NCBI RefSeq assembly: GCF_002289565.1
Contig: NZ_NTFY01000015.1
Coordinates: forward strand, 62,001 to 126,000
Source of the DNA: Rhodopirellula sp. SM50
GTDB taxonomy: Bacteria > Planctomycetota > Planctomycetia > Pirellulales > Pirellulaceae
Direction: 5' to 3'
Length of the DNA stretch: 64,000 nt
Made by a program: the position numbers and the translations under genes. The notes under the pieces were generated by a model that did no database searches, had not been told where the DNA came from, and was given only the letters and a program-made list of their open reading frames with translations. This document shows positions 1 through 64,000 of the stretch, piece by piece (the stretch's first letter is position 1; every line of letters begins with the position of its first letter).

Positions 1-895
1 ATTCCAGCTCGTTGGGATAGTGCTTGCCGAAATGAATCGCATAGGTCAGCACCCGGTGGCTGTGCTGACGTGCGACCTCGGCGGCGACGATGCTGGAATC
101 CAAACCGCCGGACAGGAAGATGCCGACGGGCTCGCCCGACGGCAAACGCCGCGCGACGGCATCGCTGATCACACGCCGCGACTCGGCCACCCAGTGCCGA
201 TGATCATCGCCGTCACCCCGGCCGTCCCATTCATCGTCCTCAAAAGGAAACAGATTCGTCAGCTCGCTGGACGCATCCCTGCCAAGCGTGACCGCGTGTC
301 CGGCGGGCAATTCGTAAACATCCTTCAGCATCGTGCCGTGACCGGGAACGAAACTGAACGCCAAATACTGTGCGATCGCCGCCGGTCGAATCTCCGCGGC
401 ATACCCCGGTGCCGAAGTGATCGCCTTGGGCTCCGACGCGACCAGCCAGCGCGACGTCGCGGCAGACGTCTCGGTGTATCGCCCGTAAAAAACTGTCCGC
501 ACGCCGGCGCCGATTCTCGCAACATGCAGTGCACCGGCGGTCTCGTCAGCGATCGCCACGATCGCCGCCCCCTGTAAACGCGATAGTGCGGCAATCCCGC
601 GTGCCCGATACTCCGCGATCAATCCGGACAGCGCGACCGAACCCCCGGCAGATTCATTTCCGTCGCGGGTCAAAAACCCACAGACCAGCAAGGTCACGTC
701 GTCCTCGATCAACCCGCGGCGGTCCAAACGCAGACCGACGGCGTGGTCGTCACTCAACTGCAATCTTGCCAACGACGCATGGCTAGATTGCAGGAACACC
801 TCGCCGGGTGCGTTCCCGCGATGCATCAGCGTCGCGACCATCGATCGCAACAGCGTCTCCGACGGCGGCCCCGTGAATCCCACCAATGCATCCAT
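1..895 (-). CDS. Asparagine-synthetase-like protein, glutaminase Cys absent (3' part off the window)
   Basis: Translating the minus strand from the ATG at 895 gives an open frame to the window edge (298 residues seen). The N-terminal half has the layout of a class II glutamine amidotransferase (a LMHRG segment near residue 25, a LARLQLS segment), and the last part holds the ATP-pyrophosphatase P-loop of asparagine synthetases, FLSGGLDSS. Family members normally begin Met-Cys, with Cys2 as the glutaminase nucleophile. This protein begins MDALVGFTG, so glutamine hydrolysis is probably lost and it may use free ammonia or form another amide, as lasso-peptide cyclases do. The start lies 4 bp after the upstream lipoprotein stop, so it is the fourth gene of a unit with a cupin and a zinc-ribbon protein. 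The synthetase fold is well supported; the substrate is unknown. Confidence 0.85.
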   Translation of the reverse strand, partial: MDALVGFTGPPSETLLRSMVATLMHRGNAPGEVFLQSSHASLARLQLSDDHAVGLRLDRRGLIEDDVTLLVCGFLTRDGNESAGGSVALSGLIAEYRARGIAALSRLQGAAIVAIADETAGALHVARIGAGVRTVFYGRYTETSAATSRWLVASEPKAITSAPGYAAEIRPAAIAQYLAFSFVPGHGTMLKDVYELPAGHAVTLGRDASSELTNLFPFEDDEWDGRGDGDDHRHWVAESRRVISDAVARRLPSGEPVGIFLSGGLDSSIVAAEVARQHSHRVLTYAIHFGKHYPNELE

Positions 896-899
896 GGAT

Positions 900-1358
900 T
901 CACTCGGCCCGTTGCCGATCGAGCATGGCTCGCACCGCATGGGCTTCGGCGATGTAGATGCTGCGTGACTGGTTCACGATGTCTTGAATTTGTTGCTCCG
1001 CCTGCTGCGTGTTCCCCTCGAGCAACTCAATGAACGCCAGTTTGTAGCGTGCTTTGTCGGCCTCGTCCGACTTGGGAAACCGATCGATGGTTTGTTGAAA
1101 CAATTGCCGCGCTTGTGGAAGATCCCCTGCCCCGAGTTTGGCCTTCGCACGCAGGAAACGCGCCCGACTGGAGAGCGCATGACCGGGATTCTGTTCTTCG
1201 AATTCCGCCAACACAGAATCGGCCGCGTCGAATTGCCCCTTGATCAACAACTCTCTGCCGCGGTGAAAGGCTTCGCCGGATGGTTGGTTGTCGCATCCGG
1301 TCGTGCCGAACGCCATCAGCATCAGCACCGCGGCGAGGACAGCGAGGTTCGTTTTCAT
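900..1358 (-). CDS. TPR-type lipoprotein
   Basis: About 152 residues. A hydrophobic signal sequence ends in a lipobox (FGTTGC), so the mature protein should be lipid-anchored on the periplasmic side. The rest is helical and fits two or three tetratricopeptide-like repeats of the YbgF/BamD sort (LFQQTIDRFPKSDEADKARY is typical), which usually hold protein partners. A GTG three bases upstream (1361) is an alternative start; I prefer the ATG. It follows the zinc-ribbon gene by 6 bp and precedes the asparagine-synthetase-like gene by 4 bp, so the four genes are almost certainly co-transcribed. Confidence 0.8.
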   Translation of the reverse strand: MKTNLAVLAAVLMLMAFGTTGCDNQPSGEAFHRGRELLIKGQFDAADSVLAEFEEQNPGHALSSRARFLRAKAKLGAGDLPQARQLFQQTIDRFPKSDEADKARYKLAFIELLEGNTQQAEQQIQDIVNQSRSIYIAEAHAVRAMLDRQRAE

Positions 1359-1364
1359 CACGGG

Positions 1365-2336
1365 CTACCCAAAACTGGAGGTGGAGGATGCGACCGCCTG
1401 TTCCCGAGCGTGTTCTTCCAGCAACGCACTCATCGTCATTTCGCTGGCAAAACAGGCGGCCAGTCCGGTGGACAGGAACGGCAGCGCCAACACGTCGACG
1501 GGCAAGGTGCGTTTGCGGTTTTTGGGATCAATCTGCTTGGCCCGTTTGAGACGGTTGAAATCGTCGGGGGAAAACCCCAGGTCGATGATGTTGCGACCCT
1601 GCAGCGGCAAACCAAGCTTTGGGAGCTGCGATTGCATCTGCTGTCCCGCGGCGTCGGCATCATGAAGCAGATGCACCGGCAAATCGGGCTGCTCTTCCAA
1701 CACGCGTCTGGCATGTCCGAGCAGGTAATGGGGATAGCCGTTGATGGACAACACCAGCATGGACTGTTCGGCGTGGAGATTGTTGAGGACAAACAGATCG
1801 ACGAGTTCGTCGCGCTGCACAATCAACAATCGCTGAACCCCATAGTCGTACAAATCCGACTCGGGTGATTGCGGCGGCGGTGACGTCAGCGACGGCGACA
1901 CGATCAGCTTGTCGAGTGGCTTGCCGTCGTTCATCCACCGATCGATCAGTCGCAAGAATCGGTCTCGCGGCAAAATCGACGGACGACTCAACAGCGTTGC
2001 CGAAACGACGATTGCCGAAAGGAACCACATCACCGCAACGGCGGGGATGTTGTTGGCCCCAACCGCCAGCGCCCCGAAGATGAAGAACAACGTTCCCACC
2101 AAGAAACCGGGAAGTTTCGACACCTTTTGCCGCCGACAATACGTTCCGTACAGCTGGTTGCGAGTGAAAAATGCCGTGTCGTTTTGGCTTGCCGCGCGGA
2201 CAGCCGCGAGAAAACGTCCGTCGGTCAATCCCTTGGATCGCGTCTCTTGGGGATTGAAACTGAATCGATAACCGCAGGACGCGCACTTCATCCCCGATTT
2301 GACCGATTGGTTGTGCGGGCATTTGGGACATTTCAT
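1365..2336 (-). CDS. Zinc-ribbon membrane protein with a possible Toprim-like domain
   Basis: 323 residues from the ATG at 2336, which overlaps the cupin gene stop (ATGA); longer in-frame extensions would run through the cupin gene. Residues 3-21 hold two CxxC pairs (C3, C6, C18, C21), a zinc ribbon. Two hydrophobic segments lie at about 77-95 and 98-116. The C-terminal half has a Gly-Tyr-Pro turn (near 200) followed about 25 residues later by LLHDADAAG (D226, D228). That spacing and the DxDxxG motif resemble the Toprim core of topoisomerase VI A/Spo11-type proteins, although the usual upstream Glu is not clear. I do not recognise a named family. Zinc ribbon and membrane segments are seen directly; the Toprim relation is inference from motif spacing. 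Confidence 0.75.
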   Translation of the reverse strand: MKCPKCPHNQSVKSGMKCASCGYRFSFNPQETRSKGLTDGRFLAAVRAASQNDTAFFTRNQLYGTYCRRQKVSKLPGFLVGTLFFIFGALAVGANNIPAVAVMWFLSAIVVSATLLSRPSILPRDRFLRLIDRWMNDGKPLDKLIVSPSLTSPPPQSPESDLYDYGVQRLLIVQRDELVDLFVLNNLHAEQSMLVLSINGYPHYLLGHARRVLEEQPDLPVHLLHDADAAGQQMQSQLPKLGLPLQGRNIIDLGFSPDDFNRLKRAKQIDPKNRKRTLPVDVLALPFLSTGLAACFASEMTMSALLEEHAREQAVASSTSSFG

Positions 2337-3067
2337 GATCGAACGTCCGCCGGCGTACACACTGGCTCGCGATTCCGCTGTCGCTGGGCCGCCGAGACAC
2401 CGTCGATCACGGTGCGGTTGATCATCGGATGATCCCCGTGCGTCGGACCACAATCGCTGTCGGGATGCCAAGCGATGACGAGCAACGGATCATGTGTGGT
2501 GTTGAAGCTGTGGATGCCTTCGGGACGAATTGAAAAAATCATTCCGGGCTGCAGTGCCAATGCTTGATTCGGCGACCGGCAGACGCCTTGGCCGCCGACG
2601 ATCATCCCGAAACGAACCGTCGGGTGGGTATGGGCCGTCTGTTGCGTGTGCGGTGGAATGTGCAGCAAATTCAAACAGGGGTCGCCCTTGACGGCCGGAC
2701 CGATTAGCAAGGTGTCGCTGCAGCCATCGATATACCGCAAGCGGCCCGTCGATTCGATCGGACCGCCCAATTGAAACAGCCCGCGATAACCGATTCGCGA
2801 AGCGACGAACCCGCTGCCGGCCCCCTCGATCCGGCAGTCCCCCGGCGCACTGAAGTACATTCCGGCGGTCAATCGAAACTCGTGTCCGCCGCAGTTCAAT
2901 GACACCCTGCCGCGTTGCACAAACCCGTAGTGCGTCGCGTCCGATCCCAGCGACAAAGCTTCATCACCCCAGCCGTAGAGCACCGAGGGGAAGGACGAAT
3001 CCGTCAAATCACAGAGCGGTCGCGTCTGTGCGGCAAACAGGGAAACGGCGTCAGTCTGTTGATCCAT
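2333..3067 (-). CDS. Cupin-domain protein
   Basis: 244 residues. The C-terminal part (about 135-215) reads as a cupin beta-barrel: IPPHTQQTAHTHPTVRFGMI gives the metal-binding His pattern of motif 1, and a PEGIHSFNTTHDPLLVIAWH stretch gives motif 2. The N-terminal part (30-110) looks like a second, weaker barrel with FRLTAGMYFSAPGD. Bicupins of this kind are metal-dependent dioxygenases, isomerases or sugar-binding proteins; nothing here fixes the substrate. It is the first gene of the four-gene unit, and its stop overlaps the next start by four bases (ATGA). No signal peptide, so cytoplasmic. Confidence 0.75.
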   Translation of the reverse strand: MDQQTDAVSLFAAQTRPLCDLTDSSFPSVLYGWGDEALSLGSDATHYGFVQRGRVSLNCGGHEFRLTAGMYFSAPGDCRIEGAGSGFVASRIGYRGLFQLGGPIESTGRLRYIDGCSDTLLIGPAVKGDPCLNLLHIPPHTQQTAHTHPTVRFGMIVGGQGVCRSPNQALALQPGMIFSIRPEGIHSFNTTHDPLLVIAWHPDSDCGPTHGDHPMINRTVIDGVSAAQRQRNREPVCTPADVRS

Positions 3068-3138
3068 CGGTCTCAGCTTGCGTGGGTGGAGAGAAGGGAT
3101 CGCAAACGGCCTTCAAGGATAACGGAACTCGTCGTTTG

Positions 3139-3261
3139 TTGTTAGCGGCAGGGCGCGAGCCCTCCGGTCTTTCCGCTGTTTGTTAGCGGCAGGGCGCGAG
3201 CCCTCCGGTCTTTCCGCTGTTTGTTAGCGGCAGGGCGCGAGCCCTCCGGTCTTTCGACGTG
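3139..3261. repeat. 41-bp tandem repeat, three copies
   Basis: Units begin at 3139, 3180 and 3221 with identical cores (TTGTTAGCGGCAGGGCGCGA onward, running into GCCCTCCGGTCTTTCCGC). The core is the most frequent intergenic repeat of the window (also near 10464, 15314, 54831 and 58711-59164). It lies between the start of the cupin gene and the divergent redB operon; no gene is seen in 3068-3557. Confidence 0.9.
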
Positions 3262-3424
3262 TTTTTGACCTGCGACCGGACGGCTCGCGGGCTATCGATC
3301 GAGTGAGCCGCGACGCGTAAGCGACCGGGCATTCTCGCGCTGCCCGGGGCCGTACGGCCAGCGGCTCACCATTGCCTCGACAAATCCCAATAAAACGACA
3401 GCCCGCTCGCGCCGTTCCGCTAAC
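3221..3424. repeat. Nested palindrome between divergent operons
   Basis: The third 41-bp unit (3221-3261) is matched by an inverted partner at about 3400-3424 (CCCGCTCGCGCCGTTCCGCT). The pair encloses a second palindrome at 3303-3369 that starts GTGAGCCGCGACGCG and ends GGCCAGCGGCTCAC. The same inner palindrome occurs at 10560-10626 and 63501-63567. A palindrome inside a palindrome is seen directly; function unknown. Confidence 0.8.
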
Positions 3425-3557
3425 CCCCTCATCACATTGCGCCTCGCCGGGCACCCCGCCTTCGGGATTACCCTCAACCCGGGGCCAATCGGTTGCCATC
3501 GGCCAACCGACGACCAACAGCTTCTATTAACACGGGGCAATACCGAGGAATAGCGGG

Positions 3558-4178
3558 ATGAATTCACGGCCGATTCTACTGATGACGTTTGTCGCATTGT
3601 TTTCGATGTCGGCGATCGGCTTCATTCAATTGACCGACTATTCCAGCCGTCCCGGCCGGGCAGGACAGGCCCCGCTTCAACTGACCAACCTGGCAAGTTT
3701 TGATGCGTCGTGGGCGGCCGATGTCCCCGCAGGCGACATGCCCACGTTGCTGGTTTTCTACCACCCGAAATGCCCCTGCACGGCGGCCACGGTACGGGTC
3801 CTGGAACGATTGCACCCGCGTTTTCAACCGATGCTGCGAATCGTCGCGGTCGCGTATTGCCCGCCAGAGCAGGACGACGCGTGGATCGAGTCTCGCACCA
3901 CGACGGCGTTAACCAGTCTGACCGGCACGCAGACCGTGATCGACAGGGGCGGCAAGCTGAGTGAACGATTCGGTGCCCTCGTCTCCGGGCATCTGCTGCT
4001 TTATGACGCCGGTGGCCGGTTGACCTTCAGTGGCGGAATCACCCCCTACCGCGGACACGAAGGCGACAGCCCCTCCTCGCTGGATCTGCTGCGTCGAATC
4101 AATGACCAGCCGGACGGCTGCGGACAATGGCCCGTCTTCGGATGTTCGATCGCCTCCGACCGGGAGCCGCAGAGGTGA
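3558..4178 (+). CDS. redB: RedB-like thioredoxin-fold protein
   Basis: 206 residues with an N-terminal hydrophobic signal or anchor (5-25), so probably periplasmic and membrane-attached. The thioredoxin-like active-site region reads FYHPKCPCTAATVRVLERL, a CxC pair (CPC) in the position of CxxC, followed by a typical beta-alpha pattern and an FGALVSGHLLLYDAGG strand. The C-terminus carries another Cys pair (CGQWPVFGC). This matches what I recall of planctomycete proteins annotated RedB, whose role is not established; a redox or metal-handling job fits. Its end overlaps the following histidine kinase by about 50 bp, which suggests translational coupling. Confidence 0.75.
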   Translation: MNSRPILLMTFVALFSMSAIGFIQLTDYSSRPGRAGQAPLQLTNLASFDASWAADVPAGDMPTLLVFYHPKCPCTAATVRVLERLHPRFQPMLRIVAVAYCPPEQDDAWIESRTTTALTSLTGTQTVIDRGGKLSERFGALVSGHLLLYDAGGRLTFSGGITPYRGHEGDSPSSLDLLRRINDQPDGCGQWPVFGCSIASDREPQR

Positions 4179-6178
4179 GAGAGATCCGGCGGACGATCGA
4201 CAATACCGACACGCTGTTCAAAGCGCGTTACCAAAAGGAATGTTTACGCGTCAACGGATTCATCCAATGGTTGATGGTTGCCCAATGGTTGGCCGGAATC
4301 GCGTTCGCCGCGTTCTATTCCCCACTGACCTGGATCGGCAATCACTTCGAATTGCACGTGCATGTTTGGGCTTCGATTCTGATCGGCGGCTCGCTATCGG
4401 GGTTCGCGATCTTGTGGCTGCGAACCTATCCGACCGCCGCCCACTCGCGACACGTGGTGGCGACGACACAAATGTTGTGGTCGGCGTTGCTGATTCATCT
4501 GTCCGGCGGCCGCATCGAAACCCATTTCCATGTATTTGCGTCGCTGGCCATCCTGAGCATCTATCGGGACTGGACGATCTTGATCACCGCGACCGCCGTC
4601 ATCGCGATCGACCACTTCGTTCGCGGCGTTTTCTATCCGCTATCGGCCTTCGGGATCGTGACCGAAAGCCCCTACCGCTGGATCGAACACGCACTGTGGG
4701 TACTGTTCGAAGTCGCGTTCCTGGCCCCCGGCTGCCGGCGATTGCGAAACGACATCCGCGAGCTCTGCGCACGCCAGACGGAAATCGAGGATGCCAAACG
4801 GTCGGTCGATCTGAAAGTCGAAGAACGAACCAAAGACCTGGTCAAGGCAAACCTGCTGTTGGCGATCAAAACGGCCGAAGCGGAGAAACTGGCCTTGGTC
4901 GCCAAGTACACCGACAACGCCGTTGCGATCACCGACGGCGATGCCAATGTCGAATGGGTCAACGAAGGCTACACGCGGATCACGGGATTCGAATCCGACG
5001 AGATCATCGGTGCTCCCCAATCTGGATTTCGATCCGGCGAGCAAACCTGCCCCCAGGCATTGTCGGCCATGCGTCGAGCCATCGAGAAGAGACAGGCGTT
5101 CAACACGGAGATCATCAGTTACCGCAAAGACGGAACGCCGTTCTGGTTGGCGATCGAATTGCGTCCGATCCCCGGAAGCAACGACACCATGCAACGTTTC
5201 ATCAGCATCCAGAGTGACATCACCGATCGCGTCGAAGCCGAGCGGCAAAACAAAGTCCTGCAACAGGAAATCGTCGACGCCTCCCGCCAAGCCGGAATGG
5301 CCGAGGTCGCCACGGGGGTGCTTCATAACGTCGGCAATATCCTCAACAGCGTGAACGTTTCCGCGTCGATCATCCGAAAACAATTCTCCAACAGCGCGCT
5401 GCAGAACCTGGAAAAGGCGACCGACCTGATTTCCGAATACGAATCGTCGTTCGCGGACTTCGTTCAAAACGACTCCCGTGGTCAAAAGCTTCCCAAATAC
5501 CTGGTCGTCGTCTCTCAATCGCTGCGTCACGAGCAATCATCCATCGATCGAGAGCTCAGCGACCTGACCAAAAACATTGAACACATCAAAGAAATCATCG
5601 CCGTGCAACAAACCATGGCGAAAACCTCCGGACTGCAACAAGAACTCTACGCCAGTGACCTGATTCGCGACGTCTTGACGGCCAACAAGGAATCGTTGAA
5701 CAAGCACGCGATCGAGGTCATCGAAGATTTTGCGGATCCCGATCCGACGATGGTCTCGGACAAACATCGGATCCTGCAAATCCTGATCAACCTGGTGTGC
5801 AACGCCAAGGATTCCCTGTTGGAGGCGGGCGTCCCCCAGCCGACCATTCTGCTGCGAACGTGGACCGAGCAGGATCACGTCTGCTTTGAAGTAGCCGACA
5901 ACGGCGTCGGAATCCAAACCGACAACCTCAACAAAATCTTTCAACACGGGTTCACGACGAAGATCCACGGCCACGGGTTCGGTCTGCACAGCAGCGCCAA
6001 CGCGGCAACCGAAGTCGGCGGACGGCTCTCGGCAACCAGTGCGGGGATTGGAACGGGCGCTCAATTCGTCCTGCGGGTTCCCATCCAAGGCCGCACGCGT
6101 TGCGATCAACGCGACCACCAGGAACGTGATGCCGATCCGACAACATTGATTCATTCCGAATCCGGAGAAACCGCATGA
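4127..6178 (+). CDS. Membrane PAS histidine kinase
   Basis: 683 residues from the ATG at 4127; the ATG at 4142 is an equally good start. Residues about 44-200 form a multi-span membrane sensor rich in His within or beside helices (FELHVHVWAS and GRIETHFHVFASL). A coiled coil (205-255) leads to a PAS domain (about 255-370, SYRKDGTPFWLAIELRPI). The dimerisation helix carries H400 in GVLHNVGNILNSV. The ATPase has N559 (NLVCNAKDS), D591 (DNGVG) and GHGFGLHSSA. It overlaps redB upstream and shares ATGA with the next gene. The intramembrane His residues hint at haem, metal or redox sensing, which would suit a RedB partner; that is inference. Confidence 0.9.
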   Translation: MARLRMFDRLRPGAAEVREIRRTIDNTDTLFKARYQKECLRVNGFIQWLMVAQWLAGIAFAAFYSPLTWIGNHFELHVHVWASILIGGSLSGFAILWLRTYPTAAHSRHVVATTQMLWSALLIHLSGGRIETHFHVFASLAILSIYRDWTILITATAVIAIDHFVRGVFYPLSAFGIVTESPYRWIEHALWVLFEVAFLAPGCRRLRNDIRELCARQTEIEDAKRSVDLKVEERTKDLVKANLLLAIKTAEAEKLALVAKYTDNAVAITDGDANVEWVNEGYTRITGFESDEIIGAPQSGFRSGEQTCPQALSAMRRAIEKRQAFNTEIISYRKDGTPFWLAIELRPIPGSNDTMQRFISIQSDITDRVEAERQNKVLQQEIVDASRQAGMAEVATGVLHNVGNILNSVNVSASIIRKQFSNSALQNLEKATDLISEYESSFADFVQNDSRGQKLPKYLVVVSQSLRHEQSSIDRELSDLTKNIEHIKEIIAVQQTMAKTSGLQQELYASDLIRDVLTANKESLNKHAIEVIEDFADPDPTMVSDKHRILQILINLVCNAKDSLLEAGVPQPTILLRTWTEQDHVCFEVADNGVGIQTDNLNKIFQHGFTTKIHGHGFGLHSSANAATEVGGRLSATSAGIGTGAQFVLRVPIQGRTRCDQRDHQERDADPTTLIHSESGETA

Positions 6179-7959
6179 GTGCCGCAGACATGACTGTCGA
6201 ACATCTGCTGGTGATCGACGACAACGAAGCGATCCACGACGACTTCAGGAAAATCTTTGCGACGTCGTCTGCCCACGACGACTTGATGGCGTTGGACGCA
6301 GAGTTGTTCGGCGAGGAATCGGAGCCCCAGGCCGCCTCACCAAGCTATGCGTTGAGCTTTGCCAGCCAAGGCCGCCAGGGATGCCAGATCGTCCAAGAGG
6401 CGAAACAACGGGGCGTCCATTTTGGCACCGCCTTCGTCGACATGCGAATGCCGCCGGGATGGGATGGCGTTCAAACCATCCAGCGACTCTGGGAAATCGA
6501 CCCCGATCTGCAAGTCGTGATCTGCACCGCTTTTTCAGATCACAGTTGGAGCGAAATCGCCCGACGCCTCGGTCGCACCGACAAATTGTTGGTCTTGAAA
6601 AAACCCTTCGATGAAATCGAGGCGGTTCAACTGGCGACATCACTTTGCGAAAAACGTCGACTGCTGGATCGGCATCAACGGGCTTTGAGTGAGTTGACCA
6701 AGACGGTCGCATCACAACAGTCAAAACTCGAGTCGGCCCACCAGAACGCCGAAGTGCTGATCGACTCGATCTCCAGCATCCTGGTTTGCCTGGACCGAGA
6801 CCATCGCGTCACGCGTTGGAACCCGCATGCCGAAAACACATTCGACATCACGGCCGACCACGCGATCGGACGCACGCTGGCAGAACTGCCCATCGCCTGG
6901 GCCGACGCCGCCAAGCTGGAAAGTCTGTTGCACGCCGATTCATCGCAGAACCCTCAACACGACGAGATCCAATTCGTTGACCGCTGTGGTGGAAAACGCA
7001 CGCTCGATATTCGCATTTCTCCGCTCAGTGATGCCGCATCGGCCGCCATGCTGGTCGTGGCAACCGATGTCACGCGACAACGATTCATCCAGGCCCAATT
7101 GGACCAGTCACGACGATTGGAGTCGGTCGGGCAACTTGCCGCCGGCGTCGCACACGAAATCAATACGCCGATGCAGTACATCGGCGACAATGTCCGCTAC
7201 GTCGCCAAAACCATCGACCGACTGTCCCAATTACTTGATTGCCTGCCGGCCTTTGTCGATGAATCGGTCTCCGACGCGGAATTGATCGGACTCCGCAGGT
7301 CACTCGACGGATTCGACAACGCCCACAAAGTCCGCACGGCAATTGAACAGATGCCCGACGCCCTGGTCGATTCGATCGATGGTGTCGAAGCGGTTTCCAA
7401 GATCGTCGCGGCCATGAAAGAGCTATCGCACCCGGGGACCGGCAAGCGAAGCCAACTTTGTATCAACCACGTGTTGCAGTCGACCGTCGCGGTCGCCAGG
7501 AATGAATGGAAGTACGTAGCTGAAATCCAGACCGATCTCGACGACCAGCTGCTGCCGATCGACGGCTTGCCGAGCGAATTGAACCAGGCGTTTCTGAACA
7601 TCATCATCAACGCATCACACGCGATCGGCGAGCGCGCCGAACGCCACGAACTGGAAAAAGGCGTGATCGCGATCGGCACCCGCGATCTCGGCGACGCCGT
7701 CCAGGTCACGATCTCGGACAACGGCGGAGGCATCCCGGCCGCGATCCGCAAGCGAGTCTTTGAACCGTTCTTCACGACCAAAGACGTCGGCAAGGGAACC
7801 GGCCAAGGCCTGGCGATCGCGCATTCGGTGATCGTCCAAAAACATCACGGCAAACTTTGGTTCGACGTCGACGACGAGGTCGGTACGACGTTCACGATCC
7901 AGATCCCTCGCTGCCCACAGCCGGCCGCGGTGGTCGAATCGACCGGAGCGATGCGATGA
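6175..7959 (+). CDS. Receiver-PAS-histidine kinase hybrid
   Basis: 594 residues, no membrane segment. The receiver domain is N-terminal (about 8-155): acidic pair D15/D16, phosphoacceptor D89 in [13 protein letters not shown]142/K143 in LKKPFD, and an insert of about 35 residues after helix 1. A coiled coil (165-190) leads to PAS (190-305). The kinase core has H327 in [20 protein letters not shown]479 in the N-box, D515 in SDNGGGI, and GKGTGQGLA. An N-terminal receiver suggests it is phosphorylated by the preceding kinase and passes phosphate on to the downstream receivers. Its start overlaps the upstream stop (ATGA at 6175) and its stop overlaps the next start. Confidence 0.92.
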
Positions 7960-9167
7960 AGATTCTGCTGGTTGACGATGAAGAACGCGCCGTCCGTGGC
8001 GTTTCGCGATGGATCGCCGGCGAGATTGGGCAGTGGGAGGTCGTCACCGCTGCCTCCGGCGCCGATGCACTGCGACTGTTGGAATCCGGTGATTTCAACG
8101 TGATTGTCAGCGAGATGCGGATGACGGGCATGGACGGCGCCGAATTGCTAAGCCTGGTCGAGCAGCGTCACCCGGACGTGTTCCGAGTCGTCTTGTCGGG
8201 TCAGGCAGACCGCGACACCGTGCTCAGTGCGGTCCAACCGATGCACCAGTTTCTGTCCAAGCCCTGCGACCTGAACGTCCTGATCGATGTCATCAAGCAG
8301 GCTGAGACCTTTCAAGCCACCATCGCCTCGGCCGCGGTCTTGGATGCGATCGGCCAAGCGAACGGATTGCCGTCGGTTCCGGGGATCGTCAGCGAGATCA
8401 ATGAGGCCTTGGCGAGCGAGAATTGGAACACGCAATCGATCGCCAACATCATCAAGAAAGATCCGTTGCTGAGCGCCAGAATTCTGCAGGTCGCCAATTC
8501 GGCGATCTTCGCACTGCCGCACCCTGTCCTGGACGTGGTGCAAGGCGTTTCCCTGGTCGGTGTGGAAGTGATCCAGGGTCTGGCCATGTCTCAAGCGATT
8601 CAGTTACGCAACGTCAAAGACTCCGCACTCCTGTCGACCAACGCCCTGTTTGATCATTCGTTTCAGGTTGCCGTGCTGGCGAAGACCTTCTCCCGACGCG
8701 TGCTCCAAGGCGAGGACACCTGCGCCTCGGTGTTCAGCGGTGCCCTGCTGCACGACATCGGAAAACTGATCCTACTGGATGCCTTCCCCGACCAATACTC
8801 AAGACTCTTGTCGGTCTCCGCCGCGGAACACCGCCCCTTGTGGGAATTGGAGCTCGACCAACTCGGTGCGACGCACCAAGGCGTCGGCGCGTACCTGCTG
8901 GCGCTGTGGGGCGTACCGGCCGCGATCGTCGAAATCGTTGCGTCCCACCACAGTTTCGAGGTCTGTTCGCGGCGAAACCTCCCCTGCCAAGTCGTCTACG
9001 CCGCCAATTGGCTGTGCAACGGCGGCGATGAAGAGCTGATTGAACGGGAGCTGGAATCGGCAGATCACACCGAGCAGGCTGACCTGTTTGCGAAGCGTTT
9101 GTTGAGTTGGAAGAGCGACGCACTTGAACACGCCGAGATGGCATCACCAACAAGGAATAACCGATGA
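7956..9167 (+). CDS. Receiver-HDOD protein with Glu in place of phosphoacceptor Asp
   Basis: 403 residues from the ATG at 7956, which overlaps the upstream TGA; an earlier in-frame start would sit inside the kinase gene. The receiver (1-120) keeps the acidic pair D7/D8, a Ser at the Thr/Ser switch position (VVLSGQ) and the Lys (FLSKPCD). The phosphoacceptor position is Glu53 (VIVSEMRMTGMDG; codon GAG), so the domain should not be phosphorylated and may mimic the active form. Residues about 140-340 form an HDOD domain (LPSVPGIVSEINEAL, KKDPLLSARILQVANSA, LLHDIGKLILLDAF), a non-catalytic HD relative seen in signalling proteins. Stop overlaps the next start. Confidence 0.9.
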   Translation: MKILLVDDEERAVRGVSRWIAGEIGQWEVVTAASGADALRLLESGDFNVIVSEMRMTGMDGAELLSLVEQRHPDVFRVVLSGQADRDTVLSAVQPMHQFLSKPCDLNVLIDVIKQAETFQATIASAAVLDAIGQANGLPSVPGIVSEINEALASENWNTQSIANIIKKDPLLSARILQVANSAIFALPHPVLDVVQGVSLVGVEVIQGLAMSQAIQLRNVKDSALLSTNALFDHSFQVAVLAKTFSRRVLQGEDTCASVFSGALLHDIGKLILLDAFPDQYSRLLSVSAAEHRPLWELELDQLGATHQGVGAYLLALWGVPAAIVEIVASHHSFEVCSRRNLPCQVVYAANWLCNGGDEELIERELESADHTEQADLFAKRLLSWKSDALEHAEMASPTRNNR

Positions 9168-10384
9168 GCAATCAAAAGATCCTGTTCGTTGACGACGATG
9201 AAAAGCTGCTCGGCGGTATCATGCGCCAACAGGGCGACGATTTTGATCTGACCACCGCGCTCGGTGGCGAAGAAGCGCTTCAATTGATCGAACGTGACGG
9301 CCCCTTCGCCGTGGTCGTCTCCGACATGCGTATGCCGGCGATGAACGGCATCGAATTACTCAAACGCATCCGCGAACGGTCACCCGATACCGTTCGTATC
9401 ATGTTCACCGGATTCGCCGAACTGGACTCGACCATCGAAGCGATCAACGAAGGGCACATCTTTCGTTTTCTCGCCAAGCCCTGCAGCGAGCGAGACTTGG
9501 CCACGGCGCTCAAAGCCGGACTCCGCCAACACGCCCTGATCGAGGCCGAACGCGAACTGGTCGAAGGCACGCTGCACGGAAGCGTCAAGGTTCTCAGTGA
9601 AGTGCTGGCGTTGGTCAGCCCACTGGCGTTCGGCCAATCCACGCGTGTTCGCGCGATCATCGACGGGATCTTGAAACGGGTGCCGATCGAAGACCAATGG
9701 CAATTGGAAATCGCCGCGATGCTGTCGTCGCTCGGCTGCGTCACCGTCCCGACCGATGTGCTGGAAGCGATCTTTGACGGCGCAACCGTCTCGGCCGACG
9801 AAGAGAAACAGTTTGCCAAACATCCCAAACTGGCTGCCGACCTGATCAAGACGATTCCGCGGATGGAACACGTTTCCAAAATCATCCGTCTGCAAAACGT
9901 CGATCACGGCGTGCCCTCGGTCGATGGCGTCCCGGTCCCGTTGGAAAGCCGGGTCTTGAAACTGGCGATCGACTTTGACCTGAAAGAACGCTTCTGCGAA
10001 AGCCCGCTCCACGCACTCAACGAACTCAGAGAAAACCGACGTGCCTACGAGCCGAAATTCTTCGCGGCGTTGGAGGACTACGTCAAACGCGAACGAAATT
10101 TCAAACATGTCAAACTGAGCGTCCATGAAGTCGTCCAGGGCATGGTGCTGGCCGAAGACATTCGCAACCAGACCGGGACCTTGCTGATGAGCAAAGGCCA
10201 TCGCTTGTCCGGCTCGGCGATCCGTCTGTTGGAAAACTACTACAAGAAAAAAATCCTCAGCGGACCGCTCAAGGTGATCGTGCGGAGCGAGCCGGACGAG
10301 GTCGAAAACGCCCCCCCCACGACCGCCGGACAGACGCCCGAAATCCCTCTGCCGCACGTGGACGTCACGTTCGCAGACGGCTGA
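9164..10384 (+). CDS. Response regulator with degenerate HD-GYP-type domain
   Basis: 406 residues. Canonical receiver (1-125): D10/D11/D12, phosphoacceptor D54 (VVSDMRMPAMNG), T82, K105. A helical linker leads to a domain (about 140-300) aligned with HD-GYP phosphodiesterases, but where the HD should stand the protein reads IAAMLSSLGCV, and the GYP loop is NVDHGVPSVDGVPVP. The metal ligands are missing, so c-di-GMP hydrolysis is unlikely; a binding or scaffold role is more plausible. C-terminal part (320-375) is a small beta domain that often follows HD-GYP modules. Last gene of the redB operon; its ATG overlaps the upstream stop. Confidence 0.85.
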   Translation: MSNQKILFVDDDEKLLGGIMRQQGDDFDLTTALGGEEALQLIERDGPFAVVVSDMRMPAMNGIELLKRIRERSPDTVRIMFTGFAELDSTIEAINEGHIFRFLAKPCSERDLATALKAGLRQHALIEAERELVEGTLHGSVKVLSEVLALVSPLAFGQSTRVRAIIDGILKRVPIEDQWQLEIAAMLSSLGCVTVPTDVLEAIFDGATVSADEEKQFAKHPKLAADLIKTIPRMEHVSKIIRLQNVDHGVPSVDGVPVPLESRVLKLAIDFDLKERFCESPLHALNELRENRRAYEPKFFAALEDYVKRERNFKHVKLSVHEVVQGMVLAEDIRNQTGTLLMSKGHRLSGSAIRLLENYYKKKILSGPLKVIVRSEPDEVENAPPTTAGQTPEIPLPHVDVTFADG

Positions 10385-10395
10385 TCTCAATCCAT

Positions 10396-10738
10396 CATCA
10401 GCCGCTTGGCGCCAGCCTGCGGGGTAACGCTGTGAAGCATTTCCCCATGTGTTTCTTGAGGTTTTAGCGGCAGGGCGCGAGCCCTCCGGTTCTTCATCTC
10501 TGCCACAACACCGGAGGGCTCGCGGGCTGTCGATTTAGTCGGGATCTGCTGGGGGAATGGTGAGCCGCCGGCCGTAAGGCCTCGGGCAATGTCGGATTGC
10601 CCGGCCGCTCACGCGTCACGGCTCACAAAATCGACAGCCCGCTCGCGCCCTACCGCTAAAAAATGCTTCACAGCGTTACCTGCCGGGGCCGCGCATCGCC
10701 CCGATCACCGCCCGGACGCTGGCGTGAACCGGCTGATC
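10396..10738. repeat. Palindrome family ATCAGCCG split by a nested element
   Basis: Left half (10396-10422, ATCAGCCGCTTGGCGCCAGC) and right half (about 10711-10738, CGGACGCTGGCGTGAACCGG followed by CTGAT) are the two arms of the palindrome seen intact at 52550-52620 and in tandem at 43383-43882. Here the arms are separated by the 258-bp element at 10423-10680. No gene is seen in 10385-10796. Confidence 0.75.
10423..10680. repeat. Element with 18-bp terminal inverted repeats, long copy
   Basis: Outer arms GGTAACGCTGTGAAGCAT (10423-10440) and ATGCTTCACAGCGTTACC (10663-10680) are perfect inverted repeats. Inside are the AGCGGCAGGGCGCGAGCCC arm pair (about 10466 and 10636-10658) and, innermost, the GTGAGCCG palindrome (10560-10626). 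The same outer arms bound shorter copies at 15293-15428 and 54811-54945. No open frame: resembles a REPIN or MITE rather than a coding transposon. Confidence 0.85.
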
Positions 10739-10796
10739 TCTATCGAAAAGCCGACGAATTTGGGGAGCGTCAAACGCCAGAGCGAGCCGGTTGCGG

Positions 10797-13058
10797 ATGC
10801 GTTACAATGAACGCCCCGCCTCCGCTTCACCCCGCCCCCGAAGACTTGGTGCAACCACCGTGCCTTGCTCCAGCCTCAACCGTGCATTCGTCTTGACGAG
10901 CGCCGTCGTGACCTTGGCCTGTTTCAACAACGGCATCAGTCCGGCGGCAGAGAAAGACGCGGAATCGATCGAGTTTTTTGAACGCAAGATCCGTCCGGTT
11001 CTGGTCGCCCGCTGCTACGAATGCCACTCCTCCGATGCCGACTTGGTCCAAGGCGGACTCCGTGTCGATGATCCCCAAGCGATGCTCCGCGGCGGCGATT
11101 CGGGGTCGGCGATTTCGCCCGGCCAACCCGCCGCCAGCATGTTGCTTGCCGCGTTGCGTTACGACGGGATGGAAATGCCGCCGGACGAGCCGTTGCCGGA
11201 AAACGTGATCCGCGATTTTGAACAATGGATCGAGCGGGGCGCCGTGATGCCGGAGGCTTCCGCGACAGACGTCCCGCACACCGAAGCGGCCGACGAACCG
11301 GAAATCAACTGGGAACGGGCCAGACAGTTTTGGGCCTTCCAGCCGCCCGTCCTGCATCACCCCAGTGAGATCGCCGGTGATGAAGGGGCCGGATCGTCCT
11401 GGGCGGCAAACAAACTGGATCGGTTCGTCTTCGCCAGACTTTCGCAGCATGGGCTCTCGCCCAATCCGCCGGCATCCAAACGGACCTGGTTGCGGCGTGT
11501 CAGTTTTGATCTGACCGGGTTGCCGCCGACGATCGAAGAGGTGGAAGCATTCCTGGCCGACAATCGTCCCCAAGCCAAACTCCGTGTCGTCGATCGACTG
11601 TTGGCTTCACCCCAACACGGTGAACGATGGGCTCGCATCTGGCTGGACGTCGCTCGTTATGCCGAAGACCAGGCGCACATCGTTGGCAACAATGATTCGC
11701 TGACCTATCCGAACGCCTACCTGTACCGCGATTGGGTTATCCACGCGTTGGCCAACGACATGCCGTATAACGATTTCGTCAGGGATCAATTGGCGGCCGA
11801 TCTGCTTCATCCCGGTGCCCCGGAACGCCATGTGGCACTCGGTTTCCTCGGACTCGGCCCCAAGTACTACCGTCGCAACGACCCGGAGGTGATGGCCGAC
11901 GAATGGGAAGATCGCATCGACACCGTATCGCGTGGCTTGCTGGGGCTGACCGTCGCCTGTGCACGCTGCCACGACCACAAATACGATCCCGTCCCGACGG
12001 CGGATTACTACGCCTTGGCCGGCGTGTTTGCCAGCACCGAAATGTTCAATCGGCCGCTCGATGAGTCCGTCGAAACCAACGGCCCCCAAGCGAAAAAACC
12101 GCAAGACGCCGTGCACATCGTGCGTGAAGGCAAACCACAAGATTTAAAGGTGATGATCCGCGGGGACGCCAAACGTCTCGGCGATACCGTCCCACGCGGT
12201 TTCTTGACCGTGCTCACAACGCCCCAGACCGAGCCTGCCGCGGCCGGCGCATTCAGCAACGGCAGCGGCCGGGCGGCGCTGGCCGACGCGATCGCTGATT
12301 CGTCCAATCCGCTGACCGCCCGCGTGATCGTCAATCGGGTTTGGCACCAATTGATGGGCGCGCCGATCGTCGCCACACCGAGCAACTTCGGTTCGCTCGG
12401 CGGACGCCCTTCCCACCCGTTGCTGCTGGATGACCTGGCGGTTCGATTCATGAACGCCGGATGGTCGCTGAAGTGGTTGCAGCGGGAAATCGTTCTGTCG
12501 GCCGCCTACGGACAAAGCAGCGAAATCGATCCGGTTCAGTCCGAGACCGATCCGGACAATCAATGGCGTTGGCGGATGCCGCGACGACGGTTGAGCCTGG
12601 AAGCCTATCGCGACGCCATCCTGTCCGCCTCGGGTGGACTCGACACCAAAATCGGCGGCCGATCGATCGATCCCCAACAGACCTCGACGGGACGCCGAAC
12701 CGTTTACAGCGAAGTCAGCCGATTAGACTTGAGCCCCATGCTGGCGCGGTTCGATTTCCCGGACCCTAATGCACACAGCCCCGGCCGCCACGAAACCACC
12801 ACTCCCTTGCAGAAACTGTTTCTGCTCAACAGCCCGTTCCTGATCCACCACGCGTCGACGTTGGCCGAACGAATCCGAACCGCCCGCCCGACCGATCCCC
12901 AGCGGATCGCGTTTGCCTGGCAATTGCTCTACGGAAGAATGCCCACTGACGAAGAACGCGAGCTTGCCGAACGCTATGTCGCCGACGGCAGCCGAGAACG
13001 CTGGAACGGCCTCGCACAGACGCTGTTGATCAGCAACGAAATGTTCATGTTGGATTGA
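10797..13058 (+). CDS. Planctomycete cytochrome c / DUF1549 / DUF1553 protein
   Basis: About 753 residues from the ATG at 10797; a GTG at 10860 nearer the hydrophobic signal (FVLTSAVVTLACF) is an alternative. After export comes a planctomycete-type cytochrome c domain with one haem motif, RCYECH, and a distal Met in DGMEMPPDEPL. Then DUF1549 (about 190-400; SFDLTGLPPTIEEVEAFL, WLDVARYAED, CARCHDHKYDPV, a second CxxCH) and DUF1553 (about 485-750; NPLTARVIVNRVW, FNAGWSLKWLQRE-like segment, LLNSPFL). Such proteins are very numerous in planctomycetes and occur next to DUF1501 genes, as here. Function unproven; a role in degrading complex sugars is often proposed. Typical length. Confidence 0.93.
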   Translation: MRYNERPASASPRPRRLGATTVPCSSLNRAFVLTSAVVTLACFNNGISPAAEKDAESIEFFERKIRPVLVARCYECHSSDADLVQGGLRVDDPQAMLRGGDSGSAISPGQPAASMLLAALRYDGMEMPPDEPLPENVIRDFEQWIERGAVMPEASATDVPHTEAADEPEINWERARQFWAFQPPVLHHPSEIAGDEGAGSSWAANKLDRFVFARLSQHGLSPNPPASKRTWLRRVSFDLTGLPPTIEEVEAFLADNRPQAKLRVVDRLLASPQHGERWARIWLDVARYAEDQAHIVGNNDSLTYPNAYLYRDWVIHALANDMPYNDFVRDQLAADLLHPGAPERHVALGFLGLGPKYYRRNDPEVMADEWEDRIDTVSRGLLGLTVACARCHDHKYDPVPTADYYALAGVFASTEMFNRPLDESVETNGPQAKKPQDAVHIVREGKPQDLKVMIRGDAKRLGDTVPRGFLTVLTTPQTEPAAAGAFSNGSGRAALADAIADSSNPLTARVIVNRVWHQLMGAPIVATPSNFGSLGGRPSHPLLLDDLAVRFMNAGWSLKWLQREIVLSAAYGQSSEIDPVQSETDPDNQWRWRMPRRRLSLEAYRDAILSASGGLDTKIGGRSIDPQQTSTGRRTVYSEVSRLDLSPMLARFDFPDPNAHSPGRHETTTPLQKLFLLNSPFLIHHASTLAERIRTARPTDPQRIAFAWQLLYGRMPTDEERELAERYVADGSRERWNGLAQTLLISNEMFMLD

Positions 13059-13060
13059 TC

Positions 13061-14467
13061 ATGCACGATACATTCTCTCGCCGAAATCTCTTCCGTCGCA
13101 GCGGCGCCGGCTTTGGGTCGGTCGGATTGATGTCGGCCCTGGCGTCGCATCAGGTCCTTGCCGGCGATGCATCTGTCAGCGGTGGGCTGCACCACAGAGC
13201 GCGGGCAAAGCGGGTGATTTTCCTGTTCATGAATGGTGCACCGTCACACGTCGACACCTTTGACCCCAAACCGTTGCTGGCCAAACACGCGGGCCAATCG
13301 CCGAACGATCATTCGGTCGACAAGAAGAACCGCGCCGGCGGTTACATGCCGTCACCGTTCAAGTTTAGTGCCCATGGCGAGAGCGGCGTCGTGATGAGCG
13401 AGCTGTTCCCCAAGCTGGCCGATCATGCCGACGACCTGTGCGTCGTGCGTTCGATGCACACCGATGTCCCCAATCACGAACCCGGCTTGCTGCTGATGCA
13501 ATCGGGGCATCAACAACCGACGCGTCCCAGCATGGGGTCGTGGCTGTCCTACGGCTTGGGCAGCGAAAACGCGAACCTGCCGTCGTTCGTCGCACTCTCG
13601 CCGGGGCTGCCCGTCGTCGGCCCGCAACTGTGGTCCAACGCGTTTCTGCCCGGTCAACACCAGGGCATCGAGATCGACACCAATCATTCCGATATCGAAA
13701 AACTGATCCACAACATTCGGCACCCGCATCTGTCGCGTTCCGATCAACGCCAGCAATTGGATCTGCTGCAACAATTCAATCGGATTCATCGACAGCAACG
13801 CCCCGGCGAAGCAGCGTTGGAAACGCACATTCGATCGATGGAGTTGGCCTTTGAGATGCAGCGCGAAGCGTCCGAGGCGTTTGATCTTCAGCGTGAGACC
13901 CAACAGACGCGACAGGCGTATGGCGATTCGGAATTCGGCCGCAGCTGCTTGCTGGGCCGACGCCTACTCGAGCGCGGTGTCCGCGTGGTTCAAGTGTTCT
14001 ATGTCAAAAAGAACAGCAAGCAACCTTGGGACACCCACCGCAACAACAACTCCGGCCACAAAACGCTCTGCGCCGACGCCGATCGAGTCACCGCGGCGCT
14101 GCTCTCGGACTTGAAACGCCGCGGGATGCTGGACGACACGCTGGTGATCTGGGGCGGTGAATTCGGACGCACCCCCTACGCCCAAATCGACAAAGACAAA
14201 GATCCCAAGAAGGCGGGACGCGACCATCATCACACCGGATTTTCGATGTGGCTGGCCGGAGGCGGTGTGCGCGGCGGATACACGCACGGGGCGACCGACG
14301 ATTTCGGGATGCACGCGGTCGAAAAACGAGTCCACGTCCACGACTTGCACGCAACCGTGTTGCACCTGATGGGGATCGATCACACCCGATTGACCTACCG
14401 CTATTCCGGACGCGATTTTCGCCTCACCGACGTCCACGGCCGTGTCGTCGACGACTGGTTCGCCTGA
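13061..14467 (+). CDS. DUF1501 protein, Tat-type signal
   Basis: 468 residues from the ATG at 13061, two bases after the stop of the cytochrome gene; a TTG at 13055 overlapping that stop is less likely. The N-terminus carries a twin-arginine-like signal (SRRNLFRRSGAGFGSVG). The body is the DUF1501 fold, related to alkaline phosphatase/sulfatase hydrolases: VIFLFMNGAPSHVDTFDPKP, VVRSMHTDVPNHEPG, DTLVIWGGEFGRTPY, DHHHTGFSMWLAGGGV, and a C-terminal LHLMGIDHTRLTYRYSGRDF. DUF1501 proteins are encoded beside DUF1549/DUF1553 cytochromes throughout planctomycetes and are presumed partners in the periplasm; the reaction is unknown. Confidence 0.94.
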   Translation: MHDTFSRRNLFRRSGAGFGSVGLMSALASHQVLAGDASVSGGLHHRARAKRVIFLFMNGAPSHVDTFDPKPLLAKHAGQSPNDHSVDKKNRAGGYMPSPFKFSAHGESGVVMSELFPKLADHADDLCVVRSMHTDVPNHEPGLLLMQSGHQQPTRPSMGSWLSYGLGSENANLPSFVALSPGLPVVGPQLWSNAFLPGQHQGIEIDTNHSDIEKLIHNIRHPHLSRSDQRQQLDLLQQFNRIHRQQRPGEAALETHIRSMELAFEMQREASEAFDLQRETQQTRQAYGDSEFGRSCLLGRRLLERGVRVVQVFYVKKNSKQPWDTHRNNNSGHKTLCADADRVTAALLSDLKRRGMLDDTLVIWGGEFGRTPYAQIDKDKDPKKAGRDHHHTGFSMWLAGGGVRGGYTHGATDDFGMHAVEKRVHVHDLHATVLHLMGIDHTRLTYRYSGRDFRLTDVHGRVVDDWFA

Positions 14468-14488
14468 GAAACGTGGCGGATGTTGAGC

Positions 14489-14699
14489 GTGGGATAGGCT
14501 TCCAGCCTGTCATCCCAGCCTCGACAGTGGGATAGGCTTCCAGCCTGTCATTCCAGCCTCGACAGTGGGATAGGCTTCCAGCCTGTCATTCCAGCCTCGA
14601 CAGTGGGATAGGCTTCCAGCCTGTCATTGCAGCCTCGACAGTGGGATAGGCTTCCAGCCTGTCATTGCAGCCTCGACAGGCTGGAAGCCTATCCCACTT
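14489..14699. repeat. 38-bp tandem repeat (five copies) closed by an inverted copy
   Basis: Units start at 14489, 14527, 14565, 14603 and 14641, each beginning GTGGGATAGGCTTCCAGCC and ending CTCGACA, with one or two base differences. An inverted copy (CAGGCTGGAAGCCTATCCCA, ending at 14699) follows the fifth unit, so the transcript of either strand can fold. It lies between the convergent DUF1501 and QueD genes and may end transcription both ways. The same core is a clean hairpin at 59939-59995 and 32195-32260. Confidence 0.9.
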
Positions 14700-14715
14700 G
14701 TTGACCGCGTCGCGC

Positions 14716-15192
14716 TTATTCGCCGACGGCCATCGCGGAATACGTCACCGCTTCTCCGCCGGTGGGGTCCAACGATGCTTCGGCGTAGGACTCGTCGGTT
14801 TCCCAGATCCGGACCTGACAGGCCCGCGCCCCGGTTCCTTCCAGCACGTCGGGGCACATCTCTTCGAGCAAGTACTTGGCCATGTTCTCCGCAGTCGGAT
14901 TGTACGGCATCACGAAGAATCGGCAGGGTTTGACCAACTCCAGTGCCTGACGGGCGTTGGCGTCGTCCTGGTGGATCAGGAAGCTGTGATCCCAATGCTC
15001 ATCGATCCAGCCTTTGACGCGCTGCTTGAGCACCGAAAAGTCGAGAATCCGGCCGACGTCATCCTGGACTTCTCCTTGGACGAAAAAATCCGCGACGTAG
15101 TTATGGCCGTGGAAGTGCTCGCATTTTCCGCCATGGCCGAACAATCGGTGTCCGGCGCAGAACTTGATGCGACGCATGATGGTCAAAGCCAT
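14716..15192 (-). CDS. queD: 6-pyruvoyl-tetrahydropterin synthase / QueD family
   Basis: 158 residues, usual length. Zinc ligands H15 (FCAGHRLFG), H28 and H30 (CEHFHGHNYV), catalytic Cys24 in the CxxxHGH motif, and a C-terminal E in RIWETDESYAEA that binds the pterin ring. The family converts 7,8-dihydroneopterin triphosphate either to 6-carboxy-tetrahydropterin (queuosine/7-deazapurine route) or to 6-pyruvoyl-tetrahydropterin. The short CxxxHGH spacing is the QueD-like form, but no other queuosine gene is near, so the exact product is open. Alternative ATG at 15177. Monocistronic, convergent with the DUF1501 gene. Confidence 0.88.
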   Translation of the reverse strand: MALTIMRRIKFCAGHRLFGHGGKCEHFHGHNYVADFFVQGEVQDDVGRILDFSVLKQRVKGWIDEHWDHSFLIHQDDANARQALELVKPCRFFVMPYNPTAENMAKYLLEEMCPDVLEGTGARACQVRIWETDESYAEASLDPTGGEAVTYSAMAVGE

Positions 15193-15292
15193 GGGAAAAC
15201 TCGTGATTCGAAAAGTCGGGGGATTCGGACCGTGTAGCTTAACACTAACCCAGCAAGCAAGTCTTGCAAGGCGTCAACCATGGCGGCACTGC

Positions 15293-15442
15293 GGCAACGC
15301 TGTGAAGCATTTGTTAGCGGTAGGGCGCGAGCCCTACGGTGTTTTAGTAACCGAGAGAAACCGGAGGGCTCGCACCCTACCGCTAAAACCTCGTGAAACA
15401 CAGGAAATAGATGCTTCACAGCGTTACCCTTCCAGGGTAACG
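15293..15442. repeat. 18-bp TIR element, short copy, with an adjoining arm hairpin
   Basis: Outer arms GGCAACGCTGTGAAGCAT (15293-15310) and ATGCTTCACAGCGTTACC (15411-15428) enclose an inner palindrome (15314-15386) of the AGCGGTAGGGCGCGAGCCC family. Directly after, GCGTTACCC and GGGTAACGC form a further small hairpin (15420-15442), as if part of an arm had been duplicated. No gene in 15193-15527. Confidence 0.85.
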
Positions 15443-15527
15443 CATGAGACAAAGCACTCGTCTTCAGGCGATCCCGGCCCTCCGGATCGGCGCCGAAGAT
15501 CGGCCTGCGACATTCCAGGTGACGTGG

Positions 15528-17057
15528 CTATTCCCGCACGACCATCAACAGCATTTGATTGCCGCGACGGATGGTCACGCGACAGGGCTGATTCTGGCGT
15601 TTGTACTCGTCCAGGATCACCTCCAATTGGCGAGCCGATGTCAGCGGCAAACCTCCGGCCGTCTGGATCACATCGCCGACTTCCAGCCCATCGCGTTCGG
15701 CGATGCTGTTGTCCTTGATGCCGGTGATGATCAGTCCCGACTCCAGGTTCCGGTAGCCATATTTCTGGGCGGTCGCCGGGGTGACCGGCACCAATTCGGC
15801 ACCCATCACTTCGCCCGATCCGAACTGGGCCATCACCTCTTCGGTGCGTTCCTTCAGATCGACCCGGACCTGCAGCGGCTTGCCGTCACGATCAAGCTCC
15901 AGCTGCATTTGTGCTCCCGGCGGACGACTGGCGACATAGTTCCGCATCTGCGCGTGGGTCCTCATCGGGCGTCCGTCGATCGCCACGACGACGTCGCCGG
16001 GCTGAATCCCCGCCTGGTCGGCCGGCATCCCTTCGAGCACCGATTCGATCAACACACCGCGTTTGGCCTTCAACTGGTAGCCTTCGATCGTTTCTTCATT
16101 GACCGGCCCCAAGCTGGCGCCCAAGAATCCGCGCCGTACGGTTCCGTTTTCGATGATGGAATTCAAAACCGGGGCGGCCAGCGAGACAGGGATGGCGAAA
16201 CCGATCCCCGCGCTCGATCCGCTACGGGACATGATGGCGGTGTTGATCCCGACCAGTTCGCCGCGCAAGTTGACCAGCGGGCCGCCGGAGTTTCCGGGGT
16301 TGATCGCCGCGTCGGTCTGCAGGAAGTCTTCAAACCCGGCTCCGTCGCCGATGATGCCGCGGATCCGGTTTTTCCCGCTGATGATTCCCGCCGTGACGGT
16401 TTGATCGAGTCCGAAGGGGCTGCCGATCGCGACCACCCAATCACCGACTTGGATCGCGTCGGAATTGCCCAACGAAGCCGCTTTGAGATCGGTGCGATCC
16501 ACTTTGACGACAGCCAGATCGGTCTGAGGGTCGGTGCCGATGATGCGCCCGGCGGCTTTCTTTCCGTCAGAAAACTCGACCTCCAGTTCATCGGCGCCTT
16601 CGACCACGTGATTGTTGGTCAAGATGTAGCCGTCGCTGCGAACGATCACGCCACTTCCCATTCCGCTCTCTTCGCGACGTTGCGGCTGGCCTTCGGGCAG
16701 ATTAAAAAATTGTTCGAACCCCGGCGGCAGCCCTGGCGGAACCCGTTGCCCGCGAATGATCTGGGTCGCCTTAGTATTGATGCTGACGACGCTCGGCCGC
16801 ATCAAATTGGCGACGTTGCGAAACGCCGTCGACAGATCCTGTGCGGCTCCGAGGTTCTGCCCCGGCAGCGGCGACGCTTGGCCGACCGGCCCCGCGACGG
16901 CAGCCGACTGCGTCGCGACCACCTCTTGGGCGCCCGGGTCATTGCGCAGGAATCCCGGTACGGTCATCACCGCGCCGGTGACGAGCGATCCCAAGATCAT
17001 CGCACCGAGGGCACCACTGATCCGTTTCCAGGATTGGGACATTACCGTATTGGGCAT
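15528..17057 (-). CDS. HtrA/DegP-family serine protease
   Basis: 509 residues from the ATG at 17057, which has a good GGGAG ribosome site eight bases upstream; the frame extends further but into repeat-bearing DNA. An N-terminal membrane anchor (about 15-37) places the enzyme in the periplasm. The trypsin-like domain has the triad H150 (ILTNNHVVEG), D180 (TDLAVVKVD) and S257 (INPGNSGGPLV). Two PDZ domains follow (about 310-400 and 420-505; GVLIESVLEGMPADQAGIQP and GLIITGIKDNSIAERDGLEV). Such proteases degrade or refold misfolded envelope proteins. Stands alone, so stress regulation is likely but not shown in the sequence. Confidence 0.95.
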   Translation of the reverse strand: MPNTVMSQSWKRISGALGAMILGSLVTGAVMTVPGFLRNDPGAQEVVATQSAAVAGPVGQASPLPGQNLGAAQDLSTAFRNVANLMRPSVVSINTKATQIIRGQRVPPGLPPGFEQFFNLPEGQPQRREESGMGSGVIVRSDGYILTNNHVVEGADELEVEFSDGKKAAGRIIGTDPQTDLAVVKVDRTDLKAASLGNSDAIQVGDWVVAIGSPFGLDQTVTAGIISGKNRIRGIIGDGAGFEDFLQTDAAINPGNSGGPLVNLRGELVGINTAIMSRSGSSAGIGFAIPVSLAAPVLNSIIENGTVRRGFLGASLGPVNEETIEGYQLKAKRGVLIESVLEGMPADQAGIQPGDVVVAIDGRPMRTHAQMRNYVASRPPGAQMQLELDRDGKPLQVRVDLKERTEEVMAQFGSGEVMGAELVPVTPATAQKYGYRNLESGLIITGIKDNSIAERDGLEVGDVIQTAGGLPLTSARQLEVILDEYKRQNQPCRVTIRRGNQMLLMVVRE

Positions 17058-17158
17058 CGTTGAGACTCCCTTATGCTTTGGTTGTAAAAACTTCGTTCTC
17101 TGCTGACATTTTTTCACGCCACCGCCGGCGATCGATCCGGTCGCCGCAAGCGATCGAT

Positions 17159-17203
17159 CATGTCCGAGTGGACCATGTCCGAGTGGACCATGTCCGAGTG
17201 GAC
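17159..17203. repeat. 15-bp tandem repeat, three copies
   Basis: Three perfect copies of CATGTCCGAGTGGAC at 17159, 17174 and 17189, in the 514-bp gap between the divergent htrA-like and glgC genes. Perfect identity suggests recent slippage. Nothing else recognisable in 17058-17571. Confidence 0.9.
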
Positions 17204-17571
17204 GCTGACACCGCCATTTTTTCGCCGTCCGCGGGGTGACGTTATCGTAGCGCGCCCGTCCACCGCTCGCATCGCCGGCTGACAACTTGGCACGCCCCGT
17301 CAGGCGGTAGCAAACAGCAGGCCAACCCCGGACCACGGCAGATATTCCGTCGATAATCGGTTTTTTGGGTAGATTCCACGCCGTTTCTGGCTGCGGCGGG
17401 CCTTGAAATTCTGGTACGCTATTCCGTATTGCTGTTTAGAGCTTGGGGTGCCGGCAGCAGACCCGGTGGCCCCCTGGGGACGATCGATGGCGACCAAAAT
17501 CGATTTCGACCCAAATTGATTAGCAACGATTTACTGGGTGGTCCGTCCAGCATGGGGCGAAGCACCTGACC

Positions 17572-18861
17572 ATGGAACGGGTGGCTCGAATGCGTGACAC
17601 ATTGACGGTGATTTTGGCAGGCGGTCGGGGTTCGCGATTGGAACCGCTGACACGCGACCGCGCGAAACCCGCGGTGCCCTTTGGTGGTCTCTACCGGATC
17701 ATCGATTTTGTGCTCAGTAATTGTCTCAACAGCGACATGCGGCGGCTGTTGTTGTTGACTCAGTACAAAGCACAATCGCTGGACCGACACATCAATCTGG
17801 CTTGGCGGAATTACTTCTGTCGCGAGCTCGGTGAGTTCATCGACGTCGTTCCGCCCCAGCAGCGAATCGCGGGCAATTGGTATTCCGGGACCGCCGATGC
17901 GGTCTATCAAAACATCTATGCGATCGAGCGGGAGCAGCCCGAGCACATCGTCATCCTGGCGGGCGACCACATCTACAAGATGAACTACGGGCCGATGGTC
18001 GATCACCATCGCAAGCTCGATGCCGACATCACGATCGGTGCGTTGCGTGTGCGAGTCGACGAGGCACGGCAATTCGGCGTCATGCAGACCGATCTGGATG
18101 GCCGCGTCATCGGATTTCAAGAGAAGCCCGAGAACCCGATTCCGACGCCCGAGGACCCCGAGTTCTGTTTGGCGTCGATGGGGATCTATGTCTTCAACGC
18201 CCGGTTCCTGTACGAGCAGCTGTGCGCCGACGCCACGCGGATGGACAGCGACCACGATTTCGGCAAGAACATCATCCCCCAGGCGATCGATTCGCACCTG
18301 GTCTGCGCGTTTCCGTTCTTGGACGAAAACCGCAAGTCGGACGCGTATTGGCGCGACGTCGGGACCATCGACGCGTACTACGAAGCGACGATGGACCTGA
18401 TCAGCATCGATCCGCAGTTGAACTTGTACGACAAACATTGGCCCGTGCGTGCGTTCCAGCCGATGTTGCCGCCGCCGAAGTTTGTTTTCGGCAGCGAAGG
18501 CATTTCGACGCGTCGGGGGACGGCGATGGATTCGTTGGTTTGCCAGGGCGCGATCATCAGTGGCGGCAGTGTCGCCCGCAGCGTGATCGGCCCCGGCGTG
18601 CGAATCAACAGCTATTCCTCGGTCGAGGACAGCATCTTGTTTGACGAAGTGAACGTCGGTCGCCGCAGCCGCTTGCGTCGCGTGATCGTCGACAAGGGGG
18701 TTTCGATCCCGCCGGAAACCGAGATCGGTTTCGACCCGATCGCCGATGCCGAACGTGGATTCAAAGTCACCGAAAGCGGACTGGTCGTGATCAGCCGAGG
18801 CGAGTTGATCACGCCGCATTGCCCGGCCGAGCCGGCAGCGGTGGGACAAGCCGGCGTTTGA
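17572..18861 (+). CDS. glgC: Glucose-1-phosphate adenylyltransferase
   Basis: 429 residues, the usual length. It makes ADP-glucose from ATP and glucose-1-phosphate, the committed step of bacterial glycogen synthesis. The nucleotidyltransferase signature is at the N-terminus (ILAGGRGSRLEPLTRDRAKP, then FGGLYRIIDFVLSN), the glucose-1-phosphate region reads GTADAVYQN and ILAGDHIYKMNY, and EKPENP and YWRDVGTIDAYYEA follow. The C-terminal third is a left-handed beta-helix with hexapeptide-type repeats (GAIISGGSVARSVIGPGVRI). An internal ATG at 17590 gives an equally plausible start. No other glg gene is adjacent. Confidence 0.95.
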   Translation: MERVARMRDTLTVILAGGRGSRLEPLTRDRAKPAVPFGGLYRIIDFVLSNCLNSDMRRLLLLTQYKAQSLDRHINLAWRNYFCRELGEFIDVVPPQQRIAGNWYSGTADAVYQNIYAIEREQPEHIVILAGDHIYKMNYGPMVDHHRKLDADITIGALRVRVDEARQFGVMQTDLDGRVIGFQEKPENPIPTPEDPEFCLASMGIYVFNARFLYEQLCADATRMDSDHDFGKNIIPQAIDSHLVCAFPFLDENRKSDAYWRDVGTIDAYYEATMDLISIDPQLNLYDKHWPVRAFQPMLPPPKFVFGSEGISTRRGTAMDSLVCQGAIISGGSVARSVIGPGVRINSYSSVEDSILFDEVNVGRRSRLRRVIVDKGVSIPPETEIGFDPIADAERGFKVTESGLVVISRGELITPHCPAEPAAVGQAGV

Positions 18862-18870
18862 AAAGGCGGG

Positions 18871-18888
18871 GGAGGTTTACAAACCTCC
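18871..18888 (+). terminator. Possible hairpin after glgC
   Basis: GGAGGTTT and AAACCTCC form an 8-bp stem with a two-base loop, 10 bp after the glgC stop. No T run follows, so it is at best a weak or Rho-assisted terminator. Confidence 0.3.
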
Positions 18889-18965
18889 GTTGTCGCAATG
18901 AGGCCCGTCGGCCATGATGTGCGTCAAAGCGAACGATTCCTTTCACGCAACCATGGCGAAGCATC

Positions 18966-20387
18966 GTGCCCTATACACCGCCCAGCGAAACGCCGGATTC
19001 GAATACGCCCTTGGACGATCAAAAGGGTTGGCAAACCACGCCATACCCGATCACGACGATGCCTCCGGGGATCCCCTACATCGTCGGCAACGAAGCGGCA
19101 GAGCGGTTCAGCTTCTACGGCATGAAGGCGATTCTGACCGTCTTCATGACCCAATATCTGATCGGCAGCGGCGGAAGCGTCGATCCGATGAGCGACAACG
19201 ATGCCAAGTTCTGGGTCCACACCTTTGTGATGGCCGCCTACTTCACGCCGCTGCTGGGTGCCTTCCTGGCCGACTGGCTGTTCGGAAAATACAAAACCAT
19301 TCTCTATCTCTCGGTGCTCTACTGTTTCGGACACCTGGCGCTGGCGCTCGACGAAACCCGTTTGGGGCTCGCCATCGGACTCAGTCTGATCGCGCTGGGC
19401 ACCGGTGCCATCAAGCCCTGCGTCTCCGCCCACGTCGGTGACCAATTCGGAACCAAGAATTCTCACCTGCTGAGCAAGGTGTTCGGCTGGTTCTACGTCG
19501 CGATCAATCTGGGCGCGTTTGCCTCCACCATTTTGACGCCCTGGCTGCTGGATCGATACGGACCGCAAATCGCGTTCGGTGTGCCCGGGATTTTGATGGC
19601 GATCGCGACCTTGTTGTTTTGGATGGGACGCAACAAGTTCGTTCATATCCCGCCGCGGGGTCCCCAAGTCTTTCGCGACGCGTTCACCGGCGAAGGCGGT
19701 CGGGCGCTGCTTCGGCTGGCCCCGATCTACGTGCTGGTCGCGGTGTTTTGGAGCCTGTTTGACCAGACGGCCAGCGCCTGGGTTTTGCAGGCCGAAAACA
19801 TGGACCGAACCGTGATGGGCGTCGAACTGCTGTCCAGCCAGATCCAAGCCGCCAACCCGTTCCTGATCCTGATTCTCGTACCGCTGTTCAGCTACGCCGT
19901 CTATCCCGCGATCAGCAAGGTCTTTCCGCTCACCCCGCTCCGTAAAATTACGATCGGGATGTTTGTCACCGTGTTTGCATTCTCGATCAGCGCCTTGATT
20001 GAAACGGCGATTCAAAACGGAGGGACACCCAGTATTTCGTGGCAGGTGTTGGCGTACATTCTGTTGACCGCTGCCGAAGTCATGGTCTCCATCACGTGCC
20101 TGGAATTCAGTTACACCCAGGCGCCCAACAGCATGAAAAGTATCGTGATGAGCTTTTATATGTTGTCGGTGTCGCTGGGTAATTTCATCACCGCCGGCGT
20201 CAATGCCGTGATCAGCAACGCCGACGGAACGTCCAAGTTGCCCGGCGCGTCCTACTACTGGTTCTTTACCGGATTGATGCTCGTCGCCGCCGTGATCTTT
20301 ATCGCCGTCGCAGTGACCTATCGCGGAAAGCAGTACATTCAAGAATCCGAAGTCGAAGCGGAATCGGAAGCCGAAGGAACCGCGTAG
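18966..20387 (+). CDS. POT-family proton-coupled peptide transporter
   Basis: 473 residues with GTG as the most upstream start; an ATG at 19059 would remove a soluble N-tail. The first helix carries the POT signature as GNEAAERFSFYGMKAILTVF (the ExxERFxYY proton/peptide motif), and the protein has about 12 membrane helices. The second half contains LFDQTASAWVLQAENM and TCLEFSYTQAPNSMKSIVMS, both typical of PTR2 transporters. It imports di- and tripeptides with protons. A second peptide importer (oppABCDF) lies at 37080-43260. No operon partner. Confidence 0.93.
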   Translation: MPYTPPSETPDSNTPLDDQKGWQTTPYPITTMPPGIPYIVGNEAAERFSFYGMKAILTVFMTQYLIGSGGSVDPMSDNDAKFWVHTFVMAAYFTPLLGAFLADWLFGKYKTILYLSVLYCFGHLALALDETRLGLAIGLSLIALGTGAIKPCVSAHVGDQFGTKNSHLLSKVFGWFYVAINLGAFASTILTPWLLDRYGPQIAFGVPGILMAIATLLFWMGRNKFVHIPPRGPQVFRDAFTGEGGRALLRLAPIYVLVAVFWSLFDQTASAWVLQAENMDRTVMGVELLSSQIQAANPFLILILVPLFSYAVYPAISKVFPLTPLRKITIGMFVTVFAFSISALIETAIQNGGTPSISWQVLAYILLTAAEVMVSITCLEFSYTQAPNSMKSIVMSFYMLSVSLGNFITAGVNAVISNADGTSKLPGASYYWFFTGLMLVAAVIFIAVAVTYRGKQYIQESEVEAESEAEGTA

Positions 20388-20407
20388 GTTTCTAGCGGCG
20401 ACCTGCT

Positions 20408-20700
20408 ATGATCCCTCCGGGATCGGTGGGACGCGGGAGCGCGTCCGGTACCGGAGGTGGCGCTGCGCTGACCTCCGCCTAATCGCTGTGATCCCGACGG
20501 GATCGATCGGACGCGGGAGACGCGTCGGTACCGGAGGTGGCGCTGCGCTGACCTCCGGCTAATCGCTACCGATCCCGTCGGGATCGGTAGGTCGCGGGAG
20601 ACGCGGCACGGCCGCGATTGCCGGACCCCGGCGGGGTCCCAGCGCGTAGCCGGAGGTGAGCGCAGCGACACCTCCGGAAACCACGACCCTACGAACCACG
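20408..20700. repeat. 80-bp imperfect tandem repeat of palindromes
   Basis: GGTACCGGAGGTGGCGCTGC starts at 20447 and again at 20527 (80-bp period), each preceded by a GATCCC..GGGATC palindrome and followed by CTGACCTCCG, which pairs with CCGGAGGT. A third degenerate unit (20570-20680) ends GCAGCGACACCTCCGG. The same motif recurs around 54722-54780. Lies between the convergent POT and CsrA-like genes; no gene in 20388-20762. Confidence 0.8.
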
Positions 20701-20762
20701 ACCCCGCACGGGGTCGCAGCCAATCACGTCAGGTACTTCGGATCGCGCCGGACACCCGAGCG

Positions 20763-21368
20763 CTAGCCGATCGCGAGAACCACAACCGTCACGGCATCCG
20801 GATCCGACAGGAGTGCCTCGTCTGCTCCCGCCCAATCGGTCGCCAACGCATCATCGGGCGATTGAACGACCACAACGGTGCCGGCTGGATCGGAAACCTC
20901 TCCGGCGGCTGAATTGGCATATCCGACCGACGACTCGGCGACACCACCGGCGACCGTCCAATCATCGGCGAACACCGTTTCACAACGTTCTTCGAAGCGA
21001 TCAGACTGAAGGCTAGACGCTTCGCGGCGCAACACCTCCAGTCTCCCCAACGCCTCTTCCAAGGCCGTCAACGCGTCATTGCGATCACCGGCCAACAGCT
21101 TTTCTTGAGCAAGCTTTAGCTTCGTCGTGGTCGCGTTGATCTCGGCTTGGATCATCGACATCACTTCGCGGCGGACCACGGCGCAAAACGCTTCGCGGGC
21201 CGCAGCCTCATTCCCGACAGGTCGCAGTTCATGCCTGACGACTCGAATGTGCCGGGGTGCTTTGATGGCAAGGGTGGCGCGCGAACGCGTCAGCCGGACC
21301 ACCTCGATCGAAACTCCCAATCCAAGAAAATCGATTCGGTCATTTTCACGACGAGAGAGCAACAACAT
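20763..21368 (-). CDS. CsrA-domain protein with long C-terminal extension
   Basis: 201 residues; CsrA is normally about 60-70. Residues 1-48 fit the CsrA RNA-binding fold: MLLLSRRENDRIDF matches the first strand (L4, R6), VVRLTRSRATLAIKAPRHI the central strands, and VVRHEL the last, where the conserved RNA-contacting Arg is kept. The rest is helical (about 60-120, TTTKLKLAQEKLLAGDRNDA, coiled-coil-like) and then acidic and Ala/Val-rich with no recognised domain. A GGAG site six bases before the ATG supports the start. CsrA binds GGA in mRNA leaders; whether the fusion regulates translation, or is tethered by its tail, is unknown. Confidence 0.75.
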   Translation of the reverse strand: MLLLSRRENDRIDFLGLGVSIEVVRLTRSRATLAIKAPRHIRVVRHELRPVGNEAAAREAFCAVVRREVMSMIQAEINATTTKLKLAQEKLLAGDRNDALTALEEALGRLEVLRREASSLQSDRFEERCETVFADDWTVAGGVAESSVGYANSAAGEVSDPAGTVVVVQSPDDALATDWAGADEALLSDPDAVTVVVLAIG

Positions 21369-21575
21369 GGATCACTCCATTCACGTTGACACCGCGAAAA
21401 CGATCCTTTCGTCGCCGCAGTGGAGCAATGATGAAGCACTCATGCTTCGGTTTCCCCAAAACATAACGCAACGGCTAAAATGCGAAAACACCAGAATCTG
21501 AACCAGATTCGGCCGGCAGCGTAGAACCTAAGTCTTCTCTCGCATCCACCATCAATCGGCAGCCCCGGGGATCAC

Positions 21576-22310
21576 GTGGAACAGAACGCACACCCCAACC
21601 GATCTGGGCGACTGACCAGGGTCCTGTTTTGGGGCGGCGTGATCGTTTCGATCAAAGTGTTCCTGGCGATTCTGTACCAATATCGGTGGTACTTTCCAGC
21701 CGATTTCGATGCGTCGCCGTTTCTCGCCGGACGCCGATTCAGCTTCGTCGGACTCTATCGCTGGGCATTCTATTTGCACCTGTTCGCCGGACCCGCCGCG
21801 TTAATCCTTGGCACGTTCTTGCTCTATAGCGGTGGAAAGTCGCGTTGGCAGCGTGTCCATCGCACCGCCGGCAAGACACAGTGCGCCCTGATCGGGTTGA
21901 TGGTCGTCCCGAGCGGTTTGGTGATGTCGCTGCAAGCGTACGCCGGACCGATCGCCCAACTCGGCTTCATCGTCCAGTCGATTCTGACCGGCGCGACGAT
22001 CCTCGTTGCGGTGTCCTTTGTCCGCGCCGGCAACCTCGCGGCCCACCGTCGCTGGGCAAACCGTTGTTACCTGCTGCTTTGGTCACCGCTGTTGCTGCGC
22101 GTCGTGGCGGGATTGATGATCGTTTCGAATCTGGAATCGGAATGGACCTACCGCTTGAACGCATGGCTCAGCTGGCTCGTGCCGCTGGCGGTGTATGAAT
22201 GGGTTTTGATGTCATCCAAAGCCCACATGCGGTCAAGCAATACAGACCCCCGCTTTCTCTTCGCACGCACGAAAATTTCAACGCAGGCCGAAAACAGGAG
22301 CACCGCATGA
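21576..22310 (+). CDS. DUF2306 membrane protein
   Basis: 244 residues with about six to seven membrane helices. The pattern FYLHLFAGPAALILGTFLL, WQRVHRTAGKTQCALIGLMV, AHRRWANRCYLLLWSPLLLR (His residues in and beside helices) fits DUF2306, a family of small integral membrane proteins with conserved His that may bind haem. Function unknown. The ATGA overlap with the DUF1559 gene suggests the two are made together, although no functional link is known. Confidence 0.75.
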   Translation: MEQNAHPNRSGRLTRVLFWGGVIVSIKVFLAILYQYRWYFPADFDASPFLAGRRFSFVGLYRWAFYLHLFAGPAALILGTFLLYSGGKSRWQRVHRTAGKTQCALIGLMVVPSGLVMSLQAYAGPIAQLGFIVQSILTGATILVAVSFVRAGNLAAHRRWANRCYLLLWSPLLLRVVAGLMIVSNLESEWTYRLNAWLSWLVPLAVYEWVLMSSKAHMRSSNTDPRFLFARTKISTQAENRSTA

Positions 22311-23497
22311 ATCAACGAACAAGACCATTCGGATTGACGCTGATCGAATTGCTGGTCGTGATTGCGGTCCTAGGCGTCTTGGTCGGACTGATGCTGCCCG
22401 CGGTGCGGACCTCTCGTGAAGCGGCGCGGCGGATGAGCTGTTCCAACAACATCAAACAAATCGGTTTGGCGTTTCACAACTACCATTCGGCCAACGAGCA
22501 ACTTCCCATGCAGATGGGCGGAACCTTCGACCCGTCCTCCGATTCCGGGGGCACATCCGCCCCGGGCAACAACCGTTACCGCTTGAGCGCGCTGGTCGGA
22601 TTGCTGCCGTTCCTTGAACAGCAAGACGCATGGCAAGCGATTGCAGATGGAGAATCGGCGTCCAACAACACCTCGTACGCACCGATGGGGCCGGCGCCCT
22701 GGACGCGTGGATTCTATCCATGGCAAACAGAGTTCCCGGTCTTTCGATGCCCTTCCGATCCGGGCCTCGGCATGCCCGCTCACGGTCGCGTTAATCTGGC
22801 CGTTTGCTTGGGCGACGCGACCGCGGGAATCAACACCGGCCCGACCCGCTGGAGCCACGACGCACAAGCCTGGGTCACCGATCGCAGTGACGACGTGGCC
22901 GCATCCGGCCGCGGGGCGTTCGTTCCAAGGCAAGTGACGCGTTGGCGTGACATTCACGACGGGTTGAGCAACACGATCCTGGCCGCGGAAATCTCCACCG
23001 ACCTGGATGACGGTGACATCCGAACCTCAGGATCCTTGCTGAATGATTGGACCAAGATTCACGACGTGCCCACGCTATGCAAAAGCCAAATCGATTCGCA
23101 GCGACCGATGTTCTGGTCACAGGCCGACGACGGCCTTCCAAGCCTGGGCGGCGAGGACCAGAAACGCGGCTTTCGTTGGGCCGACGGAGCGGCTTTGTAC
23201 ACCGGGTTCAATACAATCCTGCCCCCGAACCGAGAGGTTTGTCTGGCCGGGGGTGAATCAGGCATCGGCATGCTGCCCCCGTCAAGTCGTCACCAGGGCG
23301 GAGCGCACGTGCTGATGGCTGATGGAGCGGTGATCTTTACGACCGATTCGATCGACAGCGGAGATCCGAACATCGGTACCGTCGTCCGGGGCGGAACCGG
23401 ACCGCGCGCCCCCGGCAGTCACAGCCCCTATGGACTGTGGGGTGCACTGGGAACGCGGGCCCAAGACGAAGTGATCGAGGAGCAGCTGAATCAGTAG
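22307..23497 (+). CDS. DUF1559 prepilin-like protein
   Basis: 396 residues from the ATG at 22307, which overlaps the upstream TGA; the longer frame lies inside DUF2306. The N-terminus is a type IV prepilin methylation signal (GLTLIELLVVIAVLGVL), then [20 protein letters not shown] and the DUF1559 body ending in GAHVLMADGAVIFTTDSID and [15 protein letters not shown]1559 proteins are greatly expanded in planctomycetes; they look like major pseudopilins with a large C-terminal domain and are probably surface or periplasmic. A second member is at 55184-56437. Confidence 0.93.
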   Translation: MNQRTRPFGLTLIELLVVIAVLGVLVGLMLPAVRTSREAARRMSCSNNIKQIGLAFHNYHSANEQLPMQMGGTFDPSSDSGGTSAPGNNRYRLSALVGLLPFLEQQDAWQAIADGESASNNTSYAPMGPAPWTRGFYPWQTEFPVFRCPSDPGLGMPAHGRVNLAVCLGDATAGINTGPTRWSHDAQAWVTDRSDDVAASGRGAFVPRQVTRWRDIHDGLSNTILAAEISTDLDDGDIRTSGSLLNDWTKIHDVPTLCKSQIDSQRPMFWSQADDGLPSLGGEDQKRGFRWADGAALYTGFNTILPPNREVCLAGGESGIGMLPPSSRHQGGAHVLMADGAVIFTTDSIDSGDPNIGTVVRGGTGPRAPGSHSPYGLWGALGTRAQDEVIEEQLNQ

Positions 23498-23509
23498 GTT
23501 GGTATCAAC

Positions 23510-23680
23510 AGGCTGGAAGCCTTCCCACAGGCTTGCCGTTCACCCACAGGCATGCACAGCATGCCCTACACGGCTTCAAGTGCGTCGTCCATCCAGCTCT
23601 CGTGGGTTGAGGCTTCGGTGTAGGTCAGGCTGTGCCTGACGGCCGCCCGCATGCACAGCATGCCCTACTGGTCCATCTAG
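23510..23680. repeat. Intergenic palindromes and direct repeats
   Basis: CAGGCTGGAAGCCTTCCCAC near 23514 is one arm of the GTGGGATAGGCTTCC family. GCATGCACAGCATGCCCTAC occurs twice (about 23551 and 23649), and a GTCAGGCTGTGCCTGAC palindrome lies between. Sits between the convergent DUF1559 gene and the secreted unknown. Confidence 0.6.
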
Positions 23681-23717
23681 CGATCGATGATTCGCAAGGT
23701 ATGGACCGAATGCTCAA

Positions 23718-24560
23718 TCACTGATTCAGCCGATCGAGCAACCGCTGCAATTTCCAGTGCGTCATCGTCGTCGTTGAAACCACGATAAGATACCGTTCGC
23801 GAATCGTCGCCGGGACAATCGTCGAATTCCCCCCGAGCCGTTCCCAGGTATCGGCGTCGATGCTGGTTTGAATCGTGTCGAGCAAGGCGTCAAAATCGGG
23901 AGAGGTCTCAGCGATCCCGCGAGACGGTTGAACGGATTCCCACGGGGCACGTGGCACCATGCTGATCAGTGGCGTCACATCGTAGATCCTCGTCGCCAAG
24001 TCGTCTTCGGCGGCTTCGATGGTGGTGATGACCACCTGGCCGCGAACGATCATCAGCGTCAAATACAAGTCTCTCACACGATTCAACACATCGACGATCA
24101 AACTGGGACGGCCTTCGATCACCGCTGCTTCATCGCGCTGCCACCATCTCGCTCGCTCCGCGTGTTGTTCTTGCGAACTCGCGTGCTCGTCAGTCATCAC
24201 TCCTGCGCCGATCTCAGCGTCCGGATCAATGCCGATTTCTTCCAATGCCCGTCGGTCAAGCAATACCGGAACCTGCTCACTGAGTTCCGCCGCCATCTGG
24301 CTCAGCGGCTGACCGGGAACCCAATGAAACGTCGACGGCTTCATCAACGCAACGGCCAGCGCTCGTTCCTGCTTCACGCTCATCAGCGGATCACATGGAA
24401 ACGAAACCACCGGCCCGCCGGGCTTGGTGACCGCCGAGCTAGAAATGTCGTCGCTCACTCCCGGGCTGAGCCAATGACGGGAAGCTGCTGTCGTCTGGGC
24501 GGCCACAAGACATGGCGACGTGAAGAGCAGAAACGACAAGGCGATGAATCTCATGAACAC
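23718..24560 (-). CDS. Secreted protein of unknown function, secretin-N-terminal-like
   Basis: 280 residues counting the GTG at 24560, which has AGGA five bases upstream; an ATG six bases later is an alternative. A signal peptide (FIALSFLLFTSPCLVAA) predicts export. The middle (75-115) resembles the STN-type segment that planctomycete proteins place before secretin-like repeats (VPGQPLSQMAAELSEQVPVL then LDRRALEEIGIDPD), and the end (220-280) is the DFDALLDTIQTSIDADTWER module followed by an LIVVSTTTMTHWKLQRLLD strand-helix. No pore-forming secretin domain is present. Function not recognised. The Cys and charged residues show no catalytic pattern. Confidence 0.7.
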   Translation of the reverse strand: MFMRFIALSFLLFTSPCLVAAQTTAASRHWLSPGVSDDISSSAVTKPGGPVVSFPCDPLMSVKQERALAVALMKPSTFHWVPGQPLSQMAAELSEQVPVLLDRRALEEIGIDPDAEIGAGVMTDEHASSQEQHAERARWWQRDEAAVIEGRPSLIVDVLNRVRDLYLTLMIVRGQVVITTIEAAEDDLATRIYDVTPLISMVPRAPWESVQPSRGIAETSPDFDALLDTIQTSIDADTWERLGGNSTIVPATIRERYLIVVSTTTMTHWKLQRLLDRLNQ

Positions 24561-24573
24561 GGCGTTCCTCTTG

Positions 24574-24636
24574 TAGGGTAAGCATCTTGCTTGCCATTGG
24601 TGCTCAGTGCGAATCGCAAGCTGGAAGCTTACGCCA
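24574..24636. repeat. Short palindromic repeat (GGAAGCTTACGCC family)
   Basis: GTAGGGTAAGCATCTTGCTT at 24574 is mirrored loosely by CGCAAGCTGGAAGCTTACGC at about 24613-24632. The second arm recurs at 43868-43893 and 58002-58052. Between the divergent secreted unknown and MuiA-like genes. Confidence 0.55.
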
Positions 24637-24769
24637 CTGCACTTGGCATGCCGAATGCATCATTGCCCTGCTGCACGCAAGATCGGGATTCGAGCGTTTG
24701 ATTTTGCGTCGCAGTCAATCATGCGGCTGTAGCGTTTTGCAACAGCAGGCCACTCAACGAGGTTGGAAC

Positions 24770-26677
24770 ATGCAAGCGATCATCGGAATTGTCGAAGCCG
24801 CCGTCTTCTTTCGCAGGATCATGTTTGCATCGAGCGCGGCGTTGCTGCTTGCCTGCGGTTTCGTTTCCGCGCAGGCGCCGAAGACCGTGCCGGATCCGAA
24901 AACCGTGGTTGACGTGGACAGTCCCATCACGGCGGTCACCGTGTTTCGACGTCAAGCCAACGTCGTGCGAGAAATCAACGTCGCACCGTCCACGGAAGGT
25001 CAAATGATCCGCGTCACGGGGCTACCGAAAACCATCCGCGATCAATCGGTTCGCTGGGAATCCGATGCCGAAATCACGGTCCGTTCGTTGCGTGTCACGC
25101 CACATCAAATCCCGCCGGACGATGCAAAGAGACGTCAGCGGGAAGAAGAACGGACGGCACAAAACCAAGCCTTGCAAGACGCCGCACATGAAGTCGCGGT
25201 CATCGAACAAGACTTGGAAACGATCGAGGATCTGGTGACGTTTTCGTCCGCGCAGACCAACGACGATCTCAGGCAATCCGAACTGAAAGTCGACTCGGTC
25301 ACAGCGATTGCGGATTTTGTAATGCAGCGCCGACGAGCGCTCGCCAAAGAACTGCACGAGGCGCGTCGGGCGTTACAGACGCTGCAGAATCAGATGGAAG
25401 AATCGATGCGTCAACGTCAAAACGAAACCAATTTAAAACCCGCGGCGACCTTTGATGCGACGTTGATGGTCGACGCGCCGCGCGGCGGGTTGTTGCGGCT
25501 GAGCTATTGGGTGGACGAGGTTTCTTGGGAGCCGCAGTACACCATTCACGCAACGGCTCGACAGCAAGGTGCCGATGAGTTTGTCGTTCAACTGGACGGC
25601 ACCGTCACGCAACACAGTGGCGAAGATTGGCGAGGCGTCCGACTGGCATTCTGCACCGGTGTGCCCAACTTGCAAGCCGCCACACCGCTGTTGGTACCGC
25701 TCAGAGTTTCGGTCAATCAGAAGGCCGGCGATCAAACCGACCCGATGGCCGGCTATGCCAAGTCTCGGCAGTCGGCGGGCACCCCACCGGCCTGGGAGGA
25801 TCCGGCGTTGTGGCAACGCAACCTTGCGTTGAACACCGAAGCGGCGGGCCGGCAGGTTCACGAAATCAATCGGCGGCAAAGTGTGCAGCGGGAAATGGCC
25901 GATGACGCGAACACCAACCTGACCGACGAAACCTATCGCGTGGCCGAACGGATCGATGTGGCCGACCAGACCGCCGACCAGGCGATCACGATTTTGCGTT
26001 GGAACATTGAAAGCCCGATCTATCGTGTCGTCACGCCGTTGCTGAGCAGTTTCGCCTATCGCGAGGCCGCGTTGGAAAACCAAACCGGCCAAAGTCTGGT
26101 CGGCGGCGACGCCACCGTCTTTCTGGATGGGCGATTCGTCGGACGAACCACGCTGCCACCGACCGCCGCCGGTGGCGAGTTTGCCGTCGGATTGGGAGCC
26201 GACCGACAAGTCCGCACGCGACGCGAATTACTCGCCCGCGACGAATCCATCCAAGGTGGCAACCGACTCTCGAAACTCGAATACCGGCTCGTCATCTCCA
26301 ACTACCATCCCGAAGAGATCGAGATTCAGTTGTATGACAGAATTCCGATCACCAGCGATTCGGGAACAGTCAATGTCGACACCGATTCCGCTTCACTGGG
26401 AAACTTGTCCACGGACGCCAAGTACCTGAGGATGCAGCGTCCGACGGGTATCCTGCGTTGGGATTTGACGATCCCCGCCAAACGCTTCGGAAGCAACGCC
26501 TATGACCATCACTACGTCTACACGATCGAAATGGACCGGACACAATCGATCGTCAGCAACGACGTCGAACAGCAGATGCGCAACGACCTGCGATTCAATC
26601 GCTCCGGCGGAGGTGGGATGGGGGGAGGGTTTGGCGGAGGCATGGGAGGAGCGATGGGAGGCGGCGGCTCGTTTTGA
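24770..26677 (+). CDS. MuiA-like DUF4139 protein
   Basis: 635 residues from the ATG at 24770, preceded by an AGG site; an ATG at 24821 directly before the signal peptide (FASSAALLLACGFVSAQA) is also possible, and a longer frame runs into repeat DNA. The N-terminal DUF4140 region reads ITAVTVFRRQANVVREINV, a coiled coil follows (about 120-230), and DUF4139 covers the second half (YWVDEVSWEPQYTIHATARQ, VQLDGTVTQHSGEDWRGVRL, ITILRWNIESPIYRVV, DDRV-like strands). It ends in a Gly/Met-rich tail (GGGMGGGFGGGMGGAMGGGG). Known as mucoidy inhibitor-like; molecular role unclear. Exported, probably periplasmic. Confidence 0.88.
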   Translation: MQAIIGIVEAAVFFRRIMFASSAALLLACGFVSAQAPKTVPDPKTVVDVDSPITAVTVFRRQANVVREINVAPSTEGQMIRVTGLPKTIRDQSVRWESDAEITVRSLRVTPHQIPPDDAKRRQREEERTAQNQALQDAAHEVAVIEQDLETIEDLVTFSSAQTNDDLRQSELKVDSVTAIADFVMQRRRALAKELHEARRALQTLQNQMEESMRQRQNETNLKPAATFDATLMVDAPRGGLLRLSYWVDEVSWEPQYTIHATARQQGADEFVVQLDGTVTQHSGEDWRGVRLAFCTGVPNLQAATPLLVPLRVSVNQKAGDQTDPMAGYAKSRQSAGTPPAWEDPALWQRNLALNTEAAGRQVHEINRRQSVQREMADDANTNLTDETYRVAERIDVADQTADQAITILRWNIESPIYRVVTPLLSSFAYREAALENQTGQSLVGGDATVFLDGRFVGRTTLPPTAAGGEFAVGLGADRQVRTRRELLARDESIQGGNRLSKLEYRLVISNYHPEEIEIQLYDRIPITSDSGTVNVDTDSASLGNLSTDAKYLRMQRPTGILRWDLTIPAKRFGSNAYDHHYVYTIEMDRTQSIVSNDVEQQMRNDLRFNRSGGGGMGGGFGGGMGGAMGGGGSF

Positions 26678-26713
26678 GAATTGGACAACCTCCCCCGTTT
26701 ATTCACGGCGTCA

Positions 26714-27832
26714 CTACGGAATCCTCGACTGCTGGATCAGTTGCTTGACGATGTCTTCTCGCGTGCCGGCCTTTTGCAAAATCAGACGCTGGCGGTCGGC
26801 CCAATCGATTCGGCCGGCGATCTCTCGAACCATCAACAGTTCCGTTTCGCAATTCAGGTCTTGCGCGACGCCGCGCAATTTGCCGAGCAACCGTTCGACA
26901 ATCTCGGCCACCGTTTTCTCGGAATAGTCAAAGGTATCGACCAGCGTCGCGGCAACCCCGTACCGCGCCGCCCGCCATTTGTTTTGCCGCACCATCATCG
27001 GGTGGCAATCGAACTGGTACGTCCCCTCATCGATCCGATCGCTGAGGTATTTGACCAGGCACTGGATCAACGCCGCCAAGGCACAGACGTGATCGATGTT
27101 CCCCGGCATGTCACACATCCTGACTTCGACGGTGCCGAAGTTGTGGTGTGGACGAACGTCCCACCAGATCTCACGGATCGTGTTGATGAACCCGGTCTCT
27201 TCCATGTGGTTGACCAGCCACACGTATTCACTCCAGTTGCGCATCAGCGTTGGCAAGCCCGCCGTCGGCAGCCCTTCCATGACTTTGCTGCGATGCGAGT
27301 GCAGGCCCGTGTCGCGGTCTTCCCAATAGGGGCTGCTCGCCGACAGCGCCAGCAGCAACGGCAGGTGCTGCATGATTCGATCGCAAATCATGACGGCTTT
27401 GTCGCCCGAATCGACGCCGACGTGGACATGCAACCCGAACGTAATCAGCCGCCGCGCCATTTCTTGCAGCAATCGGACCAGTCCGCGATAGCGTTCGTCA
27501 TCGGTGACGACCTGATCCTGCCAATGACTGAAGGGATGTGTGGCGCCCCACCAGAGGCCGAGTCCTAGATTGTCGGCGGAATGTTGCAGGGTCCTGAGTT
27601 TTTCGGACAGATCCACCCGGGCCTCGGACACCGTGGTGCAGACGCCGCTGATGACTTCGACACAGGACTGCATCAATTCGTGCTTGCACGATTCAGAAAT
27701 GTCATCGGGCAGGGTCGCTAACAGTTCGTTGCTGCGGTTGGACAGCGCCATCGAATCGGTGTCGACGATCCCGAGTTCCAATTCGACCCCGACGGTTTGC
27801 GACGTGTTCGAATGAAACTGGAACTTGCTCAT
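26714..27832 (-). CDS. YbdK-type carboxylate-amine ligase (glutamate-cysteine ligase 2 family)
   Basis: 372 residues from the ATG at 27832, which overlaps the upstream stop by one base (TGATG); a GTG at 27835 is possible. The GCS2 fold is clear: VGVELELGIVDTDSM at the N-terminus, GLHVHVGVDSGDKAV, LHSHRSKVMEGLPTAGLP, and a PHHNFGTVEVRMCDMPG segment. The E. coli YbdK member joins glutamate and cysteine weakly with ATP; others build ergothioneine-type or peptide thiols. The cognate amine is unknown here. Coupling to an M20 amidohydrolase suggests one enzyme makes an amide and the other cuts it, or both serve one amino-acid pathway. Confidence 0.9.
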   Translation of the reverse strand: MSKFQFHSNTSQTVGVELELGIVDTDSMALSNRSNELLATLPDDISESCKHELMQSCVEVISGVCTTVSEARVDLSEKLRTLQHSADNLGLGLWWGATHPFSHWQDQVVTDDERYRGLVRLLQEMARRLITFGLHVHVGVDSGDKAVMICDRIMQHLPLLLALSASSPYWEDRDTGLHSHRSKVMEGLPTAGLPTLMRNWSEYVWLVNHMEETGFINTIREIWWDVRPHHNFGTVEVRMCDMPGNIDHVCALAALIQCLVKYLSDRIDEGTYQFDCHPMMVRQNKWRAARYGVAATLVDTFDYSEKTVAEIVERLLGKLRGVAQDLNCETELLMVREIAGRIDWADRQRLILQKAGTREDIVKQLIQQSRIP

Positions 27833-29079
27833 CACCGGCCCGGGTCAAAGTAGTTGATGATCGACGCTGCGAATAGTTTAGCGGCGTGGGCGATGGCATG
27901 CTCATCGACATCAAAATTTCCGGTGTGCAGCGGCGCCCCGCCGACCTGATCACCGGCGACACCCAAGCGGAACATCGCACCGGGAACGTGTTCCAAATAG
28001 AACGAAAAATCTTCGCTGCCCATACTCGGTTCGTCGATCCAATCGACCGACGCCGGGTTCAGGACTTGGATCGCCGAATCGTGCAGCAATCGAATCAGCG
28101 CCGGATCGTTCATCACGCCCGGGGCGGAGGAACCGAGTCGCAGCCGGACCTCGCATCCCGTTTCGCGCGCCGTCGCTTCGCCGATGTCTTCGAGCACCTC
28201 CAGAGTCCTTCGGCGTGCTTCAACACTCAGTGATCGAAGCGTCCCTTTGATCGTCGCGGTGTCCGGGATAACGTTGGGGCTGTGTCCCGCGTCGATCATT
28301 CCGATCGACAGCACGACGGTATCGTGGGCGTTGATGGCACGGTGGACACGCCGATAGGCGGATTGAATCCAACGGGTGCAGGCATCGATCGGGTCGTTGG
28401 TCAAATGGGGCCGCGCGGCGTGGCCTCCCGAACCGATGAATTTGACCTCCAGCATGTCGCAGGCCGCGGTGAAGGCGTGTTCTCGCAACCCCACACAGCC
28501 GACCTGGCGGGTGGGATCGACGTGCAACGCCAAGACGGCACCGACGTCGGCGAGGGCATGATGATGAATCATGTGCAAGGCGCCTTCGGCGGTTTCTTCG
28601 GCCGGCTGTAAGATCGCCCGCGCCGCGATCGGCCAGGGTAACCTGCCGGTGTGGTGCAACTGCGAGAGCAGTTGCATGGCGGCGACGATCACGGTCGCAT
28701 GAACGTCGTGTCCGCACGCATGCATCACTCCGTCGACCGTGCTGTGGTAGGCGACGGATTTTTCGTCTTGAATCGGCAACGCGTCGATGTCGCCGCGGAT
28801 CGCGATTCGGGGGTGATTCGCCAAGGCTTTGTCGGTCACCAAGTCGGCGATCAATCCACGCCCCTCACCGGCGACGCGAATCGGCAGATCCAACTTGGCG
28901 AGCAGCGTTTTCAGGTACTGAGTCGTCAGCGTTTCGTGGCCGGAAAGTTCCGGGTGCTGGTGCAGATAGCGACGCAGTGCAATCCAGCCGCCCCCCAGTT
29001 CCTTCGCGGCATCGTTGATCGCTTCGATCCAAGCCTCAGATCCGGACGTTTCAAAGCCCGCAGTTTCAGGGTCGGCCAT
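27832..29079 (-). CDS. M20-family amidohydrolase
   Basis: 415 residues from the ATG at 29079 with GGTGAA upstream. The M20D signature set is present: LRRYLHQHPELSGHE, GDIDALPIQDE, HACGHDVHATVIVAAMQLL, LQPAEETAEGAL, and a C-terminal EPSMGSEDFSFYLEHVPG, which gives the Asp, His and Glu metal ligands and the catalytic Glu-Glu pair. Family enzymes hydrolyse N-acyl or amide bonds on amino acids (hippurate, IAA conjugates, N-acetyl-diaminopimelate). Cytoplasmic. Its stop overlaps the start of the YbdK-like ligase. Confidence 0.92.
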   Translation of the reverse strand: MADPETAGFETSGSEAWIEAINDAAKELGGGWIALRRYLHQHPELSGHETLTTQYLKTLLAKLDLPIRVAGEGRGLIADLVTDKALANHPRIAIRGDIDALPIQDEKSVAYHSTVDGVMHACGHDVHATVIVAAMQLLSQLHHTGRLPWPIAARAILQPAEETAEGALHMIHHHALADVGAVLALHVDPTRQVGCVGLREHAFTAACDMLEVKFIGSGGHAARPHLTNDPIDACTRWIQSAYRRVHRAINAHDTVVLSIGMIDAGHSPNVIPDTATIKGTLRSLSVEARRRTLEVLEDIGEATARETGCEVRLRLGSSAPGVMNDPALIRLLHDSAIQVLNPASVDWIDEPSMGSEDFSFYLEHVPGAMFRLGVAGDQVGGAPLHTGNFDVDEHAIAHAAKLFAASIINYFDPGR

Positions 29080-29312
29080 GTCTATTTCACCGAGAACCAA
29101 GTCAGAGACAAATGAGCTCGCTGCTGATGCATGTGCATCGAGTGATCCATGGCTGAAAGAAGGATGACGAGAACGGTGAGAACGGGCCGCCAACCTGCCA
29201 GCGACGACCTCGAAAGGCGGGTGACCCAGAATAACCACTCCGGCGATTCCGATCAAACCGAGGGTCGGGGCGATGTGGCTACCCCGCCGGCCCCAGCCCC
29301 TGTCACAACCAC

Positions 29313-29396
29313 ACCCCAGCGGGAAGCGTCAGCGAGCGGCACCCCAGCGGGAAGCGTCAGCGAGCGGCACCCCAGCGGGAAGCGTCAGCGAGCGGC
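29313..29396. repeat. 28-bp tandem repeat, three perfect copies
   Basis: Units start at 29313, 29341 and 29369 (ACCCCAGCGGGAAGCGTCAG then CGAGCGGC). A decayed arm near 29420-29450 contains CCACTGGCTGACGCCACTAG. Between the amidohydrolase start and the end of the FAD oxidoreductase; nothing else is seen in 29080-29532. Confidence 0.9.
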
Positions 29397-29532
29397 ACGT
29401 GTTCAACGCATTGACTTCACGCGCCACTGGCTGACGCCACTAGGCTGGCATGCGCAGGCGGCGGCTCGATGTGAGCATGGAACATTGCGAAAGCGCGACG
29501 TCGATCGGACTGTCAGAGCACACGGGAAAGGG

Positions 29533-30861
29533 CTAACCCGGCTTCGCCTCGAGAATCTCCGCCGCCACACGCAGCCCGCTGTTCATCGCGCCTTGAATGC
29601 TGGGGGTTTCCCGGTAGTCGCCGCAGACGTAGAGATTCGCCGGAGCATCAAGCCCAGCGATTTGATCACCGCGAACGGGCTGGACGACGGGATCCAGGTT
29701 CAACTCGGGCAAGCCGTACGGAACGCGGATGGTTTGCACCAGATCCCATTGATCGACGTCGTTGCCGAACCAGCGCCGTGCCTGGTCACGCACCGAATCC
29801 TCCAACGCATCAGCCGGTTGCTCGGTCTGAGAATCCGAGATGCTGACCGAAATCAATGATCGGCCGCCGGAAGCATACTCGGGCGCGACATCACTGAGCA
29901 CGACGGCGGTCTGGATCGGCCCTGTTTCATCACCCCGCAACATCAACAGCTTGCCTGCGTTGGGCGACCGGTCGGCGACGAAGTACATCGTGGTGGCATC
30001 GTTCCAACGGGTGGCCAGGTCGGGCGCATCGAGCAATCTCGCCGCGGCGTTGCTTTCGGTCGCGACGACGACGGATGCCGCGTCGAGGTGGCTGCCATCG
30101 GTCAGCTGAATCCGATGGTGTGGGTCAACGTGCTCGATCGATGCGACGATGGTGTTCAACCGCAACGTTCCGCGCGGAAGGCTTTCGGCCAACTGTCGCG
30201 GAATGGCGGCCATGCCGTCGGCGGGAATGGCGATGTCGCCGGCGGCAAACATGCGAAAAACAAATTCGAACATGCGGCTGGAAGTCGAAAGCGATTCGTC
30301 CAGGAAAACGCCGCCGAGAAACGGCCGGAAGAACTCATCGATCATCGCCTTGGAAAAACCGAGTTGCCCTAGTCGCTGCTCGGTCGACTCGCCGTCGCGA
30401 TGATACAAGTCGTGCAGCGTCCCCCGGCCGGCCAGAAACCTGGCCTTGGCGATCCGCAATTTGTCCATCAAGGACCCGACCGGACTGGTCGCGGTGGCGA
30501 ACGCCTGTCCCGGTCGACGCCAGGGATCGCCGAGGCGGGCGAACCGACCGCGTTTTCGCACCAACGCCCCGGGTTCGAACGCCCGTAGACGTAGGCCTTC
30601 GTAATCGAGCAACTCGCGGCAAGCCGGGTAGGCGGTTAGCAAGACCTGAAAACCGTGATCCAGTTTCAACCCGTCGACGACGTCCGTCCTGACACGCCCC
30701 CCGACGCGATCGCTGGCCTCCAGCAACGTGACCGGATGACCGCGGCCGGCAAGCCGCTTGGCACAGGACAGCCCCGCCAGCCCCCCGCCGATGATCACCG
30801 TGTTGGCCGGCGAATCGGGGGGATTCGAATTCGTTCCACTGTCAGATTGGATTGCGTTCAC
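29533..30861 (-). CDS. FAD-dependent amine-oxidase-type oxidoreductase
   Basis: 442 residues from the GTG at 30861 (GGAA nine bases upstream); a TTG further out would add a disordered tail. The FAD-binding Rossmann motif is [18 protein letters not shown] followed by [13 protein letters not shown], and the second FAD motif near the C-terminus is [20 protein letters not shown]. The middle (about 150-260) is the helical substrate cap. It belongs to the protoporphyrinogen-oxidase/phytoene-desaturase/amine-oxidase superfamily; the C-terminal motif fits the carotenoid-desaturase-like NAD(P)/FAD group best. Substrate not determinable. Not overlapping its neighbours. Confidence 0.88.
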
Positions 30862-31089
30862 GGTTATTCCGATAGAGTGAAAATCGACGAGCGGGACACC
30901 CAGCACGCCCGGTGACGTGGGCACGGCTGCCAACGGCGATTTCGTTCCATCGACGACTGCCCAGGTGGACAGCCCCCCGTTATTGTCTTAAATAGCACCG
31001 AGCCCAAGCAGCGTGTTGAATGACCGACGTCGGATTCTAGCGATCCTTCCCCTTCTCTTCGACCTTCATTCTTTATTGGCCATCGATTC

Positions 31090-32148
31090 ATGCGTGTCAT
31101 CGTTACCGGATCCAGCGGATTGATCGGGTCAGCCGCGGTGCGTCATTGGGACGCAGCGGGCGATCAAGTCATCGGCATCGACAACGACATGCGTTCGACC
31201 TTTTTTGGGCCCGACGGCAGTACCCAGTGGAATCAAACGCAGCTGGAATCAGAAACCCAGAATTTCCGCACCGAGTCCATCGACATTCGTGACCGCGACG
31301 CAATCCTGGACTTGTTCAAGAACGAAACGCCCGATCTGATCATTCACTGCGCGGCCCAGCCCTCGCACGACAAAGCGGCCGCGATCCCGTTTCTGGATTT
31401 CGAAGTCAACGCGGTCGGAACGTTGAATCTGCTCGAAGCCACCCGCCGCCACGCGCCCGACGCCGTGTTCTGTCACATGAGCACGAACAAAGTTTACGGT
31501 GACGCCCCCAATGAACTGCCACTGCGAGAACACCCGACCCGCTGGGACTACGCGCGCGAACAAGACTACCACGGAATCGACGAAACCTGTCGCATCGACC
31601 AGACCATGCATTCTCTGTTCGGCGCCAGTAAAACCGCCGCCGATGTGCTGGCCCAGGAATACGGAAAGTACTTTGGGTTGAAGACGGGAATCTTTCGCGG
31701 CGGATGTTTGACCGGGGCAAGCCACAGCGGAGTGGAATTGCACGGTTTCCTCAGCTATCTGGTCCACGTCGCCGTGACGGGAAAACCCTACACGATCTTT
31801 GGCTACAAGGGAAAACAGGTCCGCGACCAAATCGAGTGCTCCGATGTCGTCCGCGCCTTCGAGGCCTTTGCCAACAACCCTCGCCCCGGCGAGGTCTACA
31901 ACATCGGGGGCGGACGTGAAAACGCAGCCAGCGTGCTGGAGTGTATCGCGCTGATCGAAGAACTCAGCGGACACCAAATCGAGTACACACTCGGCGATGA
32001 AAATCGCAAGGGCGATCACATCTGCTACATCAGCGATCTGAGCAAGTTGCGCCGCGACTATCCCGACTGGAACATCCGCGTTTCGCTTCGGGAGATCGTC
32101 ACCCAAATGATCGCCAGTGCCGAAGTGCGGCAGGGCAAGACGTCGTAA
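31090..32148 (+). CDS. NAD-dependent sugar-nucleotide epimerase (CDP-paratose 2-epimerase-like)
   Basis: 352 residues. Short-chain Rossmann fold with VTGSSGLIGSAAVRHW at the N-terminus, NAD-ribose site at VIGIDNDM, CAAQPSHD in the place of the AAQ loop, CHMSTNKVYGD for the catalytic Ser/Thr, and SLFGASKTAADVLAQEYGKY at the YxxxK position, where the Tyr is replaced by Phe. The GGCLTGASHSGVELHGFLSY and GYKGKQVRDQIECSDVV segments fit the CDP-tyvelose/paratose epimerase subgroup. Likely supplies a sugar for envelope polysaccharide. Start ATG is tight and has upstream non-coding DNA; divergent from the oxidoreductase. Confidence 0.88.
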   Translation: MRVIVTGSSGLIGSAAVRHWDAAGDQVIGIDNDMRSTFFGPDGSTQWNQTQLESETQNFRTESIDIRDRDAILDLFKNETPDLIIHCAAQPSHDKAAAIPFLDFEVNAVGTLNLLEATRRHAPDAVFCHMSTNKVYGDAPNELPLREHPTRWDYAREQDYHGIDETCRIDQTMHSLFGASKTAADVLAQEYGKYFGLKTGIFRGGCLTGASHSGVELHGFLSYLVHVAVTGKPYTIFGYKGKQVRDQIECSDVVRAFEAFANNPRPGEVYNIGGGRENAASVLECIALIEELSGHQIEYTLGDENRKGDHICYISDLSKLRRDYPDWNIRVSLREIVTQMIASAEVRQGKTS

Positions 32149-32194
32149 GGTTCCGTCGAGCGAACCGTTGGCCGCTTACGCAACGCACGAAAAA

Positions 32195-32260
32195 TAAGTG
32201 AGAATAGGCTTCCAGCCTGTCGATGCTGAAATGACAAGCCTGGAAGCCTATCCCACTTCA
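32195..32260. repeat. Hairpin of the GGATAGGCTTCC family
   Basis: Arms AATAGGCTTCCAGCCTGTCG (from about 32203) and ACAAGCCTGGAAGCCTATCC (from about 32234) face each other across a short loop, about 50 bp after the epimerase gene. May act as transcript end. No gene in 32149-32479. Confidence 0.75.
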
Positions 32261-32479
32261 AGGGATCCGACACTTCTATTCCGCTCATTGTTGACGCGCC
32301 GCGACTCTCGACGTGAGGGCAATCGGACAAATGCAAGAGGGTGCCACACGTGCGTGTTTTTCGACATAAGTTTGGTGTGGTCCGTCATCGGTTTACTAAA
32401 TGGCCGCCCACCTGAGGCAGCCGTTGTGTGCCAGCCGCCCTGAGTCGGACAGTCGAAACGAATCGCCCACCTGTCAATC

Positions 32480-32917
32480 ATGAACTCAGCGCCAAACACC
32501 GCGATCGACACTTCGGATACGCCCCCCGTCACGGATCAAGTTGGTTTGGATGCAGCCACCGGCGCCGATGAAGTCCATGGCCTGATTCCGCCGGCCGACG
32601 GATACACGGGGCCCGAGCGTCGTGCCAGCCGCCGCATCCCGCGAACGCTCGAGATCTCGGTTCAACCCTTGGATCTCCAGATGAAGGAGACGGGCCGGTC
32701 GTTCTTCGCCATCACGCGTGACATCAGCCAAGGCGGGCTGGCATTTTTGAGTTCCCAGAAATCCGACTTTGAAAAAGCGATCGTGTCGCTCAACGATGGC
32801 ATCGCGCCGGGAATCGTCTGTCGGATCTGCCACAGCTCATTGGTTCACAGCAGCGGGCCCGAAGAAGTCTGGATGACAAACGTGGAGTACTTGCACCTCC
32901 ATCGACCTCGCACGTAG
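32480..32917 (+). CDS. PilZ-domain protein
   Basis: 145 residues. The N-terminal 45 residues are low-complexity and polar; the rest is a PilZ beta-barrel with the c-di-GMP motifs ERRASRRIPRTLEISVQ (RxxxR type) and TRDISQGGLAFLSS (D-x-S-x-x-G). Both motifs being present suggests real c-di-GMP binding. Target unknown. No operon partner; the degenerate HD-GYP at 9164-10384 is the other c-di-GMP-related protein in the window. Confidence 0.85.
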   Translation: MNSAPNTAIDTSDTPPVTDQVGLDAATGADEVHGLIPPADGYTGPERRASRRIPRTLEISVQPLDLQMKETGRSFFAITRDISQGGLAFLSSQKSDFEKAIVSLNDGIAPGIVCRICHSSLVHSSGPEEVWMTNVEYLHLHRPRT

Positions 32918-33122
32918 CGTTCCAACCCCATTGAAGGTTGGGGCTGCGTTGTTCGAGCGGAAAAGGGGTCAGGCACCAAAAACAAATGGCCCGTAGCAGG
33001 ACTTCCGCGGGTGGTCCACCTCGACGAGCGGCAGGATTGATTACAATTTCCTGCATTCACAGCCGGCGCCACCTTTGTCAGAAACGGGCGTTCGGCGTTC
33101 CTCCCAGACACCCAGAGCTGAT

Positions 33123-33824
33123 ATGCCCCGCTTCGCTACCGCGCTCGCCGCGCTCGCCCTTCTGGCCTCCGCCGGTTTTTGCCAAGACGATTCGCCCACG
33201 CCCCCCGAATCCGTCTCCCTGTTTAACGGCAAGGATCTTTCCGGGTGGATCGGGCGTGCCGATTTATGGTCGGTCGAAGACGGCCAGATTGTCGGCCGAA
33301 CCGTCGCCGAAAAACCGCTGCAACAGAACACGTTTTTGATCTACACCGGCAGCGAACCGAGCGACTTTGAGTTGACGTTCCAATTCAAGATCGAAAACAC
33401 GAACTCCGGCGTGCAATATCGCAGCAAGATCCTGGACAAGGAAAAGTTTGTCGTCGGCGGCTACCAGGCAGACATTGATTTTTCGAACCGCTACGCCGGA
33501 ATTCTCTACGAAGAAAAAGGCCGCGGCATCTTGGCCGAACGCGGTCAGTCGGTCACGATCGACGAGCAGGGCAAAAAAACGCGCAAGACCTTTGCCGACG
33601 GCGCCAAACTCGGCAACGGCATTCACCCCGGTCAGTGGAACGAGTATCGGATCGTCGCCAAAGGAAACCACCTGCAGCACTTCATCAACGAAACGATGAC
33701 GGCCGAAGTGTTCGACAACCAGCCCGGCAAATCTGCGTCATCGGGCGTGATCGCGTTTCAATTGCACCGCGGCGATCCCATGGTGGTGCGGTTCAAAAAC
33801 ATCGTGCTGCACCCGGCCGAGTAA
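33123..33824 (+). CDS. DUF1080 (3-keto-disaccharide hydrolase-like) protein
   Basis: 233 residues from the ATG at 33123, directly before a signal peptide (FATALAALALLASAGFC), so secreted. The body is a single DUF1080 jelly roll: VSLFNGKDLSGWIG at the start, VEDGQIVGRT, FQFKIENTNSGVQYRS, EYRIVAKGNHLQHFINE, and a terminal GVIAFQLHRGDPMVVRFKN strand. Family members bind or cleave modified sugars in the periplasm. Upstream of the sigma-factor/kinase pair by 47 bp; shared transcription is possible. Confidence 0.92.
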   Translation: MPRFATALAALALLASAGFCQDDSPTPPESVSLFNGKDLSGWIGRADLWSVEDGQIVGRTVAEKPLQQNTFLIYTGSEPSDFELTFQFKIENTNSGVQYRSKILDKEKFVVGGYQADIDFSNRYAGILYEEKGRGILAERGQSVTIDEQGKKTRKTFADGAKLGNGIHPGQWNEYRIVAKGNHLQHFINETMTAEVFDNQPGKSASSGVIAFQLHRGDPMVVRFKNIVLHPAE

Positions 33825-33871
33825 CACCGGGACGGCTTCCCGATCGACTATGATCCCCTCAGGAGCATCTC

Positions 33872-34537
33872 ATGACAAAGTCGATTTGGGCCAGTGACGA
33901 TCAAACGGAAACCCTGCTGGCCGCTGCGCGGTCGGGCGATTCCGACGCGGTCAACCGTTTGCTGGAAAAGCACCGGGCGCCGATCCGGCGACTGGTCGAA
34001 TTACGTCTGGACCGCAAGGTCCAACGCCGCGTGGACGTCAGCGATGTCGTTCAAGACGTGATGATCGAAGCCAGCGGTCGGCTCGACAAATACCTGTCCG
34101 ACCCGGCGATGGCGTTTCACCTTTGGTTGCGTCAAATCGCTTGGGATCGGATCATCGATACCTATCGGCGGCATCGGGTCAGCGCGAAGCGGAACATGGA
34201 CCGCGAGCAACCGATGACCTCCCCGGGCGGTCCCGACCAGTCGACGATGGAGTTGGCCATCCAATTGTGTGATCCCGGTTTGACACCCGCGGCGGCCGCC
34301 ACGCAGCGCGAGATTGCCGCCAAGGTCGAAGCGGCAATCGAAAAGTTGAATGACCAGGATCGCGAAATCATCCTGATGCGGCACTACGAGCATCTTTCCA
34401 ATCTGGAAATTGCCGAGGTGCTGGGGCTGAATCCGCCCGCGGCAAGCATGCGGTACCTCCGCGCCGTGCGTCGATTGCGTGAGGTGCTTCAAGAGGACGA
34501 CCAGGCGTCATCGACCAGTGACGAGCTTCCCCGGTGA
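33872..34537 (+). CDS. ECF-type sigma factor (planctomycete group)
   Basis: 221 residues. Region 2 covers residues 20-100 (RRVDVSDVVQDVMIEASGRL, FHLWLRQIAWDRIIDTYRRH) and region 4 covers 150-210 (KLNDQDREIILMRHYEHLSN, LEIAEVLGLNPPAASMRYLR). It directs RNA polymerase to its own promoters. No separate anti-sigma gene is seen; the overlapping downstream kinase (GTGA at 34534) is the likely regulator, as in other planctomycete sigma/kinase pairs. RBS-like AGGAG lies before the ATG. Confidence 0.92.
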   Translation: MTKSIWASDDQTETLLAAARSGDSDAVNRLLEKHRAPIRRLVELRLDRKVQRRVDVSDVVQDVMIEASGRLDKYLSDPAMAFHLWLRQIAWDRIIDTYRRHRVSAKRNMDREQPMTSPGGPDQSTMELAIQLCDPGLTPAAAATQREIAAKVEAAIEKLNDQDREIILMRHYEHLSNLEIAEVLGLNPPAASMRYLRAVRRLREVLQEDDQASSTSDELPR

Positions 34538-36174
34538 GCGACCTGTCGGCCCGCGACGAGCAGCGGTTGGCGGACTTGTTGGCCGAGCTGACCGATGCGA
34601 TCTGCCGCGACCAGCCGATCGACTTTGATCGCGTCTGCCGCGAGAACCCTGATCTGGCCGACGAACTCCGCAAACTGTGGGGCGCCGTGTTGGTGACCGA
34701 CACCGCGGGGGTCGCCGCCGATCAGCGGCCGCCGACACCGGCCGGGGACGAGGGACGCTGGCGACGCCTGAAGCTGCCCACCACGATCGGTGATTACGAG
34801 TTGATCGAAGAGGTCGGACGCGGCGGCATGGGCGTCGTCTTCCGCGCCCGTCAGATCAGCCTGGACCGTGAAGTCGCGGTCAAGATGATCCTCCGCGGCC
34901 GGCTGGCCAGCGACGTCGACCTGGAACGCTTTTTGGCCGAAGCGGCGGCGACGGCGCGGCTGGTCCATCCGGGGATCGTCCCCGTCTACGAAGTCGGCGA
35001 CATCGACGGCCGCCCGTTCTTCAGCATGCAATACATCAAGGGAGAAACGCTCGCCGATCGGACCGCGCGGGGGCCGCTGCCGCAGCGTGAAGCGGCCCGA
35101 ATCATCGCCGACGTCGCCCGCGCCGTGCAATTCGCACACGACCAAGGGTTCGTTCATCGCGACTTGAAGCCCAGCAACATACTGCTCACCAAGGAAGGCC
35201 AAGCGTTGATCACCGACTTTGGGTTGGCCAAAGAATCGGGCGCCAACGTCAATCTGACCCGCAGCGGCATGCTGGTCGGAACGCCGGCCTACATGTCGCC
35301 CGAGCAAGCCGGCGGCAGACGTGAGTTACTCGGGCCGGCAACCGACATCTACAGCCTGGGGTCGATGCTCTATTTCACCCTGACCGGCCGACCACCCTTC
35401 GTCGCGGAAACGCCCGTCGAGATGGTGATGCTGGTGATCGAACAAGACCCCAGTCCCCCACGGGCACTTCGCCCGGGTCTCGACCGCGACCTGGAAATGA
35501 TCGTGATTCGCTGTTTACAAAAGCCGATCGATCTCCGCTATGCCACCGCCGGCGACCTGGCGCAAGATCTGGATGCCTTTCTGGCCGATGAAGTCGTTGC
35601 CGCCCGCAGCGGCCGGTTTGCACAAGTGATCGCCAGAATTTTTCGCGAAACCCACCACGCCGCCGTGCTGGAAAACTGGGGCACGCTCTGGATGTGGCAT
35701 TCCCTGGTGCTGCTGGTGGCGTGTTACTTGACCTGGCAACTCGAGTTTCTCGGTTACGAGAACCGCTTCATCTACATGGGACTGTGGACGGTCGGACTGG
35801 GCACGTGGGCAGCCGTGTTTTGGAAACTGCGACAGCGGATGGGGCCGGTGACGTTTATCGAACGCCAGATCGCGCATGTCTGGGGCAGCAGCATGATCGC
35901 GATCGGCATGCTGTTTCCGATCGAGTGGCTGCTCGGACTCGACGTGCTGGTGCTCTCGCCACTGCTGGGCGTGATCAGCGCGATCGTGTTTGTGGTCAAA
36001 GCGGGCATGCTGACCGGTGCGTTTTACTTTCAAGCGATCGCACTGTTCGCCGCGTCTTTGCTGATGGCGATCGCACCGCGCTGGGCGCACCTGATCTTCG
36101 GTATCGTCTCGGCGCTCTGCTTCTTCATCCCCGGATATCAATACTGGCGCAAACGACAACGGCAAGGCGGATGA
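34534..36174 (+). CDS. Membrane Ser/Thr protein kinase paired with the sigma factor
   Basis: 546 residues starting at a GTG that overlaps the sigma-factor stop. A short N-terminal helical region (1-60) is followed by a kinase domain (about 87-350) with all key residues: glycine loop VGRGGMGVVFRA, K117 (VAVKMIL), D210 (FVHRDLKPSN), D228 (ITDFGLA), TPAYMSPEQA. About five membrane helices follow (from about 385, WMWHSLVLLVACYLTW, to the end). Such kinases phosphorylate ECF sigma factors or their partners; the overlap argues for that here. Confidence 0.93.
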   Translation: MSDLSARDEQRLADLLAELTDAICRDQPIDFDRVCRENPDLADELRKLWGAVLVTDTAGVAADQRPPTPAGDEGRWRRLKLPTTIGDYELIEEVGRGGMGVVFRARQISLDREVAVKMILRGRLASDVDLERFLAEAAATARLVHPGIVPVYEVGDIDGRPFFSMQYIKGETLADRTARGPLPQREAARIIADVARAVQFAHDQGFVHRDLKPSNILLTKEGQALITDFGLAKESGANVNLTRSGMLVGTPAYMSPEQAGGRRELLGPATDIYSLGSMLYFTLTGRPPFVAETPVEMVMLVIEQDPSPPRALRPGLDRDLEMIVIRCLQKPIDLRYATAGDLAQDLDAFLADEVVAARSGRFAQVIARIFRETHHAAVLENWGTLWMWHSLVLLVACYLTWQLEFLGYENRFIYMGLWTVGLGTWAAVFWKLRQRMGPVTFIERQIAHVWGSSMIAIGMLFPIEWLLGLDVLVLSPLLGVISAIVFVVKAGMLTGAFYFQAIALFAASLLMAIAPRWAHLIFGIVSALCFFIPGYQYWRKRQRQGG

Positions 36175-36191
36175 CTCCCGAGAAGCAAACG

Positions 36192-36899
36192 TTACGAAAG
36201 CTCAGAAAACGAGTTCACCAAGAACAGCCATTCGTCATCCGCTGCATATTCCATCGGATCGGAGTAAACCCGTGTCGGCCGGCCGGTTACGGGATCATAA
36301 CTGACTTCAATTCGAAAAGGACCTTGATCAAACTCCTGCTCGATCAGGTCGAAGACGGCTTCCACGGTCAGACCGGCGTTAAAGGAACCACCGTGGGGCT
36401 TTTCGATTCCGTTGTCGTCCACCGCCGATACAATCACGCCGTCTCGGACCGTTGTCGTCACAGCGGGTATGAAGGCCGAATACCCCCAGTGATGAACCAT
36501 GACGTAATCACTTGGTCCGTTGCGAGACCAAGTCTCTCGGGCCACTGCCAATTCCTGCCGCTGTTGATGGTCTTGCTGTAGCCAGTTGATGACGGGAAGC
36601 ACATCGGCGGGCGAAAGCACTCCATCACCGTTGACATCCACCGCCAACGTGTTCGCGTGACATTGTGGTGGATCTCCCTGAGACTCGTTTCCGGCCAACT
36701 CGCCGTGCACTTGCAGCGCGTTAATCACCACCAATACATCACGCGGCCCGACAACCTGATCTCCGTTGGTATCGCGTGGGTTGATAAAACTGTGGTGTCC
36801 AGCGCAGGCGATCGCGCCGGCATTCATCGTCAATCGGGATTCTAGCGATTGTACGGTCAACGGTCGTCGACGATTCATTGGAACCCGGTTTCTCTTCAT
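36192..36899 (-). CDS. Dockerin protein with DUF6174-like C-terminus and planctomycete export motif
   Basis: 235 residues; an ATG at 36878 is an alternative start. The N-terminus (SLESRLTMNAGA) resembles the short LEPR-type motif found at the start of secreted planctomycete proteins. Two dockerin-type Ca-binding repeats follow: DTNGDQVVGPRDVLVVINAL (42-61) and DVNGDGVLSPADVLPVINWL (87-106). The C-terminal half (130-235) reads like DUF6174: YVMVHHWGYSAFIP, a VRDGVIVSAV strand, EAVFDLIEQEFDQGPFRIEV, YDPVTGRPTRVYSDP. No cohesin is in the window, so the dockerin may tether it to another protein. Convergent with the kinase gene (17 bp gap). Confidence 0.82.
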   Translation of the reverse strand: MKRNRVPMNRRRPLTVQSLESRLTMNAGAIACAGHHSFINPRDTNGDQVVGPRDVLVVINALQVHGELAGNESQGDPPQCHANTLAVDVNGDGVLSPADVLPVINWLQQDHQQRQELAVARETWSRNGPSDYVMVHHWGYSAFIPAVTTTVRDGVIVSAVDDNGIEKPHGGSFNAGLTVEAVFDLIEQEFDQGPFRIEVSYDPVTGRPTRVYSDPMEYAADDEWLFLVNSFSELS

Positions 36900-37079
36900 T
36901 GGTGGTGTATCTACAGCTCAATGACGAACTTGTTCACAGGCATGGGGCGTCGATTCGGCCAACGTCCCGAGAATTGGAATGAGTCGCGAACGCCCCATTC
37001 TAATTGGCCCGCTATCAATCACGGCCGATTTTGATCCGAAACGTCACACCAAAGAGGATCAGTTTTTGAAGTTTCAGGA

Positions 37080-38123
37080 TCAGCCCCGTTCCCAACACGC
37101 CACCGTATGAACTTTTTCGCTACCGGAAATCTGCCGGTGAACCGGGCGATCGAATCGACACTTATCGACGACCAAGGGACAGCGATCGGCGAATGAACAT
37201 CCCACGTGTTCTCGATCTGGCGTCGGGACTTCGCCTTCCAAGCGAATTCGCTGACGTGACGCGGCCTTGGACGGGTCCGGGACGGGCACCGCCGACAACA
37301 ACGCTTCGGTGTACGGATGCGTCGGATGCGAGTACACCGATTCGGCCTCGCCCAATTCGACCAACCGCCCCAAGTACATCACACCGACTCGCGTGGCGAT
37401 GTGCCGAACCACACTCAAATCGTGGGCGATGAACAAGTACGACAGCCCCAGTCGCTGCTGCAGATCCATCAGCAGATTGATGATTTGGGCCTGAATCGAA
37501 ACATCCAGCGCGCTGACCGGTTCGTCGCACAGAATCAGCTTCGGTTGAACCGCCAAGGCCCTGGCGATGCCGATCCGCTGTCGCTGGCCGCCGCTGAATT
37601 CGTGCGGATAGCGATTCAAGAACCGGGGATTCAGCCCGACCAAATCCATCAACCGCAAGACTTCCAGCTTGCGGTCCTTTCCCGACGCCAAGCCGTGCAC
37701 CGCCAGCGGTTCACCGATAATGCTACCGACGGTCATGCGAGGATTCAGCGACGCGAACGGATCTTGGAAAACCATTTGCACGATGCGCCGATACGGCATC
37801 ATTTCACGGTCACCCAACCGCGTGATGTCCACCCCTTCCAGACGAACCGAACCACTGGTGGGATGCACCAGATTGATGATCGCACGTGCCGTGGTTGACT
37901 TGCCGCAACCCGATTCGCCCACCAGCGCCAACGTTTCTCCTTTGTCGATGTCAAACGACAAGCCATCGACGGCCCGAATCACGCCTCGTTGGGGACTGAG
38001 GAACGACCCGCGGCTGAAGGGAAAATGAACGCGCAGATCCTCGACGGACAGCAACGGTGCGGTCGGCGATGTCCCGGGCAATGCGGTCGCCGGTCTGGTC
38101 AGGGCGGAGCTTGTTTCAGACAT
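37080..38123 (-). CDS. oppF: Oligopeptide ABC transporter, ATP-binding protein OppF
   Basis: 347 residues from the ATG at 38123, which overlaps the oppD end and has AGGAG upstream. Walker [15 protein letters not shown], signature [16 protein letters not shown], Walker [15 protein letters not shown] and the switch His in [10 protein letters not shown] are all intact. The C-terminal oligopeptide-transporter extension ([14 protein letters not shown]) is present. Last gene of the opp operon; with OppD it powers peptide uptake. Confidence 0.94.
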
Positions 38124-39105
38124 CGGCCGTCTCCTGTGCAACCAGGCAGGCGACTTCACGTTGGCCGTTCAGATTCATCAATTCAGGATCCCGAGTCTGG
38201 CAGGCATCGATGGCGAGGGGACAGCGCGGCCGAAACGAACAACCGCCGGGCAGGTTGCCCAAATCGGGCGGTTGTCCCGGAATCGCTTCCAAGGTGTCGG
38301 ACGATTGATCAAACCGTGGCAACGAACGGAGCAAGCCCTGCGTGTAGGGGTGTTTCGGGTCGGCGAACAAGGCATTGGCATCAGCTTTTTCGACGACGCG
38401 TCCGGCGTACATCACCAGCACCCGATGACAGATCTCCGCCACGACGCCCAGGTCATGCGTGATCATGATGATGCTGGTGCCGCGTCGTTGTTGCAGGTCG
38501 CGGAGCAAGTCCAGGATCTGCGCCTGGATCGTCACATCCAGCGCGGTCGTCGGTTCATCGGCGATCAACAAGTCGGGTTCGCAGGACAGGGCCATCGCGA
38601 TCATCACCCGTTGCCGCATCCCGCCGCTGAATTGATGGGGGTAATCGCGAAGCCGTTTTTCGGCGCCACTGATCCCGACCAACTCCAACATTTCGGCCGC
38701 TTGACGATTCGCCTCCTTGCGACCGAGGCCGAGATGCAAACGCGTCATCTCGGTCAATTGTTGTCCGACGGTCATCAGCGGATTGAGCGCCGTCATCGGA
38801 TCTTGAAAGATCATTGCGATGCGACGACCGCGGATCGACTGCATTTGTCGATCGTTCAGTTTCAGCAGGTCTTGTCCCTGATAGTGGACGCGGCCGCCAT
38901 CGATTCGGCCCGGCGGCTTGGGCACCAACCCCATCAGCGCCAGATTCGTCACGCTCTTTCCGCTACCGCTTTCGCCGACCAGTCCGACGGTTTCGCCGGG
39001 ATAGACGTCGAACGACACGCCGCGCACGGCGCGGACCTGGGATTCATCCGTCTTGAAACTGACTTGCAAATCTTCGACTTTCAGCAGCGGCTCTGATTCA
39101 ACCAT
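38116..39105 (-). CDS. oppD: Oligopeptide ABC transporter, ATP-binding protein OppD
   Basis: 329 residues. Walker [17 protein letters not shown], signature [16 protein letters not shown], Walker [15 protein letters not shown], switch His [12 protein letters not shown]-terminal extension [14 protein letters not shown] as in the Opp/Dpp group. Stop lies four bases before the oppC end region and its tail overlaps the oppF start. Fourth gene of the five-gene operon. Confidence 0.94.
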
Positions 39106-39109
39106 GTTG

Positions 39110-40336
39110 TCAATCTCGGTTCTTCATCCTCGGGTCGAGCGCATCACGAATGCCGTCGCCGAGAAAGTTGAGTGCAAAGAGGGTTGCCGCCAAGGCACCG
39201 CCCGGGAAGACCACGACCCACCAAAACACCTTGATGATCGACAACGCTTCCACGCCGTCGTTAAGCAGCAGCCCCCAGGACACGTCGGGCGGCGAAACGC
39301 CCAGCCCCAGGAACGACAAAAACGCTTCGAACAGCATCACGCTGGGGATCGTCAGCGTCAGATAAACGATCACGACGCCCAGCACGTTCGGCACCAGATG
39401 TCGAAACACGATCCTCCACGACGACGCGCCGACGGTCCGCGCCGCTTCAATAAACTGTTCGTGACGCAGCGACATGACTTGGCCGCGGACGACACGCGAC
39501 ATCGTCAACCAATAAATCGCACCGATCACGATGTAGAAAATGGTGATCTGATCGATGCCGACCGAATCCAGCTTTTTCTTGACCGAGTCTTCACCGAGAA
39601 ACGTGACCAGAAAGATGACGACGAAGATAAACGGAATGGAGTACAGCATGTCGACCAATCGCATCATCGCCGCGTCGATGTTTCCGCCGAAGTAGCCCGC
39701 GATCGCGCCATAGCTGACGCCGATGATCAGACTGACCAGCGTCGCCACGATGCCCACGATCAATGAAACGCGTGCCCCCCAGAAAACCCGTGCCAGCAGG
39801 TCGCGTCCGAGTTTGTCGGTGCCGAACAGGCTGGGGATCGCATAGTCGCCAAATATTGCGACGCGGATTTCAGTCATCCACCAGGCCACCGGACCAAGTT
39901 CATTCCACATCTGATTGAAGGGATGCTCCACGTCGATGCGATCGGCGATCGTCGCTTCGATCAGCGGACGTTTTTTGGGCCCGGCCGAAGCAAGCTCGGC
40001 ACGCAATGCTTCGATCGATCGATTGAACTCGGCCAGCTCGCCGGTCAGTGTTCCCTCGGCAAACTTCAACCCGGGACGGCTGCCCATCACCACCGAACTG
40101 AAACCTGGCGGCAGGAATTTGCGGTGGTCCAAATCCTTGTCGATCGGACTTTGCAGCGGCAACAGCGGCGTCAGCAGCGCCAGCAGCGACAACGTCAGCA
40201 GACACCAGAGAGAGATCATCGCGGTCCGATTGCGGCGCAATCGTTTCCAGGCGTCTTGCCAAAGCGACACGCCACGGATCTCGCGCGATTCCGCGAGAAT
40301 GCGTTCCAAGGTTTCGCGATCCGCTTCGGATTTCAC
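39110..40336 (-). CDS. oppC: Oligopeptide ABC transporter permease OppC
   Basis: 408 residues beginning at a GTG overlapping the oppB stop (GTGA). One N-terminal helix (about 40-62) is followed by a soluble insert of about 100 residues and five more helices; the coupling motif [20 protein letters not shown] is intact, as is [19 protein letters not shown] at the start of the permease core. The insert (about 65-160) is longer than in typical OppC. Confidence 0.93.
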
Positions 40337-41262
40337 TGTAATTTGACCCTCGGATCGATGATGGCGTAGGCGAGGTCGACCAGGGTGTTCATCACAAACA
40401 GAATCACGGTGTAGGTCAGCACCATGCCCATCGCGAGCGTGTAATCACGCTGCGTGGCGGCGTTGATAAAGTGGCTTCCCATCCCCGGCAGGGCAAAGAT
40501 TTTTTCCAGCACCAGTGATCCCGTCAGCACCCGAGCGACGGCGGGGCCGAGATAGGACACCACCGGCAACAAGGCGCCGGGCGAGACGTGGCGCAAGATC
40601 ACGGTGCGGTGCGGCAATCCCTTGGCGATCGCGGTTCGCACATGATCCTTCGTCAACATTTCCAACATCCCCGTGCGGCTGAGCCGGGCGATGTAGGCCG
40701 CCACCGGCAAGCCCAAACAAAACGCCGGCAAGGCGATCTGCTGCAACGTCCCCCAGCCACCGGCGGGAAACAATTGGATCATGAACACGAACAACAGGAT
40801 CGCCAGACTGGCCAACACAAAATTCGGAATCGCGATCCCCAAGACCGCGGCAAACATCAACGCCACGTCCGCTTTGGTGCGGCGATAGACCGCCGAGATG
40901 ACGCCAGCCGTGACGCCCAGAACGATCGCAAACACCAGTGCAAAAATCGCCAGAGTCGCCGACACCGGAAACCCTTCGGCCAAAACTTGATTGACGCTGT
41001 AGTCTTCCAGCCCCATGCACCATCCCAAATCGAATCGTGTGACGATGCCGACCAGGTAATCCCAATACTGCTGTAGCGGCGGTGCGTCCAAGTTGTAGCG
41101 TGCTTTCAACTGGCGTTCGATTGCCGGTGGAATGCTCCGCTCGCCGCTGAACGGATTGCCTGGCACGCTGCGCATCAAAATGAATGAAACCGTGTAGACG
41201 GCCCACAGCGTCAGTATCATCCATGCCGCTCGTTTGAGCAGATAGCCAATCAGATTTCGCAT
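40333..41262 (-). CDS. oppB: Oligopeptide ABC transporter permease OppB
   Basis: 309 residues, six membrane helices. N-terminal YLLKRAAWMILTLWAVYTVS and the GNPF turn (SVPGNPFSGE) are typical, and the coupling motif reads HVRTAIAKGLPHRTVILRHV. The stop overlaps the oppC start; the gene begins nine bases after the oppA stop. Confidence 0.93.
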   Translation of the reverse strand: MRNLIGYLLKRAAWMILTLWAVYTVSFILMRSVPGNPFSGERSIPPAIERQLKARYNLDAPPLQQYWDYLVGIVTRFDLGWCMGLEDYSVNQVLAEGFPVSATLAIFALVFAIVLGVTAGVISAVYRRTKADVALMFAAVLGIAIPNFVLASLAILLFVFMIQLFPAGGWGTLQQIALPAFCLGLPVAAYIARLSRTGMLEMLTKDHVRTAIAKGLPHRTVILRHVSPGALLPVVSYLGPAVARVLTGSLVLEKIFALPGMGSHFINAATQRDYTLAMGMVLTYTVILFVMNTLVDLAYAIIDPRVKLQ

Positions 41263-41271
41263 GCTGGAAAG

Positions 41272-43260
41272 TCAGTCCTTCGAGGGCGCCGTTGACGGGT
41301 CGTCGGATCGATAGCGCAGAATCGACAGCGGATGCAAATCCTGGGCAGACGGCGCGAACCCTTCAACATTCGTTTTGGCCATCTCGGCAGACGTGTAAAA
41401 GAAGATCGGAATGATCGGCAACTCGGTCGCCAGGATCGCTTCGGCTTGTCGCAACAGTTCCATCCGGCGTTTCGGATCCAACTCGCTGCTGGCGGCGCTG
41501 ATCAATCGATCGTATTCGGGATTGCTCCAATTGGTGTTGCTCTGCGGATTGCCGGTGACCCAGAGGTCCAAGAACGTGTTGGGGTCGGGATAGTCACCGA
41601 CCCAACCGTAGCGAGCGATTTCGTACTTTTCCTGTTGGATCGTCTCAATGAAACTGCCCCATTCCATGTTCTTCAGTTCCAACTTGATGTTCAAGTTGTT
41701 CTGCAGTTGTTGTTGAATCACTTCGGCGATCGGCCGATGACGTTCGCTGGTGTTGTACATCAGCGACATCTTGGGGAAACCACGCCCGCCGGGGAAACCG
41801 GCTTCGGCAAGCAACGCCTGTGCCTTCTCCACGTTTTCTTTCAGCCCTTCGGGGCCCTGGTAGCCGGCGATCCCCGGAGGCACGACGGTGTAGGCCGGTT
41901 GCTCGCCCGCCTTGGTCACCTGCTCGACAATTTGACGTCGATCGATCGCCATGCTGATCGCTTGCCGGACACGGACGTCATCGAGTGGCGGAACGTCGTT
42001 GTTGAGCTTGTAGAAATAGATCGACAGCTTGGGCGCACTGTGGAAATCATCGCGGCCCCTCAGCTCTTCCAACACCGAGGCGGGCAGATCATAGACCCAT
42101 TGCAGTTGCCCCGTCTCGTACATGTTCATCGCCGTGTTTTGGCTTTCCAACGACACGAAGTCGATCGTTTCGAAGGAGACGCTGTCGGCACGCCAATAGA
42201 ACGGGTTTTTCCCCACCCGAACACGGTCGCGCAGGCGGCGGAATTTCAATTGGAAAGGGCCGTTGGAAACGATGTTTTCCGCCTTGGTCCACAGCGGGCT
42301 GCCATGGGTTTCCACGCACTGCTGGTTGACGGGAAACAGCGGGTAGTACGCAGCCAGGTTCAAGAAATAGGGCACCGAGTTATTCAGGTGGACGACGAAC
42401 GTTCGATCGTCAATGGCTTGGCCGCCGCCGAAATGTTTGAAATCGACCAGCACACCGTGCGTCCGCTCGACGGTCTCGTCGCTGGCGGCCACCTCCGCCG
42501 AGACGGCGAAACGCTGCAACGTCGCCTCGCCTTCACCATCGGCCGCTGCGCCCGGATCGGTCACGTCGACTTCATAGATCCATCGGTCTTCCCAATCGAG
42601 CTGTGCCTGCTCGCGTTCTTCTTCCGTCGCGTCGGCACTCAACTCCGGGGCTTCGGGTTTGACGATCGCCCGCAGCGTTCCGTACTTCATCGTGCCGCGC
42701 GGAAAATGCTGGATGTTGGCCTCGCTGGTGGGGGTCTCGCCGGGACGATCCCAAAGTTCGACTTCGACGCGATCGCCGATGTTGACGACCGAGCTGTTGT
42801 ACTCCGTCGCCAAGCGGACTTCGCTGATCAGATACGCATATTCGCAAGCCGTCGCAGGGTGCAGCATCCGCTGCCACGACCAGGCGAAATCGTGGGCGGT
42901 CACCGGGCTTCCGTCGGTCCAACGAATGCCTTCGCGAAGCGTGAACGTGTAGGTCTTGCCGTCTTCAGAAACCTCATAACGCTCCGCCATCGCCGGCTGG
43001 GGAGTCAGCGGCTGCAATCCCGTTTCCGGATCGGGGTCGCCCTCAGGCAACATCCGCAACAAGCCTTCAAACAGCTCGAAGATGATCCGGCTCTCCGGCT
43101 GGCCGGTCGCACGGTGGGGGTCCAACGTACTCGGGTCGGTGCCGTTTTGAAGCGAGAAATCGGCCGGCGGAATATGGTCCATTCGCGCGGCCCAGATCAC
43201 TGCGACAACAGTGAACAGGCCCGCAAAGATCACGAATCCGCGGCGAACTTCCGGGGGCAC
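41272..43260 (-). CDS. oppA: Oligopeptide-binding protein OppA
   Basis: 662 residues from a GTG at 43260. An N-terminal hydrophobic segment (about 8-25, GFVIFAGLFTVVAVIWAA) without a lipobox Cys suggests a membrane-anchored rather than lipidated binding protein. The SBP-bac-5 fold is seen in LQNGTDPSTLDPHRATGQPE, FTLREGIRWTDGSPVTAHDF, VRQAISMAIDRRQIV and the C-terminal EKYEIARYGWVGDYPDPNTF. An insert of about 100 residues at 170-270 is unusual. First gene of oppABCDF; upstream DNA holds the 172-bp repeats. Confidence 0.92.
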   Translation of the reverse strand: MPPEVRRGFVIFAGLFTVVAVIWAARMDHIPPADFSLQNGTDPSTLDPHRATGQPESRIIFELFEGLLRMLPEGDPDPETGLQPLTPQPAMAERYEVSEDGKTYTFTLREGIRWTDGSPVTAHDFAWSWQRMLHPATACEYAYLISEVRLATEYNSSVVNIGDRVEVELWDRPGETPTSEANIQHFPRGTMKYGTLRAIVKPEAPELSADATEEEREQAQLDWEDRWIYEVDVTDPGAAADGEGEATLQRFAVSAEVAASDETVERTHGVLVDFKHFGGGQAIDDRTFVVHLNNSVPYFLNLAAYYPLFPVNQQCVETHGSPLWTKAENIVSNGPFQLKFRRLRDRVRVGKNPFYWRADSVSFETIDFVSLESQNTAMNMYETGQLQWVYDLPASVLEELRGRDDFHSAPKLSIYFYKLNNDVPPLDDVRVRQAISMAIDRRQIVEQVTKAGEQPAYTVVPPGIAGYQGPEGLKENVEKAQALLAEAGFPGGRGFPKMSLMYNTSERHRPIAEVIQQQLQNNLNIKLELKNMEWGSFIETIQQEKYEIARYGWVGDYPDPNTFLDLWVTGNPQSNTNWSNPEYDRLISAASSELDPKRRMELLRQAEAILATELPIIPIFFYTSAEMAKTNVEGFAPSAQDLHPLSILRYRSDDPSTAPSKD

Positions 43261-43382
43261 GAGCGTGTCTCTTGTGGATGAAGGACTGGCGAGTGAAGTG
43301 GACCTCGGCAGTTTAGCGGGTTTGGCAAGCTTGGTGCGAGGGCGAAACTGATGGTGGTCAAGCTCGCCGCGCTATTAATTCA

Positions 43383-43882
43383 ATCAGCCGTTTGGCGCGA
43401 GCCTACGGGCCCGCTGCGGTTGGAGGGGTCGAGGAGGCCCGTACGCTGGCGCGAAACGGCTAATCTCACGTGCGATCGAATCGAATTGACAGACCATGAC
43501 GCTACCGGCACGCTCGACGCGTTGTAAATCGCAAGCTTACCGGCTGCTGATTCGATCAGCCGTTTGGCGCCAGCCTACGGGCCCGCTGCGGTTGGACGGG
43601 TCGAGGAGGCCCGTACGCTGGCGCGAAACGGCTAATCTCACGTGCGATCGAATCGAATTGACAGACCATGACGCTACCGGCACGCTCGACGCGTTGTAAA
43701 TCGCAAGCTTACCGGCTGCTGATTCGATCAGCCGTTTGGCGCCAGCCTACGGGCCCGCTGCGGTTGGACGGGTCGAGGAGGCCCGTACGCTGGCGCGAAA
43801 CGGCTAATCTCACGTGCGATCGAATCGAATTGACAGACCATGACGCTACCGGCACGCTCGACGCGTTGTAAATCGCAAGCTG
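43383..43882. repeat. 172-bp tandem repeat, three copies
   Basis: Units start at 43383, 43555 and 43727; the last is cut at about 156 bp. Copies 2 and 3 are virtually identical, copy 1 differs at a few positions. Each unit has an ATCAGCCGTTTGGCGC arm and, 60-70 bp later, its inverted partner TGGCGCGAAACGGCT, then about 85 bp of unique DNA ending in CGCAAGC. The last unit runs into the GGAAGCTTACGCC motif. In the gap between the divergent-looking ends of oppA (start) and selO (stop); no gene in 43261-43911. Confidence 0.93.
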
Positions 43883-43911
43883 GAAGCTTACGCCACTTTG
43901 GGCGGAATCCA

Positions 43912-45516
43912 TCACGAGCTGCACGACAACATCGAACATCCCGCACGGTGCCGTGCCCACTCGGGGCGTTTTTCGGCATAGGCTTCTCGACCGGGCTGTT
44001 CGTCGTAGGGGTGACGAAGCACCTCCAATAATTCAGCGATCCCGGAATGGTCTCCCTGCTCGCTGCGATCGATCGCTAATTGAGCCAAGTAGTTGCGGAG
44101 CACATACAGCGGGTTGATGCGATTCATTCGCTCGCGTCGCTTTTCATCCGAGACGCCGGCGCCACTGAGTCGGGTTTGGTAACGGCTGAACCAGTCCGCC
44201 GTCGCCGTACGGACTTCGTCGTTGATTTCTTCGGGCTTGTAATACGCATCGCGGAGCAGGTCGCACACCGCTTCGGCATCGCTGTCGCTCGGCACATCGG
44301 CCAGCCGTCGATAGAACAGCGTCATGTCGGTCTCGGCAAGCTGCAGGACGTCAAACAACTGCGAAAACAGACGCTGATCCTCCTCACCGCGAAACTTGTC
44401 CAGGCCGAGCTTGGCGGACATCATCGAATTCCATCCGTCGTCAAACGTTTCGACATACAGATGCAATCCTTTTTGCAGCACGTCGACGTCGTGATCGACC
44501 AGCGGCAACAACGCCCCGGCAAACTGTGCCAAGTTCCACTGGGCGACTTGGGGTTGATGCCCATAGCGATAACGTCGCCCCTGGGCATCGGTCGTGTTCG
44601 GCGTCCATCCCGGGTCGTAATCCTCCAGCCAACCGTAGGGGCCGTAGTCAATCGTCAGCCCCAAAATCGACAGGTTGTCGGTGTTCATCACGCCGTGGAC
44701 GAAACCGACGCGCATCCAGTGCACCATCAACTCGGCGGTGCGCTGACAGACTTCGGCAAAGAATTCCGCGTAAACCTCCGCTGATGGCTCGCCCAGATGG
44801 GGGAAGTCGTGCCGGATCGTGAAGTCGGCCAGTTGGCGCAACGTGTCGACGTCGTCGTGGCTGGCGAAGATCTGAAAACTCCCCAGTCGCACGAACGACG
44901 GCGCGACGCGACAAACGATCGCGCCGGGCTCCTGCTTGGGATTGCCGTCGTAAAACATGTCTCGGGTCACCGCGTCACCGGTCAGCACCAGACTGAGCGC
45001 TCGCGTCGTCGGCACGCCCAAATGGTGCATCGCTTCGCTGCAAAGGAACTCGCGGACGCTGCTCCGCAACACCGCCAGCCCGTCGGCGAATCGGGAATAC
45101 GGGGTCGGCCCCGCACCCTTGAGCTGCAACGTTTGATGCCGCCCGTGAACGTCGACGACTTCGCCAAGATTGATCGCACGACCGTCGCCGAGTTGGCCGG
45201 CCCAATTTCCGAATTGATGACCGCCGTAACACATCGCAAACGGGTCCATCGACGGATGAACCGAGTTGCCGCCCATGACATCGGCGAACTGCTGTGACTG
45301 CAGAAGCTCGGGCGTGATCCCCAACTGCTCGGCGATTTCACGTGAGTGCGCGATCAATCGCGGCGCCGCGACGGTTTTCGGAACGACCCGAGAATAACAC
45401 GCCCCGCGGACCTGCCGGATCTGATTGGTCTGATCCGGATCGGCAGGCAAGTGCCGCGTGAAGCGGTTGTCGAACGTCAGTGTTTCCCAGGCCTCGATCC
45501 ATTCTTGTTGTGACAT
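43912..45516 (-). CDS. selO: SelO / YdiU protein adenylyltransferase
   Basis: 534 residues, usual length. SelO is a pseudokinase that transfers AMP to Ser, Thr or Tyr of target proteins, mostly in redox stress. Its features are here: GNWAGQLGDGRAINLGEV, LKGAGPTPYSRFADGLAVL, FVHGVMNTDNLSILGLTIDY (active-site Asn/Asp) and a C-terminal CSMLSCSS. In animals the last Cys position is Sec; in bacteria it is Cys, as here. Single gene; ends 30 bp from the 172-bp repeat array. Confidence 0.95.
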   Translation of the reverse strand: MSQQEWIEAWETLTFDNRFTRHLPADPDQTNQIRQVRGACYSRVVPKTVAAPRLIAHSREIAEQLGITPELLQSQQFADVMGGNSVHPSMDPFAMCYGGHQFGNWAGQLGDGRAINLGEVVDVHGRHQTLQLKGAGPTPYSRFADGLAVLRSSVREFLCSEAMHHLGVPTTRALSLVLTGDAVTRDMFYDGNPKQEPGAIVCRVAPSFVRLGSFQIFASHDDVDTLRQLADFTIRHDFPHLGEPSAEVYAEFFAEVCQRTAELMVHWMRVGFVHGVMNTDNLSILGLTIDYGPYGWLEDYDPGWTPNTTDAQGRRYRYGHQPQVAQWNLAQFAGALLPLVDHDVDVLQKGLHLYVETFDDGWNSMMSAKLGLDKFRGEEDQRLFSQLFDVLQLAETDMTLFYRRLADVPSDSDAEAVCDLLRDAYYKPEEINDEVRTATADWFSRYQTRLSGAGVSDEKRRERMNRINPLYVLRNYLAQLAIDRSEQGDHSGIAELLEVLRHPYDEQPGREAYAEKRPEWARHRAGCSMLSCSS

Positions 45517-45593
45517 ACCCGTATTTTACGGACACGGGCAAGTTTCGGGAGTGGAGGGGTGGGATGGCAGAAAAAGGGGGCAGGACGGACAGG

Positions 45594-48500
45594 TCAGAAC
45601 CCGAGGATTTTTTCGAGCCCCGAATTGATTTGCTCCATGCCCGAACCGAGCTGTTTCTGGATCAAGCTATCGAGTCGGTTTTGAATTACCTCGGCGCCGG
45701 CCTTGGTGCCCAATTCGGCCATCACGTTGCGAACGGCGGAGTCGTCCAACTTGGGGCGATCGAGCGTTCCGGTGATGGGAAAGGTCAGCGTTTGACCGGC
45801 CAGGCCCTTGAGATCGCTGCCGAGCCAACGGGCGTCCAGCGGGACTTGGGCAACCAGGTTGATGCTGGAATCGGTGGCGACCCGTCCGCTGGTCATCAGA
45901 TTCGCGCGATCGATTTTGAAATACATTCGCTGATGGGTGGCGACTCCATTTTCGAAACTGAACTCAACGCTTTGGGGCGGCATCTCGATCAGCGTCTTGG
46001 CACTCGCCGGTTCAACTTGCCCGCCGGCCATCCGCGCGAGTGATTTGATTTGCTCGACGCCTTGGATCAATTGGTTTGCCAGCGGACCGGATGACAGTCG
46101 CATGTCTTGCACATCGAGTCTGCCGCGAACCACGCTGGCGTAGGGGTCGTCGACATTGAACGCCACTTCGTCGAACTCGGCCGCGATGTTGCCATCAACC
46201 GTCGTCGCATTGGCCGCCAGCGGAGCGAGGTATTTGAGCCAACCGGCGGCCGTCGACGGTGTGATCTTTAACGATTTGACTTTGGCCCCCGGTGACAATC
46301 GCACCATGATCGGACTGGCCATGTAATCGACCTGTGCCGCCAGATCGACTTGACCAACCTCGGCCGGAGTCGCACCGGAGGTCGGACCGAGCGAAAGAAT
46401 GGGGAACGAAGTGCGAGCAATCTTGAGGGATTGATCGGTCATCTGAAATGGCAACTTGGTTCGTCCGATGCGAATGTCGGTGACCTCACACTGGTCCCAT
46501 CCGAGTTCTCCCTTGACGATCAGCGTCGCATGGTTGCCGGTCGACGATGGACCGGTTGCCGATGGACCGGTTGCCGACGTCCACTTGAATTCAAACGGTG
46601 CTTCGTGGATCCCGCTCGCTTGGATCGGCGTCCCCAGCAGATTGGAGAGCCGCGCGGCGACGACATCCATCTTCCATCGCGAGGGGCCGGACAACTGCAC
46701 CGCCCACGCTTCGCCCGCGGTTCGCACTTCACCGACCATGGTGCCGGCAAACCCGTCGCTGGCCAGTTGCAGTTCGGGCAGGGTGACGATGCCGCTGTCG
46801 GCGTTGTATTGCATCCGTCCATCGACCTTCACGCGTGGTTCCTGCCATATCAGGTCACCCGGCGAAGTCTGTTGGACATTTCCGAAACCTTGCCCAAACG
46901 TCGGTCGTGGGCTTGGACCATACGCTCCCGCGGGAGTCCCCGGCGGATAATTGCGTTGATCCGACGGAGCGTGAAGGGCGACGTTGGTTGCCGAGGCCGA
47001 TGCGTCGATGTCCCACTTCACCGGGCCGCCGGTGATGTTCAGTTTACCGCTGGACAGTCCGCTGATCTGGTAGGCATGCTCTTGCACGGGTCGGTAACTG
47101 ATCGGTCGAACGACATTGGTCGACGCCGCGCGTGCAATCGTCGAACCGACGCTCTCTTGCAACCGCTTTAAATCGGCGTTCCAAGCGATGTCCAAGTTCG
47201 TTTTCTCACGACTCGCACCACCACGGATCGCCAGCGACAGCGCTTCGCCACGGACCGTCAACTCTTGCGACGAAAAGTTCCCGCTGGGCCAATCGAGCAC
47301 GCCGTCAAAATTGACCGTCACACTTTGTTGGACGTACCATTGGCTGTCGTAATTAATGCGTGGCTGGCTGACGACAAATTCGGCTTTGGAAAGGGAGCCG
47401 CCCGATCGACTGACGTTGGCGATCGCCGATCCGGTCAACCGACCTTCGGCGCTGCGGAGCGACTCGGGCAGCCAAGGTCGCAACGATTCGCTGAGGTTCT
47501 CCAACCGCCCATCGCACTCCAACCGAACCGGATAAATTGAATCCGGCGTCGGTCGCGACACGGGTTTCATCAGTTCGGCACGCAAGGAAACACCGCCGCT
47601 GCGAATCCCCACGTCAGCGAACATCAGTTGCTGGAGCGTTCGCCCGTCCCATTGGCCCTTGGCCGCGACGTCACCCTGCACGATGGCGCGTTTGAAACGA
47701 TGTCCGCTGGGCAAGGTGACCAGCAAGTTTTTCGCCTCGCCGTTACCCAACAGATCCCACTGATCGATTCGACCACCTTCGGATCGATTGACCGTCCATC
47801 GCACCTGGCCTCCGGCGGTCCCGCCCAGCGAGAGGTCCGACAGATCGATCACCGGTCGCAGCATGGTGTACAGACGGCCGAAGTCGATCTGCAATTCTGC
47901 GGTTCCGTCTTGTAACGTGCCGGACCCGGATGCTTCGGCAAACGCACTCTTCACGTCGAATCGCTCGGCGCGTAGCACGCCTTCCTCATCGGTCACCGTG
48001 GCCGTTAATTCGATCGGGTCGATCATGACAATCCGCCCGTCGGCGCGGGCCCGCAAGGATTCACTCGAAAGCGTCAAATGACTGCGCTGAGTCGCCGTTG
48101 GTCCCGGCGCCGACGAACCGGCGGGTCGATTTTCGATGATGCCGTGCGCCCGCCCCGACACCAACGTGACGTTGTCGCGTAATGGGATCAGCCCCGGTAA
48201 CGCTCGATCCAGTGACGCCAAATCCACGTCCACGCGTGCCTTGCCATCCAACGCCTGCAGCCAACTGAGCGGATTGTCATCCGAACCGACCAGTGAGATC
48301 GTGGTCGGGAACGAACCGTCCAGTGTGGCCGATGCGAAATCGGTTGTCAGTTCAAGCCCGCGGCCGGACAGCCAGCCGTCGGCGAGCGCGACGTTTCCGT
48401 CCAGGGTCGCGAGTTCATTGTTCCATTGTCGGACTTGGCCGGTTGGTGTTCCAACCGCCTGGGGCTGACCATCGGACGCTTGCCCACCGCCGGACGACAC

Positions 48501-49433
48501 GATGGTTTGCAAGTTGCGAATCCGCACGTCACCCAAACTGGCCTGGATCGCCCCATCGGCAGCACCGACCAGTTGCAACCGGCCGGTCGTATCGCCGGAA
48601 AATCTTTGCGGCAATCCGTCGATCGCTCCCGCAAAGCGAAGCGCAACCAGATTGGCGACCGACAGCGGAAAGGACTCGGTATCAAACGACACCTTCCACA
48701 ACTCGGCCGACTCGGCTTGCCAGACAAACTGGCTTTGGATCGCTCCGCCGCTGCCGCCGGGTTCGTTGACCACCCCGGCAATCTCACCGGTGATCCGCGC
48801 TCCCTCTACCGTCACACTGACGTTCGATTGGCTCAGTGACCAAGACGCGCCCGACGTCGAATCGGTGGCGGTCGCGCCAAAATCCTGGATCTGGATCGAT
48901 GCAGAGACCAGTGATTCCGGCTGGTCACTCGGTTCCAACAACGGGGCCAAATCCGATTCGATCGACGAACCGCCTTCGGCCACGCTACACGCCAGCCCCA
49001 CGCCGCGCAGCGACACTTCACCGACCGCCGCCGGATCCAATCGCAGCAGTTCCATCACCGTCAACGCAGTGTCGGCGCGGTCGATTTGGATAACCGTTTC
49101 ACCCGATGGACCGACCAGCTTGAGCCCACGGATCGATAGCGGCGTGATCCAGCCGACGTCGATCGATTCGGCCGAGGCGGTCCAGCCGTAGGCCTGAGCG
49201 TTCGAGGCAAGCATGGACCGGGCGACGCCGGTGTGGCTGACCAAACTGGGGGCTGCGAGCGCCAACAGGGCGAGAAATCCAAGCGCCAGCAGCAGCATGC
49301 GGTAGTAGCGTCGGGAGCGATTGGAACGTCGTCGCCGCGTGGCATCGAGCTGAGAACGCTCGAGATCATCTAGCAAATAGTCGTCTCTCACCACGATCAC
49401 ATCCTTGTGCCTGCCGCACAGAAATCCCTTCAC
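45594..49433 (-). CDS. AsmA-like envelope protein, 1279 residues
   Basis: GTG start at 49433; a GTG at 49391 (VRDDYLLDD) is an alternative. A basic stretch and one membrane helix (about 45-70, MLLLALGFLALLALAAPSLV) anchor the protein, and the rest is an extended periplasmic beta-rich body with repeated structures as in AsmA/TamB/YhdP proteins, which are thought to bridge the envelope and carry lipids. The end contains ELGTKAGAEVIQNRLDSLIQ and an amphipathic C-terminal helix. Local expansion is seen as a TGPSATGPSSTG run (about 970-990) coded by short DNA repeats. One of the largest genes in the window; no operon partner. Family placement rests on architecture. Confidence 0.78.
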   Translation of the reverse strand: MKGFLCGRHKDVIVVRDDYLLDDLERSQLDATRRRRSNRSRRYYRMLLLALGFLALLALAAPSLVSHTGVARSMLASNAQAYGWTASAESIDVGWITPLSIRGLKLVGPSGETVIQIDRADTALTVMELLRLDPAAVGEVSLRGVGLACSVAEGGSSIESDLAPLLEPSDQPESLVSASIQIQDFGATATDSTSGASWSLSQSNVSVTVEGARITGEIAGVVNEPGGSGGAIQSQFVWQAESAELWKVSFDTESFPLSVANLVALRFAGAIDGLPQRFSGDTTGRLQLVGAADGAIQASLGDVRIRNLQTIVSSGGGQASDGQPQAVGTPTGQVRQWNNELATLDGNVALADGWLSGRGLELTTDFASATLDGSFPTTISLVGSDDNPLSWLQALDGKARVDVDLASLDRALPGLIPLRDNVTLVSGRAHGIIENRPAGSSAPGPTATQRSHLTLSSESLRARADGRIVMIDPIELTATVTDEEGVLRAERFDVKSAFAEASGSGTLQDGTAELQIDFGRLYTMLRPVIDLSDLSLGGTAGGQVRWTVNRSEGGRIDQWDLLGNGEAKNLLVTLPSGHRFKRAIVQGDVAAKGQWDGRTLQQLMFADVGIRSGGVSLRAELMKPVSRPTPDSIYPVRLECDGRLENLSESLRPWLPESLRSAEGRLTGSAIANVSRSGGSLSKAEFVVSQPRINYDSQWYVQQSVTVNFDGVLDWPSGNFSSQELTVRGEALSLAIRGGASREKTNLDIAWNADLKRLQESVGSTIARAASTNVVRPISYRPVQEHAYQISGLSSGKLNITGGPVKWDIDASASATNVALHAPSDQRNYPPGTPAGAYGPSPRPTFGQGFGNVQQTSPGDLIWQEPRVKVDGRMQYNADSGIVTLPELQLASDGFAGTMVGEVRTAGEAWAVQLSGPSRWKMDVVAARLSNLLGTPIQASGIHEAPFEFKWTSATGPSATGPSSTGNHATLIVKGELGWDQCEVTDIRIGRTKLPFQMTDQSLKIARTSFPILSLGPTSGATPAEVGQVDLAAQVDYMASPIMVRLSPGAKVKSLKITPSTAAGWLKYLAPLAANATTVDGNIAAEFDEVAFNVDDPYASVVRGRLDVQDMRLSSGPLANQLIQGVEQIKSLARMAGGQVEPASAKTLIEMPPQSVEFSFENGVATHQRMYFKIDRANLMTSGRVATDSSINLVAQVPLDARWLGSDLKGLAGQTLTFPITGTLDRPKLDDSAVRNVMAELGTKAGAEVIQNRLDSLIQKQLGSGMEQINSGLEKILGF

Positions 49434-49582
49434 CTGAAAAGCGCTGCGGACGAGAGTACGCCAAAACGCCCCCGCGGCGCAAGATCAATCTGGCCAGTCA
49501 GATGAACGCCGGACGGCGGGGGCGGAGAAACGGGTCAAAAGATTGGGTGGTCAAAAAATGAAAATCCGAGCCGGCGCCATCC

Positions 49583-49688
49583 TTTTGACCAACCCATCTT
49601 TTGACCAACCCATCTTTTGACCAATCAATCTTTTGACCAATCAATCTTTTGACCAATCAATCTTTTGACCAATCAATCTTTTGACCAC
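49583..49688. repeat. 16-bp tandem repeat, seven copies
   Basis: TTTTGACC begins at 49583, 49599, 49615, 49631, 49647, 49663 and 49679; the four central units are identical (TTTTGACCAATCAATC), the outer two have CCAACCCATC. Unusually AT-rich for this genome. Related TCAAAAGAT and GTCAAAAAATG pieces at about 49535-49562 face the other way. Between the AsmA-like and DUF1080 genes; nothing else in 49434-49741. Confidence 0.93.
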
Positions 49689-49741
49689 TTCCTTTCCGGC
49701 CACGACGGTTGCATCAGACGGCCGGCCCGAATCATCTGCCG

Positions 49742-51073
49742 CTAGTTTTGCTCCGACTTGGCGGTCTCGGCCTTCGGCTTTTCCTTTTTGGGGGGCGTCG
49801 CCTCAGCCGCCTCCTTCGCCTCGGGCTTTGCCGAAGACTTCGCATCGACCTTTTCCTCCGACTTCGGCTGCTCTTTGGCGGCCTCTTCCTTCTCAGCCTT
49901 CTCAGCCTTCTCGGCGGGCGCCGCTTCCTTGACCGGTTCGGCAGCGGGTTCCTCGGGCTTCGGCTTTTCGTTCCACTCCAGCTTGGCCGCTTCTTGACGC
50001 TCCTTTTTGGAGGCGATCACGGGGAAGTCCACCGTGGTGAGACCGCGGTCGACGATCCAAATGTTGCGGAAACGGACGGGGTCGCCGTGATCTTGAATGT
50101 TGATCGGTGACAACGTCGGTTCTTCGGGTTTGCCGGCACCGGTCTTATTGGCCAGTTCGACATCATCTTGCACCTTGACGCCGTTGACCCAACTGGTCAC
50201 GCGTGCATTGCGGATCTTGCTGCCGTCGGAGGCCCAGCGGGGTGCGGTGAAATGGACGTCATAGGTTTGCCAGACCAACGGCGGAAATGCCATGTTCACA
50301 TCGGGGGCTTTCATGCGGTACAGCGCCCCGAGCCCGTTGAACATCTTTTCGGTTCCGAACGAATCGAGCACCTGACACTCGTAGCGACTCTGCAGGTACA
50401 GGCCACTATTGCCGCGCTGTTGGCCTTCGGCTTGCGGCATGTAGGGCAAACGAAATTCCACGTGCAGGTCAAAATCCTGGAACATCGGCGAGATCAGCGC
50501 GCCTTGCTTGAGCAATCCGCTGTCGGTCATCTCGGCATTGACAAAGTGGTCGACGCTGGTGCCGTCGAACAAGACGGTCGCACCCTCGGGAGCTTTGGCA
50601 CCGAGCGTGGGGCTGACACGGTGAATGCGTTTGAGTCGTCCGAGCAACTTGCCGCTGGAACTAACCAGGTTGCAGCCCTTGGGGTCGACGAAGATTGCCC
50701 AGGGTCCACCGGAAAGCACCAGACTGTCGTTGCCCCGGAGCCCGATCAGCCGCATCTCTTCGCTCTGGTGGTTGGGCTCACCCGGCAACCCGCCGTAAAA
50801 CGCAATCGCATGGAATTGGTCTCCCGCGACCGGGCGGATTTGCAACGCCACGCTTTGTTTCTTTTTCTTTTCGCCTTTGGCACCGATCTGTCCGACAAAC
50901 TCACCCATCAACGGATAATTCGGTTCCTCTTTCGGCGGAACCGTGTAGGCCGGCCCTTTACCAGGGATGATCGTCGGTTTCTGGGCAAAACCGGAGACGG
51001 GGATCAGCAGCATCGCCGCGACGAGCAACGCCGCAGCGGAATGGAATCCGAACTTGTTCTGGTGCAGTGACAT
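49742..51073 (-). CDS. DUF1080 protein with Lys/Glu/Ala/Pro-rich tail
   Basis: 443 residues from the ATG at 51073 before a signal peptide (AAALLVAAMLLIPVSGFAQ). The first half (60-160) contains a beta region with KGEKKKKQSVALQIRPVAGD; the DUF1080 jelly roll follows at about 165-365 (GATVLFDGTSVDHFVNAEMT, RGNSGLYLQSRYECQVLDSF, WQTYDVHFTAPRW, INIQDHGDPVRFRNIWI). The last 75 residues are almost only K, E, A, P and Q. Acidic/basic Ala tails of this type are flexible spacers or can interact with DNA or cell-wall polymers. The second DUF1080 gene of the window. No lipobox. Confidence 0.9.
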   Translation of the reverse strand: MSLHQNKFGFHSAAALLVAAMLLIPVSGFAQKPTIIPGKGPAYTVPPKEEPNYPLMGEFVGQIGAKGEKKKKQSVALQIRPVAGDQFHAIAFYGGLPGEPNHQSEEMRLIGLRGNDSLVLSGGPWAIFVDPKGCNLVSSSGKLLGRLKRIHRVSPTLGAKAPEGATVLFDGTSVDHFVNAEMTDSGLLKQGALISPMFQDFDLHVEFRLPYMPQAEGQQRGNSGLYLQSRYECQVLDSFGTEKMFNGLGALYRMKAPDVNMAFPPLVWQTYDVHFTAPRWASDGSKIRNARVTSWVNGVKVQDDVELANKTGAGKPEEPTLSPINIQDHGDPVRFRNIWIVDRGLTTVDFPVIASKKERQEAAKLEWNEKPKPEEPAAEPVKEAAPAEKAEKAEKEEAAKEQPKSEEKVDAKSSAKPEAKEAAEATPPKKEKPKAETAKSEQN

Positions 51074-51339
51074 GGGGGGCAATAGGCCAAAAGCGGGGAA
51101 CCGAGATGGGGAGATCTGCAGCGAGTGGCACGAGCCATCCGAATCAGATTCGATCTCGAACGGCCGCCTCGCAGCAGAGAGTCTAATTCGCGCGACACGG
51201 CGGCACCACTTCGCGGCAGAAAATTGCCCCCCTCGGGGGAAATCGAATACGAGCACGAGCGTTCTCGCACAGACACTCCCTCACGGCGCCCCGCTCGCTA
51301 CCGACTGCATTGCCAGGGCAGCATCGCCAGGGCACAGGA

Positions 51340-51835
51340 TCAGCCGTGCTCGGAACGGCAGACCGAACGGCCTCCGGCGAGTCTCAGCAGCCTGCGGCGA
51401 GCCGAGTCCAACGAATCGGCCAAAGCGGTCCCCCCGTGTTCATCATTCTCGGCGGCGACGATTTCGACCTGCTCCACGCCGATGAACGAGAACACCGTTC
51501 GCAAGTGGGGATCAAGGTGGTTCAGGGGTTCGTTGCGACCGCCGGGCCCGTAGCCGCCGTCGCCTCGTGAGATCACGGCGATGAGACGTTTCCCGCGAAC
51601 CAGTGGTGTGTAGGCTGAATCTGGATCATCGGGATGAAAATCGAACGTCCGACCGACACGAACGATTTGGTCGACATAGGCCTTGAAGCCGCTCGGCATG
51701 CCAAAATTGTAAAATGGGATCCCGGCGAGAGTCGAATACGACTTGACTTCGTTCGGTCGGCGATTGCTGGAGATCATCGATGAAGTCGACGCACTTCAAA
51801 AGCAAGCTCGCCTCCGAGTCACCCGTTAATCCCAC
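51340..51835 (-). pseudogene. FMN-dependent azoreductase remnant, N-terminus missing and frameshifted
   Basis: From the ATG at 51777 down to 51340 the translation matches the C-terminal two thirds of AzoR-type flavodoxin-fold NADH azoreductases: AGIPFYNFGMPSGFKAYVDQ, IVRVGRTFDF, VRGKRLIAVISRGDGGYG, FSFIGVEQVEIVAA. A TGA closes this frame just upstream of 51777, but another frame at 51750-51835 reads SEASLLLKCVDFIDDLQQS, like the family segment that should come before it. The first 70-90 residues of the enzyme, with the FMN-phosphate loop, are nowhere upstream before the Uma2 gene. So a decayed gene, unless the sequence has an error. Confidence 0.7.
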
Positions 51836-51949
51836 GACTCACCATGGGAATCAAACAAGACCAACGCCGTGTCGATTCCCGGTTCATATTAAACTGATGC
51901 GTGTAAAGTTTGTTCCCTAGCCGCCAGGTCGTCCCTCGGGATGTGATGG

Positions 51950-52489
51950 ATGAGTGAAGCTGCCCGATACATCCCACACTACACCGTCGCGGATTACCGA
52001 CAGTGGGAAGGCGACTGGGAATTGTGGCACGGGACGGCAGTCGCGATAACGCCCAGCCCGTTCGCCCGGCACGGTGGACTGCTCGTCAAACTTTGCACGG
52101 CGCTGACGATTGCAATCGATCAAGCCCAGTGCGATGCCTGCGTGCTCGCCGAGATCGACTGGATCATCTCGGACGACACGATTGTTCGCCCTGATGCAAG
52201 CGTCCTTTGCGGCGGGCCTCCCGAGGAGCATATCGAATCGACCCCGGCGATGATCGTCGAAGTTCTGTCCGATTCCACGCGAGACCGTGACACGAAACAC
52301 AAGCGAACGCTTTATCAAGAGAATGGCGTCCCTTGGTATCTGATTGCCGACCCCCACGACTCCACGGTCCAAGTGCTTCGGCTCAACGACCTTGGCGAAT
52401 ACGAATCCGTTCCCGTCTCAGAACACGTCCAACTCTCGATCTGCGACAACTGCCGGCTGGTTGTGGACCTTGGCTGGCTGTCGCGCTGA
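51950..52489 (+). CDS. Uma2-family (DUF820) PD-(D/E)XK nuclease-like protein
   Basis: 179 residues, usual length. The restriction-endonuclease-like core is visible: E near VLAEIDWIISDDTIVRPDAS, then the Asp-x-Glu pair region IVEVLSDSTRDRDTKHKRTL (E, D and K ligands) and YLIADPHDSTVQVLRL. Uma2 proteins are abundant in planctomycetes and cyanobacteria. Activity and role are unproven; association with mobile DNA is often suggested. It sits between the azoreductase remnant and a palindromic element, both signs of rearrangement. Confidence 0.85.
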   Translation: MSEAARYIPHYTVADYRQWEGDWELWHGTAVAITPSPFARHGGLLVKLCTALTIAIDQAQCDACVLAEIDWIISDDTIVRPDASVLCGGPPEEHIESTPAMIVEVLSDSTRDRDTKHKRTLYQENGVPWYLIADPHDSTVQVLRLNDLGEYESVPVSEHVQLSICDNCRLVVDLGWLSR

Positions 52490-52510
52490 CAGCGTTGGTG
52501 TTTAGCCTTT

Positions 52511-52653
52511 AGGCCAATACCGCTAAGTTAAGCGTGGTTTCCTCAACTCGGTGCCCGTAGGCTCGCGCCAAACGGCTGATAAACGATTGATATCAGCCGG
52601 TTCGCGCCAGCGTCCGGGCCTCCCCGTCGAGCTTAACTTAGCGGTATTGGCCT
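52511..52653. repeat. 143-bp element with 23-bp perfect terminal inverted repeats
   Basis: Left arm 52511-52533 (AGGCCAATACCGCTAAG at its outer end) and right arm 52631-52653 (CTTAGCGGTATTGGCC at its outer end) are perfect inverted repeats of 23 bp. Between them is the ATCAGCCG-family palindrome (arms about 52552-52580 and 52596-52623). No coding frame. Remainder of 52490-52860 holds nothing recognisable. Confidence 0.88.
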
Positions 52654-52860
52654 TTAGGCGATTCCCGGTCGCTGCTACGCAGCGACAATGGGCGGCGAAA
52701 GCCTGCACACCATTCCTATCCCCGTGCCATTCAGGTCCGACACCTTATTTCAGGCACGCGACACTTTCTCGCGCCGATTTGTCTGCGGTGATCTGAGCGG
52801 CTACCATCAGGGACTTCCTCGTACGATTTCCCCTGCCTTCGCACCTCTCCGGATCCGCCG

Positions 52861-54477
52861 ATGATCGCGTCCCCACCGAATTTATTTCCTTGCTGGCGTT
52901 CCTCTCTGGCACTGATTCTGTCGCTCTGCGCTGCCATCGGCGTGAACGCCGTCGCCTCCGCCGCCGAGTCCCAGCGGCCCAACATCGTGTTCATCTTTAC
53001 CGATGACCACTGCACCCAAGCCCTCAGCGCTTACGACCCGACGCGGATCACGACGCCCAACATGGATCGCATCGCCCGCGAGGGCATGCGGTTTGATCGC
53101 TGCTATGTGACCAACGGAATCTGTGGCCCCAGCCGAGCCGTCATTCAGACCGGCAAGTACAGCCACCTCAACGGCTTCATCCGCAACGGCAACAAATTCA
53201 ACGGCGATCAGCAAACGTTCCCAAAACTGCTGCAGGCGGCCGGCTACCAAACCGCAGTCATCGGCAAGTGGCACCTGGCGACCACGCCCCAAGGGTATGA
53301 CTACTACGACGTTTTGAAAGGCCAAGGCCCGTACTACAACCCGCCGATGATCACCGAAGGTGATGACGGACAACCGGTCACGCGACCGCATACCGGATAC
53401 ACCACCGAGATCATCACCGACAAAACGCTCGACTGGCTGAAGCAGGATCGCGACCCCGACAAGCCGTTTATGGTGATGTACCAACACAAGGCACCACACC
53501 GTAACTGGAGACCGGCGCCGAAATACTTGACCTGGCTGGACGACGTGACGATCCCCGAACCGGAAACGCTATGGGACGACTACCAGGGCCGTACCCAGTC
53601 GGCCAGTCGGCAGACGATGACGATCAAGACCCACTTGAACGCCAACGACCTCAAGTTGTCCGGATACGGCAACATGAACGACCAACAGAAGATCGCTTGG
53701 GACGCCGCCTACGGCCCCAAGAACAAGGCATTCGAAGCCGCCAAAGACTCGATGACCGAAGAAGAGATCATCAAGTGGAAGTACCAGCGTTACGTCAAAG
53801 ATTATCTGCGCTGCGTCAAAAGCGTCGATGACGGCATCGGCCAAGTGCTCGATTACCTGGACGAAAGCGGACTGGCCGAAAACACCGTCGTGATCTATTC
53901 CTCCGACCAGGGCTGGTACCTGGGCGAACACGGTTGGTTCGACAAGCGTTGGATGTACGAAGAATCCCTGCGCACGCCGCTGCTGGCGCGCTGGCCCGGC
54001 AAGATCGCGCCGGGATCAACCAACAACGACATTGTCTCCAATTTGGACTTCGCCGAAACGTTCTTGGATCTGGCCGGCGTTGACGTGCCCAGCGACATGC
54101 AAGGCCGATCACTGGTACCGCTGCTCCAGGGCAACACGCCGGACGATTGGCGTCAGGTTTTCTACTACCACTACTACGAAAACCCCGGAGCACACAACGT
54201 CGCTCGCCATTATGGCGTCACCGACGGGCGGCACAAATTGATCCACTACTACGCGCTCGAAGGCAAGAAGATTGATGATTGGGAATTGTTCGATCTGAAA
54301 GCCGATCCGAACGAACTGCAAAGCGTGTACGGAAGCACCGACTACGCAGGTGTCCAGAAACGGCTGATGAAACAGTTGGCCGCCGCGAGGGACCAGTTTG
54401 GTGTCCCCGAAGATTCGGATCCGGGAACAGCCCGCAACCGCCGACCCAGGAACCAAGCGGCGAATAAGAAGAAGTAG
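52861..54477 (+). CDS. Type I sulfatase
   Basis: 538 residues with a signal peptide (about 10-35, [19 protein letters not shown]), so periplasmic or secreted. The formylglycine motif is C88-G-P-S-R92 ([15 protein letters not shown]), the cysteine form that needs a formylglycine-generating enzyme. Metal residues lie in FIFTDDH (D48, D49) and [14 protein letters not shown] (D and H), with [13 protein letters not shown] and KAPHRNW also typical. Family S1 removes sulfate esters from polysaccharides such as carrageenan, ulvan or fucoidan; the exact substrate cannot be read. The C-terminus is short and basic. Confidence 0.95.
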
Positions 54478-54721
54478 TGATCGGCGACGGTTCACACCGC
54501 CGACAAACGACACCGCCAACAAACATCCTGCCTTCCCTCCCGGGCATCGCTTGCATCCCGGAGGGATATCGATTGTATAACGGCAGCTTTTGGCAACCCA
54601 TTTAGATTCTCCCCCTCTGGGAGAGACGGCGTTTGCGCAGCAAGCAAACGCCAGAGAGGGCTCGCGCTGCAAAAGTCTTGACGCCTTCCGCGACGATCAA
54701 ATCCGTCACTTCTACAATTGA

Positions 54722-54780
54722 CGTCCCGAAGGGATTTCAGCGAGTAGCCGGAAGTCAGCGCAGCGCAACCTCCGGAACAC
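54722..54780. repeat. GGATTTCAGCGAGTAG palindrome fragment
   Basis: GTCCCGAAGGGATTTCAGCG and GTAGCCGGAAGTCAGCGCAG followed by CAACCTCCGG match the unit of the 20408-20700 array. Just upstream, GGCGTTTGC and GCAAACGCC (54630-54655) form a hairpin. Part of the 700-bp gap 54478-55183, which is otherwise made of the TIR element and a promoter. Confidence 0.55.
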
Positions 54781-54810
54781 GCCCCCGATCCTCCCCTCGA
54801 CCCCGGACGG

Positions 54811-54945
54811 GCAACGCTGTGAAGCATTTTTTAGCGGCAGGGCGCGAGCCCTCCGGTGTTGTGGCAGAGATGAAGAACCGGAGGGCTCGCGCCCTGCCGC
54901 TAAAACCTCAAGAAACACATGGGGAAAATGCTTCACAGCGTTGCC
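54811..54945. repeat. 18-bp TIR element, short copy
   Basis: Outer arms GGCAACGCTGTGAAGCAT (54811-54828) and ATGCTTCACAGCGTTGCC (54928-54945). The inner palindrome has arms at 54831-54857 and 54878-54904 (AGCGGCAGGGCGCGAGCCC and its complement). Right half (AAAACCTCAAGAAACACATG) matches, in inverted orientation, the left half of the 10423 copy, which shows the two are one family. Confidence 0.9.
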
Positions 54946-55044
54946 GTTCAGGGGCATGCAGGCCAGGCCGTCGCTGGAGCGTTTCGATGCATGGCAATGC
55001 CGCTCGGCAGTTGCTCACGAGGCCTGCACCCTGTCGCGGGACCA

Positions 55045-55073
55045 TTGCCAAATCGTGACCGATTTTTCATAAA
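55045..55073 (+). promoter_or_regulatory. Possible sigma-70-type promoter for DUF1559
   Basis: TTGCCA (55045-55050) and CATAAA (55068-55073) are 17 bp apart and 111 bp before the start codon. Five and four matches to the consensus boxes; by-eye call only. Confidence 0.3.
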
Positions 55074-55183
55074 TGCGGGATTCTTTCACGTTAACTGTAC
55101 TTTTGGCCGGTAGAACACCCCGCAAGAGGAATAGATTGGAAACTTGCCCGTTCTCGTTTCCTTATTTCATTTTGGAGGTTCAC

Positions 55184-56437
55184 ATGAAACGGCATGTGAG
55201 ATCTGGCTTCACGCTCGTGGAGCTCTTGGTGGTCATCGCCATCATTGGCATCTTGGTCGGACTGCTGTTGCCAGCGGTTCAAGCAGCCCGCGAAGCCGCT
55301 CGGCGGATGAGCTGCAGTAACAACTTTCGGCAAATCGGAATTGCCGTGCACAACTACCACGCGGCGTACAAAGAATTGCCGATGCACGGCGTAGGAACGA
55401 CCAGTGGCGGGACATCCTTTGCCCCATCCTTCGGCCAAACCGGTCCCAACCACGACTGGTGGCGAAACTACTCGCATTCCAACTCCTGGCGGCTGAGTGC
55501 TTTGGTCGGTTTGACGCCGTTCATGGAACAACAAGGGATCTGGGACCAAATCTCCAACCCCAACAACAAAGACGCGATCGACTCGTCGGTGGTTTACAAT
55601 CCGCCTTGGCCGGCGATGGGGCCCGTGCCGAGTCAGGCGAGATACATTCCTTGGTCGACGGAGATTCCGACCCTGCGTTGCCCGAGCGACCCGGGCGTCG
55701 GTTTGCCGGCACTGGGACGGACCAACTATGCGGTCAATCTCGGTGACTCCTGCTATTGGTCGATTCGCGGTGGGCGTCAATTCCCCAACCCCGAGGACGG
55801 AAGGTACCCCGAAACCAGCGGCTGGATGCGACACTCTCAGGCCGCCGACCGCGGCATGTTTGTCCAACACAAACGCGCCAAGTTCCGTGACGTGATCGAT
55901 GGCTTGTCCAACACCATCGCGATGGGCGAAATCGCGACCGACTTGGGCGACCGAGACAGACGGACGTTGGCCGATCACGAATCGACCCAAGCCTGGGCCT
56001 TGATTCGTGACAATCCGAAATGGTGCGAAGATCAAGGCTATCTCGATCCGGATCGTCCCCGATTCTGGGAACCCAACCTGCGGATGATGAACCGCACCAA
56101 CGGACGCGGATTCCGCTGGGCCGATCACCGCGTCGAGATGACGTCGATGCACACGATTCTGCCGCCCAACTCGGAAATCTGTGCCCAACGAAACCCTGGA
56201 GGCACGTTCCTGGCGCCCCCGGGCAGCCGCCACCAGGGCGGTGCACACATCCTGATGGGAGACGGAGCGGTCGTGTTCATGACCGACTCGGTCGAGGCCG
56301 GAAACAGTCGAGCCGGAATGGTTTGGCGAAACGGTACCGGTGGGCAATCGCCCGGCAACATCAGCCCCTACGGTTTGTGGGGTGCACTGGGAACCCGAGC
56401 GAGCAATGAAACGATTGAAGAACAACTCAATCAGTAA
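55184..56437 (+). CDS. DUF1559 prepilin-like protein
   Basis: 417 residues from the ATG at 55184, preceded by a strong GGAGG site (55174-55178). Prepilin signal [17 protein letters not shown], then [20 protein letters not shown] and the family body, with [20 protein letters not shown] and [12 protein letters not shown] at the C-terminus. Sequence is close to the member at 22307-23497, which shows this is a paralogous family. A small lipoprotein gene follows 29 bp after the stop, a pairing seen beside many DUF1559 genes. Confidence 0.95.
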
Positions 56438-56466
56438 CGTTCCCGATCAACCCCAGGATGATTGCA

Positions 56467-56658
56467 ATGAGAAAGCGGTTTTCATGGCTCGTTTGCTTCG
56501 TCGGCTTGACGGTGTCGTTGGCCGGATGTGGTGATCCACAACCGTCCAACGTGATGCAGAACGCCGACGAACAAGCGTTTGCGGATTACGAACGAATGAT
56601 CGCCGAAGACGCAAACGTTCAAAACGATGCCGAGCCAGACGAGGATCCGGCCGAATAG
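56467..56658 (+). CDS. Small lipoprotein downstream of DUF1559
   Basis: 63 residues from the ATG at 56467, which has AGGA at 56455-56458 eight bases before it (an ATG at 56458 overlaps that site). Signal WLVCFVGLTVSLAGC ends in a lipobox Cys; the short mature part is acidic (DADEQ, EDANVQNDAEPDEDP) with no domain. Likely co-transcribed with the DUF1559 gene, up to the terminator at 56697. Confidence 0.75.
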   Translation: MRKRFSWLVCFVGLTVSLAGCGDPQPSNVMQNADEQAFADYERMIAEDANVQNDAEPDEDPAE

Positions 56659-56696
56659 ATTGGTGTCAACCGAGACAGCACCCGTTGCTGACCCGC

Positions 56697-56736
56697 AAAG
56701 CCCTTCGCGAGCGATCGCGAGGGGCTTTTTTCTTTG
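56697..56736 (+). terminator. Rho-independent terminator
   Basis: AAAGCCCTTCGCGA and TCGCGAGGGGCTTT pair in a GC-rich stem with a short loop and are followed by TTTTTTCTTT. About 40 bp after the small lipoprotein stop, so it ends the DUF1559-lipoprotein transcript. Confidence 0.85.
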
Positions 56737-56882
56737 CTACAGGCATCGTTCGGCGGCAGAACCCTGGGTGGCGGCCGGCTACAATAGTGACCAAGTGAAA
56801 TCCGACCCCGCCGTCGCACCCCTCACGTTTGATCCGTCCACTCTATTTCTGACCACTTAGCAACGCTCGGTCAATGACAGGC

Positions 56883-56937
56883 GTAGTGGACGAGGTTACG
56901 AGTCCTTCGCCATAGGACTCGTCACCTCGTCCACTAC
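56883..56937. repeat. 24-bp-arm hairpin upstream of ThuA gene
   Basis: Left arm 56883-56906 (GTAGTGGACGAGGTTACG at the outer end) and right arm 56914-56937 (CACCTCGTCCACTAC at the outer end) pair with one mismatch across a 7-base loop. Located 60 bp before the ThuA start, after the terminator. Confidence 0.85.
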
Positions 56938-56996
56938 TAAAAACGACACTTATTGATCGTGCGTTGCTTAACCTTTTTACGTACGCCAGCATCATC

Positions 56997-57989
56997 ATGA
57001 ATCGAATCACTCGCCGCGCGATCAGCGTTGCACTGTTGTCCGTCTTTGTCGTCGCCGCCCTTCCGGGATTCCTCAGCCAGGCTGGCGCAGCCGATGAAAA
57101 ACTGCGGGCGCTGATCATCGACGGCCAGAACAATCACACCGCGTGGCCCCAGACGACGATGATGACCAAGAAGTACCTGGAAGATTCGGGACGCTTCACC
57201 GTCGATATCGAGCGGACGCAGTTCACCTGGAAAGGCGGCAAACTGCTCGAACAATTTCCGCTCAAGGACGGCAAGACCTACCAGGATCTGCCCCAGCCGA
57301 AAACGGATCCCGACTTCAGTCCAACGTTCTCCGACTATGACGTCGTGATCAGCAACTTCGGTTGGAACGCCGCACCATGGCCGCAAGAAACTCAAAAGGC
57401 GCTGGAGGACTTTGTCGACGGCGGTGGCGGCTTGGTCGTGATTCACGCCGCCGACAACTCGTTCGCCGAGTGGAATGAATTCAACAAGATGATCGGCATC
57501 GGCGGATGGGGCGGCCGAAACGAACAGTCGGGCCCGTATGTGTATATCAATCTGGATGGTGAAGTCGTGCGTGACACCAGCGCCGGACCGGGCGGCAACC
57601 ACGGACCGGCACACGAGTACCAAGTGATCGTGCGAACCCCCGACCACCCCATCGTCAAAGGGTTGCCGAGCGCTTGGATGCACACCAAGGATGAACTCTA
57701 TCAAAAGCTTCGCGGACCGGCCGTCAACATGACGATCCTGGCGACCGCCTACGCCGACCCCAAATACAAAGGGACCGGTCGTCACGAACCAAAATTGATG
57801 ACGATCGATTACGGCAAGGGACGGATCTTTCACACGACGATGGGCCACGACGCGGTGTCCTTCAGCGGCGTCGGCTTCATCACCACGCTGGTCCGCGGAT
57901 GCGAATGGGCGGCGACCGGCGACGTGACCCTGACCGATGTGCCAGAGGATTTCCCAAGTCCGACCGAAAGCAGCGCCCGCGAGTTTTGA
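56997..57989 (+). CDS. ThuA-domain protein
   Basis: 330 residues from the ATG at 56997; a TTG 33 bases upstream is unlikely. Signal peptide ALLSVFVVAALPGFLSQAGA. The ThuA fold (glutamine-amidotransferase-like sandwich) shows LRALIIDGQNNHTAWPQTT, YDVVISNFGWNAAPWPQET, GGGLVVIHAADNSFAEWNEF, and GRIFHTTMGHD near the end. Such proteins lie near carbohydrate genes in planctomycetes and are presumed to act on modified sugars; the active site is not certain. Confidence 0.92.
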   Translation: MNRITRRAISVALLSVFVVAALPGFLSQAGAADEKLRALIIDGQNNHTAWPQTTMMTKKYLEDSGRFTVDIERTQFTWKGGKLLEQFPLKDGKTYQDLPQPKTDPDFSPTFSDYDVVISNFGWNAAPWPQETQKALEDFVDGGGGLVVIHAADNSFAEWNEFNKMIGIGGWGGRNEQSGPYVYINLDGEVVRDTSAGPGGNHGPAHEYQVIVRTPDHPIVKGLPSAWMHTKDELYQKLRGPAVNMTILATAYADPKYKGTGRHEPKLMTIDYGKGRIFHTTMGHDAVSFSGVGFITTLVRGCEWAATGDVTLTDVPEDFPSPTESSAREF

Positions 57990-58001
57990 GACCTCCCCGT
58001 G

Positions 58002-58170
58002 GCGTAAGCTTCCAGCTTGCGATCGGTGGTCTAAGCTTCCAGCTTGCGAAGATGGCAGAAAAATCGCGGGCAGAAAAATTCTGATGCCGCTGTAAGACAG
58101 ACAAGCAAATAGGTGACAAGAAAATGGATTGCCCGATCGGGCGGCGTTGGATTTGCCTCATTTTCTTGTC
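58002..58170. repeat. GCTTCCAGCTTGCG direct repeats and a GACAAGAAAATG hairpin
   Basis: TAAGCTTCCAGCTTGCGA occurs twice (about 58006 and 58032). Further on, GACAAGAAAATG (58115-58126) and CATTTTCTTGTC (58159-58170) are perfect inverted repeats flanking a 32-bp GC-rich loop. Between the convergent ThuA and DUF3859-like genes; the hairpin is a candidate shared terminator. Confidence 0.6.
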
Positions 58171-58188
58171 GATTGGCTCGGGTCTTTT

Positions 58189-58644
58189 CTACAGTCCGGG
58201 GATCCAGACCAAGCGATACTGATGCCGCAACGGCCTGACAGCGCGCTGAGGCTTCTCAGGACGATAGACTTCAAAACGCTGGTCGGCCACGATTTGCCCC
58301 TCCAACGTTAACGTCATCCGCCACGTGCCGAGCTTGTCCTCGATGGGTTCCCAAATGGTGTCGCCCATGTAGAAATCCCAGTCGTTGGTCTTCACATAGA
58401 CCACGTCTTCAAAGGGTGGACGCCGCTTGCCCTTGGCGTCACGGATGCCGGGGTGATCGATACAGTAATGAAGTTGCAGATTCTTGCCACCGACCACGTT
58501 GATCACCAAACCGAATTCCACGTCGACTTCGGCAGGGACGCGTGTGGTGGATTCCAGAAACGCGGGCAATTCCTTCGATCCGGAATCCCATTTCGAATAC
58601 AGTCCATACGTTCGGACGCTGACTTCGGGTCTTTGTTTGGCCAT
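58189..58644 (-). CDS. DUF3859-like protein
   Basis: 151 residues, no signal peptide or membrane helix. Predominantly beta: VSVRTYGLYSKWDSGSKELP, VPAEVDVEFGLVINVVGGKN, then DHPGIRDAKGKRRPPFEDVV and DKLGTWRMTLTLEGQIVADQ. The Asp-Glu/Gly framework fits small cytoplasmic DUF3859 proteins. Function unknown. Convergent with the ThuA gene. Confidence 0.6.
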   Translation of the reverse strand: MAKQRPEVSVRTYGLYSKWDSGSKELPAFLESTTRVPAEVDVEFGLVINVVGGKNLQLHYCIDHPGIRDAKGKRRPPFEDVVYVKTNDWDFYMGDTIWEPIEDKLGTWRMTLTLEGQIVADQRFEVYRPEKPQRAVRPLRHQYRLVWIPGL

Positions 58645-58710
58645 TGAACCATCTTAGCCGATCACGGTTCACGCTCAACAAGCAGGAATCGTTACATTGG
58701 GGCGGTAGGG

Positions 58711-59164
58711 TGTTCGCGGAACGGCGCGAGCCGTCCGGTTGCGTTTCAAAAACGCCTTGAAAGACCGGAGGGCTTGCGCCCTGCCGCTAACAATCAACTG
58801 AGGGTGTTAGCGGAACGGCGCGAGCCGTCCGGTGGCGTTTCAAAAACGCCGTGAAAGACCGGAGGGCTTGCGCCCTGCCGCTACCAATCAACTGAGGGTG
58901 TTAGCGGAACGGCGCGAGACGTCCGGTTGCGTTTCAAAAACAGTTTGAAAGACCGGAGGGCTTGCGCCCTGCCGCTACCAATCAACTGAGGGTGTTAGCG
59001 GAATGGCGCGAGTCGTCCGGTTGCGTTTCAAAAACGCCTTGAAAGACCGGAGGGCTCGCGCCCTGCCGCTACCAATCAACTGAGGGTGTTAGCGGAACGG
59101 CGCGAGCCGTCCGGTGGCGTTTCAAAAACACTTTGAAAGTCCGGAGGGCTCGCGCCCTGCCGCG
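58711..59164. repeat. 94-bp tandem repeat, five copies
   Basis: Units begin at 58711, 58805, 58899, 58993 and 59087 (period exactly 94). Each contains an AGCGGAACGGCGCGAGCCGT arm, GCGTTTCAAAAAC, and the opposite arm CCGGAGGGCTTGCGCCCTGC, then CAATCAACTGAGGG. Differences between copies are concentrated in the arms and in the CGCCTTG/CAGTTTG/CACTTTG loop. Same core as the 3139 and TIR-element inner repeats. Between DUF3859-like and DUF2071. Confidence 0.94.
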
Positions 59165-59184
59165 AACTCACAACCGAAGAGCGG

Positions 59185-59916
59185 ATGATGATCGATCGAA
59201 TGACACCTTCGAAACGACCTGGCGGAGCGAACGCGGGAACGCAGCGTTGGGAATCGCTGTTATTTTGCCATTGGGAGATCGATGCCGAAACGCTTCGCCC
59301 GCACGTCCCCGCTGCGATGGACTTGGATACGTTCCAGGGCCGGGCGTATGTCGGCATCGTTCCCTTCAAGATGCGGGACATCCGACCGTCCTGGCTGCCC
59401 CGTCGGCTTGCGTTTAACTTCTTGGAAACCAACGTCCGGACTTATGTGACGCACAACGATCAGCCAGGCGTTTACTTTTTCTCGCTCGATGCGAGTTCCC
59501 GCTTAGCGGTGATCGCGGCACGCATCGGTTGGGCTCTGCCCTACCATTACGCCCGGATGTCGGCCGATGGCTCCGGTGACGCTCACCGCTACCACAGCGT
59601 TCGGCGTGGGGGAGCGGCCGAGCACCGGGTGTCGTTTCGGCTGGCAGAACAATTGGGGCCGTCCGTTCCCGAATCGCTGGAACACTTTTTGTTCGAACGC
59701 TACCTGTTGTTTGTCGAAAAGAAAGGACGTGTGTTTTGTGGCCAAGTGCATCACGAACCCTATGACGTCTGGACCGCGGAGGTCACGGAATTGGCCGACC
59801 AGCTGATCACCGCGGCCGGGTTGCCAGAACTTGGTCAGCGTCCAGCACTGGCTCATTATTCCCCCGGCGTCGACGTGGAAGTTTTCTCGATTCGGGACAC
59901 CGGCGTGATGCGTTGA
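59185..59916 (+). CDS. DUF2071 protein
   Basis: 243 residues (ATG at 59185 or 59188). The DUF2071 pattern is clear: LLFCHWEIDAETLRPHVPAA, MDLDTFQGRAYVGIVPFKM, FLETNVRTYVTHNDQPGVYF, YARMSADGSGDAHRYHSVRR, LERYLLF-type segment and PALAHYSPGVDVEVF. Family of unknown function (YqjF-like), often beside sugar or lipid genes. Starts 21 bp after the 94-bp array, so the array lies in its promoter region. Confidence 0.85.
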   Translation: MMIDRMTPSKRPGGANAGTQRWESLLFCHWEIDAETLRPHVPAAMDLDTFQGRAYVGIVPFKMRDIRPSWLPRRLAFNFLETNVRTYVTHNDQPGVYFFSLDASSRLAVIAARIGWALPYHYARMSADGSGDAHRYHSVRRGGAAEHRVSFRLAEQLGPSVPESLEHFLFERYLLFVEKKGRVFCGQVHHEPYDVWTAEVTELADQLITAAGLPELGQRPALAHYSPGVDVEVFSIRDTGVMR

Positions 59917-59938
59917 CATGCCCCTTAATCCGTTTGTA

Positions 59939-59995
59939 GTGGGATAGGCTTCCAGCCTGTCATAGCGAAAACGACAGGCTGGAAGCCTATCCCAC
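59939..59995. terminator. Perfect 23-bp-arm hairpin between convergent genes
   Basis: Arms 59939-59961 (GTGGGATAGGCTTCC outer end) and 59973-59995 (GGAAGCCTATCCCAC outer end) pair perfectly across an 11-base loop. Between the convergent DUF2071 and cytochrome genes; a bidirectional transcript end is likely, without a T run. Confidence 0.6.
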
Positions 59996-60029
59996 AATCA
60001 ATCCCCGCCACTTATTCTTCCGACGGTCC

Positions 60030-61433
60030 TTACTTGCCGATTGATTTCAGGTACGCAGCCGTCAAATCCCTGTCCACGCGGATGTGGTGGTCTCGTAGAG
60101 ACGGAAAGACTTTGCCTTGTGCGGTGTTCATGAACATGTTCTCGGTCGCGCCGGCCGGCATATGACAATCGATGCAATTGTCGCTGATTTGTTGCCCGAG
60201 CGTGGGTTCCATGCCGCAATCGGACGACTGGTGACATTGGAGACAACGCTGCGAAAACAGTCTGCGGTTTCCCCGTTCACTTTGATGGGGATTGTGGCAC
60301 GTGGTGCACGTCATTTCGGTTTCGTTGAAGCACGGACTCTTCGACAATCGAACCAATTGGTTGCTGGAATGGACGCCCCCGGGAAGGTTCGCTTGTGGAG
60401 GGTGGTAATGATCCATCAAATCGTCACCGGGCCGAAACTGATACGGGGCGCCCTTGAGTTTTGGGTTCCCGAAATGGCACTGGCCGCAGATGTCCAATTG
60501 TTGCTGCCTCGAGAGTGACGCGGGATGTGTGATGAAGCGTGATGTCTTCGCGTCGGGGTTGGATTGATGGTACTGGACGTGATCGCGGCCCGGTCCGTGG
60601 CAACGCTCACAGGAGATTCCCAGGATCAGGGATTCGGGGGTGTAGTGGTTCGGGGGTCGACGCACGTCCGCCCATGTGGTGTGGCATTCCAAGCAGCGGT
60701 TGGTGACCGGCCTGTTGTAGATCGCTTGACCGTCCGGATACCCCGGGCTGTTGACCCAATCGTCGGTGCCGGTGATGTACGACACATTCATTTGGTACAG
60801 GCCGTCGTCGTGCCAGTACAGGTAGGACTGCCCGAGCTTCGACGATCCGGTCACCACGTCGAACGGGACGTCGCATTTCCAGCCGTAAAACGAGACCTGT
60901 TGAAACAACCGTTGATCGTGCTCCACCATCCTGAACCACAATCCTTGGCTGTTCGTTTTCAACACATTGCGTCCCGGCTGAAACGAACCGGCAATCGACG
61001 TTGGGTTGGCCGCCGCGCTGGTCCGGTGGTGCGCGGTGTGGACAAACGAGGCGTGGCGGTCTTGATGGCAGGACTGGCACGCCTCGGCACCCAGAAAACC
61101 GGGGTTCTCGTTGACCGGTTCCATGTCGTTGCTGGGGCTCGGAATCTGCACCGGTCGATAGGGCAGCAACAGTTCGCTTTCGGCTCCTCGTTTGCCGACA
61201 AACCACGTGCCGCCCGGTTCCAGGTCGACGATGAAGTCTCTCGGAGGGGGCTTGTTTTGTGTTCGGGAGGTTTCCGATGAGGGATCCAGGATCGGTTCGT
61301 TTTCCCATCCGCCAGACCGGTCCATTTTGTCCAACAATCGCGCGGCGTCTTGCTCGGCGTCGTCCCGCACGTTGACGTAAACGATCCCTCCGATCAGCAG
61401 AAGCGACAATCCGAGCAGCAGGCTTTTTCGCAT
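60030..61433 (-). CDS. Seven-haem cytochrome c protein
   Basis: 467 residues from the ATG at 61433. N-terminal signal or anchor (SLLLGLSLLLIGGIVYV). Seven CxxCH haem sites: CQSCH, CLECH, CERCH, CGQCH, CTTCH, CLQCH and CIDCH, spread from about 125 to 430. Several extra His residues (FVHTAHHRTS, DHYHPPQ) can be distal ligands. Multihaem cytochromes of this layout pass electrons across the periplasm, often with TPR partners; donor and acceptor unknown. A cytochrome c oxidase subunit lies nearby at the window edge. Confidence 0.92.
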   Translation of the reverse strand: MRKSLLLGLSLLLIGGIVYVNVRDDAEQDAARLLDKMDRSGGWENEPILDPSSETSRTQNKPPPRDFIVDLEPGGTWFVGKRGAESELLLPYRPVQIPSPSNDMEPVNENPGFLGAEACQSCHQDRHASFVHTAHHRTSAAANPTSIAGSFQPGRNVLKTNSQGLWFRMVEHDQRLFQQVSFYGWKCDVPFDVVTGSSKLGQSYLYWHDDGLYQMNVSYITGTDDWVNSPGYPDGQAIYNRPVTNRCLECHTTWADVRRPPNHYTPESLILGISCERCHGPGRDHVQYHQSNPDAKTSRFITHPASLSRQQQLDICGQCHFGNPKLKGAPYQFRPGDDLMDHYHPPQANLPGGVHSSNQLVRLSKSPCFNETEMTCTTCHNPHQSERGNRRLFSQRCLQCHQSSDCGMEPTLGQQISDNCIDCHMPAGATENMFMNTAQGKVFPSLRDHHIRVDRDLTAAYLKSIGK

Positions 61434-61515
61434 GTTGATTGATGCGTCCGGTGAATCATTCGCGACGGGAGGAGCAGGAGGCGTGTGTCCATTGTATCGG
61501 TCGGATCTGACCAGT

Positions 61516-61556
61516 GGGGTAGGCTTCCAGCCTGTCATTCCGGCGTCGACAGGCCG
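61516..61556. repeat. Single arm of the GGATAGGCTTCC family
   Basis: GTGGGGTAGGCTTCCAGCC followed by TGTCATTCCGGCGTCGACAG, then GGCCGTGAGG in place of a second arm. A worn copy in the gap between the cytochrome and cyclase-like genes. Confidence 0.6.
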
Positions 61557-61588
61557 TGAGGCCTCTTCGATTCGGCAATCACCGGCGG

Positions 61589-63274
61589 TCAGAGCGGGAA
61601 GTCGGGCGGCTCGTCGTACAGGGGTAAGAACCGGTAGTAAACCTCCAAGGTCAACGCACACATCGCGGTCGTGTAGACGCGTCCCCCGACATCTCCCCAT
61701 TGGTCGCGAAAGTGCCAGCTGCCCGCTTCATGTCCTTCGGTCGCCTGGGTGCGCACCAGGTGATCACGCAATTGGTTGTTCCAAGATTCCCAATCGCGAT
61801 GCCGAAAATGGTGCAGTGCCAGTGTCGCGTAGTAGTCATGGTAGACGTTGGTCAGCGTCGGGCCTTGCTCGGCTAGCTTGTCGATCGCTTCGTCGAAAAG
61901 GGTGTGTCCGGGCGTTTGTCCCAGGTAGATCAACAGCGTCAAGGCAATGGCCGTCGTTGTTTTTTCCGCTTTCGGCGTGCGATAACCGAATTGGAACTCC
62001 GGCCCCTCGCGAACACTCATCAAAAACTCTTTTGCGCGGGTGAATGTATCACTGCGCGTTTCAATGCCAGCCTTGCGGGCACCGATCAGCGACAGAATCT
62101 GCCAGCCGGTCAAGGTCGTGTCGCCGGGGCTTCCCGGGGTGTAGCCCCAGGATCCACTCTGATGTTGTGCGATGACGGTAAACCGTGTGCCCCGCTCGGC
62201 GTAGTGATACAAGTCGGAATCGAAACGGTCCTCGTGCTTGGTCATCCCGAGCGCCTCGGAAATGGCCATCAACGCGATGCCCTGACCATACATGCTGCCA
62301 CCTTGTTGCCAGTCGTATCCGAACTCGGATTCCGCTGCGGTGCTTCGCAAATAGTACAGACCACGCTGGACCACCTCTTGATACGGTCCGACTTCGGGGG
62401 TGTACCCGGCGCCTAAGAACGCCAGCAAAGCCAGGCCCGTCGCCGCGGTGGACGGTGTCGGCGTATCGTCGTTCGCCTTTTTGCCGTCTCGACAGCGTCC
62501 GTCGCACGGCGACAGACGCAGATCGAATGACCACGACCCATCCTCGCGCTGATGCTCCGCCAACCAACGCAACGCGTTCTCGACGGCCATCTCGCTCTGT
62601 CGTGTCGCGCCGTATCGATCGCCGTACTTCTTCCTGCCCTCCGGCGTCCGCGCCGACAGCCCACCCCCGCCCAGAAAGACGACTCGCTCGGCTGCCGTGG
62701 TGGCGCCTCCGGTCTGCAATCCCACCAACGCATTGTCCTGCACCGCGGACGCTTGCTGGGGCGCGATGATCGACGCGTTGGCGACGTGCTTGCTGACGAC
62801 GGACAGATCGACTTCCACCGGCAAGTCCAGTTGTTCGCTCTGATTGTCCGCGGTCGCCTCGGCCAGTGTGACGCTTTCCAGTGGCGTGGTGGAGTCGGGA
62901 CCAGACCAGGCGCCTTCGATCAGCAGGCCACGTTCGGTGCCACCAAGCCGGTACGTCAGCAGTGCCAGAATGATCAAGAACAACAGGTGCAATGCCGCAC
63001 TGACCAGCCAGGACGAGTTGCGAACCGTCGCCAGCCGCGCCATGATTCCGCGGGCACCTGCTTCGCCGGACGCATTCGGATCGATCGCCGGCGCGATGGT
63101 ATCCGTTTCTTGGAGCGACTGGAGCGGTGGGGCCCCTGTCGGAGGTGTTTCTGCCGGTGGTACTTCAGCTGGTGGCGCAGCACACCGATCGGATGACCGC
63201 TCGCCACCGATCGGAGCAATCGGGGCATCACGCCATCGTGCAGTGGGATCGGTCAGAGCGGTTTTGCGGGTCAC
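61589..63274 (-). CDS. Squalene-cyclase/prenyltransferase-like repeat protein, membrane-anchored
   Basis: 561 residues from the GTG at 63274; the open frame runs further upstream only from a TTG, and the ATG at 63043 would remove a Pro-rich part. N-terminal Pro-rich cytoplasmic segment (PPAEVPPAETPPTGAPP), one membrane helix (WLVSAALHLLFLIILALL), a linker, then alpha/alpha toroid repeats from about 210 (ALRWLAEHQREDGSWSFD, GLALLAFLGAGYTPEVG, QGIALMAISEALGMTKH, TTAIALTLLIYLGQTPGH, AMCALTLEVYYRFLPLYDE). The DxDD-type cyclase motif is not seen, so a structural or binding role is likelier than cyclisation. Common in planctomycetes. Long exported domain. Confidence 0.85.
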   Translation of the reverse strand: MTRKTALTDPTARWRDAPIAPIGGERSSDRCAAPPAEVPPAETPPTGAPPLQSLQETDTIAPAIDPNASGEAGARGIMARLATVRNSSWLVSAALHLLFLIILALLTYRLGGTERGLLIEGAWSGPDSTTPLESVTLAEATADNQSEQLDLPVEVDLSVVSKHVANASIIAPQQASAVQDNALVGLQTGGATTAAERVVFLGGGGLSARTPEGRKKYGDRYGATRQSEMAVENALRWLAEHQREDGSWSFDLRLSPCDGRCRDGKKANDDTPTPSTAATGLALLAFLGAGYTPEVGPYQEVVQRGLYYLRSTAAESEFGYDWQQGGSMYGQGIALMAISEALGMTKHEDRFDSDLYHYAERGTRFTVIAQHQSGSWGYTPGSPGDTTLTGWQILSLIGARKAGIETRSDTFTRAKEFLMSVREGPEFQFGYRTPKAEKTTTAIALTLLIYLGQTPGHTLFDEAIDKLAEQGPTLTNVYHDYYATLALHHFRHRDWESWNNQLRDHLVRTQATEGHEAGSWHFRDQWGDVGGRVYTTAMCALTLEVYYRFLPLYDEPPDFPL

Positions 63275-63469
63275 GGCGGGCCGAACTGGCTGACGGAGTT
63301 GGCCGCAAGAAACGAACAGCGGCCGCGCTCCATTATAGCTCGCCGCTAAAACAGGCCCCTGAACTGCCAGGAGAGTTGGCAATGAGACGTCGGGGACGGA
63401 GCTGTACGGTTCGAAATCATGCGATGCCCTACCCTGTCAGCGTCGACACCTAACGCGGTGTTGTTTGTT

Positions 63470-63567
63470 GGCGGTAGGGCGGGGGCATTCTGCCGATTGA
63501 GTGAGCCGCGACGCGTAAGCGGCCGGGCACTCCGACGTCGCCCGAGGCCTTACGGCCTGCGGCTCAC
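63470..63567. repeat. Repeat remnant with GTGAGCCG palindrome
   Basis: GGCGGTAGGGCGGGGGCATT at 63470 is a partial copy of the AGCGGTAGGGCG arm. It is followed by the palindrome 63501-63567 (GTGAGCCGCGACGCGTAAGC to GCCTTACGGCCTGCGGCTCA), the same as at 3303-3369 and 10560-10626. The rest of 63275-63643 has no gene. Confidence 0.75.
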
Positions 63568-63643
63568 TGTTGACTCAACCTATCCAACTCAATCGCCCGC
63601 TTCCGCAAAACTCCTTGAGTTCCCAAACGCCCAGCGGAGCCCG

Positions 63644-64000
63644 CTACAGCTCAGCGGGAGCAGACACGACCGCGTCGTCCGTCACGGGGATGTCGTCCTT
63701 GGCCGTTTGGCGGCTGTCGAACAACGTCGCCATGATGAACAGTCCGACGAAGACAAACGAGCCGATGAAGCAGATGATGTTGAAGGGTTTGTCCCAGGCC
63801 AAGTGCATGAAGATCGCACCGACCAGAACCGCTTTGATCGTCGCGATCACCATCACGATCAACACGTCAAGGCTGCCGAAATTGAAGCTTGCCTGAGCGA
63901 CCGTGAGCACCGTCAGCAGCGTCAACACCAGGAAGGTGCCGGCCAACAGCGGGAGCGGAAGCGGGTGTGCGAAGTCGTATCCTTCCTGAGCGTTTTCGTG
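63644..64000 (-). CDS. Cytochrome c oxidase subunit IV family protein (5' end off the window)
   Basis: 119 residues read from the edge with no start seen. Three membrane helices: FLVLTLLTVLTVAQASFNF, LDVLIVMVIATIKAVLVGAI and IICFIGSFVFVGLFIMATLF. The FMHLAWDKPFN turn after helix 2 is the family signature of prokaryotic COX4/caa3 small subunits. The visible N-terminal part (GYDFAHPLPLPLLAG) has the His-Pro turn. Other oxidase subunits should lie beyond 64000. Confidence 0.85.
   Translation of the reverse strand, partial: HENAQEGYDFAHPLPLPLLAGTFLVLTLLTVLTVAQASFNFGSLDVLIVMVIATIKAVLVGAIFMHLAWDKPFNIICFIGSFVFVGLFIMATLFDSRQTAKDDIPVTDDAVVSAPAEL

Follow-up and report, generated by a model that had tools for sequence, protein, structure and literature searches.

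REP-like palindromes are usually regarded as being spread by RAYTs. REPINs, as Bertels and Rainey reportedly described them in 2011, are inverted pairs of short palindromes that form the repeated unit. REP palindromes can also be targets, and one study describes them as hit at fixed points by IS of the IS3, IS110, IS4, IS256 and IS5 families (Tobes and Pareja 2006, PMC1525189). Among bacterial MITEs, the background of another study lists RUP, NEMIS, ERIC, Nezha and others, and the same paper places the GTAG-15 dimers of A. variabilis and the CGTC-1 dimers of H. neapolitanus within longer palindromes that were not found without REPs (Di Nocera 2013, PMC3733652). The site described here combines these themes. 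We hold with considerable confidence that it is a two-step nest of short non-autonomous transposons, in which a shell, A, sits in a ATCAGCCG palindrome and a second element, B, sits in A.

The nest lies in the window, the whole stretch of 64,000 nucleotides that was analysed (contig C54, positions 62001-126000), in a 9.8-Mb draft genome of 146 contigs (the own genome, G000) whose owner looks like a planctomycete; 14 genomes made up the genus set compared. It is intergenic and flanked by two genes on the same strand, the downstream one having its best relative among the matches listed, from which very near records may be missing, in a Blastopirellula MAG, at 53% identity. From the outermost layer inwards, the features are as follows.

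10397-10423, plus strand: left arm of the ATCAGCCG palindrome, the oldest host (level 0); sequence and repeat finder (family D9).
10711-10737, minus strand: right arm of the ATCAGCCG palindrome; sequence and exact coordinates.
10416-10424, unstranded: left copy of the 9-bp target duplication of shell A, CCTGCGGGG; flank comparison.
10679-10687, unstranded: right copy of the 9-bp target duplication of shell A, CCTGCCGGG, an 8/9 match; flank comparison.
10425-10678, unstranded: shell A, MITE-like, 254 bp, with 18-bp TIRs YAACGCTGTGAAGCATTT; repeat finder and copy comparison.
10425-10442, plus strand: left TIR of shell A; repeat finder and exact coordinates.
10661-10678, minus strand: right TIR of shell A; repeat finder and exact coordinates.
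10464-10490, plus strand: left arm of shell A's cargo, an AGCGG palindrome dimer; repeat finder and copy comparison.
10510-10659, minus strand: right arm of the AGCGG dimer, broken by B into the pieces 10510-10522 and 10646-10659; copy comparison.
10519-10522, unstranded: left copy of the 4-bp duplication of element B, CTCG (GCTCGC on the 6-bp reading); flank comparison.
10642-10645, unstranded: right copy of the 4-bp duplication of element B, CTCG; flank comparison.
10523-10641, unstranded: element B, MITE-like, 119 bp, with ends CGGGCTGTCGATTT...AAATCGACAGCCCG; copy comparison.
10560-10626, unstranded: GTGAGCCG palindrome dimer within element B; exact coordinates.

Within 10396-10740, perfect inverted repeats reach 20 nt, against a maximum of 13 in 1000 dinucleotide shuffles, and the inverted-repeat structure of the site is not chance. 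An earlier note on this DNA had reported ATCAGCCG arms that agree within one base with those obtained here from sequence, repeat finder and exact coordinates (10397-10423 and 10711-10737), split by a 258-bp element with 18-bp inverted repeats. The corresponding interval was found at 10423-10680; its perfect arms are 20 nt, and the element proper comes to 254 bp once the target duplication is removed. The AGCGG and GTGAGCCG palindromes that it placed inside the insert are present as claimed, but it saw one insertion and missed the level below, that of B in the right AGCGG arm. Since this arm is itself split by the GTGAGCCG-bearing element, there were two nested insertions, not one. Subtracting B and one CTCG copy brings the focal shell to about 131 bp, near the typical length of shell A. 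Its 18-bp terminal arms are perfect, and no open reading frame of at least 100 aa occurs within 10425-10678, B included, as in a MITE. In a first step, shell A with its AGCGG dimer interior inserted in the ATCAGCCG palindrome, duplicating 9 bp, and in a second, element B entered the right AGCGG arm, duplicating a short target.

Copies elsewhere identify shell A as a transposon. Its TIR has 188 matches in the own genome at no more than one mismatch, and the TIR pattern has 250 at no more than two, compared with 15 for a reversed control pattern. Non-redundant two-ended copies, a set biased toward perfect-ended ones, number 55, with 127-134 bp between the scored ends in 48 of them and 252 bp in the longest. 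Across these 55 copies, flank agreement has a sharp maximum (z 14.3) at a length of 9 bp, counted from one base beyond AACGC. The duplication matched at 8-9 of 9 positions in 26 copies, where shuffled pairs would give 1.7, with the target consensus CCCGNCGGG; at the focal site there is one mismatch in 9. The other 29 copies matched at 7/9 or worse, and exchange among copies or decay is therefore frequent. Shells with only 30-60 bases between their ends (no mismatches) gave no match in the own genome.

A shell A copy on contig C125 (L253, near 7208-7340, duplication CTTTTTGGG) provides an element-free counterpart, as the sister species G007 has a single copy of the target there and G004 also lacks the element; the neighbouring shell A copy is common to G007, where its duplication is 9/9. 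The C125 copy (L253:7205-7345) sits within an open reading frame, to which shell and duplication add 141 bp, or 47 codons, in frame and stop-free; the G007 and G004 homologs have no such insert. That the elements have moved, the claim at the heart of the earlier note, therefore holds: A and B both have TIRs and target duplications, A with its 188 TIR matches, 26/55 duplications and element-free C125 site, and B is absent from the corresponding arm in G007.

Element B was analysed in the same way. Of 82 copies read, seven with damaged ends were excluded, leaving 75 for the target-duplication statistics. Flank agreement was highest for a length of 4 bp (0.88, where shuffling gave 0.62; z 11.7). 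A length of 6 bp did nearly as well (0.86, z 11.2), and for the 17 copies outside AGCGG agreement was 0.88 at 4 bp and 0.75 at 6 bp. A 6-bp duplication had been our first reading; the offset test slightly favours 4 bp, the C and G then being part of the element, and the duplication is best read as 4 bp, CTCG at the focal site. B was found within AGCGG arms in 58/75 copies, a share to be read as an upper estimate because part of the set was drawn from a query containing AGCGG flanks; 34 of these lie in one orientation and 22 in the other, with 2 unassigned. Targets outside AGCGG include CTAG in G013. Nests of B in A comprised 4 of the 55 two-ended shells of the own genome, namely the focal one and, by inspection, L002, L008 and L015, to which G007 adds L267 and L293, so that a check for other nested copies had a positive outcome in both genomes. 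At 3288-3405 of the window, a further B occupies an AGCGG arm without shell A; the structure is similar in G007 and missing in G004.

Palindromes as landing sites were assessed with 67 of the 82 B copies (at least 3/4 duplicated bases) and the 26 A copies with 8-9/9. At B sites in AGCGG, arm complementarity reached z 6.7-7.3 at offsets of 2 and fell to z -6.4 at offset 0; around 16 B sites outside AGCGG there was none (z -0.6 to 0.6), and general targeting of hairpin loops by B was discarded on this contrast. For shell A, palindrome targeting beyond the duplication was weak or absent, z lying between -0.3 and 2.4 at the five offsets, and the self-complementarity of its 9-bp targets, site by site, was 0.59 against 0.60 for shuffled halves. 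The landing-site idea thus holds for B in AGCGG arms, with little complementarity around A targets and none at the 16 other B targets.

The best candidate for moving B is an IS1182-family element, the likely parent of B judging from its ends and duplication length. Such an IS occurs in the sister species G004 (L360), where the transposase scores above the NF033551 cut-off and the one IS copy read has 19-bp ends CGGCCTGTTGATTTTCTGC and a 4-bp duplication, TAAC. On the 4-bp reading the duplication of B has this length, and some B copies of G013 begin with GGCCTGTTGATTT, a 13-base match; in the own genome, the B end CGGGCTGTCGATTT matches 12 of 14 end bases, and by inspection the sequences directly interior to the ends appear unrelated. 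Two IS4-family elements of G013 (L371 and L372) were also considered as the autonomous parent. They were dropped because alignment places an IS, with ends AATGCCACC, within B at an insertion point in GGCCGTAAGGCC, the B ends lying outside it. By inspection, this IS resembles the ends of a third element type, C, around AGCGG. L371 and L372 are 99.5% identical over 1541 bases and both sit in B-type ends; the outer ends are both of a short type in one and both of a long type in the other, as expected of reciprocal inversion products. In G007, a B-like element has its GGCCTTACGGCC palindrome interrupted by a different IS4-family element (L367, ends CTGTCAGTTATACGTAA). For shell A, a transposase flanked by a pair of A ends was found at none of 50 PF01609 loci, drawn from 175 matches across 5 genomes, and at none of all 9 PF00872 loci there, and five A loci of G013 held no autonomous parent.

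The focal site was compared with its orthologs by eye. In G007 the order is left ATCAGCCG arm, left arm of another element, AGCGG dimer uninterrupted by B, right end of A, CCTGCGGGG and right ATCAGCCG arm; this ortholog is thus chimeric, two types of element meeting in its AGCGG core. The flank outside the right end of A reads CCTGCGGGG in G007 and CCTGCCGGG in the own genome; because the G007 ortholog carries this end with CCTGCGGGG outside it, the right end of A is older than the split from G007. G009 has a similar left junction and then reaches a contig end. In G004 another AGCGG-bearing element follows CCTGCGGG and the right arm is absent, and in G005 and G006 there is no such palindrome. 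The arrangement is therefore not fixed at orthologous loci, since sister species carry other elements there. The comparison of empty with filled sites came out in part: the C125 copy is element-free in G007 and G004, but at the focal site none of G004, G005, G006, G007 and G009 (the last followed only to its contig end) proved fully empty, which counts against the two-step reading.

Exchange between palindromes has also acted at the focal site. A reading in which homologous exchange or gene conversion among palindrome copies built the whole mosaic, with transposition unneeded here, would account for the chimeric ortholog in G007 and G009, for the break in synteny with G007 and G004 at one shell A copy, and for two pairs of shells: in L018 and L022 each bears the target sequence of the other, displaced by one base, and L222 has a target in common with L223. 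Such pairs suggest recombination between copies or misjoins in the draft assembly, in which several contigs terminate at shell A copies. Exchange alone is nevertheless already insufficient. Fixed-length target duplications lie at precise element ends, a precise element-free site exists for the C125 copy, and B occurs in both orientations within AGCGG arms. We judge this reading improbable, and two successive transpositions are preferred.

The earlier note implied a TnpA-REP (RAYT) route, in which a Y1 (HUH) tyrosine transposase moved the palindromes. AGCGG and ATCAGCCG are short imperfect palindromes, arranged as inverted pairs and repeated in the genome, as in REPs and REPINs, and the own genome contains 8 Y1-transposase matches. 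One of these genes (L031, contig C99) is flanked on both sides by a palindrome dimer of its own, AGGCCCGGAGGGCCGACACAGT, like a REPtron, and a weak match (L038, 23.4 bits) has three GTGG-type repeats nearby. An AGCGG-like cargo reads GTAGCGG in G027, and at one Y1 locus in another genus (L419 in G125) a weak ATCAGCCG-like match lies alongside. Against this, AGCGG, ATCAGCCG, GTGAGCCG and the ends of A and B were found within 1.5 kb of none of the 8 own Y1 loci under the mismatch limits applied, so that AGCGG and ATCAGCCG lack a linked RAYT gene there, and the tested cargo palindromes were found at none of 30 further Y1 loci, drawn from 100 matches in 10 genomes. The inserted units moreover possess TIRs and target duplications, features that the RAYT (Y1) mechanism is not known to produce. 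The fixed lengths of the duplications indicate DDE-type transposition of A and B rather than RAYT activity, which we consider very improbable here. Least credible of all, to the point of near dismissal, is the reading that selection conserves the site as one structured RNA or terminator, since for all the strong predicted fold of 10385-10790 (-212.8 kcal/mol, z -9.1) and the location between two same-strand genes, good folding is expected of any nested inverted repeat, no Rfam match reached gathering scores, no terminator-like site occurs in 10200-11000, and none of the five nearest relatives with the gene (G009 partly seen) has the same arrangement, species differences that refute it as an origin and are compatible with a secondary role in transcripts.

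The nested transposons stand in a repeat landscape that differs between species. Syntenic stretches are about 86-96% identical, and repeats differ in kind or number at ten displayed alignment breaks, sites selected because the alignment broke there. At 43371-43886 of the window, three tandem 172-bp units each contain a ATCAGCCG dimer; the ortholog has GTGG-type repeats in G007 and a shell A with a damaged left end in G004. The undivided ATCAGCCG copies to which the earlier note had pointed elsewhere in the window both exist, but the dimer at 52560-52612, while undivided, is enclosed by other inverted repeats (52514-52532 and 52632-52650). The ends of this enclosing shell, CCAATACCGCTAAGTTAAG with flanks CCTTTAGG, resemble those of an IS in G013 (L373), and its place (52514-52650) is taken in G007 by another element, which is similar to an IS found in G004 (L364). 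The GTGG-type REP array at 14489-14697 has five direct units and one inverted, with one pair in the G007 ortholog and none in G004. Other arrays in the window are a tandem of 94-bp units with five AGCGG dimers at 58613-59176 and one of 16-nt units at 49566-49709, CTTTTGACCAACCCAT and CTTTTGACCAATCAAT; in G004, AGCGG-dimer units form a tandem array between shell A ends (L236).

Within the genus set, the shell A TIR at no more than one mismatch is abundant in G000 (188 matches), G004 (154), G007 (147) and G009 (118), less so in G013 (14), and gives 0-1 matches in each of the other nine genomes. Perfect matches extend to 29 of the 241 genomes of the family, spread over 13 of its 68 genera when the own genus is counted, and the control gave none. 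At least one AGCGG arm is present in all 72 two-ended copies from G000, G004, G007 and G009, none of these shells being without one, and the three two-ended copies of G013 have a TAGCACGAAGCGC dimer in its place. For other genera, 60 loci were fetched and yielded 35 elements with two ends no more than 700 bp apart, single-ended ones being left uncounted; the 9-bp duplication was 8-9/9 in 15 of the 35.

The interiors of these shells vary. By inspection, the cargo in G027 is a relative of AGCGG with a GTAG tag where the own genome has TTAG, that in G029 is a relative of the G013 dimer, and G104, G118 and L413 hold other palindromes; a shell in G121 (L452) encloses a GTAG dimer and has a 9/9 duplication. 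Cargo is not unique to each genome: that of G027 is similar to the cargo of the home clade, and similarities likewise link G029 with G013 and G104 with G118. Several of the nine A elements of G156 and G158 hold GTAG-type units, and a duplication of at least 8 was found in 0/9. By a cruder measure over all 35 shells, the longest perfect inverted repeat of the interior is at least 10 nt in 18 and 8-9 nt, the chance level, in 8. In the other 9, which comprise every shell read from G083 (3), G125 (3) and G126 (2) and one from G029, there is none of at least 8 nt, which speaks against the cargo always being a palindrome dimer. In two shells of G156 (L472 and L478), a GTAG unit is split, by inspection, by elements with B-like ends CGGCTTGTTGATTT, flanked in L478 by TCAA; the three-layer design therefore seems to have arisen with other sequences as well. 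The 9-bp matches of these two shells are poor (5 and 1).

A mechanism consistent with these comparisons would have A and B moved in trans by DDE-type transposases. Palindromes delivered by one element may serve as landing sites for the next, so that dolls would accumulate, and A-type shells may act as vehicles with exchangeable cargo, a reading that rests on the same ends enclosing different interiors in different genomes. Cargo exchange in a fixed shell is the most interesting and the least proved idea of this mechanism; varied cargo could also result if a single widespread but unseen IS had repeatedly given rise to MITEs. Extended to the whole family, the proposal is tentative, and we find it plausible without yet favouring it. 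One DDE-type shell, with the same 18-bp ends and 9-bp duplication, would be an exchangeable vehicle that lineages load with dimers of their own, some of them canonical and GTAG-tagged. REP-like repeats would then be amplified as MITE cargo with no linked RAYT, and cargo hairpins would receive further shells, the dolls being built independently in different genera. A shell with constant ends and a changing palindromic interior is a testable second route for REP-like spread besides RAYT, and nested insertions with intact duplications provide a relative clock for intergenic turnover.

The nest resembles REPINs in its inverted palindrome pairs and differs in that no cognate RAYT stood beside its palindromes at the loci examined, and in that the dimer is housed in DDE-type shells. 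With the bacterial MITEs, as characterised in PMC3733652, shell A shares short length, non-coding sequence, TIRs, high copy number and a location that is often intergenic. It departs from them in keeping its ends constant while the interior varies between genomes, and in being the repeated landing site of a second MITE. Mobile DNA landing in REP palindromes is likewise a feature of the IS described in PMC1525189, where the families named for REP targeting do not include IS1182, B's likely relative; in the nest the inserts are non-autonomous and the host palindrome itself lies within another transposon. That REPs are IS targets, and that REP dimers can lie in longer palindromes which were not found empty, is already known. 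A common shell with changing cargo across genera looks new, having no counterpart in the open-licence literature searched. In section 7 of Di Nocera 2013 (PMC3733652) the longer palindrome figures as a target; shell A, by contrast, is a transposon that has a target duplication of its own and is present in several genera with differing cargo.
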